Below are positions 1-64,000 of a stretch of 64,000 bases of DNA, piece by piece (position 1 is the first letter of the stretch; the number at the start of each line of letters is the position of its first letter). The position numbers and the translations under genes were made by a program. Under the pieces are notes generated by a model that did no database searches, had not been told where the DNA came from, and saw only the letters and a list, made by a program, of their open reading frames with translations. Origin of the DNA: Capsaspora owczarzaki ATCC 30864 (Eukaryota > Opisthokonta > Filasterea); contig NW_011887295.1 of the NCBI RefSeq assembly GCF_000151315.2, positions 310,001 to 374,000 on the forward strand, in the 5' to 3' direction.

Positions 1-1867
1 ACTGCCGGCTCGACGCAGCCTCCAGCGAGCGATTCATCCATTTCTTTGTCTGAATCGTTGCCGCGAAGTGGCAACCAAACCGCGACTCGTCTCGACTTTG
101 ACGAGCCCACGACTGCTTCGCTTGCAGCATTCGCCTTCCGTGCTGCTGCCATACACAGCTTTGCCGCTTCGCGCACCGACGAGCTCAGCATGTCCGAGAA
201 CGATACCATTCAAGTCGACCAGTGCCCCGACCCGGACTGGTGGATTGGCCGCAATCTGACTACCAAGGCTGGCCCTGGGTGGTTCCCAGCCAATCACGTT
301 CAAAAGATGGATGCTGTTGCGGCACGCAAGAGCAAAATTGCCATTCCTGACCGCTTCTCTCGCATGAGCGCCGTTCTGGTGGATGTAAGCATTTGTGATG
401 TTTCGAGTCTTTGGTTGTCGTGTGTTTTTTGGTGTCCTGGAACTCACTTGATTTTCCCGCTCCCCCCTTTCCTTCCTTGGCTCGAAGCTCTACCTACCGC
501 AACTTGAGGTCGACTTTGACGAGATTGTCGACCTGTTCAAGCACACCAACGAGAACGATGACGACATGCCGGACAGCTTGTACGAGAACTGGGACATTAC
601 CGGACGCGTCCGCGAGCACAGCGATTCCGACCAACCCCGCGAGTTTTCAGACCTCGAAACAAAGCTTCAGGACATTTATGTATCGACGAGGGATTTGAAT
701 CTTCCCGAGAAGGCTGCCAAGGATCCGGTCAAAGAGGCTGCTGTGGACGCACTGCTGATGGATTTGCTAGGTTTGTCACTTCTATCTCTGTCGGATCAGT
801 GTTCGGATCAAGGGTGCTGACAATGAGTTGTCTTGTCCATTTTTCCCCCTTCCTTGCTGTAGGTTACACCGTCGAAGCCAAAGCCGTCTACTCGTTCACG
901 GCAACACGCAACGACGAGTTGAGCTTCCAAGCCGGTGACATGCTTCGTCTTTTGAATCAAGAGGACGATGATTGGTGGCAGGTAAAGATGGCAGCAGCGA
1001 CAACCAGCCGACCCATTCTTCTTGACGATATATTCCGATTGAATGCTAAACTCATGAACATTAATCCTTCTAAAACCACAAAAACAAACCAACAAAAAAC
1101 AGGGTCAATTGCGAGACAAAATTGGATGGTTCCCGTCAAACCACTGCGTTATCGAGTCGAGCAAAGGCCGCCCGGCCTCGCCTGCTGCGCTCGATGAACC
1201 AAAATCTCCAACGCTGACAGCCAGTTCCCCAGCAAAAGTACTGCCTCGACGCGGACCTCCCGCCCCTGCTGCCAAGGCCGTTGCGCCCGACTTTCTCGAT
1301 CCCCTATTTGCTCGCGAAATGAAAAACGAGCGTATTGCGCGAGTCCGAGTGTGTGATTTCGAAAAGCGCAGCGAGCCCAAGTTCTATGTACGTCTCATTT
1401 TTCCATTTTTTTTGTTTGTTATGATTTTGATCATCGCGTCCTGACACGCTGCTCTCTCTCTCTCTCTCCAACCCATTCACAGATGTACATGCTTGCAGTC
1501 ACAACATCTCGAGGTGTCTACTTTATCTACCGACGATACTCTGAGTTCTTCCAGTTTTATGAGCAAATGGTGGAAGCGTTCCCCGAGGCTGCCTTCCCTC
1601 CATTCCCCGGCAAGATTCTCTTTGGTCGAAGCCATGTTCGCAGCGTCACTGTCACGCGCATGAAGGATCTTGATGCGTTCATGCAGGTACGCCACACTTT
1701 GCTTCGTTCACGTTTGGTTTTTTTTTTTTTGGTGTGTGTGACACTCATTTGTGCATTGTTCACAGGGTTTATTGAGCATGCCAGAACTCGCCATGACCGT
1801 TCGTGACCGGCAGGACACATCCCGGCGAAATGACCGGTTCCTCACGTCTCAACGCGCGGGCGAATAA
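1..1867 (+). CDS. SH3-SH3-PX adaptor protein (Bem1/p40phox-like), 5' end outside the window
   Basis: Coding exons by splice consensus and phase: 1-384, 488-770, 863-981, 1103-1387, 1483-1686 and 1766-1867 (TAA). The frame is open to base 1, so the start is missing; 458 residues are visible. The first SH3 domain (about residues 40-98) has the AIHSFAASRTDELS strand and a DWWIGR motif. The second (about 224-280) has AKAVYSFTATRNDELSF and DDWWQ, with GWFPSNH encoded across the 981/1103 splice. A PX domain follows near residues 335-435, with the phosphoinositide-binding pattern RRYSEF, the proline loop FPPFPGK and a downstream Arg-rich GRSHVRS. The order SH3-SH3-PX is that of fungal Bem1/ScdB scaffolds rather than p47phox (PX first). 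The protein ends right after PX, so no PB1 domain follows. A role as a membrane-recruited scaffold for small-GTPase or NADPH-oxidase signalling is inferred from the family. Confidence 0.85.
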
Positions 1868-2221
1868 TTTTTTTTCTCGGCACGATTCACCGATTCTCGT
1901 CGATTCTCGTCGATTCCCAATGCTTGCCACAGATGCTGCTTCGATTCTCGTTTTCCACCAGCTCACATTGTGCACACATTTAATTCTTTTTCCCAGGAAG
2001 TTGATTGTCGCCCTCTATGTTATAGAGCCAATTCTGCAGACTCGTTTTGTTCTTGTTGGAAAAATACACATTGTTAAGAAATATTTCCTTCTAATTATCT
2101 TACAATACACAAGGTTGCACGATGGCAACCTGGCGAAAAGAGAACAAAAAAAAATACAAACACAGTACTGAACAATAATCCTTCAACGGATTGCACCCTG
2201 CAGCAACAAGATCGTGCCCAT
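1868..2221. other. Convergent intergenic spacer
   Basis: This AT-rich spacer lies between the 3' ends of the SH3-PX gene (+) and glutamate synthase (-). A small tandem of a 12-base unit (gattctcgtc type) lies at about 1890-1920. No gene is seen; it probably holds both 3' UTRs. Confidence 0.6.
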
Positions 2222-5200
2222 CTAGCCACGAGCAGCAATTCGCTGGGGAGCAAGCTGCGAAGTGGATGCCAGGGTCACACCACCAGTCACCGGAAGCAAA
2301 GTTCGGCCCATCAGGTCCAGATCAATCTCCCGAGCAGCCATGCGGCCTTCGTTGATGGCCCAGACAATGAGGGACTGGCCGCGACGGCAATCTCCAGCAG
2401 CATAAATCTTGTTGGCATGGGTGCGGTAGGACACGTCGATGCCAAGACCGGGTTGCGGCAGCGCCGTGGCAAAGTTCCCTCGCGAGTTGAGCTGCACGCC
2501 CGCGGCGACGGCAAACTCCGACTCGGGTCCCTGGTACCCCATCGCGAGCAACACGAGATCAGCAGGGAAGGTGTGCTCCGACCCGGCAATCGACTCGTGG
2601 GTGTGGGCTGGCACATCCCAAGCCAGGCGGTTGGTGTGAACGCCCGTGACGCGCTTGCTCGAAGGGTCGACGGCAAATGCCGTGCTGAGCACAACGTACT
2701 CACGGGGATCTTTCTGGAAGACGGCAGCCGCCTCGCCGTGAGCATAATCCACCTTGAACACCTTGGGGTACTGCGGCCAAGGGTTGGCGGCTGCGCGCCC
2801 ATCCTTGGACGGCTGGAGGTTGATCTCAAATTGGACGACACTGCGCGCGCCTTGGCGAATTGCTGTGGCAATGCAATCCGCGCCAGTGTCACCGCCACCA
2901 ATCACCACAACGTTCTTTCCGTGGGCATCGTATTCGGCAGGCACCTTGTGGCCCGAGCTCTCAAAGTCTCCGAGAAGTGCGCGCGTCGACGGCTCCAAGT
3001 AGTCCATGGCAAAGTGCACACCTCGGCCATTGCGGCCAGGGACGGGCAAATCGCGAGGGACGGTGGAGCCCGTGCACAGCAAGACTGCATCAAATTCCTT
3101 GGCCAAATCGTCCACGGCTTGGGAGGTTCCGACAGCAGTATTGGGCACAAACACAACGCCGCTGGCACGAAGGAGCTCGATGCGACGCTGGACTGCGCGC
3201 TTGTCGAGTTTCATGTTCGGGATGCCGTACATGAGCAAGCCGCCAAACCGATCGGAACGCTCGTACACTGTGACGGAATGGCCAGCCCGGTTGAGCTGAT
3301 CGGCGGCAGCCAGCCCTGCGGGCCCACTGCCCACGACAGCAACACGTTTGCCGGTGCGGTGCATCGGAATGATCGGCTGCACCCAGCCTTGCTCGAAAGC
3401 ATGGTCAATGATGGCGTTCTCGACATTCTTGATAGTCACCGGCTTGTCAATGATGCCCACAACGCAGGCACCCTCGCAGGGCGCAGGGCAAGCACGGCCC
3501 GTGAACTCTGGAAAGTTGTTGGTGGTCGACAGTTGCAGGTAAGCCTCGCGCCAGTTGCCCTGAAAAACGAGCTCGTTGAACTGGGGAATCAGGTTGCCAA
3601 TCGGGCAGCCGTGTGACTTGGACTGGCAGAACGGCACGCCACAGTCCATGCATCGCGAAGTCTGCTTTGCCAGGTGTTCATCCGACGAAGCGGTGGCCAC
3701 CACGACGGGAGTCGCCGCGGCCTTCGTCTGGGCACGCTCGGATGCCGTGGTTTTGCCTTCGACATGGGTCGGATGGAGCACTTCCTCCCAGTCGTGAACG
3801 CGGTCGGCTTCATTGCGATATCCAACTTCCTCGCGTTCAACCGTCACAAAGCCACGCAGCTTGTCAAGCGGCTTGGCAGAGGTGAACGAGGAGCTGGTTG
3901 GTTTGATGGTCGAGTTGGCCCCGCTGCGACGAGCGGCCGCCATCGAGAAGAAGCGACGAGGGGCGGCATCAAAAGCGGGCGCCTGTTTGCTCGCAGCCGG
4001 TTGCTGAAGCTGTTGCTGCTGTTGCTGCTGCTTCTGCTGCTTCTGCTGTTCGAGCACTCGCTTGTAATCGTGGGGGAAGACTTTGACAAACTTGGGGCGG
4101 ATGGACTCCCAATCGCTCAGAATGGCTTTCGCCACTGCCGAATCGGTGCGCGTAACATGCTCACGGATCAGTTCCAAAAGCTCAGTCTCGTCGCTCGAGC
4201 CGGCAGCGACACGCTCCAAAAGAACCATTTCGCGGTTGCAACGGTGGGAAGAAAACTCATTGTCGCGGTCGAGCACGTAGGCAATGCCACCCGACATGCC
4301 AGCGGCAAAGTTGATGCCAGTCTGGCCAAGAATGACCACTCGACCGCCAGTCATGTACTCGCAGCCGTGATCGCCAACGCCCTCGCAAACGGCGAGCGCG
4401 CCAGAGTTTCGAACGGCAAATCGCTCTGCCGCAACGCCAGCAAAGAAGGCGCGTCCAGAGGTGGCGCCGTAGAGGCAAACATTGCCCACAATCACATTCT
4501 CGTCGCTCTTAAACTCGGCAGGCATGTCCAACGGGGGTCGCACAACAACAATGCCTCCAGAGAGACCCTTGCCCACGTAATCGTTCGAATCTCCAAAAAG
4601 CTTGACGGTAATGCCCGGCGCGAGGAAGGCAGCCAGGCTTTGACCGGCCGAGCCGTGGAGTTGCAGCACCAGCGCGTCGTTCGATGGCAGGCCGGCAGCT
4701 CCAAACTTTGCAGTTGCGTGGTAGCTAAGCAGCGTGCCAAACGTGCGATCAATGTTCTTGATGGTCGTTTCGACCGTGAGAGCCGTGCCGACCGAAGGCG
4801 CAGCAGGGCCCGTCAAGAGCTGCTTCAGCGCCTCGTTTTCGCTCAGCAGCCGGTTTTCGAGTTTTGTCGCCTCGAGCGCATCATGCTGCTGTGGCGTCGT
4901 GAAGCGGGTGGGCACGTTTGGACGCAGAGTGAATGCCGGTGTGAGCAAGCCCTTCAGGTCGATCGACTGCAACTTGGCAGCAAACTGCTCTGGCTGCAGT
5001 GGATCCGCGGCACGCTGTGCCAACCAATCCGACCGACCGACCAGCTCGTCAAACTTGCGGACACCCAGCTTGGACATGATGCCGCGAATGTCCTCTGCGA
5101 GCATGAAGAAAAAGTTGACGACGTGCTCCGGCTTGCCAGCAAACTTGGCGCGCAGGACGGGGTCCTGCGTGGCAATACCAACAGGGCACGTGTTGAGATG

Positions 5201-8200
5201 GCACTTGCGCATCATGGTGCAACCCAACGCGATCAAGGGCACGGTGGCAAAGCCAAACTCTTCCGCACCCAGCAATGCTGCCACGACAACGTCGCGGGCG
5301 GTGCGAAGTTGGCCATCCGTCTGCAAGACAACGCGGCCGCGAAGGCCGTTGAGAACGAGCGTCTGGTGCGTCTCTGCCAGGCCGAGCTCCCAAGGCAGGC
5401 CGGCGCTTTTCACGCCCGTCCAAGTGCTGGCACCAGTGCCGCCATCGTGACCCGACACGAGAATGTGGTCGGCCTTGCCCTTGGCCACACCCGAGGCGAC
5501 GATGCCCACTCCCGTTTCCGAAACAAGTTTGACGCTGATGCGAGCCTTGGGATTGGCGCACTTCATGTCGGAAATGAGCTGCGACAAGTCCTCAATCGAG
5601 TAAATGTCATGGTGCGGCGGCGGGCTAATCAGACCGACTCCAGGGGTTGAGTGACGCGTGGCCGCAATGTTGCCCGTGACCTTGTGGCCAGGAAGCTCGC
5701 CGCCTTCGCCCGGTTTGGCGCCTTGGGCCATCTTGATTTGGATTTCGTCCGAGTTGTACAGGTAGTCGATGGTTACGCCAAATCGCCCAGAGGCAATCTG
5801 TTTGATGGCAGAGCGCATCGAGTCTGCCTGCGGTGTGCTGGACGAAGCAGACGACGCAGCAGCGGAAGGATCAGAGGCGTAGCGCTTGCGGTCTTCGCCG
5901 CCTTCGCCAGTGTTGCTCTTGCCACCAATGCGGTTCATGGCAATGGCCAGAGTGGTGTGTGCTTCCTCGGAAATGGAGCCATAGCTCATGGCGCCAGTGC
6001 AAAACCGTGTCAAAATGGAAGCCGCCGACTCAACCTCCTCAAGCGGAACGGCTGCCGACCCGGACGACTCTGACGACGCTGGTGTGTCGACTCCGACAAT
6101 ATCAATCACTCCACGCAGTGTGCAGCCGCGAACTGCCGCGTTTGCATACTCAGTGTACCGGGCAAACGCGTCGGTGTTGTTCCGGCGGGCAGCGTCCTGC
6201 AGGAAGGCAATGCTCTCGGGATCGTTGATGTGCGCTTCTCCGTTGGCTCGCCAGTGATAGTCACCGCGATTGGCCAAGGATGCAGAGAGCAGGCTACCTG
6301 CCGTGACGGGGACAACAGGATGGCGATCCTTCACGCTGTGAGGTGTTTGATGCAGAGGCTGCTGGCCCACGCTGGTCGCCAACTCGTCGGCGGCCGCTGG
6401 GGCGTCCTGAGTGAGCGTTGCGGCTCCGGCTGCCTTGGTGCTCGCAAGTAAGTGCAAGTGGTGCTGGTTGGCACGCGCACGGGCCGCTGTTGTGCTGAAA
6501 AGCCGAACTGCGGCCGCGCTCGTTGTCGGTGCCTTGAACGACAGCCCTTGCAGCGAATGCGAAGACAGCGACGACGACAGATAGGGCAGTTCTGTTGGCA
6601 GGCCTTGGACGACCGACTGTTGCTCACGATGCTGTTGCAGCAGTACTTGGGCAAGCCTGTGTCGCTCTTCCGTGTCATAGGCAATCTCGGCAAAACCAAT
6701 GCCGCCGACGGCCGAGGTCGTTCCCGTAAAGCACAAGTCAATCACGGACTGTCCGAGACCAATCGCCTCAAAGATTTGGGCACCCTTGAAGCTTTGAAGC
6801 GTGGAGATGCCCATCTTGGCCATGACCTTGAGCATGCCGGCATTGACGGACTTGATGTAGTTGTAGTCCGATTGTGATACGTGGGTGCTGTTGGCGCGCC
6901 CATGGACATCGGGACGGATGGTGTGCTTGTGCGACAGGCTGCGAATGACATCCAGAGCCAGGTACGGACAGACGGCATCGGCGCCAAAGCCGACCATGAG
7001 GCAATGGTGATGGACTTCGCGCGCCTCGGCAGTCTCCACGATCAGAGCAACCTTCAATCGTTGTCTCGAGCGCAGCAGGTGCTGGTGAACAGCACCCACG
7101 GCAAGCAGCGCGCTGATGGGAGCCGCTTGTTCAAAGCGCGACGAATGAGCCGATGCGGGGTTTGCAGACAAGGCCGCCTCCGTTTTGGCGACAAAGCCTC
7201 GGTCGCTCAGCACAATGAAGGAGTAGCCTTCCTCCACTGCAGCGCTGACGTCCTCGCACAAGCGATGAATGGCACGCTCGAGCTGGTGCTTTGATTGAGT
7301 GTCGCCGCGACGACGACGACGACGACGACGACGACAAGGCGTACTCGAGAGGGAAAACCCGAGTGGCAAAGCCGGTTGAAGGATCCAGCTGTTCGACATG
7401 CTTGATGGCATCGAGCTGTGCGTCGGTGAGAATGGGCGAGTCGAGCACCAGACGGTGGCATTGCTGCGCGCTCGTTTCGAGAATGTTGCCAGAAGGGCCG
7501 ACAGCGCAGCGCAGAGACATGACAACCGCCTCGCGAATGGGATCGATGGGAGGGTTGGTCACCTGGGCGAAAAGCTGCTTAAAGTACTCGGAGGGCAGCT
7601 TGGGGAAGCGCGAGAGGACGGCGAGCGGGGCATCGTTGCCCATCGAGCCGAGCGCCTCCTTGCCGTGCTCACCCATCGGCGCCAAAAGCATCGACACGGT
7701 CTCTTGTGTGTAGCCAAAGAGCGGGAGCAGAATTGAGCGAACAGCCTGCGAGGGTCGCACCAGTTTCGACGAGCTGGCAGTTTCGCCCTTGAAGGCAGTG
7801 GAGCCAGGCAACGAGGCCCAGGCTCCCGAAAAGTTGTCATGCTCCGACTGCGAACGCAGCTGCTCGGCCTTCTCGACCAACGGGAGCAACCGCACCGCGC
7901 CCTTAATCCATTTGCCATAGGGTCGCGACGTGGCCACCTTCTCCTTGAGTTCGTGATCGTTGACAATCTTTCCTTCGAGGGTGTCGACCAGAAGCATTCG
8001 ACCAGGTTCCAAGCGGCCCTTTTTCTGCGGAGCGCAATGATGGCAAAACAAAACAGTGCGATACACAGCGAGTCAGCGACCAGAAAAAACAACAACAAAG
8101 GGTTCCACGCACACACAGCTTTTTTTTGTTTTTTGTTTTTCCCCCGTTTTCGCAAAAAATCCAAATCACAAAACCTACAATAATGCTGTTGCTGGGGATG

Positions 8201-9636
8201 CCTTCCACAACGCCAATCTCACTGGCCATGACCAACAGATCGTCCTTGGTCACCAGGAAGCGGCTGGGGCGAAGCCCGTTGCGGTCCAGCGTCGCTCCAG
8301 CAAAGCGTCCGTCCGTGAAAGTGAACAAGGCAGGGCCATCCCAAGGCTCGCTGACATGCGACGCCCACTCGTAAAAGTGACGCCGCGCCGCAGTGCTTCC
8401 GGAAGTGGTGATGCCATTCGCGCTGGAGTGCATGTTTTCCCAAGCCTCGGGCACGAGCATCATCATGGTCTCCGGCAGCGAGCGGTCGGAGCAGTTGAGC
8501 AGAAACTCGAGCGAGTTGTCGAGTGCCTGCGAGTCCGAGCCGTTTGGCTCAATCACGGGGTAGAGCGAGTCCAACGCGGCGAAGTGGGGGCTCGACATGA
8601 CGCCTTCCCTCGCGCGCATCCAGTTCTAGTGACGATACAGCAAAGAAAACAAACAAACAACCAATACAAAACATAACAAAACAAACAGCAAATCACGGTG
8701 AGAACCGGAAACAAAGATCGACCCACTCTGTGTGATCAAATGGCCTACCGAGTTGCCTTTGAGCGTGTTAATCTCGCCGTTGTGACCAATATAGCGCAGG
8801 GGCTGCGCTCGTTCCCAGCTGGGGAAGGTGTTGGTGCTAAAGCGACTATGGACAATGACGACATGCGAGGAGAAGAGGGGGTCGCTCAGGTCCTCAGGAA
8901 AGTAGGGGAAGAGCTGCTCGGGTGTGAGCTGGCCCTTGTACACGATGGTGCGCGTGTTGAGGCTGCAAAAGTACAGCGGTGCCGAGGCAGCGAGTCCTTT
9001 GCGGGCTTCGCGCATAAAGCGAAAAGCGCGCCTTCGGAGCGTGGCTTCAGCAACTGGAATGTTGGGAGCCTCGTTCGGCACCACAAACAGCTGCGAGATG
9101 CCCGGCTCGGCGGACTTGGCCACACTGCCCAGACTGCTATTGTCGGTGGCAATGTCGCGCCATGCCAGAACAGCCAGCCCGCTGGAGGCAGCTCGCTCCT
9201 CAAGCGCGCGCTTGGTGGCTTGGCGCACGTCGGGATTGGCGCTTAGAAAGACCATGCCAGTTGCGTACTGGCCGAGCGGCGGCAGCGTCACACCTTGCAC
9301 CTCGAGCGCGCGGGCGTACAGCTTGTGCGGGATGGAGGCGAGAATGCCAGCGCCGTCTCCGCTGTTCTCCTCTGCACCGACGGCACCTCGGTGGGTCATG
9401 TTGACCAGCACCTCGCGTCCGTGCTTGACAATGTCGTGCGAAGGGTTGCCCTTAATGTTGACAATCATGCCCACGCCACAGCTGTCCTTCTCGAGCTCTG
9501 GCTGATACAGGCCTTGAGCAGCGGGGAAGCGCGTGAATGCATTGTTGCCTGGACTCGGCTGTTGTTGTTGCTGCGCCAGAGTGGAGGCGCGACTTGGCGG
9601 TTGGTACGTTTTGTAACCTCGTCGTTTTAGTAGCAT
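2222..9636 (-). CDS. Glutamate synthase (NAD(P)H-GOGAT), fused large and small subunits
   Basis: Transfers the glutamine amide to 2-oxoglutarate, giving two glutamates. Exons on the minus strand: 9636-8749, 8625-8179, 8024-7359 and 7288-2222, about 2355 aa. The last junction is uncertain: the two frames meet in a CGA microsatellite and are reconciled by a 70-nt GT-AG intron (7289-7358) or by an indel. Order: class II amidotransferase with catalytic Cys in DSCGVGM, central domain, FMN synthase domain with 3Fe-4S cysteines in [19 protein letters not shown] domain, a Q-rich linker, then the GltD-like part with cysteines from CMDCGVPFC onward, an FAD site ([14 protein letters not shown]) and an NADPH/NADH site ([11 protein letters not shown]). 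It is longer than the roughly 2150 aa of fungal enzymes because of low-complexity inserts, two of which resemble mitochondrial presequences. The start ATG at 9636 precedes a basic, Q-rich leader; an upstream coding exon cannot be excluded. Confidence 0.93.
7308..7335. repeat. CGA trinucleotide microsatellite in glutamate synthase
   Basis: Nine CGA units on the plus strand. On the coding strand it reads as poly-Ser or poly-Arg depending on frame. The upstream frame carries the FPLEY segment and the downstream frame carries the HQLERAI segment, so the frame changes here. Confidence 0.9.
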
Positions 9637-10035
9637 TGACGACGGCAGACCTCGTGCGGTCGAGCACGTCGAAAAGACAGCTCTGAGATGGCAAGATAGA
9701 CATGCAATAGGAAGGTGAGTGCAGGGAGTTTGACCATGAATGGGTTTTTTTGGTATTTTGGTGGCTGCAGGAATCTTGCATGTGCTTTTTTCCCCTTTTC
9801 CGCCTCCCCCCTGTTTTTGCCCTTATGTCATGCTGATAGGAGGCAAGCTGATTCCGAGCTATTAATATTGTCGATACTGTGCTTTTTTTTTTTTTTTTTT
9901 TTTGGGCAACTGTTACCGCCAAACATTGACTCTGTTTTTGTTTTTTCCCGCCAAACGTCGGCTGTTTAATTTTTGATTGTTGATTTCCACTCTCGGCGTC
10001 GTGTTACTTCAGACAGCTCAACGAACAACTTCAGA

Positions 10036-10063
10036 GACTGACTGACTGACTGACTGACTGACT
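10036..10063. repeat. GACT tetranucleotide repeat
   Basis: Seven perfect GACT units in non-coding DNA. Confidence 0.95.
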
Positions 10064-10792
10064 CTGATGTCGAGCATTTTGCCATTCGAAAACAAAACGA
10101 GTTCGAGTGTTGGAATCGAAAAGAAAGAACGCTCGCGTTTTCAAAACACAACATCACATGCAAAAAAAGCACCCGAAAATCGATAAAAACAAAAATACAA
10201 AAATTCGAAAAAAAGAAAAAGAGAAGCGCAAAAAGCAGATGTCTCGCTCGCTGACTCATTCTGGCAGAGCGGAAATCGCATGTGCTCAATTGGAAAAACA
10301 CTGGGATGACAATGACGAACACTTTCACCGGAAAGGAGCAGGCTGGATTTGCCTGGGGTTTCAGCCACTCGACGTCGCGTTTCCACAGTCGCTCAACGCC
10401 CCGCCCCATCAACATCGCCATCATCATGACACACACCCACACCCCACACACTCCATCGAGCTCGAGCAACACTGAATCACAACACAACAGTGATCAACAA
10501 CAGAACAGAGTGGCTGCTGGTGTCGGTGGGATGATGAGTCGCCACCCAGATTGCCCTTTGAAAAAAATGCTCCACAGTTGTGGTTTCAGACAACGTGAGA
10601 GCGGGGGAGCACGTCGCTCGTTCCCTCCTACCAATCCACCTACCTCCCCGCTTCCCCCGGCTTCTTCCTCCCTGCTTCTCTTCTCACATCTCACTCAGTG
10701 TTTAATTCCAACCAAACCAATCGCTCAAAAGGCCCCACGAAGAGCGGTCAAACGAACGATTTCGAATTTTGGATGAAATCAACCGAACAAAC

Positions 10793-10793
<1 letters not shown>

Positions 10794-10828
<35 letters not shown>
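10794..10828. repeat. 35-base poly(A) tract
   Basis: An uninterrupted run of 35 A residues on the plus strand. No gene-like sequence precedes it and no target-site duplication was noticed, so it is treated as a homopolymer, not a retrocopy tail. Confidence 0.9.
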
Positions 10829-10830
<2 letters not shown>

Positions 10831-11544
10831 ACAGGCAACTGTCAGAAATTTTGTTGTCGGAGGTAGAATCCCAAAAATCAACCAGCAGTCATCAGTTCCA
10901 CAAAACCGCGACTCAGTCCGAACAACAAGCATTGAACACAGCCATGGCGAACTCAACGGGAGACGCCGAGGGAGTGAGAGCGATGGAAGGACAGCGAGAA
11001 CGAGAGATGGAAGATGGAAAAGCGGCAAAATCTGCGAAATTGGAATCAAGCGTCGGCGTTTCAACATCGATTTGTTTCGCTTTGTGTGCCAGCCATTTGC
11101 GTTTTTTTTTTTTTTTTTTTCGTGGTACGGCGCAGTTCAAACTGCGACTATGGTAAAGCTCTCTCGCTCTCTCTCTCTGTCTTCTTTGCTCTTCCTGATG
11201 ACTTTTGGTTGATGTTGTCATTTTGCTTTTCGGGAGAATGAATGCGTGATTGGGAGCCGAGGGGAGTTGGTGGTGAGTTGTTGACACAAATCGAGCGCAC
11301 AGACGCACCGCAACATGATCGAGGCCAATGAAAAAATAGAAGGAAAAATAAAAGACTGAAAATGAAAGAGAATGGAAGATTGACTGAAGCAAAAAAGTCA
11401 ACACATGCGATCAAAGGGTAAAAAAATGCTACATTGGCAATAAACACAAGAACAAGACTCGAGAAATAATACGCAAGTCACAGCACTAACAAAAGCAGCA
11501 ATCCAATAATCACTAACGAAACAAACAAAACAAAACATCAGGGC

Positions 11545-14169
11545 TTAGACAACACTCTTGCGTCGACGAGCAAGCAAGGCGAAAATCTTGGTCTTGGCAG
11601 ACTCGTCAGATCCGTTCGCGTCTCCATCCGCAGCGAGCTTCTTCTTGTCCTTTTTGCTGCGCTTGCGACTCAGATGGGCTTGTGTCGCTGCCTCGGCGGC
11701 GCGGGCATTCGCTGAAGCAGGATCGTCGTCCAACGCACGCGACGAGTCTGCTGCAGCTGCTGCTGCTGCTGCTGCCGCTTGCAAGTTGAAAATGTTCGAC
11801 TCTTGGCGCCACGAGAAGACGGGCGCTGGCCGAGGCGCGCGCGCTTCGTTCGGGGTGGACGGCTCAGACTCGGCAACACGAGCAGGAGCAGACGTCTCGG
11901 ACGGATCGTTGGCGACGACTGGGCCGGAAACGAGGCGACCCTTGGTGGTGTTGTTGCGCCGCAAGGTCTTGGCTCGGAACATGGAGTTGCGCGAGAGCTG
12001 GGTCTGCTCGCCAGAAGCATCCTCGTTCGGCGATCGCGAGCCGTCGGTGAGGGCACGTGGTTGAACGTCCTCGCGACTGGCCGAAGTGCTCGCCGAGGCA
12101 CTCGAGTCGCTTTCAGAGCTGTTATCGCCTTCGGCCTGCCGGCGGAGAGCAGTCAGTGTGTCCATGCTGCGCGCCGGCCGGATGAAGGTGGACGACTTTG
12201 GCAACGAAAGGTAGCTCGTCTTGGCAGCGGCGGCGGCAGGCGCTGGCTGCTTGCTGGATTCGGGGGATCCGGAGCGCACGCTGGAAATCCGCGCGAGCTC
12301 GCTCTCGACCTCCAGTTTGAACGATCCGATTTGCACAGGACTCGCGATGGCACCGCTCGCTTCGCCATGTCGCACGCCAGAGACATACGTGGCGGTAGGC
12401 ATCTTGACTCCCATGTCCACATGCAGTGCCTGCGAAACGACGGTCGTGCTTTGGGTGTGCTGCGGACCAGCGAGCCGCTCTACAGAGCCGTATTTCGCCA
12501 CATGCACCGTGGGGGAAAGTGGCCGCAACGAGTCTGTCTCAGCGACTGGCGACCGAGCCTGCAAAAAGACCAGTGGTCGATTGAGATCATCGTCAGCCTG
12601 TTGTTGCGCCTGCTCTTGTTGTTGCTGTTGCTGCTGCTGGAGTTCTTGCAAATGCTGCTGCTGCTGGAGTTCTTGCAAATGCTGCTGCTGCTGGAGTTGG
12701 TGCAAAAGTTCTTGGCTTGTGGATAAGAGAGCGGCGCGCGCGTGAGCCTTCTCCTCTTGCCGAATTTTCGTGAGTTGCTCGACGGATTCGAGGGCGTGGT
12801 TTTCGGTCATCTTGAGCGCATCCTTCGAGCCAGAGATGGAGAGCGCACCCGTGCCGGCAATGCTGTAGCGATTACTCTTCATGTTGGTGTGATCCACAGA
12901 GCGACTTCGGTTGAGACCCGTCGGGCTTTGCTTGAAGGCACGCGTCGCACCCATCGCGTCACCGCCTTCCGCCTCTTCCGAGTCGGCTGTTGCACGCTCT
13001 TCCGCGTCGGCCCGAGCGGCGGCCTTTTCGGAAGGCGTCTGATTTTGCAATTCGGACGAAGAGCCAGACTTGTGCATCATGCGCGGGACAGAGATGGGCT
13101 GCGACGGCGAAGTGCGGAGCGTCGGGGCCGTGGTGGTATTGGAGGCGAGCAGGGTGGTTGAGGATGTTGGCGACGGTGGTTTGGGAGGTGCAGCAATGGG
13201 AGACGACTGGTTGGCAGAGACAAAGCGGGCTAGTTGGGGTGTGGGTGAGGACGCGGCCGCATGGCTGGCGCTGGCAGAATGGCGCATGCCCATGCCGATG
13301 CCGGTGGCTGCAATCGACGCTCGTGGCGGGGGCAGAGACATGGGGGTCGGGGACGATGCGACAGCGCTGCCGCTGACACGCGGCGGCTGGTATGGCTGCG
13401 AGGAAAGCGCCGGCATGACAATTCCGTGGCGCGCCATCTCGTTCGCGAGCGTGCCGTGAATGCTGAGGTTGTCGAACGGGTTGCGGGAAATCATCACACA
13501 TCGCTGCATGATTCCTTCAAAAGTGAGGCGCTTGCGCGCGCACGCTCCGTCATGCAGAGTAAAGGTGCTGAGCTGCGCCACAAGGTCGGTGTACTGGCGC
13601 CCTTCCTCTTCCAAAAACCCTCGAATGGCTGTGCTCAGGTAGCTTTCAAAGTCTCGCTTCTTTTCCGTCACCTTGTCAATGGCCGAGCGGAGCGCCGCTC
13701 CGTTCTTTTGCTTGCCCTTCTGCAGCTCTTGCGTCATGCGCTTGGAGGCCTTGACGGCCTTGTCAATTTCGCCCTCGAGCTGCTCGGACTGCTTTTCGAA
13801 TGTGCGCTCCATGCGCGTCACGTTCTTTTGGTATGTTTCGATCGAGACGGCAACGGGCTGGATAAAGTCGCTCAGGATGGAGGAAGCGAGTCGCAAGCGG
13901 AGTTGCTCGGCCCCTCGCATCGCGTCGGCATACTCGGACAGGCCAGCGGCGAGCTCGCGCAGGTTGCCGCTTTGCGAGGTCTGCGCCCGACGGCTCACCA
14001 TCTGAACGGCCTCAGCGAACGCCGCGCCAGATTTGCTGAGCCCGTCCAGGGCCGACTGGTACGCAACGGCTGCCTGCAGCAGGTGCTCCTGGTCGGTCTG
14101 TGCAGCGCGAATGTTGACGAGCACGTCGCCAATCACGCGCAGGTATGGCGTTGCGTTTGCGGCCACCAT
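11545..14169 (-). CDS. I-BAR (IMD) domain protein with long low-complexity tail
   Basis: One exon, 874 aa. The start is the ATG at 14169, which has G at -3 and G at +4; the open frame further upstream begins only with TTG. Residues about 10-225 look like an IRSp53/MIM homology domain: an amphipathic helical stretch with YQSALDGLSKSG, a conserved region around LSDFIQPVAVSIETYQKN, and Lys/Arg-rich helices ending near KRMTQELQKGKQKNG and KRDFESYLSTAI. Such domains bind and bend the plasma membrane outward and link to actin. The rest is Ser/Pro/Ala-rich with a Q-rich repeated block and a strongly basic end (KRSKKDKKK, ARRRKSVV). No SH3 or WH2 domain was seen, unlike animal IRSp53 or MIM. The assignment rests on fold pattern and is less certain than the boundaries. 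Confidence 0.72.
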   Translation of the reverse strand: MVAANATPYLRVIGDVLVNIRAAQTDQEHLLQAAVAYQSALDGLSKSGAAFAEAVQMVSRRAQTSQSGNLRELAAGLSEYADAMRGAEQLRLRLASSILSDFIQPVAVSIETYQKNVTRMERTFEKQSEQLEGEIDKAVKASKRMTQELQKGKQKNGAALRSAIDKVTEKKRDFESYLSTAIRGFLEEEGRQYTDLVAQLSTFTLHDGACARKRLTFEGIMQRCVMISRNPFDNLSIHGTLANEMARHGIVMPALSSQPYQPPRVSGSAVASSPTPMSLPPPRASIAATGIGMGMRHSASASHAAASSPTPQLARFVSANQSSPIAAPPKPPSPTSSTTLLASNTTTAPTLRTSPSQPISVPRMMHKSGSSSELQNQTPSEKAAARADAEERATADSEEAEGGDAMGATRAFKQSPTGLNRSRSVDHTNMKSNRYSIAGTGALSISGSKDALKMTENHALESVEQLTKIRQEEKAHARAALLSTSQELLHQLQQQQHLQELQQQQHLQELQQQQQQQQEQAQQQADDDLNRPLVFLQARSPVAETDSLRPLSPTVHVAKYGSVERLAGPQHTQSTTVVSQALHVDMGVKMPTATYVSGVRHGEASGAIASPVQIGSFKLEVESELARISSVRSGSPESSKQPAPAAAAAKTSYLSLPKSSTFIRPARSMDTLTALRRQAEGDNSSESDSSASASTSASREDVQPRALTDGSRSPNEDASGEQTQLSRNSMFRAKTLRRNNTTKGRLVSGPVVANDPSETSAPARVAESEPSTPNEARAPRPAPVFSWRQESNIFNLQAAAAAAAAAADSSRALDDDPASANARAAEAATQAHLSRKRSKKDKKKLAADGDANGSDESAKTKIFALLARRRKSVV
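12627..12710. repeat. 27-base tandem repeat in the I-BAR gene
   Basis: Two near-perfect copies and one partial copy of a 27-base unit encode the motif LQQQQHLQE in tandem, inside the Q-rich block. Confidence 0.85.
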
Positions 14170-16625
14170 GGCTGAATGACTGAGGGATGCGGTTTTTGTG
14201 GTGGTAGATCTGTTGATAGCAGCGTCGTGCTTTTGTGCTGCCGTTGTTCGTTTCAAGGAGCCAAGATGTCAAGTTGGTGTCTTGTACTCGGTTGCTACCC
14301 ACTGAGGACGACGCTGCTGCTGGTGGTGGTGGTGCGACGACGGTGGTGGACGAGACAGCGGTACTTGTTCAAACTATGACACACAGTTGTTTCCCTTTCA
14401 ATGGGTTGGTTGTTGTCGTGCCCTCGCACTCGGGTTGGTCTCTCGCTTGTGTGCGAACAGAGAATCCAATGGAAATAGAAGAGTGCAGCGCAACAGAACA
14501 GGAAGAAGTAGAAGAAGAAGCCCGAAACAAGGTCTGGAAGCGGTTTTCGGTCGGTTGGCGTGGCGACGGCGGCAAAATGATGACTAATCGGCTCTCCCTG
14601 CTTAGATCCAAACGCGGCTAGCTTGCTCTTGCTTGGTCAAATAATCTGACTTGAAGAGATGAGAGAGTTGAGATGAGAGACGAGACCTGTGCTGTTTTGT
14701 GCAACATGACAGAAAAAGCGCGAGGGGGAGGAGCGGGAGAGAGCGAGGGAAGCAAGCAGTGTGAGCAATACCGTTACAAAGAAGCTCCAAGAGCCGTTTC
14801 ACAGTTGCAAATCAGCTGGTGTTCTCCGTTGTTCACAGTGTATCTTTCATTCCATACTACTCGACTGCAGGACGGCCAAAGGCGACGCCCCAGTGCTTTC
14901 TCTCTCTCACTCTCGGGGGCTTTCAAAAAAAAAAAAAAAAAAAAAAGCCCATACATCGAATACTGAGCCTAAAAAAAAAAAAAAAAACCATTGTGGATCT
15001 GGCGACGAGCAACCAACAGACAGTCAAATGGTTGATCGCTGTTGAGGGTATGAGATGGGGGTTTATGATGCAAGCGGGATGGGTCATGTCTCTTCCCCCT
15101 TCCTTTGGAGTCGGCAGAATGCATGAGGAATGTCAAACCCACAGCATCCATGTGCCGTCGTCCCTCGTGATCTGCCCCCTTCCACACTCTCGCTTCACTC
15201 TCTCGAGCTCGTTCGCTGCACCAGCAAAGCGCGCTCTGAGAGGAGAGGAGAGGAGAGGAGGTGGAGGGTGACGACAGGACTCAGAACAGTTCGTGATGCT
15301 AAAAAAAAAAACAAAGCAGGTTGAAATTGAAAAAATAGTGGATATCAAAAGCAATGCGAGTTTCGCTGACGCTTTGCAGCTGCGAGTCCAAGGCAATCTC
15401 TCAAATGTGGGCAACTCACTGTCGCTTTTCGCAGTGTCCGTCTGTCCGTCCTTTCTCTCTTCTGGGCCGCCACCACTGCTTGCTGCTGCGTCCAAAGTCG
15501 CGCTTTTGCATTGCTCAACATTTGAAAATGCGAACGTCGGTTTTTTTTTTTGAGGTTGATGGCAACAAGCGTTTTCTCGTCCCAATTCTCGCGAGATCGA
15601 AGGCGCACTGAAAATGATCAAAAACAAGCTACTCAACGAGACCTGCGATGTGGAAGCGCAGGATGGCGCTGGGGTTTCGTTGACACGGCGCTTTCGGCCA
15701 AAGTGCGACGCGCGGAGGTTGCTCTTGGCAATGGACAATCGATGCCGCACAACCGCGCGTACTCCCATTCTCCACCACCCCCACCACCCAAAAGTTGGCA
15801 TGTCGACCTGCGCTTGTAGTACTCATCCATGCTTCCGTAGCACAAAACAGCAACAGTGACAAACTCACCAAAAGTCGGATCAAATAGAAGTCAAAGGGAA
15901 AAAAAAAAAAAAAAAAGAACTGCCGCTCTTTTTTTCCTTTTTCGTATCTCCTCCAAAAGAAAAAAAAGAAAAAAAATCAGAAACGACCACAGCAACGAAC
16001 AACATGAATGTAATGCAAGGAAACAACATACAACAAACGCAAGGAAACAAAGCAGGTCGGCAGCAGCATGGCTTTTACGAGAGGGCGTGCGGTAAGCCAC
16101 AACGAAAGAACACAAAAGCCAAAAATGGTGCACTCACACACCCCACCGTCAGAGTCAGGAGCGCGGATGACGGCACAATTTGCAGAGACGAGCCCTTGTC
16201 GCGAAGGAGATGTGCGACACAACACACTCGAACATTCCGTCATTGGGCGGCAAGGAAGTTGATGGTCGTTTTTTCCCGACAGTTTCTGCGACTCGATCTG
16301 ATTTTCTTTGGGGTTGTTGTTGTTGTTGCTGGCCTGTCACCACGCTGGCTTTCAGCTCTCGAAATCTCCATCCATGTTCGAAATCATCATGCACAAAACA
16401 ATGGGGCGAAAATCAACCATTTACTGTTCAATCGACTTCTCAAGCGTGAAAAACATGCAAAATACAATCTAACAAACGTATCAACAAAACCGAAAAAAGC
16501 AAACTACCACACGAGCACAATTTGGTCACACGCATTAGCGGCAATTGTGTTTGGCCCATCGAGTGCGTGGGAAAACGAAAACGCAAAGCCAGGCGCATCA
16601 CAGAAAACAAAACGACCCCAAATCT
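14170..16625. other. 2.5-kb non-coding region
   Basis: Lies upstream of the I-BAR gene and downstream of the membrane-protein gene, both minus strand. It contains several A tracts (about 14926-14945, 14971-14987, 15900-15917), a GAGAG repeat at about 15238-15262 and T tracts. Open frames are short and low-complexity. No domain, tRNA or repeat family was recognised. Confidence 0.6.
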
Positions 16626-18023
16626 TTAGCGTGGCTGATTTGGGAGAGCTCCAGTAAATGCACCGCCACTCGGACTGTTGAAAACATGCGCATCGTATTC
16701 GGCCGAGGCGTTGCTGGCGGCTGCGGTTTGGGCCAGCTGTTGGAGCAGCTCGTCAAGCACCTCCGGGTCGGAATCGAGAGTGACATCATCTTTCCTTCGA
16801 TTGGTCGGTGGCAGGGGTTCGAATCGCATCAACGGAACTTGGTCTCGGGACACGGCGTACTCGTATGCTGGAGGTGCATCGTCATGATCCCATCGCCCTG
16901 CGACGTAGCCATAGTTTTGCGATGGCGGCTGCCACTCTGATCCAGCCGCGCCACTGGCACCCAGTCGTTGTTCTCGATGATAGCCGTAATGATGTTGCTG
17001 TTGCTGTTCTTGTTCTGGTAGTGACGGCTGTGCGAGGAGAGGGTCGTTGTCGAATTCCGGGATGGCGGTCGTCTCCTCCGAGTTTTGCAAGCGCCGCATT
17101 GCCAGATGGGCGCGGGCGCGCCGATGCGCTTCCGGCGCGACATACGGCATGCATGACAGGACTACGAGGGCCACCTATCCAGCGCCCATCAAAAACATAC
17201 ATTACACACAAGCAGCGGTCAGAAAACGACTTTCTCGCACCTAACCGAACTACCACACTTCGAAAAGTAACTTTCTGTTGCACCCCTCGTCTCACCTGAG
17301 AAAGAACGACCATGATCGACCCGGCGTACAGACAATAGACCCATCCTTTCGTGCAGTACCACTGGTTTTGAGCATTCTCCCAATCGGCCTCGCCCGAGGT
17401 GCACGCGACACACACGCGTCCAATCAACGTCGTGTCATCGGCAATGAGGCACACAATAAACTGGTAGATTGGACCAGAGCACGCAACGACGCCAGTCACG
17501 ACCGTCTAAGCAAAAACAACAGAACACAACAGAACAAAAGCAAACCAAAGTGGCTCAGAAACCCACATCATAAGGCACATCAACGGGGGCCCCTCAATGG
17601 CCATCAAACCAATAATTTGGCGCTGCTTCAAGGTTCACGACAAAACCCCAAACTCACCGCCGCGAGCATGACTCGGGAGCAGAGCCCGAGAAGGGTCGAC
17701 AAAAGGATGACGGCGCTCATTGCCCAGAACATTCGGTCCCAGAAGTCGCGCAGGTTGTTCAGCGGGTCGTCCGGGTGCGTCACGATGTGGTCGACGATGC
17801 CATAGAGGATTGGGATGGTGAGCCCTATCCCGACCTAGCGGAGGCGGGGGGACGGAAAGAGACCAAAGAGTTGAGAGCAACAAAGAGCCCCACCTCAAAC
17901 ACCTCATGGGTCCTCTGCCTCCTTTGAGATGGAGGGGCGTCGACTCTAATGGTCACAACACGACGACTATCAGTTCAAGCTTACCAGGGCGACTGTGACG
18001 GCGAGCAACTGCGACAGCTGCAT
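16626..18023 (-). CDS. Four-helix membrane protein with PPAY-containing cytosolic tail
   Basis: Exons on the minus strand: 18023-17985, 17834-17658, 17505-17296 and 17174-16626; all phases are 0 and the total is 324 aa. Hydrophobic segments are visible at about residues 3-25 (spanning the first splice), 45-70, 74-95 and 125-155. A loop with six cysteines and tryptophans (CVACTSGEADWENAQNQWYC) lies between segments 3 and 4. The C-terminal half is hydrophilic, with a PPAYEY motif that could bind WW domains of NEDD4-type ligases (inferred), and acidic stretches. The topology suggests a tetraspan-like or small multispan protein. I do not recognise the family and assign no activity. Confidence 0.75.
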
Positions 18024-18337
18024 TGCGGTCTTGTTTTCTGGGGGGGGGGGAAAAAAAAGAAAAAAAGAAAAAAAGAAAAAAAGAAATGAACTGTCATCCT
18101 GAGCATCTGTGAAAACGATGACTTGAATGAGAGTGACTCGACGAGAGATGTCGTCAAGATGCAATGAGCGCAAATTCAAAAGTGTATTGGAGGAAAAGGA
18201 ACGAAACAATCAAACAGAAAAGCAATGAAAAAACAAAACAAAAGGCAGGCCACTGGACCAGCAACAATACAATCATGTTTAAAAATAAGACAGTCATCGA
18301 GAGAGTACATGACAGAGCGAGCGAGAGATAACGCCGG

Positions 18338-20767
18338 TTATGAGCAGCATTGGCCAAGTTGCTTCATCGGGTCGTTGGCATTGTTCGCTTGTCGTTGTTC
18401 TCGAGTCGGAATGTCATTGCCTGATAACCGCACAAACTCTTCGATTGGTGACTTGACCAGTTCTGCCGGCGCTCGTTTGGAAATTTGGATGACGGAGCCG
18501 ACCAAAAAGTTCATTGCTTGATCTGCAAATTGGAAAAACAAAAAGCAAACAAAGTCGAGTCAAAATACAAGTAAAGTCAAACAAGCAAACATGTGATAGC
18601 GACAACTTACCAATATTCGCATTGTTCTTTGCCGAAGTAGCAAACCTGGAGCAGTGAAACAAGCGAGAGCAAGAACAAAATGAGGACAAGAAAGCTCATC
18701 AGTCGGATTACGCGTCCAAATGGCACCTTACCAGCCAATCAGTCCATGCTCTTTGCAGAAATCATCCAGTTTTTGCTTGTACACGGATTTGTCTGACATG
18801 TCAGCCTGTTGTTGATGGTTGCGGGTTGGGATCAGCATCAGTTTCCAGACTCTAGGACGGACATTTCGCCTTCCATCCAGAATATACGCACCTTGTTGGC
18901 AAGAAGCATCACAGGAACTGGCTTTCCATCGGGCAACATCACTTTGTTGTTGACATCATTGAGCCACTGTTGCAAAGTGAACGTAAGTGAGTGGAAATCA
19001 TCTCTCGTCCAGAATTCTCGGTGCTTGTTTCGAGAAGAGCGAGGGACCCGATGCTATCGCATTCGAAAAATCGATCAAACCATTTGAGGACTTTGGACAT
19101 ACTTTTATCACAGAGTCGAATGTGGCCGGTCTGCAATCCCAAATTGTAAAACAGAACAAAGTGAGTACAGTTCAATCGTTGGCAACAAAACAATCAGAGT
19201 GTCGAGCTGGTAAACCATACCGTGTCATATCAAAAACAATGACGGCAGCGATCGCGTATCTAAAGGAGCAGAGTGGAACGAATAGACAACAAACAAACAA
19301 ACAACAAACAAAAGTGAATAAAGCCGTCTCAAACAGCCAGCTTCCTTCCCTCTGCCATTCACACAAACATCAATGCTACACGTGGCGCACTTGTAATAGA
19401 CGTGAGTCATGTGTCCGAAACGTTCGTGGCCAGCAATGTCCCTGCAAGCACGGAAAAAAACGAACCCAAAGTCAGTCAGGAAGAACAACAAATGCCCCCC
19501 CCCCTTCTTTCATCGGTGTCCATCCTATCACTGGCACATGATTCTGACACCAGATGCCAAGGCAAAAGGAACAAGAATCGCGCCTCTCAAACCATTTGCA
19601 GAAAGTGGAAAGAGACAAAACAAAAACAACAAAAAAAAAACCAAAAAAACAACAACCCTCACCAAAGCTGGAGCGTGATCTTTGCACCAGACTCCCATTC
19701 CAAGACCTTGGTTGCAAAGTCGGCGCCAATGGTGAGCTTGTAGTTTGGTGTGAAAAACCCTTCCGAGTAGCGGCGGATGAGCGATGTCTGGCAACAGGTT
19801 GAGATTAAAATGAGAACAGACCCTCAGTGTTCATTTCCCCCCCCCCACAGAGCAACGATGCATTCATTGCAAATCTCTCTGCATGGATTGTGCCAATGCC
19901 ATCATGATACGATGGCGAGTCGAAGCAGCGACACGCGGCAATGATGATGACGATTCTGAGCTTGTTTACCTTGCCTGTCAAAGCCACACAATCACCAAAG
20001 CAAAACCCCCCAAAAAGCAACATGTGTGAGCAATCGTTTCACAACCAGAAGCATTGCAATCCAACCCCCGGCCCCCTTCCAACGTCGACCTTTGCGATGA
20101 GGTGGAGCGACTGACGGTCATCCAAACCCAATACCAAAAACGCGCCTCAGTGCCTTGACCCATCCCTCTCTCTCTCCAGCCAAACCTTCCCTCTCTCTCT
20201 CTCTCTTAACTTTCTCCCTCTTAGCTTTGATCATCCTCATCGTGATCAATCTTCACCATCGTGATTTTGATATCACAGCCAATCTCATCCTCAAAAGAAT
20301 AAAAGAATAAAAGAATAAAAGAATAAAAATAAAATAAAAGAAAAAAAAAAACCAGCTGACTTTGATTTTTTGTCAGATGGTCAGCTTGAGTGACTGTGGC
20401 AGCCCCCTCAACACCACCACCACTTCCCCAAACTGCAAAGCCATTGCGATCCGCGAACACTTGAAAGCATCATCACGAGATGGCAGGTATCGGTCCCCCC
20501 CCCCCCGTTGAAGCGTTGAAGCGGAAGGGAGAAGAAGGAGCAAAAAAGAAGACGTTTTGCCCTGTCCCTCCCCCGCCGACGACCCCTCTGACTGGATGCA
20601 GCCGCTCTGTCCCTCGCCGCGGATGCACTGACGATGGCCATGTGTCAAGGGGGAGAGTGAGCGAGTCGCAAAAGGGAGTGAGGCGTGGAGGCGTTACCAA
20701 CGGCATAGTCGCCAATCACAATGATCTTGAACAGCTGGTCTGCAGTCGGTCCCGCAGCGCCTTCCAT
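18338..20767 (-). CDS. Rab32/38-type small GTPase, ten exons
   Basis: Exons (minus): 20767-20698, 19974-19970, 19787-19663, 19441-19391, 19259-19221, 19130-19103, 18966-18892, 18805-18732, 18645-18611 and 18522-18338. All phases join, giving 228 aa. Motifs: P-loop GDYAVGKTS (residues 19-27), switch I with TIGADFA, switch II WDIAGHERFGHMTHVYYK, which has the Rab32/38 hallmark IAG.ERFG.MT rather than the usual TAGQE, NKAD for guanine specificity, SAK, and a prenylatable CCS end. Rab32 proteins work on lysosome-related organelles and mitochondria-associated membranes. Residue 72 is His where nearly all Rabs have the catalytic Gln. The second exon is only 5 nt (GCAAG) and supplies the P-loop lysine. 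The donor after YYK was chosen at GTGCGC because it gives the exact family length. The gene is divergent from DAHP synthase. Confidence 0.93.
19970..19974 (-). other. 5-nt microexon of the Rab32-like gene
   Basis: The minus strand reads tgacag|GCAAG|gtaaac. With exon 1 ending GTTG and exon 3 starting ACATCG, these five bases are exactly what is needed to encode Val-Gly-Lys-Thr-Ser of the P-loop. Without them the Walker A lysine is absent. A 723-nt intron precedes it and a 182-nt intron follows. Confidence 0.82.
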
Positions 20768-21014
20768 TGCAGTCAACTCGGAAAAACGAAAAAGAAAAGA
20801 GTGAGTGAAGTGAGTGGTTGGATGAAACTAGATTGCTTTGCTACTTCTGGGGGGGTTGGCGGGTTTGCGGGTTTGACAAGCACCGATGAGCAGGGAGATC
20901 CGGTTGAGAGTCAATCCGCATCATCGAAGGTAGAATCGCAGGTTGAATGGATTCGAGGACTAAGAGCTGAAATCCTACAGCAATCCATTCAGCTCACTCT
21001 TCTCACTCCTAAAA
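20768..21014. promoter_or_regulatory. Divergent promoter region, Rab32-like and DAHP synthase genes
   Basis: Only 247 bp separate the two start codons, so the promoters and 5' UTRs of both genes must share this segment. No TATA box or other motif was identified with confidence. Confidence 0.55.
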
Positions 21015-23606
21015 ATGGCGTCTGGAGCAAAGCGGGAAGGCGATCCGCTCACTGGCAGCGCATCCGACGCATCTACCAAGCGAATCCGCATGCAAGGCGA
21101 CGACAGCAGCAACAACGAACCGACAAACGGCAGCAGCAGCAGCAGCAGTAGCAGCAGCATCATCAGTAGCTTGGGTCGGGCGGAGGCGACACCATCCGTG
21201 TACGAACTCGCGGGTCATCGCGCGCTGCAACCCAACCGTCACTCGCATCGGCAGCACCAGCAGCAGCAACAAGCAGATCAGCAGCAACAGCAGCAGCGTG
21301 TTCCGGATGGCTGGACGCCCGCGTCGTGGAAGAGCATGCCCGTCAAGCAGCAGCCGACTTACTCCGATCCCAGCCAGGTGGACACGGCGCTCGGTCGCCT
21401 GCGCTCGCTGCCCCCGCTGGTCCACTGGGGCGAGGTACACACTCACACATGCATGCAGCATTTTCGAACACGTTCCACCGTTGTCGAAGATCTCGACGGG
21501 TTGGATCATGGGCGATGATTGTGGTCACTGGGGAGCAGATTGCGGGGCGGGGCGATGAGGTCATCGACCACTCTCCAGCAACCATGCTGCTACTACTACC
21601 TCCATACTGACAGTCAGACAGTTATATTCAAGCAAATTCCAAATCATTCAAACTTGAGATGGAGCATATAAATCGTGAGCTGTGTTGCGGATGCCAATGC
21701 ATCTCACTTTTTGTCGCGACTTTGCTTTGAGGGAACAGATTGACCGACTTCGCAAGTCACTCGCTGATGCAGCGGAAGGAAACTGCTTTGTCATGCAGGG
21801 CGGAGATTGTGCAGAGCTCTTCCAGTACTGCAACCAAACGCAGATCGAAAACAAGCTCAAGATTCTGCTGCAAATGTCGCTCGTCCTGACGTGGGGTGCC
21901 AGAACGCCGATCGTGCGCATTGCTCGTATCGCTGGCCAGGTGAGGAGCAGGAAGATGCTTGATGCAGATATGGTTGGAAGGATCCAGTATTGTTTTATTT
22001 TTTTATTTTTTTTTTTTGATTCATGTGTAACGCTGCGTTCCTCTTGTCAATGACCAGTACGGCAAGCCTCGATCGAGTCCGACGGAAGTGGTGGATGGCA
22101 AAACAGTCCCTTCGTTCCGGTAACCAGCTGCAGAACAATACGCAGTGACGTTTGCTCCTTTCAAGTTGTTTTCAATTGACCGAACGAAAATGCCTAACTA
22201 CACTTGCAACACAGAGGCGACAATGTGAATGGCTTCGAGTTGAGCGAGCGTGAGGCAAACCCGGATCGACTTGTGCAGTAAGCGCACCTCACCATTGTCA
22301 TAGATGGGTGTTTCCTCCTTGCATCTAACTTGTCTCTCGCCTTTAACTCCATCCAGGGCGTACTTCCACAGTGCCGCCACTCTGAACTATGTTCGCGCCC
22401 TCGTCAGCGGTACGACATTTCTGCCACTTTCCCTGCAAACCAAACAAACAAACAAACGAAAAAAAAATCCTCACATTGTCATCTTCATCATCCTTGATTC
22501 TTTTTTTTTTTTTAAACAAACAGGTGGCTTTGCTGATTTGCGTCACCCCGACAACTGGACTCTGGAGCATGTTCGACTCGAATCGACGCGTCGCATGTAC
22601 GAGGACATGGTCGGCCGCATGCTTGATGCGCTGCACTTTACCAAGACCATCGGCGCTGCAGAATCGCACGGGCTCGAAACCGTTGATCTGTTCGTGTCGC
22701 ACGAGGGTCTGCTGCTCGACTACGAGTCCGCCCTGACCATTCCTGTCAACAACCAGTTTTACAATGTGGGCACGCATTTCCTGTGGATTGGTGACCGCAC
22801 GCGCCAACTCGACCACGGCCATGTCGAGTACTTCCGAGGCATCTCCAACCCGATTGGTGTCAAAGTCGGCCCGTCGACCCAACCCAACGAGCTTGTTGAG
22901 CTGATCCGCACCCTCAACCCATGCGAGATTCCCGGCAAGGTGTCCTTGATTACCCGCTATGGCTGCGACAAGGTATGAGTTCGGTGTTTTTTTTTTTTTT
23001 AATTATTTGTTTGGCTTGAGTGTGAAAAAAACTCACCCATCCATTTGCTTTTTGCCTGTTCTGCCCTTCTTTTAGATCCAATCGTCGCTACCAGCTCACA
23101 TTGCAGCCGTGCAAGCCGCTGGCATCAAAGTTGCCTGGATTTGCGACCCGATGCACGGCAATACCGAGTCCACTGCTTCTGGCCTGAAAACGCGCAATTT
23201 CGACAAGATTCTGAAGGTAAGTTCGAGGTTTTTGCTGGAAAACCTTTCCTCTGACCCTTTTCGCCACATTTCTGACCCTTTTCGCTACTCCGAAAATCCA
23301 AAAAAACAAAATCAACAGGAACTCAGCTTGGCGTTCGAAATTCACCAGCAACACGGACGCCAACTCAACGGCGTGCATTTCGAGCTCACTGGAGACACAG
23401 TCACCGAATGCACTGGCGGTTCCGTGAATCTGGTCGAAGAGGACTTGTCGCGCAATTATCAGAGCTTCTGTGATCCGCGTCTCAACTATGAGCAGAGCCT
23501 AGATATGGCATTCTTGATTGCCGACTTTTTCCAGCGTCGCCGCGGACCGATCAGTCGAGTCAGCAGCAGCAACGATCTGGCTGCCCTTGCCCGAGAGGCG
23601 AGCTAA
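21015..23606 (+). CDS. Class II 3-deoxy-D-arabino-heptulosonate 7-phosphate (DAHP) synthase
   Basis: Condenses phosphoenolpyruvate with erythrose-4-phosphate, the first step of the shikimate pathway to chorismate. Exons: 21015-21434, 21739-21939, 22058-22119, 22215-22277, 22357-22409, 22524-22972, 23076-23216 and 23319-23606, in phase throughout, 558 aa. Class II (plant/bacterial AroA-II) motifs: MQGGDCAELF with the metal-binding Cys, RIARIAGQYGKPRSSPTE, RGDNVNGFE, LFVSHEGLLLDYE, HFLWIGDRTRQLDHGH, GVKVGPS, WICDPMHGNT and LTGDTVTECTGG. The first 100 residues are Ser- and Gln-rich, without a clear organelle presequence. Animals lack this enzyme; fungi generally use the unrelated class I type in the AROM-feeding pathway. 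It supplies chorismate for the trp genes about 25 kb away. Confidence 0.95.
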
Positions 23607-23767
23607 GTCGCGGGCCAGTCGGTCGTCTCTTGTTGGAATTTTTGGTATTCTTTTGGTGTGCTGATGATGAATGTATGCACTTTTGTTGGTAAAAATACAG
23701 CCATATACTTTGAGTACATGGATCGATGTGTTTGTCAACAATGTTTGCAGTGTAATGCAACTGCATT

Positions 23768-26700
23768 TTAGCGATCGGCTTGGATCTGCGCTGGAAGCAC
23801 GCGAGAGATGACAAAAGGTGAATGGGTGCCCGCGATCGCCAACAGCAGCGGCATGTCTGAGATGGACAAGCTGAGCAAAAAAAAAAAAAAAAAAAATCAA
23901 AAAAATACAGAAATGAAAGGGTCAGCGGCGTGTCCAATGTCAGCTCATCGCAGGTGCAAAGTCGAACAAAGCTGTGTACCTGAGGGCAAAGGCAAGATCT
24001 TGCATGTAAATCCATGTGTCAACCTTGTCAGCGACGTAATCTGCAAGCAATCGGCTTTTGCCGTACATCTCTTGGAGTCGGTCTTCCAGGTGCATCATGC
24101 ACTGCGGAAGCAATACGGAAAAAAGTCTCAAGTCAAACAAACAAACAAACAAACAAAAAAAAACCAAACAAACACCACTTGGGAAAATCGAGCGATACAA
24201 GAGCAAAAGGCCTTTACCGTTTCTGCGGGAAGACCGAGATCCCAAAGCTCCTTGAGAGAAGACAGCAAACTCACGATAGTGTCTGCTGCAGTGACGACCG
24301 AGCGGTCGACCACGTCGCTGACAGCGACACCCATGTTCAACACTGCACTGGACGGACCCAGGACGCTCTGCTCGCTCAGAGAATGGAGGTGGCACTTCCA
24401 ATCGTTGGTGTCGGCAATCAGACAAACTGCCTCGGCGACAGGCTCATCAATCACCGAGCACTCGATGGCAAGCCGCATGTCAGCAGCGAGTTGCTTCTGA
24501 AAGTTGTTTCGCGGAACTCCGACGAGAACAAAATCAGAAACGTACGACTCGCACAGGCCAGCAAACAAGGAGCGCCCCAGGTTCCAGCGGAAGAGCGAAG
24601 CAGATAAAACAGTCGGGTCGGCCACGGCAGTTGGAACGGTCGTGGCGTGCGTGTGTTGCGGAAACGGAATTTCCTCGTACATTTCAAACAAGCCCACTCC
24701 GTCGTTCTCCACCTCGCTCTCCTTCTTTGGCACGAGTTGCGCGGCCGTGGTGCTGGGACCAGACGCCGGACCGGACGGGAGCACCGTCACGGTGGCAACA
24801 AGGTCTTCGGCGTCCATGGTCGCAAACGAGGTCCGTGGTGACGTTGTGCTGGAATCGCCTGAAACGGCGCGGTCCCGGAAGGGCGATGGCGCTGAAGGCG
24901 ATGATGGTACATGGGTCGGGGTGTGGAGGGAGCTTCGGTCTGGCGTTGTTGGCGTGGTGCGAGCCGGGGTCGCAGAGCCGATCGAGGACTGCACGGTTTT
25001 TGGCGAGCTCGACACTTGCATTTGTGCAAGCGAGAGGCGGTTTCGTGCGGCTGACGCAGCGGCAGCGGCAGCGCCGCCCGTGGATGCAGAGGACGGCTTG
25101 CGAGGGGTGCTGCCGGCGTTCATATCCACATCACTACACCGAATAAAGTAGCTGAGAATGAACAGCAGACGAGCCACAAGAGCCGTGTTGACACCCACGA
25201 CGACTGTGCGACAGACTTTGACCGGCGTGCCAATGCCGCCGTACAAGTCCATCAGCTGGGCCCACAGCGGATTGTAGGACAAGCAGCGCGACAGCATTTC
25301 GAGTAGTGTGGAGGTGCGCCGATCCAGGCCGCCGTAGCCGTGGCCCTGCGGGTCGTTGGCGGCAAGGGCGGATGCCGTGGCCGCGTAGACATGTCCGGGG
25401 GCACCAATGCTCACGTTGCAGTCACTGCCGTTGTCACTGTCGCCGCTCGCACCAAACGGATTACTGGCCGCAACGGCCGTGTTGGGCAAGATGGGTGGCG
25501 GAGCAACGGTGGGGATCCAGCCGAGGTGATTGGTCAGCACACCCGTGAGCAGCGACGAAATAAAGTACCCCGATTTCTTGGTGTCAAACTCTGAGACGCA
25601 CTGCATGAACTCCGACATGAACTGCCGGCAAAGACGGTGCCGTGTGGAGGGGAAGGTCACCATGTTGAGCCAGACGGGTTCTTGAATGCGCGGCGTCGCC
25701 AGCATGGATGTAAGAGTGTTTCTAAAGTTGTTTGTGGCCTTGATGAGTGACTGTTGCGGCTGCAGCGCGTGTGCTGGCAGCGACTCGCGCATCGCGAGCA
25801 GAGGCACAACCGTCGGAGCCACATTGGTTGGCGGAGTGGACGACCCTTGCACGGAATTGGATCGCCATGTAGCGGAGGCGTTGGAGCCCGAGCGTGGACG
25901 CACAGGAGAGGCCGGCGGGCTTCCAGACGGCGTTCCGGGTGTGGATGTTCCGCCTGGCGACGTGGGAATGAGAATCTTGGAGAGTGGCCGCGAGAGGCTC
26001 TGTTGCGGAGGTGCGGTCAAGGCCGAAAGCAGCACTTTGGCGACCGTCCGATGTAACCGCGTGACGTGCGTCTCAATGACTGCGAAATGCGCGAAAAACG
26101 CCTCCTGAATGTGGTTGGCGAGCTCTGGGCTTTCCTCAGGGAGGGTGATGATGATACAGACTGCAAAGCGAGGACGTCTACTCCGTGCTCGCGGCGCACC
26201 GCCGCCGGTTGGTGGATTGGGAAGTGGACTAGAGTAGCCTGCCGCAGACGAGTTGGAGCTAGAGGACGAGGAGGGTTGCAACATTGACGCATTGGCCGAC
26301 GGTTTGCTTGGGGAGACAAAGCCAGACGCAGGCGCACCGCTGCCTCCTCCTCCTCCGCCTCCTCCTCCTCCAATCCAAGGAGATTGTTCGTGCGATGTTG
26401 CATGGTTTGGGCTCGGGTGACTCAATAGCACCGTTGGCTCGGTCGAAGAATGCAACAAGCCTGATGGCCGAAAGTGACCGTACTCAATGCTGGTGCTTTT
26501 GCTGCGATCTTTCCGGTGGTTCATGGATGAAGAAAGCATCGATCGATGAGAAGTATGAGTGGTGTGAGAATTGTGGGAATTGTGAGTCGAGTGGGAGCCG
26601 TGGTGTTGTGTATGCGATGGGGTTGATGCTGCTGCGGCGGGCTTTTCCACTTCGACCCATGCACTCATGCGTGAATCGATCGAAGTGATGCTATCTCGCC

Positions 26701-27885
26701 GCCCAGTTCCGCCAGGGTGGGTTGCATTGTCCCCAGAGCCAGTTGGATCTCGGTCGGCGTCCTCCTCGTTCTCGTCGTCTCGCGTCGGTCACGACAATCC
26801 GTGAGGGTGCGCGAAGGACGTGTACTTTGGTATTTGCGGCCTAATAAGGCAACAGAAGAGAGAAAACAGAACGTAAAAACAAAACAAAAGAATCAGCAAA
26901 GGTTGTGCATCAGAGCAAGAGACCACTCATGCTCGCATCAGCATTTCCCTCGCACAAGATTGAACAACATACCTTGTAGGCAAGTGGTAGTGCACCAAAC
27001 AGCATCTCGGCGAGCAAAGCACCGTCTTTGGTGCGGTAGTGGACTTTTGGCGGCGGAATGACGTGCTGCTGTGCTGGCGGTAGCTGCTGCATATGCTGCA
27101 AGTGCGCCTGGTGTACTTGAATTTGCGCAGCGTGAGCTTGCTGAGCAGCGATATTGGATGAATCGTACAGTGCAACCTGCCAAAAGTTCCAAATCACACC
27201 AAAAAACACAAAAAGTGAATCCCCATGCAATGCGAGAAAACATCCGCTTTTCCTCGAGGGCACCCATGTTGACCACGAAGCCCTCGACTCTTTCCAATCC
27301 ACCAGAGGCGTGGGTGGTGGAACTGTGAGTGAATCGAGGCGAAAGTCGACATAGATTCTGCCTTCCGTTCGACCGCCCCCCTGGACTCGTCCTCAAACCG
27401 CCGATGAATTCTTTCCGACAAGCACGCGAACAGCACTGTCGAGCGAGATCGAGCGAGCACTTGTGTGTCGTGTGTCGCCGCGGCATTGATGACACATTGG
27501 CTCCTCGACGTGATCTTGTGATGGTCCAATTGCTTGGGCTTTCCATTGCAGTTGTCGATCTGCTGGTGGGGTGGATTGGGGGAGGGGGCTTTACCTTGCT
27601 GTCCATCATGTTATCTTGGAAGACGGTGACTCGGATGGCGTCTGGCGGGAGTCGCAGCGGCACCCATTCGCGGGGACTATGGATCAGCAGCAGCAGCAGC
27701 AGCAGTGAGCAGAAGAAGCATGAGTGAGAACGAAGCCTTGCTGCTACCACCGCACCGCTCACTCTCTCGAATGGATTCGAATGGATGTTGGAGCAATGAG
27801 GCATTTGTATGTACCTGATAAGCGCGCGGGCGGCGTCTTCCGTCTCGCGATTGGACTTGCGCGGCGAGAAGAGTCGCTGGAACAT
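23768..27885 (-). CDS. Folliculin-interacting protein (FNIP1/2 homologue)
   Basis: Exons (minus): 27885-27815, 27676-27595, 27176-26973, about 26840-24218, 24101-23980 and 23870-23768; about 1068 aa. Family landmarks in order: MFQRLFSPRK start, IRVTVFQDN strand, ALYDSSN, EMLFGALPLAYK, TKVHVLRAP, the longin-like FAVCIIITLPEE, PVWLNMVTFPS, YFISSLLTGVLTNHLGWIP, NPLWAQLMDLYGGIG, RTVVVG, LLFILSYFIRCS, the C-terminal DENN-type AVCLIADTNDWKCHLHS, HLEDRLQEMYGKSRLLADY and PLLLAIAGTHSPFV. FNIP partners folliculin (a RagC/D GAP) on lysosomes in mTORC1 and AMPK signalling. Oddity: the frame of TKVHVLRAP (from 26840) and that of the main exon (open from upstream of ATG 26668) differ by one base, and no convincing intron lies between, so an indel or an unrecognised splice is present. 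The 3' end is 161 bp from that of DAHP synthase. Confidence 0.9.
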
Positions 27886-28094
27886 TCACAGAGAGACACA
27901 GAGAGGACTGAGTTTGAAGTCTTGCCGATCAAGTGAGAAAGTCATGCAAGCAAGACACAACTTTTCAGACTTTTTGCTCAAACGGTGAATTTCGTTCAAT
28001 CTGATCTCAGCAAAGCAAACAAAAAGCTCAGTCTCTTCTTTTCTTTGATCTGCCCCATCCAAAAGCAAATCCGAGCACGCTCCTATCCCATCCC
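27886..28094. promoter_or_regulatory. Divergent promoter region, FNIP and the 28095 gene
   Basis: The two start codons are separated by 209 bp. The segment includes GA-rich and T-rich runs; no defined motif was recognised. Confidence 0.5.
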
Positions 28095-29234
28095 ATGGCT
28101 GGCATTGACGATCTAATGACCGATGCGCAAGATGCGTTCTTTGCGGATGACTCTGTGGCGGCAACGCGACTGTGTGCACGCGTGCTCGGCCTCAAGCGCA
28201 ACGAGGGCGACGCGTACCATCTCGCGCACCTTGCCCTGCACAGCCTGCGCCTCCACAACGCAGGTAATTTCCCCCCAGCTAGCCTTGAACCGAAGGCAGC
28301 ACGATGGATGGATTGGACGAGGGTTTGGCCAGGGCTGAAGTTCAACCGCTCAAAAGTGAACCACAAACTCACACAATTTCGAGTTTCTGAGCTTCTCAGA
28401 CTGTCAATCAAAGTGCTCATCACAATCGCAAAAACTTTGCTCACTTGTTTGCGGATGCTTTTGCCAGCAATGACGGTTGCTCAGGAATGGGGCGTGCATT
28501 GCAACGAAAGCGCCAAGCAGCTGTACGCCGAGCTGGTCTCTGCATATCTCGCTGGAAATTCTGCCGTTGTCGAGTATGCAGCTCGAGCTCTTGTTCGTCG
28601 AGAAGACGCCTCTGGTACGCTCGAGCATAACGAAGCAAATACTGCTGATTTCGTTCCACCTCTCTCTCACTGACTGTCCTGCTCCTTGTTGACAGTCATC
28701 AGCAAATCGGTGGCGATTGCACTGGCCGCAGACTTGCATCACGCAGTGGGAAGCGCTGAAACCATCCGTGGATTCAAGACAGAGGATCTTCCGAGCGACG
28801 TGTTGCATTTTATGGACCTGCTGGCTGCCTGGACCGAGTTGAGTGTCGGCAAGGCCGAAGCCGGACTGGCAGAGCTCCAATCGCTTGCGACGAGCCATCC
28901 GACCTCGGGCGTTGCGACTGCTCTCCTGGCTGTCGTGTTGTACGAGCTCGACCAACGAGCAGCAGCCCAAGAGCTGATTGCACACAACACAACAGACACC
29001 ATGTCAACCCGCGTTGCCCGCCTCATTGTCAACGCGACCACGGCCCCTTCTGGCGACGTATCCGCAGCGCACGACGATCTGGGCATGCTGAATGGAGTGC
29101 CTGATCTCTTGACGCGCCGGCTCGATCAAAGCGTGCGTGGCGATGCTCCCGACACGCACAACCTTGCAGCGCTCTTTCCTCGCGTACCACTTGCTCCGGT
29201 CTCTCGCGGACCAGCCGAAGACACTCTTCGATAG
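28095..29234 (+). CDS. Helical-repeat protein, weakly epsilon-COP/TPR-like
   Basis: Exons: 28095-28263, 28468-28614 and 28696-29234, joined in phase, 284 aa. The start ATG (CCCATGG context) opens MAGIDDLMTDAQDAFFADD. The protein is almost all alpha-helical in pattern, with repeated pairs such as AKQLYAELVSAYLAGNSAVV and TALLAVVLYELDQRAAAQEL that resemble TPR hairpins. The size and an N-terminal pattern of small paired helices recall epsilon-COP of the COPI coat, but I cannot match its conserved C-terminal half, so this is only a possibility. The C-terminus is Pro/Arg-rich. The second exon acceptor at 28467 was chosen because it is the only one that keeps the phase. Confidence 0.7.
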
Positions 29235-29401
29235 TGTGTGTTTTTATTTTTGTTTGGAAAGCTGTGCAAATCTCAGTTTCATTGCACTTTCTTGTCAGTC
29301 AGCAATATGCTCGGTATGATTGTTTATGCTCCTTGATTGTTGAGGAATCGTCTCAGTCGCGATTTTTCCTCAGACTCGAACCATTTTTTGTTGTTGTTTT
29401 C

Positions 29402-31477
29402 ATGTTGCGCACACGCGCTTATGGCGGTGCCAGCTCCAGTAGTAGTAGCAGCAGCAGTGATAGTAGCAGCAGTGATAGTAGCTCGGATGACGGGAGTGGC
29501 AGCGATGACGAAGCTGCTCAGATCGCCGACAATCCCGCGCAACCCGCCGCTCCAGCTGCGCAGGCGCTCATCTCGTCTTTGGCAGTCGATGCATCATTGA
29601 CACGCGAGGTGCTTGTGACCGATCCTGTGGTCATTCTGCCGCTGGCCGAGCTTGCGTTAGCTGTCGTCGCAGAGCATGTGGAGCGATACCGCTCGTAAGT
29701 CGACCGCTTCACACACGCAGGCGGGCAGGCCACCAGATGTCAGACCACCAAGTGTCTGCTGCATTCATTGCCATGCGCAGAGTCTGAATGCTCAGAGTTG
29801 GATTTGCCGCTTTGGCCTGCAGCAGCGAAATCTCACCCTTTGTTCATGCTCTGCTAGGCTGGCATTGCTCGGACCCGATGTCGCGAACGCGCTCGTTAAA
29901 ATACTGGTATCGCAAGGTCGATTCAATTTCCCCATGATTCGGTACGATTATTGCTTCGTTGGAAGGTTGTGATATGTTTTCTCGGTGCTGATCGGTTTGG
30001 TTTGGGTTTGGTTTGGTTTGGCCTTTGCAAGATTGTTCCTCGCGCAAAAACTGTTTCTGACAAGCTTGGATTTGGCACCATGCGCAGCCGAAATGAACGG
30101 ATACATGCTCAAGACCGTCGCGCGATTTGACACGCTGACTGTATTACGACTGGAAGGGTAAGGCGCAGGTTGTTTCAACTTTGCTGAAAGGAGATTTTCT
30201 CATTCTGAGCTTCTGTTCTGCAGATGTCGATTGTCTCAGGCTGATGCTCGACCCTTGAAAAGTCTTGCTTCAACGTTGCAGCGTCTAGAGCTGGCAAGTC
30301 GATTGTTTCGGTGGAGCTTTGACGTTTTTGTTTGTTTGCAAAAAGCCCCTCCTACAATGACCGAACTCTCGTGCCTGGTTGTTGTTTCATTGTCACCGTC
30401 ACAAGCAGGTCAACATCAAGCATGGAAATGCGCTGTTGCAAGTCGTGGGTAGTCTGGTGAACTTGCGGGCGTTGCGATTAGAGCAGCTGGCGGAATTGAC
30501 TGCCGCAGGTCTCGCTCTGCTTCCACCTCTGCAACGGGTGACCAACTTTGCGCTAGTTCAATGCCCGTCAGTGGAGTACCTGCCTGTACCGTTGCTGCAA
30601 GCGTGGAAGCCACAACTGTCGCACTTGGAATTGAGCGAATGCGACACCTTGACCGCGGACGCCCTCCGGTTTGTGACGCTGCCACGCTCGTTGTTGTCGA
30701 TGGGATTGACGTCTCAAAACGCAACTCACCGCGCTTGCACTTTGCAACCATTGATTGGTGCACAACCTAGAACGACGCTTATGGCCTGGCCGAACATTTC
30801 TGTGCTACGATTGCAAAAGATTGCTTCCCGGCTCCTACCCGCGTGCCAGTTGCTGAGCACATTGCCGCGGCTCCGTAACCTGGACATGTCAGGTTCCGAT
30901 GTCGCTCATCTGACGCAGCCCTTCTCGGCTCTGGTGCACCTGACAGGCCTGGTTCTCCCAAACGCCGACGTGCATGACGCATGGGTCCAAAGTGTTCTTC
31001 CAGGCCTGAAAAGCCTACAGCACCTGTCGCTCTCCAACACAAAGATCACGTAGGTACTTTTGAAACCAATGTGTCGTGGCCGCACGTCATTACTCACTGT
31101 CACTCCTCTCCTCCGTTCGTGAATGCTTTTTACCTTTGACGTTTGATCAAAACCGCAGTTCGACGAGTCTGCCCATCATTGCAAAACTCAATCGGCTCAA
31201 TCATCTGTCCATTTCGACTACTTCGGTTGAAGGGGACGCAGAAGAAGTGCTCGAGTGCTTTGTTGCGCACCCAAACCTCGAGTATTTGAATGTCGATCTG
31301 TGTAGCATTGTTTGGAGCAGCTCTGAGGCCATCGACCAATGGAGGCAACGCGTGCCCCACCTTGCTACGTTCTTGACAACTCGCAACGACATTGCCCCGG
31401 CCCCTGCACCGAATCCAGCGCCTGCAAGGCCTATGCGAGAAACACCACGCAATGTACGACGATCGCGTCGGCGATGA
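29402..31477 (+). CDS. Leucine-rich-repeat protein with acidic Ser-rich N-terminus
   Basis: Exons: 29402-29694, 29858-29941, 30032-30157, 30224-30293, 30409-31049 and 31159-31477, in phase, 510 aa. Residues about 10-45 are a Ser/Asp run. From about residue 98 onward, degenerate leucine-rich repeats of the long (ribonuclease-inhibitor or AMN1) type follow: FDTLTVLRLEGC, LASTLQRLELVN, LVNLRALRLEQL, QLSHLELSECDTLT, LPRLRNLDMSGS, LKSLQHLSLSNTKIT, LNRLNHLSISTTSV, HPNLEYLNVDLC. The tail is Pro/Arg-rich. Such repeats usually mediate protein binding, for example in F-box or GTPase regulators; no F-box was seen. The fourth intron appears to start with GC (CTG|GCAAGT), which keeps the phase. Confidence 0.8.
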
Positions 31478-31611
31478 TACACTTGAAGCACATTTGACGA
31501 GATTTAAATTAAACGAAATTCACACTTGAAACCGAAAAGAAAGAAAGAAAACAAACAAATAAACAAAGACAAACAAACACACAATGCAAAACACAATCCA
31601 AAATCCCGATG

Positions 31612-34437
31612 TTACGAAGCCCATCGACTCCAGTAGCTGTTGACAGAGGCCGACCACGTTGATTCCGAGGTGACGGCAGTGGCTACTTGCGAAGAAAGTG
31701 ACGGCGCAGCTAGAGTGCTCTTCAGGCTGCGTTCCTCGTCGGGACTGAGCTGGAGGAGCTTGGAGAGAACGGGAATGAGATGCTCACGCGCGTTGCCTTT
31801 GGTCTCGAGGAACTTGAGGACAATGTTTTTCAAAAACTCGAGATTGAGCTCTTGACGCACGCGCTCCTCGTTACGCTCCAGTCGCCGGATTTCTTCTTTG
31901 AGCACGTGCTGCTGTTGGATGCCGAGCGATGCGGCGCGCTCGTGCTCTTCGAGCAGGTCCAAAAGATACCGAATGTGTGCTTGCGCCTCTTGGAACTTGG
32001 CGGTCGAGTCACCTGGGCCTGCCACAGCGGAGGCGATGGGTCCCGCCGCGCCAGAGACGGAGGTGGAAAGTTTAGAAATGGCCGACCACGCTGTCGTGAA
32101 CGGCAATTTGGCAACGCTGGCGAGTGCATCGGATGCTGCAGCTGCCATCGTGTTGGGAGTGACTGTGCCGCTCAATGCTCGCGAGTCGCTGCTGGCATCC
32201 ATCGCGCTCGCCTCGCTCCCGGCAGTGACGCTGGTTGGCGTAGGAGGGACGGAGGTGTCTCCGTTCTTGAGGAGATGATGCGCAGATTCCGGCGATTGTT
32301 GCTGCTGGGCCTCGGCCAGACTGGCTGTCGGAAGATTGGAAATGAGGCGCGCGAGGTCATCCTTGGCCGACGTTGGCGCAGGTGGCTGTGGATGGGGTGT
32401 CGAAGCGCCGTGCCCAGCTGGCGATTCCGCACGAGCATGAGGGGCTTCGCGGTTGCCAGCGCCTCGCAATGCAGCGACTTGTTCCTCAAGCGTTGCAACC
32501 TCATTGTCGCGCTCGAGCACACGTCGCGAGAAGAGCTGGGCTTGCTCCTCAAACCGCGTTTGATAGGCGTTTGCCAAGTCTTCACGTTCCTTGGCGCTGG
32601 CCGAGTTTGCCAGCTCCAACGCTTGGACGTGGTTTTGTTCGGCAGTTTGCATCCGCAGGATGAGCTCTGATTCCAGTTCGCGCAGCTGGTCTTGGTGGTG
32701 CTCGCGCTCCTGGGCGTGCTGCGATGCGGCAGCCTCGAGCTCCTGGACAGCCGCTTCTGACTTGGTCAGCTGTGCAGCTAGATCCAGCGATCGCTGGCGG
32801 TGTTGCTGCACCTCATCGTGCAGCGCAGTTATTTGGTCGAGCAGCTGTTGAGCTTGTTGTTGCGGTGGCTGCTGCTCTTGTCGTGACGACGACGGGCTTT
32901 GCGGTTCCGAGTGGCCTGTCGCAGCATCTGCGGAAGCTGGTTCCCCACCTGAACTTTCGTGCACACCTGAAGCAGCGGCGGCGGCCTTGTTTCGCTTGAG
33001 AACCGTGTGCACACGAATTTTATACTGCTTGTAGTCGTCCTGGAGTGCTCGTAACGTGGCCTCGGAGTTTTCTGCACGGCTGTTCGTGGCATCCAGCATT
33101 TCCTCGAGCTGCTGTTGTGTTCGTTGTGCGGCGGCACGCTCGTGCTCGACCTGCTGCGTGAGCGCTTCATAGTCGCGAAGCGCGTTGGCCAGCTGGAGCT
33201 GCAGAGCGTTCGCGTTTTGTTCTGCCTCTTGCCATTTCGTCTGCATTGTGCCTTGCTGCGTTGCAGCAGCTTCGAGACCAGCTTTTTGCTCGGCAATCTC
33301 CTTCTTGGCCTTGACAAGCAGCATTTTGAGTTTGCCGGCGCGCTCGTCCTTTTCCGTGGAGGCTGTCTGTGCATTGGTCAGCTCGACTGTCAGCTCGTCA
33401 ACGCTCGTCTGCGCCTTTGCAGCAGTGTCATGCGCAGCTTGCAGTTGCTCGGCAAGTGCAGCGGCCTCCTTGGCCATGTCGTCAATCGTCTTCTGCTGGT
33501 CGGCCATCTCGAGCGCCATCACAGAGTACTTGACGGCGACATCGCTCGCGGCCGCCGTCTGTCGCTGTTGCGCGTCCGCCTTGAGCTGGAGCACCTGCTG
33601 TTCAAGCAGCTGAATTCGAGCGGCGCTGTCGGCAAGCTCTGCGCTCTTGTTGGCGACCTCCTCCCTCAATCGCTGAGCGTTTGTGCCAGCATTGGCAAGC
33701 TCCTCAGCCTCGGCGGCGAGTTGCTTTTCAGCATTCACGGCGTCCTGTCGAGCGCGCTCGGCGGTCTGCTGGATGGATGCAACGCTGGCCTGCAGCTGTT
33801 GAATGGTCTGCCTGTCTGCCTCCGCGCGTTCCTTGTGCGATGCCTCCATCTGAGCCAGCTTGGTCATCATCGCTGTCTGAGCCGCCATCGCGGTCTCTGC
33901 AGCAGCGCGCGCTTCGTTCAACGCTGCAGCATCGTCCTGCTTGTTGGCTTGCGCGTCGCTCAATCTCGCTTGCTCGCCCGCAGCAGCAGCAGCAGCAGTG
34001 TGATCCTGTTGTAGTTGTAGTTGTTGTTGTTGTTGTTGCTGCTGCCGCTCCTCCTTCAGCTGGGCGAGTTCGGCCTCGAGCGCGGCGCCGCGTTGGCGCA
34101 GCCCGTTCGCTTCGGCCTCGGCCGCTGTGCGCTGGTGCTCGTGCTGGTCTTCCATCCGAGTCTGCCGCTGAGCCAGTTCTGCGCTGTGCTGCTCACGGAG
34201 ACTGGCGACGTCCGCCTGGTGCTGCTCCTGCGCTTGGCCGAGCTGCTTCTTGAGCGCTGCAGCTTCGGCGTTCGCTTCGTCGACCTTCGCCTTGGCCATT
34301 TGGAGCAGTTTGAGCTGCTTGCGCACCTGCTGCTGCAACTCCTCACGGCTGAGGTTGTCGACAGAGCTCTTTGCGACTGGCTGGGCAGAGGTGGCAGCGG
34401 CAGCAGCCGATGCCGCGGGTGGAGTTGGCTCCTCCAT
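31612..34437 (-). CDS. GRIP-domain golgin (GCC1/GCC88-like coiled-coil protein)
   Basis: One exon, 941 aa. Nearly all of residues 30-640 is heptad-rich coiled coil with many Gln/Ala/Glu, for example QQQVRKQLKLLQMAKAKVDE and LTQQVEHERAAAQRTQQQLEE. A second coiled coil before the end carries LLDLLEEHERAASLGIQQQ. The C-terminal segment near residues 860-905 matches a GRIP domain: NLEFLKNIVLKFLETK, then HLIPVLSKLLQLSPDE, close to the pattern of GCC88. GRIP domains bind Arl1-GTP on the trans-Golgi, so the protein is expected to tether endosome-derived vesicles there. The position usually held by an invariant Tyr (EYLKN) is Phe here. It is convergent with the LRR gene, whose stop is 134 bp away. 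Confidence 0.87.
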   Translation of the reverse strand: MEEPTPPAASAAAAATSAQPVAKSSVDNLSREELQQQVRKQLKLLQMAKAKVDEANAEAAALKKQLGQAQEQHQADVASLREQHSAELAQRQTRMEDQHEHQRTAAEAEANGLRQRGAALEAELAQLKEERQQQQQQQQLQLQQDHTAAAAAAGEQARLSDAQANKQDDAAALNEARAAAETAMAAQTAMMTKLAQMEASHKERAEADRQTIQQLQASVASIQQTAERARQDAVNAEKQLAAEAEELANAGTNAQRLREEVANKSAELADSAARIQLLEQQVLQLKADAQQRQTAAASDVAVKYSVMALEMADQQKTIDDMAKEAAALAEQLQAAHDTAAKAQTSVDELTVELTNAQTASTEKDERAGKLKMLLVKAKKEIAEQKAGLEAAATQQGTMQTKWQEAEQNANALQLQLANALRDYEALTQQVEHERAAAQRTQQQLEEMLDATNSRAENSEATLRALQDDYKQYKIRVHTVLKRNKAAAAASGVHESSGGEPASADAATGHSEPQSPSSSRQEQQPPQQQAQQLLDQITALHDEVQQHRQRSLDLAAQLTKSEAAVQELEAAASQHAQEREHHQDQLRELESELILRMQTAEQNHVQALELANSASAKEREDLANAYQTRFEEQAQLFSRRVLERDNEVATLEEQVAALRGAGNREAPHARAESPAGHGASTPHPQPPAPTSAKDDLARLISNLPTASLAEAQQQQSPESAHHLLKNGDTSVPPTPTSVTAGSEASAMDASSDSRALSGTVTPNTMAAAASDALASVAKLPFTTAWSAISKLSTSVSGAAGPIASAVAGPGDSTAKFQEAQAHIRYLLDLLEEHERAASLGIQQQHVLKEEIRRLERNEERVRQELNLEFLKNIVLKFLETKGNAREHLIPVLSKLLQLSPDEERSLKSTLAAPSLSSQVATAVTSESTWSASVNSYWSRWAS

Positions 34438-34631
34438 TTCAAAGTAGGAGAGCTCAGAACAAAACGCTTCTCAGAAAAACCTCGGGAAAAAAATAAAATA
34501 AAAGTGCGCCGTCTCAGAAAAGAAAAAATCACAGTAGAAACAAAAACCCTTAAAAGCAAACGGTAGCAAAAAAAAAAAAAAAATCAATTGTTGTTTTTGT
34601 GTTAAATTCATGCAAAACCAGAGAGGACGCT

Positions 34632-36718
34632 CTAGTCAAACGACTCGAGCTCGGTAATGGTGGCCTCGGCAGCAGGGGTGTCGCGAACAAGATTGCGGAG
34701 ATCGGCCAACAGCGCGTCGAGGTCTGATCGCGAAGGAGCCTCGAGAACAACGACCGCGCTGCTTGTCGACTTAAGGTGCTGCGCGGGCATGTTGGGGCGA
34801 ACCATGCACTCGCGAATGTCAAAGCTGCCATTGTACAGCTCGACCTTGTCCAGGGCACGGTTGATCAAGCCGGTATCAAACAGGTGGCCCTGAAGCAAAA
34901 TCGTGGTGCTCACAGCGTCCGTGTTGTCCAGCGTGGCTGCCGGGCGCACTTTGCTTCTTGCCAGCTCGCGACGCATACGCTAACAAAGCACAAAATCATA
35001 AACAAACGAAAAGAAAAAGCAAGTCAGCACCAGATCGCAATCACCAACAAACCAAAGCAACTTTCCCAAAAAAAGGAAAAAAGAAAAAAAAAGAACCTAC
35101 TTCAATGTACTTGTAGTTGGGAGTCAGCTCGTTGTGCGCGGCAATGCAGGCGCCGGAAAGGGAGGTCGGGAGCTCACGGGACTGCTGCTCAAAGGGCTTG
35201 GTGCCGTCGGAAAAGGCGAGATCGGCAGCAAAGTTGAGCAGCGCCGAGCTAAAGCTGCGGGTGGACTCGCGGGGCAACTCGCTCGCGAGCTGCTCAATGC
35301 CCATCATGAGCACACCCTCTCCGTCCACGCCATCGTGCGCGTGGTGACGGAAGGCATCGTAGACGTAGAACGGGCGGTCGATGGTGCTGGTGCGGCTGAG
35401 GAACTGGACAGAGCCGTCAATGTCGCAGCTAATGTCGGAAACGGCGAGCAGGCCATGCGTGCCGGCCAGGCTGCCAGGCGTGGTCTGGTGGCTCTCGCGG
35501 GCGTTGCGCTGGTCTCCGAGCAGCGCCTGAGCTTGTCTGTTGGTGAGCAGGCGCGGGTAGCGGCGATCCCAGTAGGTGGCGTTGATAATCACGTTGGCGA
35601 ACGGCGCAATGCGTTCGTGGAATGTGGGCACATACAGCTCTGGGTGGGCGTGGTATTCGCGGCGGTCGAACGTGTTGGTGGTCCAGGATGTCGAGGCTTT
35701 GGCGGCGTCGCCGTGCTGCTGCTTGCGTTCGTCGGCGTCATGGCGACGTGCGACCATGTCCTCTTCCTCAACCACACAGCCGTAAACCTTGAACCGAGCG
35801 TTGCCCTTGTCCGGTTGGTGCCAGCGGTGAGCCAAAGTGGGCAAGTCCGATGGCTTGACAAACTCGTGCGGGAGCAGCTTGAAAATCTCCTGCGCGCCCA
35901 GCGACGCACGGCCGTTACCAGTAAACACAAACGTCAGCGGGGTGATTGGGGCGGGCAGTCCATTCTTTGCAATTTCCTTGGCGAGCGCATCGACGGCAGC
36001 TTTAGCGGTTCTGTTCAGTGCGACGGCGACAAAGAACAACAACAACAAGCCGCAAAAAGCCCAGGGTGTGAGTGCCCGCTGCTGAAAGGCTTCAACAAGT
36101 TTGAAGCACAGCAGCATATCGACGACGTACTTTAGAGTCGGGTACATGTAGGCAGAGCTAATGCCGAGGAAAGGGGTCGAGTAGCCCAAGCTCAAGAATC
36201 GCTCTCCGAGTCCGCGCAACGTGTTGATCATGCCAACATTGCCACAAAGGGTACCAAAGGACACGAGGCGACTGCCGTTTCGCAGGCCGTCGAGGGTGAT
36301 GCTTTCGTAGTCAAAGAGGCTGTTGTGACGAGATGGTGATCCGTCGCACACCGGTGAGACAAGTGTTGGCAGCTGTACGAGCACTCGACTTGACATCTAC
36401 TCAGCAGCATACCGAATGTTATTCTTCAGGACTGCATCCAGGAATGGCATGCCTGCACGCTGGGCTTTGATGGTGCGCGTGAAGCACGCGTACGTGCGAT
36501 CGGGGAGCAGTGTTTCCGGCTTTGGACGTTGAACGCCCAGCAGGACGCTTGCCTCGCTGACATCTTCCGTCACGATCGCACCAGCAGCCCTATTAAAAAA
36601 CAACAAGCACACAAACAAATAAGTTAAGAATATAACAGTGGTTCAGCACAAGTAAGTGACTGATCAGAAGTCATCCAATTTCAGTGCGTTTTGCATTAAA
36701 GAGTGTCAAAATTTTCCT

Positions 36719-36751
<33 letters not shown>

Positions 36752-37293
36752 TTTTTTTTGGATGGCTTTTCTGCATTGGATTCTCAACGACTGATTCAAA
36801 GATCATTCAGTCTCGCTATTGATCAAGTCGAGCACAAACAGCAAGTAAAAAATCACTACAACAATACACGATTGCATCATCGTGTGATGACACTGTTCAC
36901 TCCAACGGTGTCGAGTGGATGAGTCGAAGCGGACTTGAAGTGAGTCCTCCCTCCAGTGTACAGTGTGCACCTCCATCGCCAATCTCCAATCCACTCTCCA
37001 CTCAATCACTCAAGCACTCAAGCACTCTCCCACTCTCGACTTCAATCGATAGAATCGCTCAGTTCAAAATGACAATTCTGGAACTGCTCGGGTGGGACGG
37101 ACGGACGGACGGACCTGTACTCGTCGTCAGAGAAGACGCGCTGGTTGCACGGCTGCACAAGCACTTTGACTTGGCGCAGCTCGCGGAGGATGCGCGCGTC
37201 CGTCGGCGAAATGGGTGCTCGGCGTTCCCACTTGTTGGCTGCCTCGCGCAGAATGCCAATCACGCCATTGCCGCGGAGGCGCGAGATCGACAT
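34632..37293 (-). CDS. Lysine-ketoglutarate reductase with C-terminal LOR/SDH domain, no saccharopine dehydrogenase
   Basis: First enzyme of lysine breakdown: lysine plus 2-oxoglutarate to saccharopine. Exons (minus): 37293-37115, 36589-36413, 36319-36131, 36010-35101 and 34979-34632, in phase, 600 aa. LKR motifs: GVIGILREAANKWERRAP, EDVSEASVLLGVQRP, YACFTRTIKAQ, LFDYESIT, RLVSFGTLCGNVGMI, LGYSTPF, ITPLTFVFTGNGRASLGAQE, YWDRRYPRLLT, SDISCDIDGSVQF. The last exon encodes LLQGHLFDTGLINRALD and a beta-rich segment of the LOR/SDH conserved region that in plants links LKR to saccharopine dehydrogenase (SDH). Here the gene stops after it. Intron 36011-36130 is a multiple of three and has no stop, so it hides inside an open frame. 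A 525-nt intron separates exons 1 and 2. A T-rich tract ending in CAG just before the ATG suggests a further 5' UTR intron. Confidence 0.92.
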
Positions 37294-37724
37294 GCCTTTT
37301 TGGGCTGAAAAAAAAGAAAAAAAAAAAAAAAAAAAAAAAAAAAAGGACTAACATCATTGCATTGCAAGTTGTCGACCAAAGAAAAGACCTCAAGATCAAG
37401 GTTGCGTCTCGATCTGAGCAAGATAAAGAGATGAGGCAAGACAGAAGAGAGCTGATTTATTTCGAAAGCTGATTGTTTGTTCGTGTAAGACAACACACAC
37501 CAAAATAAAATAAAATACTGTACAGAATCAGCATCACAGCAGAAACCAATCCGATCCGTTTCACCAAGACATCGCACCAACATTGACGAACAGCACAACA
37601 GAAAATGCGCAAAGCACAAAGGTCGACCGCAAAATGCACTGCTGCTACATTCAGGTTCCAGCCATTCGCTGACTGCGATCCTTCTTTGCAGCGCAGCTTG
37701 GAATGCCGCACGACCTCAGGGCTT
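37294..37724. other. Spacer between LKR and PLA2-lectin genes
   Basis: 431 bp holding the LKR 5' region (an A/T tract at about 37308-37344) and the 3' UTR of the lectin gene. No further gene is seen. Confidence 0.55.
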
Positions 37725-38614
37725 TCACAGCTTCAAAGTCGCGCCACGCCAGACGGGAACATTGCCTTGGCCAATAATGACTGGGCCGTCATCATACAGT
37801 TCGATAGTACAGGGGTAGACGCCCTTTCCGGCAGTATCGGATGTCCAGGTGGCCAGGTTGTTCTTGTCACGCAAGACCAAATTGCAGTCGTCCTGCATAA
37901 CGAGGCGGAACGGGCCCTGGCCGTGTCCATTGGTCCTTGTTGACCACAGGGCAGTGTTGCCAGGCCCATAGATGACAACGTTGCCATCTTCCTGGACCAG
38001 CATGACCAGCTTACCGGACTGGGAAACCAGACGCCAGCCGGATGGAATGGCACCTTTCTCGCCGTCGCCCCAGTCAGCCGCATACTTGTGCCCGCCGTAC
38101 ATTGTGCCGTGCACAGTAGTGGCTCTGTTTACGGTGTCAGCAGAACACTTCTCGCGAGCGGTTCTGTTGGAAGAAAAACGGAAACAAACAAACAAAAAAA
38201 ACCAAACAAGATTAGCTGTCGCGTGTTTTTCCTTCACAAGTTCTCATAGGTTCGACGATGCACTGACTTGAAGGCCTCGTGTCCGAGCTGTGCCACGCCT
38301 TCATAGTACGTGATGGCACGGGCCATGCAAAGCGGGTAGGTTGCAGCGTCCCATGTTTTGGACAGCCAAGTGCCGGAAAGTTTGCACTTGCTCTTGAGTG
38401 CAGCGAGAAATTGGCCGTCGCATGTCTCTTTGGACACGCCACAGGTGGAATAGCAATCGTCGTGTTTGTTGCACAGATCGCGAACGTTGGCATCCGGGAT
38501 GAACGCACCGAGTGCGCCGCTTGAGCCACAGCCATTGTGGGCGGCAACGCTGCCGATTGAAACAAAAAGTACCGCAGCCGCGATCAGGACAGCCCTGGCG
38601 CCTGTCGGAGACAT
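37725..38614 (-). CDS. Secreted phospholipase A2-like protein fused to a bulb-type (B-)lectin domain
   Basis: Exons (minus): 38614-38268 and 38163-37725, in phase, 261 aa. Residues 1-25 form a signal peptide (basic start, LIAAAVLFVSIGSVAA core). Residues about 26-116 carry the secreted PLA2 signature: CNKHDDCYSTCG with the catalytic His-Asp pair, then KETCDGQF, closest in spacing to group XII-like and fungal secreted PLA2s. After a short linker, residues about 155-260 are a mannose-binding B-lectin domain with the repeated QxDxNxVxY pattern: QEDGNVVIY and QDDCNLVLR, the second with Arg in place of Tyr. The protein would be exported and could bind glycans and cleave phospholipids, for defence or feeding (inferred). 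The order PLA2 then B-lectin is not one I know from characterised proteins. Confidence 0.85.
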
Positions 38615-39920
38615 GAAACAAACAGAAATGAGGAGTGATTTGATGATCGACTGAACCGGAACTGCTTAAATACTTGCTGACACGTCAGCGGTGAACGTGA
38701 CTGCAAAACAGCATAACGCACACAGCGTATTTTCGCAAAGATGGCAAAGAGTTCACGGTGGACGGGCAGGGAAACCTGTGGTGCAGAGGCAATGAAGTGA
38801 GTTGGTGGTGATGACGGTGCGCTACGGAGGCCATGGAGAGATTGAGAGCGAGACAGCGAGGGACAGGCGAACGAAACACGCGAGACAGAGTATACATGTA
38901 TGATCAACCCAAATTGTTTCCGGGTGACATCTTCCGTTATATTTTCGGGTGATGACCAGCCCAACCCGATGTTCGTGCATTGATTTCAGATTTCAGAGGG
39001 CTGGCAAGTTCCCAGCATGTCTGCAGACGATGCCTTGATTCTGCTTGTTTTCCATTGCTTTTGCAACTATCTTGGAGGGGTTTTTTTGCTCACTATTATT
39101 CTGATTGTTGCGCGGGTCATTCTTGTATTTTTCTTTTTGATTTAGTTTCTGAGCGCATCCACTATTGTTTGATCTTAACATTGTGAGCATTTCTCAGCTA
39201 ACAAATCGCCAACCCAGCCATCAGTTTTTGACTCAACCCCTCCCTCACCCCCCCCCCTCCCCGCCATCTCGCTTGTTTCCAGTGCGTTGACAACAAACAA
39301 GCACGGGGGCAGAGCGCGAGGCAATGTGGAGTCGCTGGTTTGATATTGACGACGACAACGCCCTTCGCCTCCTCACTTCCTGCCTCTCTCTTGCGCGCTC
39401 TCTCCCTCTCTCTCTCTCTCTCTCTCTTCTTCTTCTTCACTGTTCCACTCGTGTCTTGTGCCGTTGCTCGTTCGTCGGTCGCCTCCCCCTTCCAGTGACA
39501 GCATCACCCAGTTCCTGTTCGCCGCTTCGTCTTCCCCTGTTCACTCTGCCCCCCCCCCCGTTCACTCTGCCCCGCCTTGGGTCCAACCAGATTCATCATT
39601 CATTCTCTCCCCGTTCTCTCGGCTCTTCCACTCTTTGAACGCCGATTCGTCCGCTTACCAACCCAGTTTCCAAATCGTCATCGCACTGAAGAAGAAGAAG
39701 CGAAACTTATTTTTTGAATCACCACTAACGAATTCGTAGCACTTTCAGAACCCCCTTTTTATTGACTCACTTTGTTAATTTTTGTAGACTTTTCTCCAAC
39801 CAGAAGCAAACAAAAAACGCAAAGTTCGTCCAATTTGTGCCTCGGTTCGTGCTGCCAACGCCCCCCCCCCTCCACAACCCACCGCTGATTGGATCCAGGA
39901 AGGCACCCCTTAGCTAGAGA
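38615..39920. other. 1.3-kb divergent intergenic region
   Basis: Separates the starts of the PLA2-lectin gene (-) and RalGAP-alpha (+). A CT dinucleotide run lies at about 39405-39427, C tracts at about 39247-39256 and 39550-39559, and the segment is pyrimidine-rich on the plus strand toward RalGAP-alpha, as expected of a 5' UTR. No gene was recognised. Confidence 0.6.
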
Positions 39921-41884
39921 ATGTTCAGTCAAGGGCATCGGCACACGGCGTCGACGGGCAGCGGCACGAGCGTCGCAAGCAGCTCAAACCCAAGCACTGC
40001 TGCGGCGAGCCATCCTCCTGCAGCAGGAGGCGGAGGCCCAACAGCCGCTGCAGTCGCGAGTGCTATGCTGCTTGGTGGTAGCGCAACGCCAGCAGCGTCT
40101 ACACCAACGTCGACGGGCAGCGCGGCGTCGCATGTCAATGGCCGCTCAACGCCCACTCCCGCCACCGCCGTGCCAGTGCCAGTGCCAGGCTCAGCGCCGA
40201 CAGCCGCCTCGCAACACGGCGCGCATAGCGCCCTCGTTGCTCAACCGTCTGCCCATACTGCAGGCGACGACGCAGACGGAAAGCGGGAGCAAAAACTCGC
40301 GCGAAAGCTGCGGCCGTTCGACAAGGAGGAAGACGCCGTCAAGCGACTGCGAGCGCTCAAGGACTATTGCGAGGCAGCGTCGGACGCAGAGCGCAACGCC
40401 TTCTTTGCCGGGAGACACTCGGCCGTGTTCATGCTGATCTGGGATGTCTTCACCCACATTGACGCCACAGCACGGCACAAGTTCACCAAGGATCGCCACA
40501 TTCCGGACAACATGCGCGAAGACATTTGCACCATCATTTACATTCTCGAGCGCCTCATCCACGCCGTGCCAGACCTCATCCGACGCAAGTGGAACGCGTC
40601 GGCAATTGGTCACATTCTGGAGCGCCTGTTGCACCACGGCAACGCACACAAGCTGCGACGCGACGGCTTCAGGCTGCTCTTGCGCTGGCTCGAAACCCTG
40701 CAGGACGAGCACTACTTTCGCGCCCTGCAGCTCTTCCGCGATGTGATTGTCGCACAAGCGCCAGAGGGCACGCGAATCATCAACCAGCACATTACAACCA
40801 CCTGGAGCATGAGTGCCCATGTCGGTGCTGTCGGCGCCGAGGGTGGTTTGGGACACGCGGGTGGCGGTGCCACTGCGCCATCGTCCGCGCTGGTTCTGCC
40901 CGGCGGTTCACACGCATCCGGCTCCACGCCGTTGCCGACCACCTTTACAGACTCTGCCAATCAGCTTCCAGGGATGCCGGCGCGAGCCAGCTCTGAAAAA
41001 TCCAGCAACAGCCCGGGGCCCGCGTCCGCCACCGGGACGCCTCAGACGGCCCGTGCTTCGTTGACTGGTGGTACACTCTCGCCATCTTCCTCCAGCCTGC
41101 CCTCTCTGAGCACGCCTGTTGGCGTGCCAGTACCACGCTCGTCCGTCCAGTTTGCATCCCTCCTCGGCGCGAGCACGCCGGCAGTGCCCGTCTCGTCCGC
41201 GGCGCACGGTGGGCCTGGCCTGATCTGCCCTCTGCAGCCGCCGCCGCCGGGAGCGCCGACCATGGATTTTACCATCGACCTGCTGAACTTGTTGTTCGAG
41301 TACCTGACGAACGACTGCCTGGCCATGTCGCTCGACCCTCAGGGCGGCATGACCGTGACAGACGAGAGCATGGCTCGCTTTGACTATCTATTTTCGCTGC
41401 TCAAGCGCTTCCACTTGACGACCTTCTATCCGGACGTCTGCAAGCGGATTGGGCTGCTCTCGCCAGATGCGACGTCAGGCTTCACTTCTCAATGCCCACC
41501 CTACTTTCATTCCGTCATTGTTCAGTGGCTTGTCAAGTGGTTGTCTGGCACGTCGTCCAAGCACCGCCACATCCGAAGTGTCCTCTACCGGACTGTCCAA
41601 CACACCGAGCTTGTCCACGAGATTCTGCGACAAAGCTTCCTCATGCCCGTGACGCACTGCGACACCATCCATGCCACAATTGGCGTCTACCGCGAGTGGA
41701 TTCGGACGGAAAATCCGCCACGATTTATGCTCGAGCCGCTTCCAACCGCAGGAGCCGCCGAGTCGTCGAACAATAGTGCTTCTTCTGGAAGCAACAGTCC
41801 TCGTGCAACTTCGTCGGTGCCCCGTCCAACAGCGGCGACTCCGGTCGCCTCTGCCACCACAGCCACGACAAAGAACGCGGATGC

Positions 41885-41918
<34 letters not shown>

Positions 41919-44900
41919 GCCTTCCGCACTGCGTCGCAAATGCAGCTGCTGGCAGCTCCGCCAACGGAAATCTCCATCGTCCACGCCGGTTCTCGGCGGG
42001 TGGCGGAGGAAAATGCCGTTCGATGGGGGCCCCAGGAGGCGTTGCGAAGGATGGCCTCGAACGCGGGGCTCGTTTTCTCTGTCAAACCGTGGGCCCCTGC
42101 GCATACAGACGATCAGCTCTTTGTTTGCGTCGAAGTCCTCTCGCTGTATCATCTCATCATGCTGGAGCCGGTGATCAATCTCGAGCCCAACACTTGGGAG
42201 CACATTCTGGGGCAACTGCTCGGCATTGTGTACCAGGCTCTCGTGCGTCGCCGACCCGGGGATGAGCCATTGTACAGCAAACTTTCGCACATTCTCCTGG
42301 AAACCCTAATGCCGGCGTGGATCCGCGCCAACATGCATCGAACAGTGTCCACTCCCCTCTGGCACAATCTCGCCCAAGTGCTCAGCTCGGCGACGCACTG
42401 GCCCGAGACAATCGGGGAATGGACTCGCATGATTGTCCAGCAAACCAAGACGCTTGCCTTTGTCGTTTACGATATTGACCTGGACGATCGACCCATCGAC
42501 AAGTTCCGCGAGATGGCCCCCAACCGCCTCTTTGCGTCCCGCCTTCAAGCCGGCAACGCTCAAGCCGGCGGAGCTCCACAAAACCCAACCACGGGCTCCA
42601 CCAAAGGCGCCCGTGTCAAGCTGAGCAAGTCGTTTCTCGAAAGCACCAAGCCTTTGCGCAAGTCGAGCTCGTCGGAAAGTCTGGTGAAACTCGGCGAGGC
42701 ATCGCCTGCGGCCGGGTCGTCGCCTGCCACGGTTCGCAAATCGCCCGACACGTCCCGGCGAGGCTCGAACAAGCGCGTCAGCATTTATGCCGCGCCAGTG
42801 ACGGAGCCGCCTGCTCAACTTGCACCTCGGTCTACGTCGTTCAGCTCTATCAACAAGTTCCGAACAAAGTCCCCTTCCTCTGCTTCTGGTAGCAGTGGTA
42901 GTGCAGTCACGGCCGAGACAAGTGTGGCTCCTCCTTCCTCTTCAACTAGTACAACTACTACCAAAGCGCAGCCGCTCCCTGTAGTGTCTCTGTCGACCAC
43001 GTCCTCGACATCATCCAACGCCTCGTCGGTATCGCCCGTCGCCTCGACGGGCCACTTGTCGCTGCCATCCACGTCAGCACAGACTTCGCCGACCAGCTTG
43101 CCGCCCTTCCATCCATTCCGTCGTCATCACACGCGCCTCTGCGGGCGTCTGTTTCTGCGAGTGCGCTTTCAGTCCTTGCCTCAAAATCGGACGACCTGCC
43201 GCAGTCCCTGTCCTTGACCCATATTCAACAACAACAACAACAGCAGCAGCAGCAGCAACAACAACAACAACAACAAGAGCCACAGCAGGACAGCAGCCCA
43301 GCCTCGACTTCCTCCACAGCTGCTGCGGCGCTGGATGAAGAAAAGGCCGCGGCCACTGCGGAGGAACTGGGCGCAGACGCTGGGGCGGCGGCCACCTCCA
43401 CGCAAGTTTCGGCGTCCAGCTCGACCGCGTCGACTGCAGCCGCGGCACCTTCCTCCGCCAACAACCCAGCGCATGCCCCACCCAGACGCTCGCGCTCAAT
43501 CACTGCCCAAGATGCGTCCGATTTTGACGCGCTGACGCTCGGCAACCAGTCGAAAACTTCTCGACTTTTGAGTGCAATGCGCGCAGCCTCTCACCAAACC
43601 TACATGGAGTTCCAGGACGTCGACCGACTCCCCTGGGTGCCTGAACGAGCCATGTTCCTCTGGAAGAATATGCTTGGCATTCTCGGCAACATCAACAACA
43701 TTCCCAACCCTGCAATTCACTGCACGGCCATTCAAGGCACGCTTCTTGTGCTCGACTTGCTTGTGGCGACGCGCGACAACCAGGGTATCTCCATGGACAA
43801 CCAGTCGACCCCGCCGGTGCCCCTGGAGCTCCCACCCTTGTTCATGTTCGTCGGCTGGCTCTGCCAGGCCGCTGCCATGCCGGATCACTTTCGCGCGGGC
43901 CGCTCGCTCGCCACTGGCGCGCTGTGTCGCCTGATGACTCGGCGGCTCGATCGCCCGGTGACGCTCGACTATCTTGCCCACTACTACCGTCTTTTGCACA
44001 GCGGCTTGCGGGGCAACGACCTCGATGTGCAGCATGCCATCATTAGCAACTCGACGCGCATCTTCACATTGGGCTTGCCCGGGTCGACCATGGTGCTCGT
44101 CGACTTTTTGACGGCAATTGAAAGCGTTCTGTTGACCAACCGCGCCGAGTCCTTTGCACTTCGAACCGACGCCCTGAAAATTCTGTTCTCGCTCACGTGT
44201 CTTCCCAACCTGTACAAGCCGGATGACAAGGTGCCCGACCTGCAACGCATGGTCAAGTCCCATCCAACCTACGCTGCTGCTGCTCCTGGCCACCTGGACA
44301 CCCAGACCCAGCCAGAGGTCTCTCGACAGGACCAAGAGCGCGACAGTGAGATCAGCATGCAGCAGGTGAAGGATCGGGTCATGATGCTGCTCATCCGCGT
44401 CTCCCGCGAAGAGCCACACACGCCCACGCGCTGCCATGCCATTTGTGCGCTTGCCACGTTTGTGTTTGACGAGCTGGCCAACAAAACCAACAACCCGCGG
44501 CTGTCCGAGTGCTTCGACGTTCTCTTGGCGTTGCTCCGGTGCGACGAGCCGCAGGTTGCGCAAATGGCAGTCAAGATGCTCTCAATGCTGTCCATGCAGT
44601 TTGCATCACTCTCGCAGATGGGAGGTCAGCTTGTCGACAAGGTGTATGCCACCATTTCGGCCACCATTCGAAACTTGCTCGAGAACGAGCTGCCCACCTC
44701 GCCCATGGGCGCCACGGCTGCCACAGCCCATGCCGAGGAGCTAACGGTCGCACTCATGTTCTGCCTGTTGGATTGGCTGATGAGCAGCCCGTCCGACGTG
44801 CTCAACAACACACCCATCGCTCAAACCGTATTTGATGTGATTGACCTGGCCATCAATCCATTCCACTCTTGGACGGCCAACCCGCACTACCTGGTTCCAT

Positions 44901-47900
44901 CCACCACGGGATCGACGTCGTCGACCGCATCCACTCGTGACCGCAATCCTGCCAATGCCACGCATGCTGCGACAGTCGGGTCCGCCCACGGGCAGCAAAT
45001 TCTGCAACAGCAGCAAGGACAGTCGCAGCAGCATTCGCACGCCGCATTGCGGCAAGCCAATTCAATGAACGAGGGTCGCGTGCCCCCTTCGCTTGATGGG
45101 CTTTACACACCAAACTCCCACGCAGCAGCCAGTGCAAACGATCGTCGTTCTGGCTCTGTGTACAGTCGACCGACCAGTCTTGCTTTGACACATGCCACGG
45201 TTGCTGGCAACCCACCACCCACACAACAGCAGCAACAACAGCAGCAACAGCAACAACAACAGCAACAGCTGCAGCAACAACAACAACAACAGCAACAGCA
45301 GGCTCTGCAACCACCTCGCTCTGAAGGCCCTTCTGGCTCCATGCCCAACGACGACACGCTCAGCGTTGCGTCTGGCACTTCCGTCACTACGGCTGCCTCG
45401 GGACCCATTTCATCACCTTCGTCGCACAGATCGGGTCTGCGGGGCATGCTGGATGCCGTACAGCGAGGGGTGGACGCGTTTGAGGGAGCACACACGCACA
45501 TCAAGCATGCCATCCGCAAACGAGATGGACCTGCCGGTTCATCGGCTCAGTTTGCGCCTGCATCTGGTGTCGCTGGCAACGCGACACCTCCAACGTTTGG
45601 AGCCGCGGCTGCAGCGGCGGACGGGGCCGGCGGGCCTGGAGAAGCACCGCATGCGACCACTGCTCATGCTGCTGCGGGGGGCACCATTACCAGTCCCCCT
45701 GCGCCGTCAGCTTCCGGAGCCACTGGCTTTTCCATCCACGACGTGCGAACGCCGCGACCAGTGGTGGCGATGGCTGCCAAGAACATGCTCTTCCATCTGC
45801 TCAACCATCTGAACAATTTTCCCTCTGCCGCCGGCGTCGCCTGCTTGACCAGCCGCGTCACAGAGTATGACGAGGTGACGAGTTCTAACGAGCTGACCTC
45901 GGAATTGTTCGATGCCCCAGGCGTCCAGTTCTTTGTGCTCAACAGCTCGACGCTCATCTCGCTGATTGAGCTTCCGAGCAAGGTGCTGGGCGAGCCCCCT
46001 CGCGCGCGAGTCCTGCTTCGTGACATGACTGGCAAGTATGCTTGGGATGCTACGTTGCTCTATCAAACGCAAATGCAACGATCTCGACAAGGCACCCTCT
46101 ACCCTGGCCTTGCTGCCGAGTTTGATCTCGAGCACCAGGTTGTCGAGGACTCGTCGCGGCGCGCGATTGTCTTCCCCGACACTGGGTATGTCCGCCGGCT
46201 CAAGACTGTCCCGCGCTGGTCGAGCGGCGAGAGCGTTGTCGCGCGCTTTTTGCCATCTGCCTTGTCTCTAAACGAGTCATCCGCGCGTGCCAGCGTGGTG
46301 TCGGAGACGTCGTTCGACTCGAGCGAGCCCTCGCCGACTGGGCGGTCTGGCACTGCTGGCCAGTCAAATGGCGTTCCGAACGGCAACGCGCCGCCCGCCT
46401 CGGCGCAAGGCTCTGGGTTTATTGGCATTGGGCCAAGCCCCGAATTTGTCGCGTGGTCGGAGCGCGCAACCATGCGCCGTCCCTCCACCGTTCTGCAAGC
46501 CAGTCCCGCCGCCCTTCAAACCACCACCAAGAGCACCTTTGGCGTTGACATGCTCGACGAAGCGCTCAAGTATCTCGGCGAAACCAGCTCCGAGTGCCTG
46601 CACTTTGCCCACGTTCCGCTGAATGTGCCCTATCCCACTCCTGAAAGCATGCAAGCGCAGGAGGATGCCTTCCTCGCTGCCCTGCATCTCCAGCATTCCT
46701 CGGAAGAAGAGTATTTGGCCCAACGCGCCTCCAATCCGCGGTGTGTATTCATGGTCACAAGTGTTTCTGGTTTTTTTTTTTTTTGGTTGGCAACTCATCG
46801 TGTTTGTTTGTTTGTTTGTTTGTTTGTGTGTGCTCTCGTCCTATTTTCTCATTGCAGGCCCAACATGACTCCTCAACCGGTGCAACCCAAAATACCCGCG
46901 GAACCCATTTCTCCGTTCCACCACTGTCGCTTGCTGCTCTCGCATCTCGGCTTGCTCACATTCGAAAATCGCCGACACTTCCATCTTTTGCGCAAGAATG
47001 ATGCCCTTCTCCGGCTTTTGAAGGCGCTTGATACCTCGGGCAGGTATGAAGCGAGCAAGCGTGCATTAGCGCCTCATGTTGCTTTGTTGCCGTCCTCGTT
47101 CAGTGTTTTGGATCGTTGCCCTGACAAATGTTTGCTTGACGCAGTCGAGACTACCACAAGATTGGCATCTTGTATGTGGCGCCCGGCCAGGAAGATGAAC
47201 ACTCAATTTATGCCAATGTGAAAGGCAGCAAACTCTATGAGGACTTTTTGGCTGGCCTGGGCTGGGAGGTAACTTTGATGCATTTTTTGCGAACGCTTGT
47301 ACAACGTAGTGAATCACGTCGCGTGTTGCTCACTCTACTCCCTCTGCGCTAGGTCAACTTGGCGACGCATCGCGGCTTCTTTGGCGGCTTGGATCCAAAC
47401 CTGTCCACGGGGCGCTCAACGCCATTCTACGGCACGTCGACGATGGAAGTCATTTTCCACGTCGCGACGCGAATGATCCCCGTGAATGGCGACACCGACA
47501 TGAAGATTATCAAAAAGCGGCACATTGCCAACGATCGCGTGCGAATTATTTGGTGCGAGCACTACCGTGATTTCCGGCCCGAGATTCTCCGTACCAAATT
47601 CGACGAGGCGACCATCGTCATCTACCCTCTGCCCAATGGCTTGTACCGTATTTCCATTCTTCGCAAGCCCGAGGTAACTAGCCATGGGACTGGCATGCCG
47701 TTGTTTTTGGTTTCGTTTTGTTGTTGGGCTCGCTCCTGTCGCATGGTCAGACTTTTTTTTTTTGGCTGACTCTTGCTGTGCTGGCGTTGACCAGATTCCG
47801 CTGTTTGGACCGCTGTTCGATGGCGCGGTTGTCGACAAGAAAGTTCTCGCTCCCCTTGTGCGCGAAACGGCCATCAATGCCAACCGTGTCATTGTGTCGC

Positions 47901-48450
47901 AAGTTGATGGCTTTATGCGCTTGTGAGTTGTCGCGGTTGATCGGCGGATTCCGATGGTTGGAGTTCTGCATTCACCCTTCTCACATTTTTTTTTTTTTTT
48001 TTTTTTTTTGTGCTTGTCGTTGTTTTTTGTTTGTTTGTTTGTTTGTTTGTTTGTTTGTTCGATTGTTTCCCCTCCACACACAGCTACGCGCAACGTGCCA
48101 TGTACCTCGAGCAAGTTGTGACGGGCCACACGCTAGAGTCGACCTACGAACAGTTCCTTGCCTCGCTTCTGGCAACACAGCCCAAGGCGCTTCGTCCTGT
48201 CCAGCCAGCTCCGATCGGACAGCGCCAGCTTGGGTCACACTCCGACCAGCCGCGCCGACCACGAGCATCGACGCTGACCAAGCAAGATGCGATTACACCT
48301 GCGCAATACATCAATCAGGATCGTCGCGCTTCTGTCCAGCACACACTGCTTCCCTCTGGGGAGCTCGTGCCAGTGCAGACGCTGGCGCGCCCACCCGTGC
48401 CTGCGCTCTCTGCTTCTGCCACCTCTCTTCTCAGCTCCACTCGGTGCTAA
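39921..48450 (+). CDS. Ral GTPase-activating protein, catalytic alpha subunit (RalGAP-alpha/GARNL1 homologue)
   Basis: Stimulates GTP hydrolysis by Ral GTPases; known to act with RalGAP-beta and to restrain mTORC1. Exons: 39921-42888, 42972-46740, 46858-47043, 47145-47268, 47353-47673, 47795-47922 and 48084-48450, 2620 aa. Landmarks: N-terminal helical repeats ([40 protein letters not shown]), the family motif [35 protein letters not shown], and a Rap/Ral-GAP domain from [18 protein letters not shown] through [42 protein letters not shown] (asparagine thumb at 47530-47532), [11 protein letters not shown]. The intron 42889-42971 (83 nt, GTAGCA to GCGCAG) is inferred because two long open frames must be joined; it leaves a GC3-rich helical segment in frame. 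Intron 46741-46857 is 117 nt, in frame and without a stop. Long poly-Q runs interrupt the middle. Confidence 0.93.
43228..43277. repeat. CAA/CAG repeat in RalGAP-alpha
   Basis: A run of CAA and CAG codons encoding a continuous poly-Gln stretch after THI. Mixed codons suggest an older, more stable repeat. Confidence 0.9.
45225..45302. repeat. CAG/CAA repeat in RalGAP-alpha
   Basis: Mixed CAG/CAA run encoding about 25 Gln with a single Leu interruption, in a Ser/Thr/Gln-rich linker of the protein. Confidence 0.9.
48020..48060. repeat. TTTG tandem repeat in an intron of RalGAP-alpha
   Basis: A TTTG-type repeat following a long T tract, in the last intron. A similar run sits at about 46799-46827 in the third intron. 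Such runs lie near 3' splice sites and may serve as extended pyrimidine tracts. Confidence 0.85.
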
Positions 48451-48773
48451 AGCCAGCGTGGATTTGTTGGGTGGCGTTTCTCCACCACTTAATTATTTTA
48501 TTCATCATTCCCCTCATCTTTTCCTTTGATGATTTTGTAGTTTGTTTGTTTGTTTTTCTCTCTGGTTGTCTTTTTTTTTTCGTTTCATTACAATTTTTTC
48601 GCTTCTGCATTGGACCAAAGATGTTGATCAGCTCAAAGGAGGGGTTGGGAGAAAAAAAAAACCATTCACTTTCACGAACACAAAGATCCAAAAAACACAA
48701 TGCACCCAACGATACACACAATAAACAAACAAACAAACAGATGGAACACTCAACACCACAGAGCGACCCTACA
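48451..48773. other. Convergent spacer, RalGAP-alpha and TrpCF
   Basis: 323 bp between two stop codons. T-rich on the RalGAP side and A-rich (CAAA repeats at about 48722-48739) on the TrpCF side, consistent with two 3' UTRs. No gene was seen. Confidence 0.6.
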
Positions 48774-50555
48774 TCACAGAGGCTCCTTGCTCTGCGTAAT
48801 AAACTCGATAATTTTGGCGCTGTCCTTGGCGCCGTTGGTCTCGACACCGGACGAAACGTCGACGCCCCAGGGAAGCGCGACAGCAACACATTCCATGACG
48901 TTACTTGGAGACAGGCCGCCCGCAACGAGCACTGGGATGGCATGCACTGCGGCGACATCCTTGGCCACCTTCCAGTCGAAAGTCACGCCGCTGCCTCCCT
49001 GCTTGAGAAGTGCGGCGACGGGCCGCATGAAGGAGCCTGCCGCAGTCAGCGAATTGGGCACTCCCGCAGTCACGACAACTCCCGTGCCTGCCTCGGGCTC
49101 GCTCGCATTTTTCGCGGCCTCATACAGCTCTGAGGGCGTCAGTGAACGAGAGCGGGTCATGGGCGCCTCAGGCATCGTGCGGACGAACGTGTCCAGGAGG
49201 CCAAACGCAAAGCGACCTGGCACCAGCTGATCAACGACCGATTGAGTGGTATCGTGCGGAGCCACGTGGATGGCACGAATGACTGGGAAGTTGATGCGGA
49301 GCGAGAGACCGGCCGGCTCGGTGGTTCCATGCAGCTGCACCAAATCGACGCCCAGGTCAGCCGCGACGCTATTGATGCGTTCGGACGTGTCGTCAGCAAA
49401 CACAGCGACAAACAGCGGACGACGCTGCAGCAAAACCCGCTCGAGAATATCGGCGGTGTGGCGGAACCACTCGGACTTGCCCCACTCGCGTGAAACGTCA
49501 CCACCGGCCAGAGCGCGCAGCTCTTGGAGGGCGCTGTCGGTCTCGGCCTTGCTATTTTGGCTGGCGTCTGCTCGAACGGCCTGGATGATTTGCTTGGCAA
49601 GCTCGGGAGGAACGTAGCGCTTGGATTCCGGCACGCAAATCATGCCAATCAGGTCGGCGCCATTTCGCGCAGCGCACAACGCATGCTCGACGGTGCTGAC
49701 GCCGCAGACTTTGACCAAAGGCTCGCGCGTTCCAGACGAGCCGAGCAACCACGAAATGTAGCGCGCAGGGTCCTTGGCGCGCATCAGCGCCTCACCAACC
49801 AGCACGCCTCGGGCACCGCTGGAGGCAAATCGCACAACGTCGGTTCGAGTGGCAATGCCAGACAAGGCGACCAAGATAACGCCTTGGTTGGGTGGGATGA
49901 GAGCAGCCAGTGCGCTGGTTCTGCCCATGTCCAGCGTAAAGTCGGTCAGATTCCGGTTGTTGACGCCAATCACCTTTGCGCCAGCAGCCACAGCACGCCT
50001 CGTCTCGTCCGCGTCTGCCACTTCGACCAAGGGCTCCATTCCAAGACCACGCGAGGCTTCCAGCAGGGACTCGAGCAGCTCTTGGCTGAGGCACTTGACA
50101 ATCAGCAAGACCGTGTCGGCGCCGTTCGCACGCGCCTCGAGAAGCTGGTACGTGTCGAAAATGAAGTCTTTCCGGAGAACAAACGGACGCCGGTCGTTCT
50201 GAGGAAAGGCAGCTTGCAGCGCCGTGCGCACGGCCAGCATGTCCTCCAACGAGCCTTTAAACCACTTGGGCTCGGTCAAGACGGAGATGCCGAGAGCGCC
50301 GGCGTGCGCATACCGCAATCCTTGCTCGGCAGCATTCATGCCGGGTGCAATGTCGCCCTTTGAAGGCGAGGCTCGCTTGATTTCAGCAATCAGCGAGAAC
50401 TGAGTCGAGGCACTTGACAACGCAGTGTGGATGTTGCACGGGGCGAACGCCGAGGCACTGATGAGAGCTTGCAGCTGCTCCTCCGAGACGGCCGCCCTTG
50501 CGTCGCGCACATCAAGTGCGCGCTGCGCAGTGATGGTATCGAGAATGGTCGTCAT
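48774..50555 (-). CDS. trpCF: Bifunctional indole-3-glycerol-phosphate synthase / phosphoribosylanthranilate isomerase (TrpC-TrpF)
   Basis: One exon, 593 aa, start ATG at 50555 (MTTILDTITAQRALDV). The N-terminal TIM barrel (about 1-260) is IGPS: AEIKRASPSKGDIAPG, LRKDFIFDTYQL, GVNNRNLTDF, LVALSGIATRTDV, GEALMRA. The C-terminal barrel (about 270-590) is PRAI: VKVCGVSTVEHA with the catalytic Cys, GMICVPESKRYV, VAVFADDTSERI, VDLVQLHGTTEP, DTFV, FDWKVA, VLVAGGLSPSNV, GVDVSSGVET. PRAI converts phosphoribosylanthranilate to the carboxyphenylamino sugar and IGPS closes the indole ring. The order C then F is that of the E. coli fused enzyme. The PRAI domain is longer than usual because of inserts after SQNSKAETD and around SRSLTPSELYEA. 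It is the last of three trp genes on this strand. Confidence 0.95.
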   Translation of the reverse strand: MTTILDTITAQRALDVRDARAAVSEEQLQALISASAFAPCNIHTALSSASTQFSLIAEIKRASPSKGDIAPGMNAAEQGLRYAHAGALGISVLTEPKWFKGSLEDMLAVRTALQAAFPQNDRRPFVLRKDFIFDTYQLLEARANGADTVLLIVKCLSQELLESLLEASRGLGMEPLVEVADADETRRAVAAGAKVIGVNNRNLTDFTLDMGRTSALAALIPPNQGVILVALSGIATRTDVVRFASSGARGVLVGEALMRAKDPARYISWLLGSSGTREPLVKVCGVSTVEHALCAARNGADLIGMICVPESKRYVPPELAKQIIQAVRADASQNSKAETDSALQELRALAGGDVSREWGKSEWFRHTADILERVLLQRRPLFVAVFADDTSERINSVAADLGVDLVQLHGTTEPAGLSLRINFPVIRAIHVAPHDTTQSVVDQLVPGRFAFGLLDTFVRTMPEAPMTRSRSLTPSELYEAAKNASEPEAGTGVVVTAGVPNSLTAAGSFMRPVAALLKQGGSGVTFDWKVAKDVAAVHAIPVLVAGGLSPSNVMECVAVALPWGVDVSSGVETNGAKDSAKIIEFITQSKEPL

Positions 50556-50917
50556 CAAGCGGGGCTGACTATGGGGATGAAGGATCAAGCAGGGGGAGAA
50601 AACGGAACAGTAGAGAAAAAAAAAGCAACGAGGGAAGGCGGGAGGGGGGAGGAGGAAACACAGAAGGTGAGCAAAGGGAAGAGAAACGAATAAAAAGAAT
50701 TGGGGGGGGGGGAGGAAAAAAAAAAAAAAAAAGAAGAACACGAAGGTTGGATCAGGAATTGACCAATTTGAAGAACAGCAAAAAAATCAAACGACTTGAA
50801 TCACGGGAAGAAACGAAATATCAGGAGAAGGGAAGGGCACGGGGAAAAAAAAATGAATGTCAAACGAAAAAGAAGAACGGAAACGAAAATAAGGAAAACA
50901 CAACCCGACGGCAAACT
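50556..50917. other. Spacer between TrpGD and TrpCF
   Basis: 362 bp, purine-rich on the plus strand, with a G tract next to an A tract at 50702-50732. It must hold the TrpGD 3' UTR and TrpCF promoter. A prokaryotic-like operon linkage is unlikely at this spacing. Confidence 0.55.
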
Positions 50918-52908
50918 TCAAGTACGGCGAGCAGCCACGGATTCAGTAATGAACTGCTGCAGGACTTGAAGCGCACGGCCTGAAGCGATGGCTTGCTTGG
51001 CCTGGGCGACGCCAGCTTTGAAATCAGCAGCCGCGCCTGCAGCAACGAGCAGCGCGGACGCGTTCATGGTCACGAAATCGAGAATTGCGCCGTCAATCTT
51101 CCCCTCGAGGAGCTGGAACAACGTGGCTGCGTTCGCTTGAGGATGAGAACCCACGACCTCCTCAAGGGCGTGAAGAGGCAGGCCAAAGTCGGCGGGAGAA
51201 ATGGTCAACTCCTCAATTCGTGAGCCACGCAGTCTCCAAACGGTCGTAGGTACCGCCGGGCTGATCTGTGTTTGCAAAAGAAAAAAAAAAGCCGAAATAA
51301 AAAAATATACATGAGTGTCACACATAACACAACACAGAGTAATCATAAACACAAACACGTCAAGCCGTTTTTCAAGCTCACCTCATCAAGACCGTCCTGA
51401 CCATGAACCACGAGGGCAGACTGAACACCACGGAGGGCAAGTGCATCGGCCATCAGACGTCCGACCTCGGGGGAAAACACGCCAACCACCAGGGCTCGTG
51501 GACGGGCAGGACTCGACATTGGGCCCAGAATGTTGAAAATGGTCTTTGTGCCAATCTCCTTGCGCACGGGCGCCACGTGACGCATGGCAGGATGGAAGCG
51601 CTGCGAGAACAAGAAGCAAAAGCCAGTCGACTGCAAAATGGAAGCCACGGCCGCAGGATCGAGCTCGAGGTTTGCACCGCAGGCTTCGATGAGATCGGCT
51701 GCGCCACAAAGCGACGACGCAGAACGGTTGCCGTGTTTGGCCACGCGCACACCACAGGCAGAGGCGACAATGCCGGCTGCGGTGGACACATTGAACGTGT
51801 CAAGTCCGTCGCCACCAGTGCCAACAATGTCAACCACGTCGAGAGGCGAATCCGGGAAGCAGTTGAGCGACAATGCGGGGGCATCAATTCGGAGTGCATG
51901 GCGCGACATGACTTCGGCGCACGCAGCGACAACAGTCGGGGTGTGGCCGCGGAAGCGCAGCGCCAGCAAGAACGAAGCAACTTGAGCCGGGGTGGCCGAT
52001 CCGGTGAGCATGGCTTGAATACCAGCACGCACAATGTCAAGGTTGTCCACAGGGCCCGAGCCGTCCGCCAGTTTCTTGACGCACTCGCGCATGGGAATGG
52101 CCGGAATCTCTGCCGGGGAAGTTGTAGTTGGAATGGGCGCTGCGGAAGGTGCGGCGGCGGCAGCGGTGGACTGTTGCTGCTGCTGTTGCTGCTGTTGCTG
52201 CTTTTGCTCCTGCTCGCTCCAGGTGCCGGCAGTCCACGACAAAAAGTTGCGCATCATCAGCATGCCTTCCTCAGACTTGATGGATTCCGGATGGAACTGC
52301 ACGCCCTCGCAGACGTACTCGCGATGCCGGACGCCCATGATGACGCCAGAGTCGGTGCGAGAAGACACAATCAGCGATTCTGGCACCAGCGAGCGGTCGC
52401 CGGCGAGCGAATGATAGCGAATCACTTGAATCTCGGGAGTCACGTTGAGGTAGAGACCCTTTCCGTCGTGATGGAGCGTGGAAGTCTTGCCGTGGCGGAT
52501 TTCACCAGCATGAATAACCTTGCCACCAAACACCTCGAACATGGCCTGGTGACCAAGACAGACGCCCAAAATCGGGATTTTGCCAGCAAAGTGCAGAAGC
52601 GCGGCACAGGAAATGCCAGAGTCTGTTGACGGATGGCCTGGTCCGGGCGAAATGACCAGGTGCGTCGGGTTAAAATCAATGCAGCCTTGCAGCGAGATGG
52701 CATCGTTCCGGATGACGGAGACGTTTGCACCAAGCTCGCACAGGTACTGGTAAATGTTCCAAGTGAAGCTGTCGTAGTTGTCAATCAACAGCGTTTTGTT
52801 GGAGGCGGTAGTTGCAAGACGCGGGCCGGCATCCTGGATGGCGAACGACGCGGATCCAAAAGCACCTGGCGCGCCGCCGCTCGTTGACGATGAAAGAGAT
52901 TGTGACAT
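50918..52908 (-). CDS. trpGD: Fused anthranilate synthase glutamine amidotransferase / anthranilate phosphoribosyltransferase (TrpG-TrpD)
   Basis: Exons (minus): 52908-51382 and 51265-50918, phase 0, 624 aa. The start is the ATG of MSQSLSSS; the open frame 12 nt upstream begins only with TTG. The TrpG domain (about 30-225) has [17 protein letters not shown], the oxyanion strip ISPGPGHP, the nucleophile in [15 protein letters not shown], and the His/Glu pair in [11 protein letters not shown] poly-Gln and Ala-rich linker follows. The TrpD domain (about 265-620) has [17 protein letters not shown], the phosphoribosyl-pyrophosphate and anthranilate site [40 protein letters not shown], and [11 protein letters not shown]. 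TrpG releases ammonia from glutamine for TrpE, and TrpD adds phosphoribose to anthranilate. Fungi instead fuse TrpG to TrpC; a G-D fusion is typical of enteric bacteria. The intron near the end shows the gene is nuclear, not a bacterial contaminant. Confidence 0.95.
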
Positions 52909-53007
52909 GATGGTAGTCAAAAACAGGGGGGAAAAAACGTTAGGAAAATGCGGAAACCAAAGCTAGACACACACGGGACTTGATTTGTCACTGGACACAG
53001 GGGTCGA

Positions 53008-54519
53008 TTACTGCTGCTGCTGCTGCTGCTGCTGCTGGTCAAAGTAAAAACGCTCGGCTTGTGCAATGGCAGCAATACTCGAGTTCAGTTTGCTGATCGT
53101 CTCTTCGTACTCGGAGGTCGGGTCAGAGTCAAAGACAATGCCAGCGCCAGCTTGGAGGTATGCGACACCCTTGTGCATGACAATGGTACGAATGGCGATG
53201 CAGGTATCAAGTTGACCGCCATAGGTAAAGTATCCGACAGATCCCGCATACACGCCACGGCGTTCCTGCTCCTGAGCCTGGATGAGCTGCACCGCACGGA
53301 CTTTGGGAGCGCCAGACACTGTGCCAGCGGGGAAGATGGAGCGGAAGGCATCCAGTGGCGTAATCTCGGAACGGAGAGTTCCCGTCACTGTCGACACAAT
53401 GTGCATGACATGCGAGTAGCGCTCAATGTGCATCAGCGAAGGGACCTTGACGCTGCGAGGCTGGCAAACGCGGTTCATGTCGTTGCGGCCCAAGTCGACC
53501 AGCATGATGTGCTCTGCGCGCTCCTTCTCGTCGGCAAGCAGCTCGGCTGCGAGAAGATCGTCTTCTGCGGGAGTCTTTCCGCGACGGCGGGTGCCAGCGA
53601 TCGGGTGTGTCTCCACCAGGTTGTTCTCGTCGACTTTGACAAGCATCTCGGGCGAGGCGCCGACCAGAGACACTTCTCCGAGTTGGATGAAGAACATGTA
53701 CGGGGAAGGATTGATGCTGCGGAGGTGACGATACAGGTTGAACGGATGCAGCGACGTTGGTCGCGAAAGACGCTGGGAAGGCACAGCTTGGATAATGTCG
53801 CCCTTGTTGATGTGCGTCTTTAGATCACGCACAATACGCTCGTAGCCTTGCTGGCCTTGGTTGGACTGGGCAACATTGCCAAGAACGATCGGGCCTTGGA
53901 CTGGCACGGGAGTGTCCACCCGGCACAGCTGTGCGAGCGTCTGACGGACAGTTTGAGTGGCCGAGTTGTAGGCGGAACGAAGGTCTTCGGGGTGGTTGCT
54001 CGTGGGCACACGAACGTGACCCACAACGCGAAGTTGATGCCGCAGGTGATCAAAGACAACAATCGTGTCGCAGTACATGAAGATGGCTTCGGGCAAGAAG
54101 GGCAGATTGTCCTGAAGGGGCTGCGCAGTGTGCGGCTCAAAGGAATGCACGCAGTCAAAGCTAATGTAGCCAATGGCGCCGCCTGTGAACATGGGCAGCC
54201 CAGGAATGGGCACAAACTTGTACTTGGCAAGCTCCTGCTCGACGGGCTTGAGCGGATCGCCAGTGAATTCGTGGCCCGCGCCAACTTTGGCAACGCGGTA
54301 CGGGTTGACGCCGAGAAACGAGTAGCGTGCGAGCTTTTCGCCGCCGGCAACGGACTCGAGCAAAAAGGCATACTCTTGGTCGAGGCACAGCTTCAGGTAG
54401 GCAGCGACAGGGGTGATGAGATCGAGGAAGGCTTCCGCGTACACGGGGATCATGTTTCCGCGAGAGGACAGCTCTTGCACCTCCTCAAACGAAGGGCGGA
54501 AGACGGGAGAGTGGGACAT
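53008..54519 (-). CDS. trpE: Anthranilate synthase component I (TrpE)
   Basis: One exon, 503 aa. Makes anthranilate from chorismate and ammonia. The tryptophan feedback site is intact: FLLESVAGGEKLARYSFLG (LLES motif), matching fungal and cyanobacterial forms more than the enterobacterial one. The chorismate-binding fold shows GGAIGYISFDCVHSFEP, VPSQRLSR, NPSPYMFFIQLG, VGASPEMLVKV, HPIAGTRRRGKT, EHIMLVDLGRNDMNRVC, MHIVSTVTGTL, FPAGTVSGAPKVRA, RRGVYAGSVGYFTYGGQLDT and QAGAGIVFDSDP. It pairs with the TrpG domain encoded 99 bp downstream on the same strand. The protein ends in about nine Gln encoded by a CAG run immediately before the stop. Start ATG at 54519. Confidence 0.96.
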   Translation of the reverse strand: MSHSPVFRPSFEEVQELSSRGNMIPVYAEAFLDLITPVAAYLKLCLDQEYAFLLESVAGGEKLARYSFLGVNPYRVAKVGAGHEFTGDPLKPVEQELAKYKFVPIPGLPMFTGGAIGYISFDCVHSFEPHTAQPLQDNLPFLPEAIFMYCDTIVVFDHLRHQLRVVGHVRVPTSNHPEDLRSAYNSATQTVRQTLAQLCRVDTPVPVQGPIVLGNVAQSNQGQQGYERIVRDLKTHINKGDIIQAVPSQRLSRPTSLHPFNLYRHLRSINPSPYMFFIQLGEVSLVGASPEMLVKVDENNLVETHPIAGTRRRGKTPAEDDLLAAELLADEKERAEHIMLVDLGRNDMNRVCQPRSVKVPSLMHIERYSHVMHIVSTVTGTLRSEITPLDAFRSIFPAGTVSGAPKVRAVQLIQAQEQERRGVYAGSVGYFTYGGQLDTCIAIRTIVMHKGVAYLQAGAGIVFDSDPTSEYEETISKLNSSIAAIAQAERFYFDQQQQQQQQQ

Positions 54520-54751
54520 GGCGGAGAGATAAACAGAGATGACAGAAAGGAAAATACGGAAAGGGAGAAGAGAGAGAGAGAAAAGAGAGAGAAATGAAAA
54601 TCAAACAAAAAACTCTTGAAATATCGGAACCAAAATCAAGAAGTGACGATTCGCTGAGGAGATGATCGGAACTTCAGCGGGAGACGAAAGCGACGTACGA
54701 GAAGGCAGTAAGGCGCTTTGGTTGTGTATTCAACGACCGTCGTTTTTGTTT

Positions 54752-56053
54752 TTAGGCTTGAATGGCCGGGGAAGGTCGATGCCAAGACATGGCCAGATGC
54801 GCCCACAGAGGCATGAGCGGAAGGGCGTTGGGGCGCTTGGAAGGCGTCAAGGGGCTCACATGAGTGGCGGGCTGAACAGTTGCCCGCTTCATCAGGCGAG
54901 TGGAAGAGCGCACAATGTAAGTGACGACGGAACGGGTCATGGCCGCAGCAGAGCACTGGCGGATTGAGCGGACACGACGCAGACGGTCGCGAAGGAGCGC
55001 TTGCTGGGGCGTGAGTGTGGCAGGAGCAACACGCGCAAACGACGGGGACGAGGCCACTGGAGTGCCCACTGGCCGCGAGGCAGGAGCGGTGCGAGCCTTG
55101 GTGGTCGAGACAGTCGAGTAGAACGCAGGGCGAGTGCCAGCAGCGACAAAGGTCACCGAGCGAGCAGCGGATCCGCGTCGTGCCAGCAGAGGCGTCAGGG
55201 ACGGGGCGTACACCTTGGGCAGGGCAATGCGAGCCTGGGCAGGCGGAGCAACAAAGGCGAGGGCAGCCTTAAAGTTCAGCTCGTGCTTTGGAATCCGAGG
55301 CAGGATGGAGCTGTCGAGAATCTTGGCCTTTGCAAGCATCGTTTCAGCAGCAGCAGTGGTGGTGGTGGTGGTCGAGGTCGAGGTCGAGGTCGAGGAGGGC
55401 ACAGCGACCTGAACGGCGACTGTGACTGGCAGCGGCGGGAAGTGGGTCGCGGACAATTGGAACCCAGCGGCAGAGTCGCGTGTCATGCGCATCGATGACG
55501 ACGTGGCAGGGCGAACGCGAGTGGCGCCCCTGCGATGGCGCTTGGTGGAGCGAGTGGTGGCAGCAGCAGCGGAGGAGGAGAAGGCTGTCGTCGTGGCGGT
55601 TTGCTGGTTCTCAACGCTCTGTGCAAACAACGAGGGGGAGAAGGGGGTTTGAGCGAGAAAGGAGCAGAATGGAGGAGAGATGTGAGCAAATAGATCAAAA
55701 AGTGGAAGAACGGAGGACGACAGAACAAGAAGGCGAGGGGGAAGGTGAAGAAGGGGAAGAAGAAAGGAGAAATAAAAAAATAAAAAATAAAAATAAAAAA
55801 AATAAAAAAATAAAAAGGCGATGACAGCATCGCGCCATGATCACGCATTTGTTGTGTCATCCGCACGCACACACGCATCGAACAGCAACAGCACTCCAAT
55901 CTCACGCATCAAGAAGAGATACTAGAACGACATTAGAGAGAGGAAGAGAGAGAGAGAGGAAGAGAGAGAGATCAGAGCGCAGGGATCGTTTCGCGTTACC
56001 TTGTGAGCGGAGAACTCGAGCACGGTGCACCGGTGGGCGGTCAAGTCACCCAT
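54752..56053 (-). CDS. Unrecognised basic Ala/Ser/Thr-rich protein upstream of trpE
   Basis: Exons (minus): 56053-56000 and 55618-54752, phase 0, 306 aa. The start ATG has an AACATGGG context and encodes MGDLTAHRCTVLEFSAHK. The second exon is basic and low in complexity (Ser/Thr/Ala runs, RSTKRHRRGATRVRP), followed by more ordered stretches such as LPRIPKHELNFKAALAF and TLTPQQALLRDRLRRVRSIR. No domain, signal peptide or membrane segment was recognised. The stop lies 232 bp upstream of the TrpE start on the same strand. Support comes from a clean intron in phase, a good start context and GC-rich codon use. It could be a regulatory or structural protein with disordered regions; no function is assigned. 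Confidence 0.6.
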
Positions 56054-56571
56054 GTTGAGTCGGTGGAAAAGGGGGAGAGAGAGGGGAAAGATGGCCGTTG
56101 GCCGGGGTTGTTTTGTGGGGGAAGTGAAGATGGGATGTGACGAGTGAGAGTGAGAGTGAGCGAAAGTGTAAGTACCAAAGAAAGAGGAGTGATAGAGTGG
56201 CTGAACTGAAATGAAAATGGACAGGAAGTGCATCAAAGCATGCGAGTGAGGTGCAAGTCGGATTCGTCTCAGACGAGGGACATTGCCGTAGCATTCGTGG
56301 GGGAAGCGGGGGAAGGGAGGGTCAGGAGGTGATCGGAATTGCAGAGATTCAATGAAGTGGGCGTTTCGCTGGAATCTTTCTTTTGGGAGAATTTCAAGCA
56401 AACTCCACGGATGTCTGAGTCAGTCGCACGCTGTTCTCTGCATTGAGCCACCAAACTAGCTTAAAAAACAAAATAAAACTCCATCGCAATGGAGAAATGG
56501 AGAAATTGAGAAAATCAATCTTTTTTTTTTTTTTCTTTTTTTTTCTTTTTCTTTTTTTCAAAATAATAGCA
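56054..56571. other. Divergent intergenic region, 54752 gene and HGSNAT-like gene
   Basis: 518 bp between two start codons. Purine-rich toward the minus-strand gene and with a T/C tract at 56519-56559 just before the HGSNAT-like start. No gene seen. Confidence 0.55.
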
Positions 56572-59500
56572 ATGCTTTGGGCGCCAAGCACGCGCTCCTT
56601 CAGCAGCAGCAGCAGTCGTGCGACGCAGACGGGGACGACTCTGCAGCGGCTGCCGCAATCCCTGGCACTGGCAGCGTGCATTGCGCTGGTTGGCGCGGCG
56701 CTCGTCGTCCTGGTGCCCGCCGCCGCCGCCGCTGCCGCTGATGTTGATGCTCACGGCAATGTTTATAACAACAAGCACGAGTCGCTCCCCGACGCCAGCC
56801 ACCACTTGGTCCAGGGCAACATGTCCTCGCTCATCGTCAAGATCAAGTTCATCCAGGCCTCGGTCGTCGACGCCAACAGCACGTCCTCGCTCCTGGTCGA
56901 CGGCGCCGTCGTGAGTTGCATTGCCCGCGCCCACCTTTCCTTTGTCTTCTAGTGTGCCATCGTCCTGCTGTTTGTGGCTCTTGTATGAACTCATTGTGAT
57001 AATGCTCTCTTTTTTGTTTGTTTGTTCTAGGCTGTCTCGGGCATTGGTTTTGGCGAATCGTCCGACTATGTGGAAATTTCATGTGAGTGGCAAATCCATT
57101 GGCTTTTGCTTGAGTGCCCGAATGAGCTGCAATCCGCCCTTGCAACATTTGATAACCCATCGGGCCTTGTTGATGTGTACCGTTTCTCAATCGCTGACGT
57201 TGACTCTGCTTTGTGCGGGGGGTTGCTTTTTGTGCTTTTCTCATATTCAGCCGGTCAACACACAATGGAGCTCAGTGCTGGTCCGTATGTCGTCGTTGAC
57301 TTTGATCCGACCTTCACGTACGCAGTCATTGAGGCGCAAGACACTCAGGGAAACATTACCATCCAAGTGGTTGCTCTCCCTGCCATTCCGTACGAATCGT
57401 GGCTGGTTTTTTTTTTTTTTTTTTGGTACTTGTGCTATTCTCCAGTTTCGCATTCGCTCATCTCCACTGATGCTCTTGAAACCACCAGAGACTCGTCGGT
57501 GCGCACGCTGGACACTGCGCTGGTGCGAGTCATCAACACGGCCATCTTCCCCGTCACGGTGACCTTGTCGTTCGTTTCGGATAACTGCCACCGCTGCCTC
57601 GACCAAGTGATTGCCAGCTTCAACCAAAGCGACGTTTCTAGCTTTAATGCCGATGCCAAGCATGGCATCACCTTCTCCGTGACCGACGCAGTTGGCCTTG
57701 AGCAAGTTGCTGGAGTGAGCTACAACTTTGGCGATCGTGGTGTCTACACCATGCTCATCACGACATCATCGATGCAATCCAAGGAAACGATCGTCTTCAT
57801 TTTCGAAGATGTCGAGCCGTACAATGTAGATTTGCGTAAGTTGCGAGCACAAGAGCCGAGTTAGATTTGGCTTTTGTTTTGTAATTCGAGCTGCTTTTTT
57901 GTTTTTTTTGTTGTTTTTTTTATGTGGCACTTCCAATGCACTGACCCTTTTTTTTCCTTTTTTGATCTGAATTTCGTGCCTTATTCATACTCTCTTCACT
58001 TTGTAGCTATCGCCGCCATGTTTGGCATCCTGATCGGAGCGTCCGTCATTTACGTCGTCCTCAAGCAAACCAGCATCTACTTGCAAAAGTCGCGTGCCCA
58101 GCGTGCCACCGACCGTCTGCAGAAGGGCCGCCTGATCAACCAAGACTACACTGCAGGGTATGGCAGCACGGCGTCCTCGAACGGGTACATTGCCATCCCG
58201 AACAGCGCCGCTGCCGAGAATGGCGCTGACAGCATTGCCTCGCCGTCGACGGTGGGCTCGCGCGTGATTCAGTCGACCATTTGCGCGTCGTGCGGCCGTG
58301 AGCTGCTCGAGGCAGATCGATTCTGCGGCCTCTGCGGCACGCGTCGCGACAAGGCCAGCGCTCCTCCTGCCGAAGAGCGCGTGCGTGTTCGTTCGCTGGA
58401 CACCTTCCGCGGCATTGCTCTCAGCATCATGTTGTTTGTCAACTATGGCGGTGGCGGCTACTGGTTTTTCGACCACTCCACCTGGAATGGCCTGACCGTC
58501 GCCGATCTCGTCTTCCCCTGGTTTATCTTTATGATGGGCGTCTCGATGTCGCTGTCGTTTGAAAAGCTCCGTCGCCGTGGCGCCCCACGCGGTGCGCTGT
58601 TTCTCAAGGTCATCCGTCGCTCGATGACGCTGTTTGCGCTCGGCCTGTTCCTCGTCTGCCGCCAGATCATCTTTGCAACCTGGCGCATGCCCGGTGTCCT
58701 GCAGCGCTTTGCCGTCTCGTACCTGTTTGTCGCTGCCATCGTCATGTTTGTTCCCATCTTTGCCACGCTGCCCGGCCCGTTCCGTGACCTCACCTCACAC
58801 TGGCTGCAATGGGTTGTGATTGGCATTTTCATCACCATTCACACATGCATCACGTTCCTGTACGACGTCCCCGGGTGTGGTACCGGCTACATTGGGCCTG
58901 GTGGCATTGGCGATTTCGGCCAGTACATGAACTGCACGGGTGGCGCAGCCGGCTACATTGACAGCCAAGTTTTCGGTCGCCACATCTACCAGGCGCCCAC
59001 AGCACAGGCGTACTATCTGACTGGAGCATACGATCCCGAGGGCCTCCTTGGCTGCCTCACGTCCGTTGTCATTACATTCCTCGGCTACCAGGCTGGTCGC
59101 ATTCTCGTCACCTTCAGCACGCACTCGGCCCGCCTTCGTCGCTGGGCCGCATGGGGCGTCGGGCTCGGCTTGCTCGGCCTCATCCTCTGCAAGGGCACCC
59201 AAAACGACGGCTGGATTCCGATCAACAAGAATCTGTGGTCGCTGTCCTTTGTTCTCATCATGGCCGGTCTTGGCTACCTCATGCTGGCCAGCTGTTACAT
59301 TATTGTTGATGTTCGCAAGCTGTGGGATGGCGCGCCGTTCATTTATCCCGGTGAGTATTGATGGGTTGGAGGCTTTTTTTCAAGTTTTTCTTGTTCTGTT
59401 CGTTTCTGGTGATTTCAGCGTTTCAACGCCATGCTCACCTTATCATTGGTTTCTCTGCAACAACAACAACAACAACCAACAGGCATGAACTCCATCTTTG

Positions 59501-59664
59501 TGTACATGGGCTCTGAGCTTTTCTTTTACTACTTCCCGTTCACCTATGCGAACGAGGTCGAGAACACCCACGGAGCGCTGCTCTTCATGCATCTCACAGC
59601 CACTGCGCTGTGGATTCTCATTGCATATTTGATGTATCGCAAGAAGGTCTTCATCTCGGTCTAG
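56572..59664 (+). CDS. Heparan-alpha-glucosaminide N-acetyltransferase (HGSNAT)-like lysosomal membrane enzyme
   Basis: Exons: 56572-56910, 57031-57082, 57251-57389, 57489-57835, 58007-59350 and 59483-59664, in phase, 800 aa. The animal enzyme moves the acetyl group of cytosolic acetyl-CoA across the lysosomal membrane to glucosamine ends of heparan sulfate. A hydrophobic N-terminal segment (LALAACIALVGAALVVLV) is followed by a luminal domain with CHRCLDQVI, then a first membrane helix (FGILIGASVIYVVL), a cytosolic loop, and the multispan catalytic core: VRSLDTFRGIALSIMLFVNY, YWFFDHSTWNGLTVADLVFP with the catalytic His at 58474-58476, FMMGVSMSLSFEKLRRRG, RMPGVLQRFAVSYLFVA, VPGCGTGYIGPGGIGDFGQY, NCTGGAAGYID, YDPEGLLGCLTSVV, PINKNLWSLSFVL, GMNSIFVYMGSELFF. 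The cytosolic loop contains a four-cysteine zinc ribbon that I do not recall in human HGSNAT. The third intron was set by phase (57390-57488). Confidence 0.93.
58282..58335 (+). other. Zinc-ribbon insert in the HGSNAT-like protein
   Basis: Encodes two CxxC knuckles (CASC and CGLC) 11 residues apart, about residues 385-402, in the cytosolic loop between the first membrane helix and the catalytic core. The pattern is that of a short DZR-type zinc ribbon. Confidence 0.75.
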
Positions 59665-60072
59665 TGACTGGCGGTGTTTGCCTCCATATTATCTTTTGTT
59701 TGTTTGTTGTTGTTGCTGCTGTTTGCTTGTTTGATTTGATTGCTTTTGTTCAGTTCAATGAAATGCGCGCAAGTGCTTTCTTCCTTGGAGCATTGTGTTC
59801 GGTTCTCTTACTGTTCGTCAATCTCAGAAATGTTGAGGAGCGAAAGGGCGTTGACAAATCGGAAATCTCCTTCTTGTCGTCATCCGAGCCTCAAAATCTC
59901 CAAGAAGATGCATCGAGCTCACTTCTTCAAATTGCTTCAATGTGTCTGAGCGTCTGAGAATCGCAACCAAAGCAGTCTTTCTTTCTTTTTTTTTTTCTTT
60001 TTTTTTTCTTTTTTCTTTTTTCTTTTTGTATCCGTTTGTTTGTTTGATTTTGCTTCACAAAGCATCAACAAA
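59665..60072. other. Spacer between HGSNAT-like and p101 genes
   Basis: 408 bp of tandem spacer holding the HGSNAT 3' UTR and the p101 promoter/5' UTR. T-rich tracts lie at about 59977-60026. No further gene was recognised. Confidence 0.55.
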
Positions 60073-63000
60073 ATGGACGTCTCGTTGCCATTGTCTGCAG
60101 GCGCCCCGACCCAGCCGGCGACGCTCAGCTCGGGGTTTTCCTACAGCAGCGCCAATAGTGGCGGCGGCAGCGGCAGCACCAGCGGCCTTGGCGGTGGGGT
60201 TGGCGGGATTGGTCGGGCGTCAGCGGCTGTGGCGGCAATGCCCCTGTCCTCGTCGACGCACAGTGCGGCCGACTGCGTTGCGCTGGCCCGCGACCTTGCG
60301 AATGACTTTCTACGTCCGCCAGCTGCTGGTGCTGCGGCGGGCACGGCGGTGGACTGGTCGCCGTCGTCGTCCAACGCCCAGCTGCTCCAGTCGCTGGCCG
60401 GATCGCCGTACTACATGCAGACCACCTACGCTGGCTCGGGCGCCCCGGCTGCAGCTGCAACGCACGCCAACGTCCATCCCAATGGCTCCCTGTCGCTCTC
60501 TGCCTTCCTGCGGTTCTGGGACGCTGCCTCGCTCACGTCGTCGTCCTCGTCTTCCTCTTTGAATTCGGGCTCTGGGTCGTCGTCGTCGTCCGATGGCCAG
60601 GCCGCTCTGGGTTCGCTGTCTGTGGGATTTGTAACGAGGTACGTTCTAACAGTCGCGATTCCGACTTTTTGTTCCAAGCGCGCTGGCCGTGGATTTTGGG
60701 ACTTTGATCTCAATCCCTAATCCCGTTCTCATTCTCATTGCAATTCTTCACTCACTCACTTCACTGTCACGACTCTGATTGCGTGTTGGAATAGCTATCT
60801 TGTATGCTTGGTGGCAAAGCTACTTTCGCTGGACATGCCGGCCGACATTCGTCTGTCACTTCCCGAGGTATGTGTGATCTTGCTGTGCTCCAAGTTGCCT
60901 GTTGCATCGATTGGCTCATGTTTCCTGTTTCTCTCTCCCTCTGTCAGATGGTGGACATGATTCTCTCGCAAAAGCCGCTGCCCGACGAACAAGGCGCAGA
61001 TGCACCAAAGGCTGCCTTTCAAACCACAATGATGCAGGATAGCCACTCGACCAAAGCCATCGACGAGTTTCGCCTGTCGCTCATCAACACAATCTACTTT
61101 ATTGCCATGTTCTGCAACTACGACACCAAGTCAAATCCCCTTCGTGCGTCCTTTCAGCGCTGGACATCCCGCCGTGGGCATGCCAAGGCAAGGAATTATT
61201 GTTGAGGAAGCGTGTGCTTCGAAAGCGTTGTTTTTTGGTTGACTTTTGAAAACACCCATCATGCACCGCCACTCCTCGCCCCCCCCCCCTGATGCAGGCA
61301 TCCGGCAAAACCGAATTCGAGTCGCAAGTGTTCAAGCTGCTGATGGCCTCTGGTCTGTGGGAGTCCGAGGAAGCTCTGGGCGAACTGATCAACATCTGCT
61401 CGAACGTCGTGCCCACGACACAGGCTCCTGTAGCTGCACTCTCTGCAAGTGCCACCTCGCTGTCGTCAGGCTCGTCTGCACACGGTCAAAACACCACCAG
61501 CGGGCGCCGGACGCCTTCGGTTTTCACGAATTTCGCCTTCACGGGCGCCGTCCAGCACCACCCGGCACTGAGCGATCCGAAGCAGCTTGGTCTCAGTGTC
61601 ATGCATGGCTACCTCAAACGCCGACTGATGCAAGGCCAAATGACGTCGTTCTGCCTGCGCCATCTGCTGTGGCGCCTTGAACGGACATATGCAGAGCCTG
61701 AACGCGCCGAAGTGCATCTCCTTCCGCTCCTGACTCTTTTCCGCGAACTGATTTCAGTGGTAAGTTGTTTGACTTTTTCGTTTTTTTGTTATCGAGGCAA
61801 GCAACAACGTGGTTGGCTCGTCGTAAACGCATTGCTCAAACCGTTTGTGACATTTTCATTCTTTTTTTTGTTTGTTTGTTTTTTTTCTCTGCATCCGCAT
61901 AGTCCCCGTATGTCGAGCCCGAAATTTTAACCTCGGCCTACAGCGTCATTCATCCTTTCTACATGTGGCCCAAGCCCTTCTCGGACTACGCCAAACGCTG
62001 CCTCGATTTTGTGCAGCGCGAAATTCGCTCCCCTGGCCATCAAGTGCGACAGCAACTGCAACGTGACAATCAAGAATTTCTATTTGAAGGCGAAGTAGAT
62101 GCTTTCGATGCGTACGGTTTGAACGAGATTTTTTTGTTTGTTTGTTTGTTTTGGGTTTTGGGGTTGTTTCTCTCACCCGTGGCTTTTTGTTTTTTAACCT
62201 GCGACCTTTTTGCTTTGTTTTTGTTTTGCTTTTCTTCCTCGCAATCAGTCATGCACAATGCCATGTCTTGGTCGATATGCAGTGCGCTCGCGCAGCCAAC
62301 TTTGTGGAAATGCTCAACTGGCGACCATCCTACTCGTCCAGTGACTTGAAACGCATGCTCGTGCTGCGCACGTACCAGTCGTTTTTCGGGACTACGTGCG
62401 ACCTTGCGTCTCTGCGAGGTGCTCTCGACTGCATTGAAACGGATGCACTGGACTCTGCGTTTGTCCAGACCATGCAAGCGATGGACGATGCCCTTCATTT
62501 GGAAGAAGACGAGGCCAATTTGCACACGACGGATCTCCTGAACGACATTCAAAGCTCCATCCTGTCGCAGGCAGCGGATGTGGGCTTTGCCCCTGTCGTC
62601 CCACCGAGCCCGACGCAGCAGGCGGGTCCCACAGATACCTCGAGTCTGTTGCTCATGAGCCCTCCACCAATGCGCTTCGCGTGCTATCCCTTCACCTCCG
62701 AGACAGTGTGCGTCGGCGCGCAAGACCCGTGCTTCCCGCTGTCGAACATGCCCCTTGCGTCGTCGTTCCAGGCGCTCTTTGCCATTGTCGACCGCGTTTC
62801 CAAAGATTCGCTTTTGAATACGACGTTGGACGATCAGAAAAGGCGAATCGCCCGCGTTGCGATTGCTGGAACCGACGCCTCGATTTCCAACGTCACGCGG
62901 GCCTATGTCGCCTTGCGGCACGCCAAGCCCGATTTGATGGCCAAGCTCGCCGTGCAGTTTTTCATTGTGCCGCTCGGAGACACTCGCGAGACTGACACCC

Positions 63001-63865
63001 ACTTTGCCCGTGCGCTCGCGCATGCTGACGGCTGGTATGAGCGCTACGTTTACGTGCTCACACACGCCGCTCTAAGAGTCTTTCCCACGCTGCGCCCCTC
63101 GGCGCACGGCATGTACTACTGTGGAAACGGCTACTATGGCGTCGCGGACAATGTGCCGATCAGCACCGCTCCGTCGTCGTGGGCGAATCTGAACACCATG
63201 TTCGCTGCCAACCCGAACGCGACGATCGGCTTGCCGAGCCTGCTCCAATTGGACTCTGCGTCGCCGTCGTGGCTTCTCCGTGACGCCCTCGAGACCTATG
63301 TTCGCGAGGGGCAAGCAGCCCTCGACGTGCACCTGTTCGTGGCCGACGTTTGGATGCTTCAAACCTCCGAAGGCAAGGACAAGGTGGTCAATCGCTCCAT
63401 TCCGTTCTTTCAACGCGTCGAGTTGGGCTCGTCTGTATTTATGCGTGAATCCATGCAGTCCATCAGCACTGCATCGACCTCGTCCACCTCTTTTGCTTCA
63501 GGCTCCAGCTCGACCAGCTCTGCGGCAGAGCTCCGCTCGAGCTTGGCTCTGGGAGCCTTGTCTGACAGCTTGCCACCTCTGGGCAGCAACGTCGGCACCG
63601 GCACCCTCTCGCGCCAGCCTTCCCGCTCGGTCAAGTTTGCGCCGCCAGAAGTGTCGTGCAAGATTTCTGAAATCTCGCTCGAAGGTGTCGTTGCTCAGGC
63701 GCGGGCTCTTCCCACGCGCGCGTACTGGTCGATTGTCGTCTCGAACGTACCCCGTGCAGGCGATCGCTGCAGCACTCCCAATCCGCGAACCGGTGCACTT
63801 GAAGTGATGCTCGTGGATGCTGACGTTGGCAAGAAGCTCTTCAAGAAGGGCACGACTTCAACGAG
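60073..63865 (+). CDS. Class IB PI3-kinase regulatory subunit p101/p84-like (PIK3R5/6 homologue), 3' end outside the window
   Basis: Exons so far: 60073-60638, 60795-60867, 60948-61187, 61298-61759, 61903-62111 and 62249-63865, giving 1055 residues. A GTAAAG donor after 63865 and the pyrimidine-rich window end imply more exons. Matches to recalled human p101, in order: SAYSVIHPFYMWPKPFSDYA (human AASTYHRFLTWPVPY), RTYQSFFGTTCDLASLRGAL (human [20 protein letters not shown]), RVAIAGTDASISNVTRAY (human RVVVFGSDRISGKVARAY), LAVQFFIVPLGD (human KLQFFYVPVK) and DGWYERYVYVL (human DPWYERNVLGL). p101 links p110-gamma PI3K to G-protein beta-gamma at the plasma membrane. The N-terminal 190 residues are Ser/Gly/Ala-rich. 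Junction 61187/61298 uses a GC donor (AAG|GCAAGG), the only choice that keeps phase. Confidence 0.88.
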
Positions 63866-64000
63866 GTAAAGGCGGGAGGATAAAGGGGAAATCGTGATTG
63901 TTGCTGATGCTGCTGATGCTGTTGCTCTGTTCGCCTGCGTTCTTGCTTGTACGAGTGACTAACCTTTTTCTGTTGACATTTTTTTCTCTCTCTCTCTTCT

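Follow-up and report, generated by a model that had tools for sequence, protein, structure and literature searches.

How did TrpE, TrpG-TrpD and TrpC-TrpF, three tryptophan genes in the order of a bacterial operon, come to lie side by side in the genome of the protist Capsaspora owczarzaki? We examined this locus within a window of 64,000 nucleotides (the whole stretch of DNA that was analysed). On its minus strand, positions 54519-48774, TrpE is followed by TrpG-D, which has one intron, and then by TrpC-F. This is the cluster described in an earlier note made from the letters alone, and its coordinates, intron, poly-Q stretches and spacers all hold. Its features are as follows.

53008..54519, minus strand: TrpE, anthranilate synthase component I, 503 aa, intronless, with a poly-Q C-terminus
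52909..53007, minus strand: spacer, TrpE stop to TrpGD start, 99 nt
50918..52908, minus strand: TrpG-TrpD fusion gene, 624 aa once spliced
52213..52797, minus strand: TrpG domain, glutamine amidotransferase with AGTW end (extent approximate)
52081..52212, minus strand: Q/A/P-rich linker, TrpG to TrpD (approximate)
50918..52080, minus strand: TrpD domain, anthranilate phosphoribosyltransferase, intron-bearing (approximate)
51266..51381, minus strand: predicted intron of spliceosomal type in the TrpD part, 116 nt, GTGAGC...ACACAG
50556..50917, minus strand: spacer, TrpGD stop to TrpCF start, T/C-rich, 362 nt
48774..50555, minus strand: TrpC-TrpF fusion gene, 593 aa
49740..50555, minus strand: TrpC domain with PKWFKGSL motif and a lengthened loop ahead of VLRKDF (extent approximate)
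48774..49727, minus strand: TrpF domain (extent approximate)
49419..49565, minus strand: TrpF insertion, 49 residues, its place and GxV...WF motif common to the Dehalococcoidia group described below

Every domain of the cluster exceeded its Pfam cut-off in a profile search: Anth_synt_I_N and Chorismate_bind in TrpE, GATase, Glycos_trans_3N and Glycos_transf_3 in TrpGD, and IGPS and PRAI in TrpCF. The motifs checked in the G, D, C and F domains, which we take to be catalytic, are intact, and the encoded proteins would most likely be functional enzymes of the usual kind. The coding start of TrpCF was placed at the ATG at 50555, rather than at the GTG (50741) with which the mechanical open reading frame begins. 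Seven splicing choices leave the TrpGD frame open, and the 116-nt intron (phase 0, 34% GC) was picked because with it the conserved GLDEISPA stretch stays whole. The poly-Q at the end of TrpE counts 9 Q; between 50500 and 54800 the repeats are CAG/Q and low-complexity tracts, besides a few short matches in two copies. The intron, the size of the contig (2.14 Mb in a genome of 27.46 Mb) and the eukaryotic-type neighbours, ORFs with RALGAPB_N and Rap_GAP domains, place the cluster in a eukaryotic nucleus. Searching the genome with PF00425 gave one match, the cluster TrpE, and the TrpCF protein likewise gave one. The search for trpB and trpA that the note had proposed found them fused as an A-B gene on another contig, unlinked to the cluster. 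The three cluster genes are expected to give separate transcripts, eukaryotic style, and not one operon transcript. The motif TGASTCA, presumably Gcn4-like in its role, has six occurrences in the window, where chance would give 10.2 on average, and none inside the cluster.

To place these genes we compared them with prokaryotic trp loci, of which the relatives scan kept 80 of 371; the scan is biased to near kin because it was seeded with short peptides from the TrpGD of the window itself. The comparison group consists of 12 loci from Dehalococcoidia (Chloroflexota), MAGs such as L026, L029 and L032. Their trp genes are unfused and run E...G-D-C-F-B...A on one strand, completely so in 9 of the 12 loci; the other three are missing genes at one end or at both, and what remains agrees. 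The order and strand of the Capsaspora genes are thus those of the bacteria to which they are most alike, with the difference that in the bacteria other ORFs lie between E and G (about 1.5-2.3 kb), and also between B and A, so that the E-G adjacency of the cluster is not seen in the living relatives. Identity to most members is about 51-59% in E, G, D and C but only about 40-46% in TrpF. Phmmer bit scores were 238-268 in the group (12 loci) against 170 at best elsewhere for TrpC, 230-246 (11 loci) against 221 for TrpG, 259-336 (12 loci, the lowest cut by a contig end) against 264 for TrpD, 483-599 (10 loci) against 521 for TrpE, and 65-84 (11 loci) against 67 for TrpF; TrpB scores separate the group only weakly from other loci. 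By plain identity the best match of the window's TrpF is L050 (47%), which lies outside the group, followed by L057 (46%); yeast TrpF is nearest to L046 and L063.

Trees were built under LG+C20, with support given as bootstrap/SH-aLRT, from part of the bacterial and archaeal rows extracted (E 56/103, G 48/88, D 53/102, C 41/58, F 33/44 and then 27/44, A 38/38, B 41/43 with L042 and L056 excluded). They contain no cyanobacteria, planctomycetes or chlamydiae, the window is their only holozoan, and fungi are represented by yeast. The yeast TRP1, TRP2, TRP3 and TRP5 rows are presumed to represent the true sequences; TRP4, the D row, is the one yeast row that was checked and is identical at 380/380 positions to a PDB chain. 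The window paired with yeast, and the pair with the group, in E (100/99, then 100/100), G (100/97, 100/99), D (96/91, 100/97), C (99/93, 100/99), A (95/86, 94/89) and B (94/89, 96/93, where window and yeast are two long branches meeting and the program warns that their pairing may be false). Concatenating E, G, D, C and F in 35 rows gave 100/100 at both nodes, and a quick tree of the concatenation with yeast removed still joined the window to the group (SH-aLRT 100); the letter make-up of yeast deviates in the E, D, F and concatenated trees. The TrpE tree, in which two paralogue rows (taken for PabB) serve as root, places window, yeast and group together within a 32-row Chloroflexota clade (100/100). 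In AU tests, whose groups were named only once the trees had been seen, joining window and yeast to other rows was rejected for Rhodothermota (1.4e-4), Bacillota (6e-86), Actinomycetota (1.5e-4) and six other Chloroflexota loci (2.6e-5).

TrpF behaved differently. Two attempts at a TrpF tree gave no resolution and did not join the window to the group, and AU tests rejected neither window with group (0.27) nor window, yeast and group (0.285), and so lend no support. What ties TrpF to the group is the insertion, of 49 residues in the window and 37-39 in 12 of 44 prokaryote rows, namely all 11 group rows and L095; at this site the remaining rows have 20 residues (6/44) or 0-3 (26/44), and the presumed yeast TRP1 only 7. 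Two further markers are shared with the group. The TrpC motif PxWF(K/H)G is found in 12/12 group rows, the window and yeast and in 0/46 others, and the TrpG tail GG.W, for which the window has AGTW, in 11 of 88 rows (some of them one genome twice), exactly the 11 group rows. The note had held that one shared bacterial affinity would support transfer as a block, and this is what the sequences point to: the linked genes appear to have one affinity, E, G, D and C by tree and F by insertion only, with A and B in agreement.

TrpE was also searched for beyond this set. Among the plasmid matches listed, 40 of 684, the top identity was 43%. In phylum surveys at an E value of 1e-140, which scored the best few candidates per genome and had a positive control only from separate runs, there were 0/398 matches in the phylum of a Rickettsiales MAG, 0/296 in that of Geothermincola and 0/296 in that of a Rhodothermales MAG; the query matched 27/27 genomes elsewhere and, at 1e-160, 32/343 of the class of L026. 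Among solved structures no fungal relative of E or CF was found by molecule name, and in the TrpD list 7dsj and kin chains match yeast TRP4.

Given a bacterial operon order and one Chloroflexota group as source, for yeast likewise, the trp pathway probably entered this branch as one bacterial block, and we think it quite likely that the cluster preserves the front part of a trp operon of Dehalococcoidia type. An operon with E, G, D, C, F, B and A on one strand would have entered an ancestor of the protist and fungi, and its genes would have turned nuclear and acquired an intron and poly-Q stretches. Neighbours would then have joined in the host, G with D and C with F in the cluster and, on another contig, A with B. 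The three cluster genes would have stayed linked, in the order and orientation of the donor. Together they would still make up the pathway: TrpE and the TrpG domain would give anthranilate, to which TrpD would add phosphoribose, TrpF and TrpC would lead to indole-glycerol phosphate, and TrpA-B to tryptophan. We infer a single and old event, and retention of linkage over regrouping. Of the two alternatives that the note had offered, the old transfer of a bacterial block kept together is thus favoured over convergence.

Of the other readings, the one that survives best, though we hold it unlikely, is that the genes came from one bacterial source, were scattered in early eukaryotes and were regrouped here by selection for linkage. 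Fungal GAL and DAL clusters are precedents for regrouping, TrpA-B is unlinked in this genome, and trp genes are reported as unlinked in most eukaryotes, as far as passages of PMC3942023 go. Against this, the genes would have had to fall back into the order and orientation of the donor, which is 1 of 24 arrangements for three genes and, for five separate domains, 1 of 1,920 (plain arithmetic that ignores the orientation of the whole block), and the G-C fusion of yeast fits an ancestral neighbourhood G-(D)-C. Separate acquisition of each gene from related Dehalococcoidia we consider very improbable. L031 and L039, whose TrpE differs from that of the rest of the group in the TrpE tree, show that a replacement of E need not involve G-D-C-F, but separate origins are disfavoured because six domain trees agree on one set of kin, and the linked genes keep operon order. 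Just as little credence goes to transfer from a eukaryote into Dehalococcoidia: in the concatenated tree and those of D, A and B, window with yeast forms the sister clade of the group, a pattern neutral as to direction when taken alone, but the rooted TrpE tree puts eukaryotes and group together within the Chloroflexota clade, and the bacterial genes are unfused and their operon longer.

A block from an E. coli-type enterobacterium would account for the order and both fusions, which are identical in the E. coli operon (L098), and yet it is highly improbable. The Capsaspora TrpE differs at family level from the E. coli type, passing NCBIfam trpE_most (541.7 bits, cut-off 517.7) and failing trpE_proteo (324 bits, cut-off 494.65); the E. 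coli TrpE, cut in L098, is absent from the TrpE tree. C and D are distant from those of E. coli, whose TrpF lacks the insertion and whose TrpC lacks the W motif. AU tests rejected joining the window's TrpC or TrpD to that of E. coli at p-AU 0.0013 to 0.038 (C 0.0013, D 0.009), and G, tested with yeast, was borderline at 0.059. An E. coli donor is rejected on the TrpE family and the tests of C and D, and the note's caution against an enterobacterial donor was right. Its likeness to E. coli stands for the order and both fusions, but not as a special tie through the fusions, which look like host events because the closest bacteria keep G, D, C and F as separate genes. No evidence was found for contamination by bacterial DNA or for misassembly, and either is highly improbable given the intron, poly-Q, contig size and neighbours and a best bacterial TrpE match of 59% identity.

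The contrast with fungi drawn in the note changes its meaning. Fungi carry G-C or G-C-F fusions and scattered trp genes and are not known to have a G-D fusion; their genes, judged by yeast (TRP1-TRP5), whose rows are sisters in all the trees but that of F, are sisters of the Capsaspora genes and not another lineage, and a G-C-F fusion fits the same order minus D. In stramenopiles and dinotoms, fusions likewise join operon neighbours (anthranilate synthase I-II, or E-G; InGPS-PRAI, or C-F; TS alpha-beta), and the passages concerned, unlike our cluster, make no mention of linkage (PMC3942023). The trp genes of Archaeplastida are also bacterial in origin, with mixed cyanobacterial, chlamydial and planctomycetal donors in the portion of text available, as against one donor here (PMC4916741). 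Among the best matches listed from the open-access literature (titles and abstract starts), none connects Chloroflexota with the trp genes of eukaryotes, and none describes the present cluster.

The bacterial operon transfers into eukaryotes known to us are recent, accessory gains. The bacterial siderophore operon that Kominek is said to have reported from yeasts in 2019 is reportedly also still linked in a eukaryotic nucleus, but it is recent, accessory and confined to few yeasts, whereas the Capsaspora case would be ancient and concern a core pathway. We put forward tentatively, and with somewhat less than even confidence, that a single Dehalococcoidia trp operon stands at the origin of the whole trp pathway in opisthokonts, and perhaps in further non-plastid eukaryotes, the fusions and the cluster being fossils of one gene order, perhaps more than 1 billion years old; the known trp fusions (E-G, C-F, G-D, G-C-F and A-B) would then be expected mostly to join operon neighbours. 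If the block transfer is true, a core amino-acid pathway of the fungal and holozoan lineage came as one block from one bacterial class, and its linkage is still visible in a living protist. Trp genes previously studied singly would have a common source, fungal G may have a reason to be joined with C and F, and molecular clocks could use the tie between a Chloroflexota subclade and opisthokonts. The origin of eukaryotic biosynthetic pathways would become a question that a denser tree can settle.

The tryptophan gene cluster lies on contig C4 (2.14 Mb) of a genome of 27.46 Mb in 29 contigs, and all the Trp domains expected in it were detected with Pfam. The cluster and two other loci of the window are laid out as follows:

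54519-53008, minus strand: TrpE, 503 aa
52908-50918, minus strand: TrpG-D, 624 aa once the 116-nt intron at 51381-51266 is removed
50555-48774, minus strand: TrpC-F, 593 aa
39921-47766, plus strand, convergent with TrpC-F: ORFs encoding RALGAPB_N and Rap_GAP domains; about 1 kb separates the end of the second from TrpC-F
2225-7525, minus strand, and a probable additional exon at 8626-9636: gene for a glutamate synthase that combines large- and small-subunit domains (from domain matches)

The spacers within the cluster measure 99 nt (TrpE/TrpG-D) and 362 nt (TrpG-D/TrpC-F). The RALGAPB_N and Rap_GAP ORFs are probably one gene, and the joined glutamate synthase gene is about 40 kb away from the cluster. 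T-box matches are present in the genome, and a scan of the window found no Gcn4-like motif shared by the cluster. Genome-wide, TrpC-F was matched at least once and PF00425 likewise, in the cluster TrpE; as PF00425 matched just this gene, a count that is a lower bound, no PabB-type aminodeoxychorismate synthase was detected, and the protist may be without PABA synthesis of its own. The search for trpB and trpA proposed in an earlier note located both, together on contig C6 and away from the cluster. In the TrpA part of this A-B gene (L001/L002, G000:C6 about 475.7-476.6 kb) the frame changes near a short repeated FNPFYVHG; this may reflect a short intron, a misassembly or a genuine break.

Comparison with the E. 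coli locus confirmed that gene order, strand and both fusions (G-D and C-F) are the same. The doubt expressed earlier about an enterobacterial donor was nevertheless well founded, as TrpE missed the trpE_proteo cut-off (324 bits, cut-off 494.65) and AU tests rejected grouping with E. coli for C and D, with G borderline. TrpE passed trpE_most (541.7 bits, cut-off 517.7). TrpG-D stayed below the cut-offs of both the bifunctional model PRK14607 (581, cut-off 670) and PRK09522 (366, cut-off 738), and the best model for TrpC-F, the bifunctional PRK09427, scored 284 and did not reach its cut-off of 380.

Bacterial relatives were sought by scanning 84,980 prokaryote species with TrpG-D, which gave 468 pattern matches and 371 relatives, of which 80 were kept. 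Twelve loci stood out (L026, L028, L029, L031, L032, L034, L036, L039, L040, L042, L043 and L057), with records titled Dehalococcoidia, Chloroflexi or bacterium HR29. In the domain scoring of the kept loci this group lay clearly above the others for G and C, as it did for TrpD in 11 of 12 loci and for TrpE in eight of the ten that bear it; for TrpF the ranges touch (65-84 in the group, 67 in L095). Nine of the 12 loci hold a complete E...G-D-C-F-B...A order on one strand, and the three that are cut agree with it in the gene content they hold; extra same-strand ORFs separate E from G and B from A. When the class of L026 was searched, ten of the 12 group genomes were among the matches, and these therefore belong to the same class. 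In global alignments the window TrpE was 55-58% identical to eight group rows and 49% to L039, and whole-genome searches gave 569-601 bits in ten of the 12 genomes, with 483 and 492 for those of L031 and L039. TrpE was matched in 268 of 301 Chloroflexota genomes, three at 587-601 bits and the next best at 514. Within the class of L026, 32 of 343 genomes had TrpE matches better than 1e-160, scoring 536 to 615 bits, and the group thus has no sharp boundary. At 1e-140 three other phyla gave no TrpE match (0/398, 0/296 and 0/296 genomes), and among the matches listed for plasmids of other bacteria and of haloarchaea, TrpE identity reached at most 43%.

Yeast sequences were the sole eukaryotic rows besides the protist; TRP4 is identical to PDB chain 7dsj over 380/380 residues, and the other yeast sequences are provisional. 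In trees built with LG+C20 models (bootstrap/SH-aLRT), the protist paired with yeast for E (100/99), G (100/97), C (99/93), D (96/91), A (95/86) and B (94/89), and this pair joined the group for E (100/100), G (100/99), C (100/99), D (100/97), A (94/89) and B (96/93). The shared bacterial affinity for which the note had proposed domain trees was thus found for E, G, D and C, and for the A and B of contig C6; two attempts at a TrpF tree, both partly retaining insertion columns, gave no resolved placement. The program flagged long branches in every tree, and in TrpB protist and yeast are two directly joined long branches. Rooted on two paralogue rows taken for PabB, the E tree nested protist, yeast and group in a 32-row Chloroflexota clade (100/100), with L031 and L039 outside the set. 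These two loci carry a G-D-C-F of group type and a TrpE from another Chloroflexota branch, a natural replacement of the operon's first gene. Concatenation of five domains (35 rows, 1,425 columns, group including L031 and L039) gave 100/100 for protist with yeast, for both with the group and for the set within Chloroflexota, and a quick tree with yeast removed still placed the protist with the group (100). Placement of protist and yeast with Rhodothermota rows, Bacillota, Actinomycetota or six other Chloroflexota loci was rejected each time by AU tests, whose comparison groups were chosen after the trees had been viewed.

Markers outside the trees were also shared. A TrpF insertion with a GxV...WF motif is common to window and group. 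Of the 44 prokaryote rows, 12 (L095 and all 11 from the group) have 37-39 residues at this place, six other Chloroflexota have 20 and the other 26 have 0 to 3; the window has 49. The provisional yeast TrpF has just 7 residues there and hence lacks it. The TrpG C-terminus reads GG.W in 11 of 88 rows, every one a group row, AGTW in the window and GGTW in the provisional yeast sequence. In TrpC, the motif PxWF(K/H)G accompanies a longer loop in 12/12 group rows, in the window and in the provisional yeast sequence, and 0/46 other rows have the W of this motif. A Chloroflexi MAG that does not belong to the group, L095, shares the TrpF insertion and also has a longer TrpC loop; it is possibly a deeper relative. 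By identity, the bacteria nearest to yeast E, G and C were the Dehalococcoidia group; for yeast TrpF, L046 and L063 came first, then L026. The yeast TRP1 query matched 1,897 of 72,556 plasmid records, and Escherichia or Klebsiella account for 1,303 of these.

According to published work, most eukaryotes have unlinked trp genes (PMC3942023), and those of Archaeplastida derive from several donors, cyanobacterial, chlamydial and planctomycetal (PMC4916741), so that a single source is not general among eukaryotes. The E-G and C-F fusions known in stramenopiles and dinotoms (PMC3942023) join operon neighbours, as those of the protist do; in Euglena one gene encodes five catalytic domains of tryptophan synthesis, and the paper that mentions it also names EGDCFBA operons of bacteria (PMC2395257). 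Capsaspora appears in the accessible text of a survey of animal gene losses, trp genes included, with linkage not mentioned there (PMC4339202), and in that of another paper just in a lysine gene tree (PMC3846528).

Since these genes are unfused in the group, the most likely origin of the G-D and C-F fusions is in the host, separate from that of the E. coli fusions. On gene order alone, retention of linkage is favoured over regrouping, because the donor order is one among 24 arrangements of three genes, or 1,920 of five domains, overall orientation ignored. We infer that the fungal G-C(-F) fusion follows the donor order after D left its place. The single bacterial source, the source-like order and strand and the position shared with yeast fit an old transfer, in which a trp operon would have entered the common ancestor of fungi and the protist, and its front genes would have remained together in the protist.
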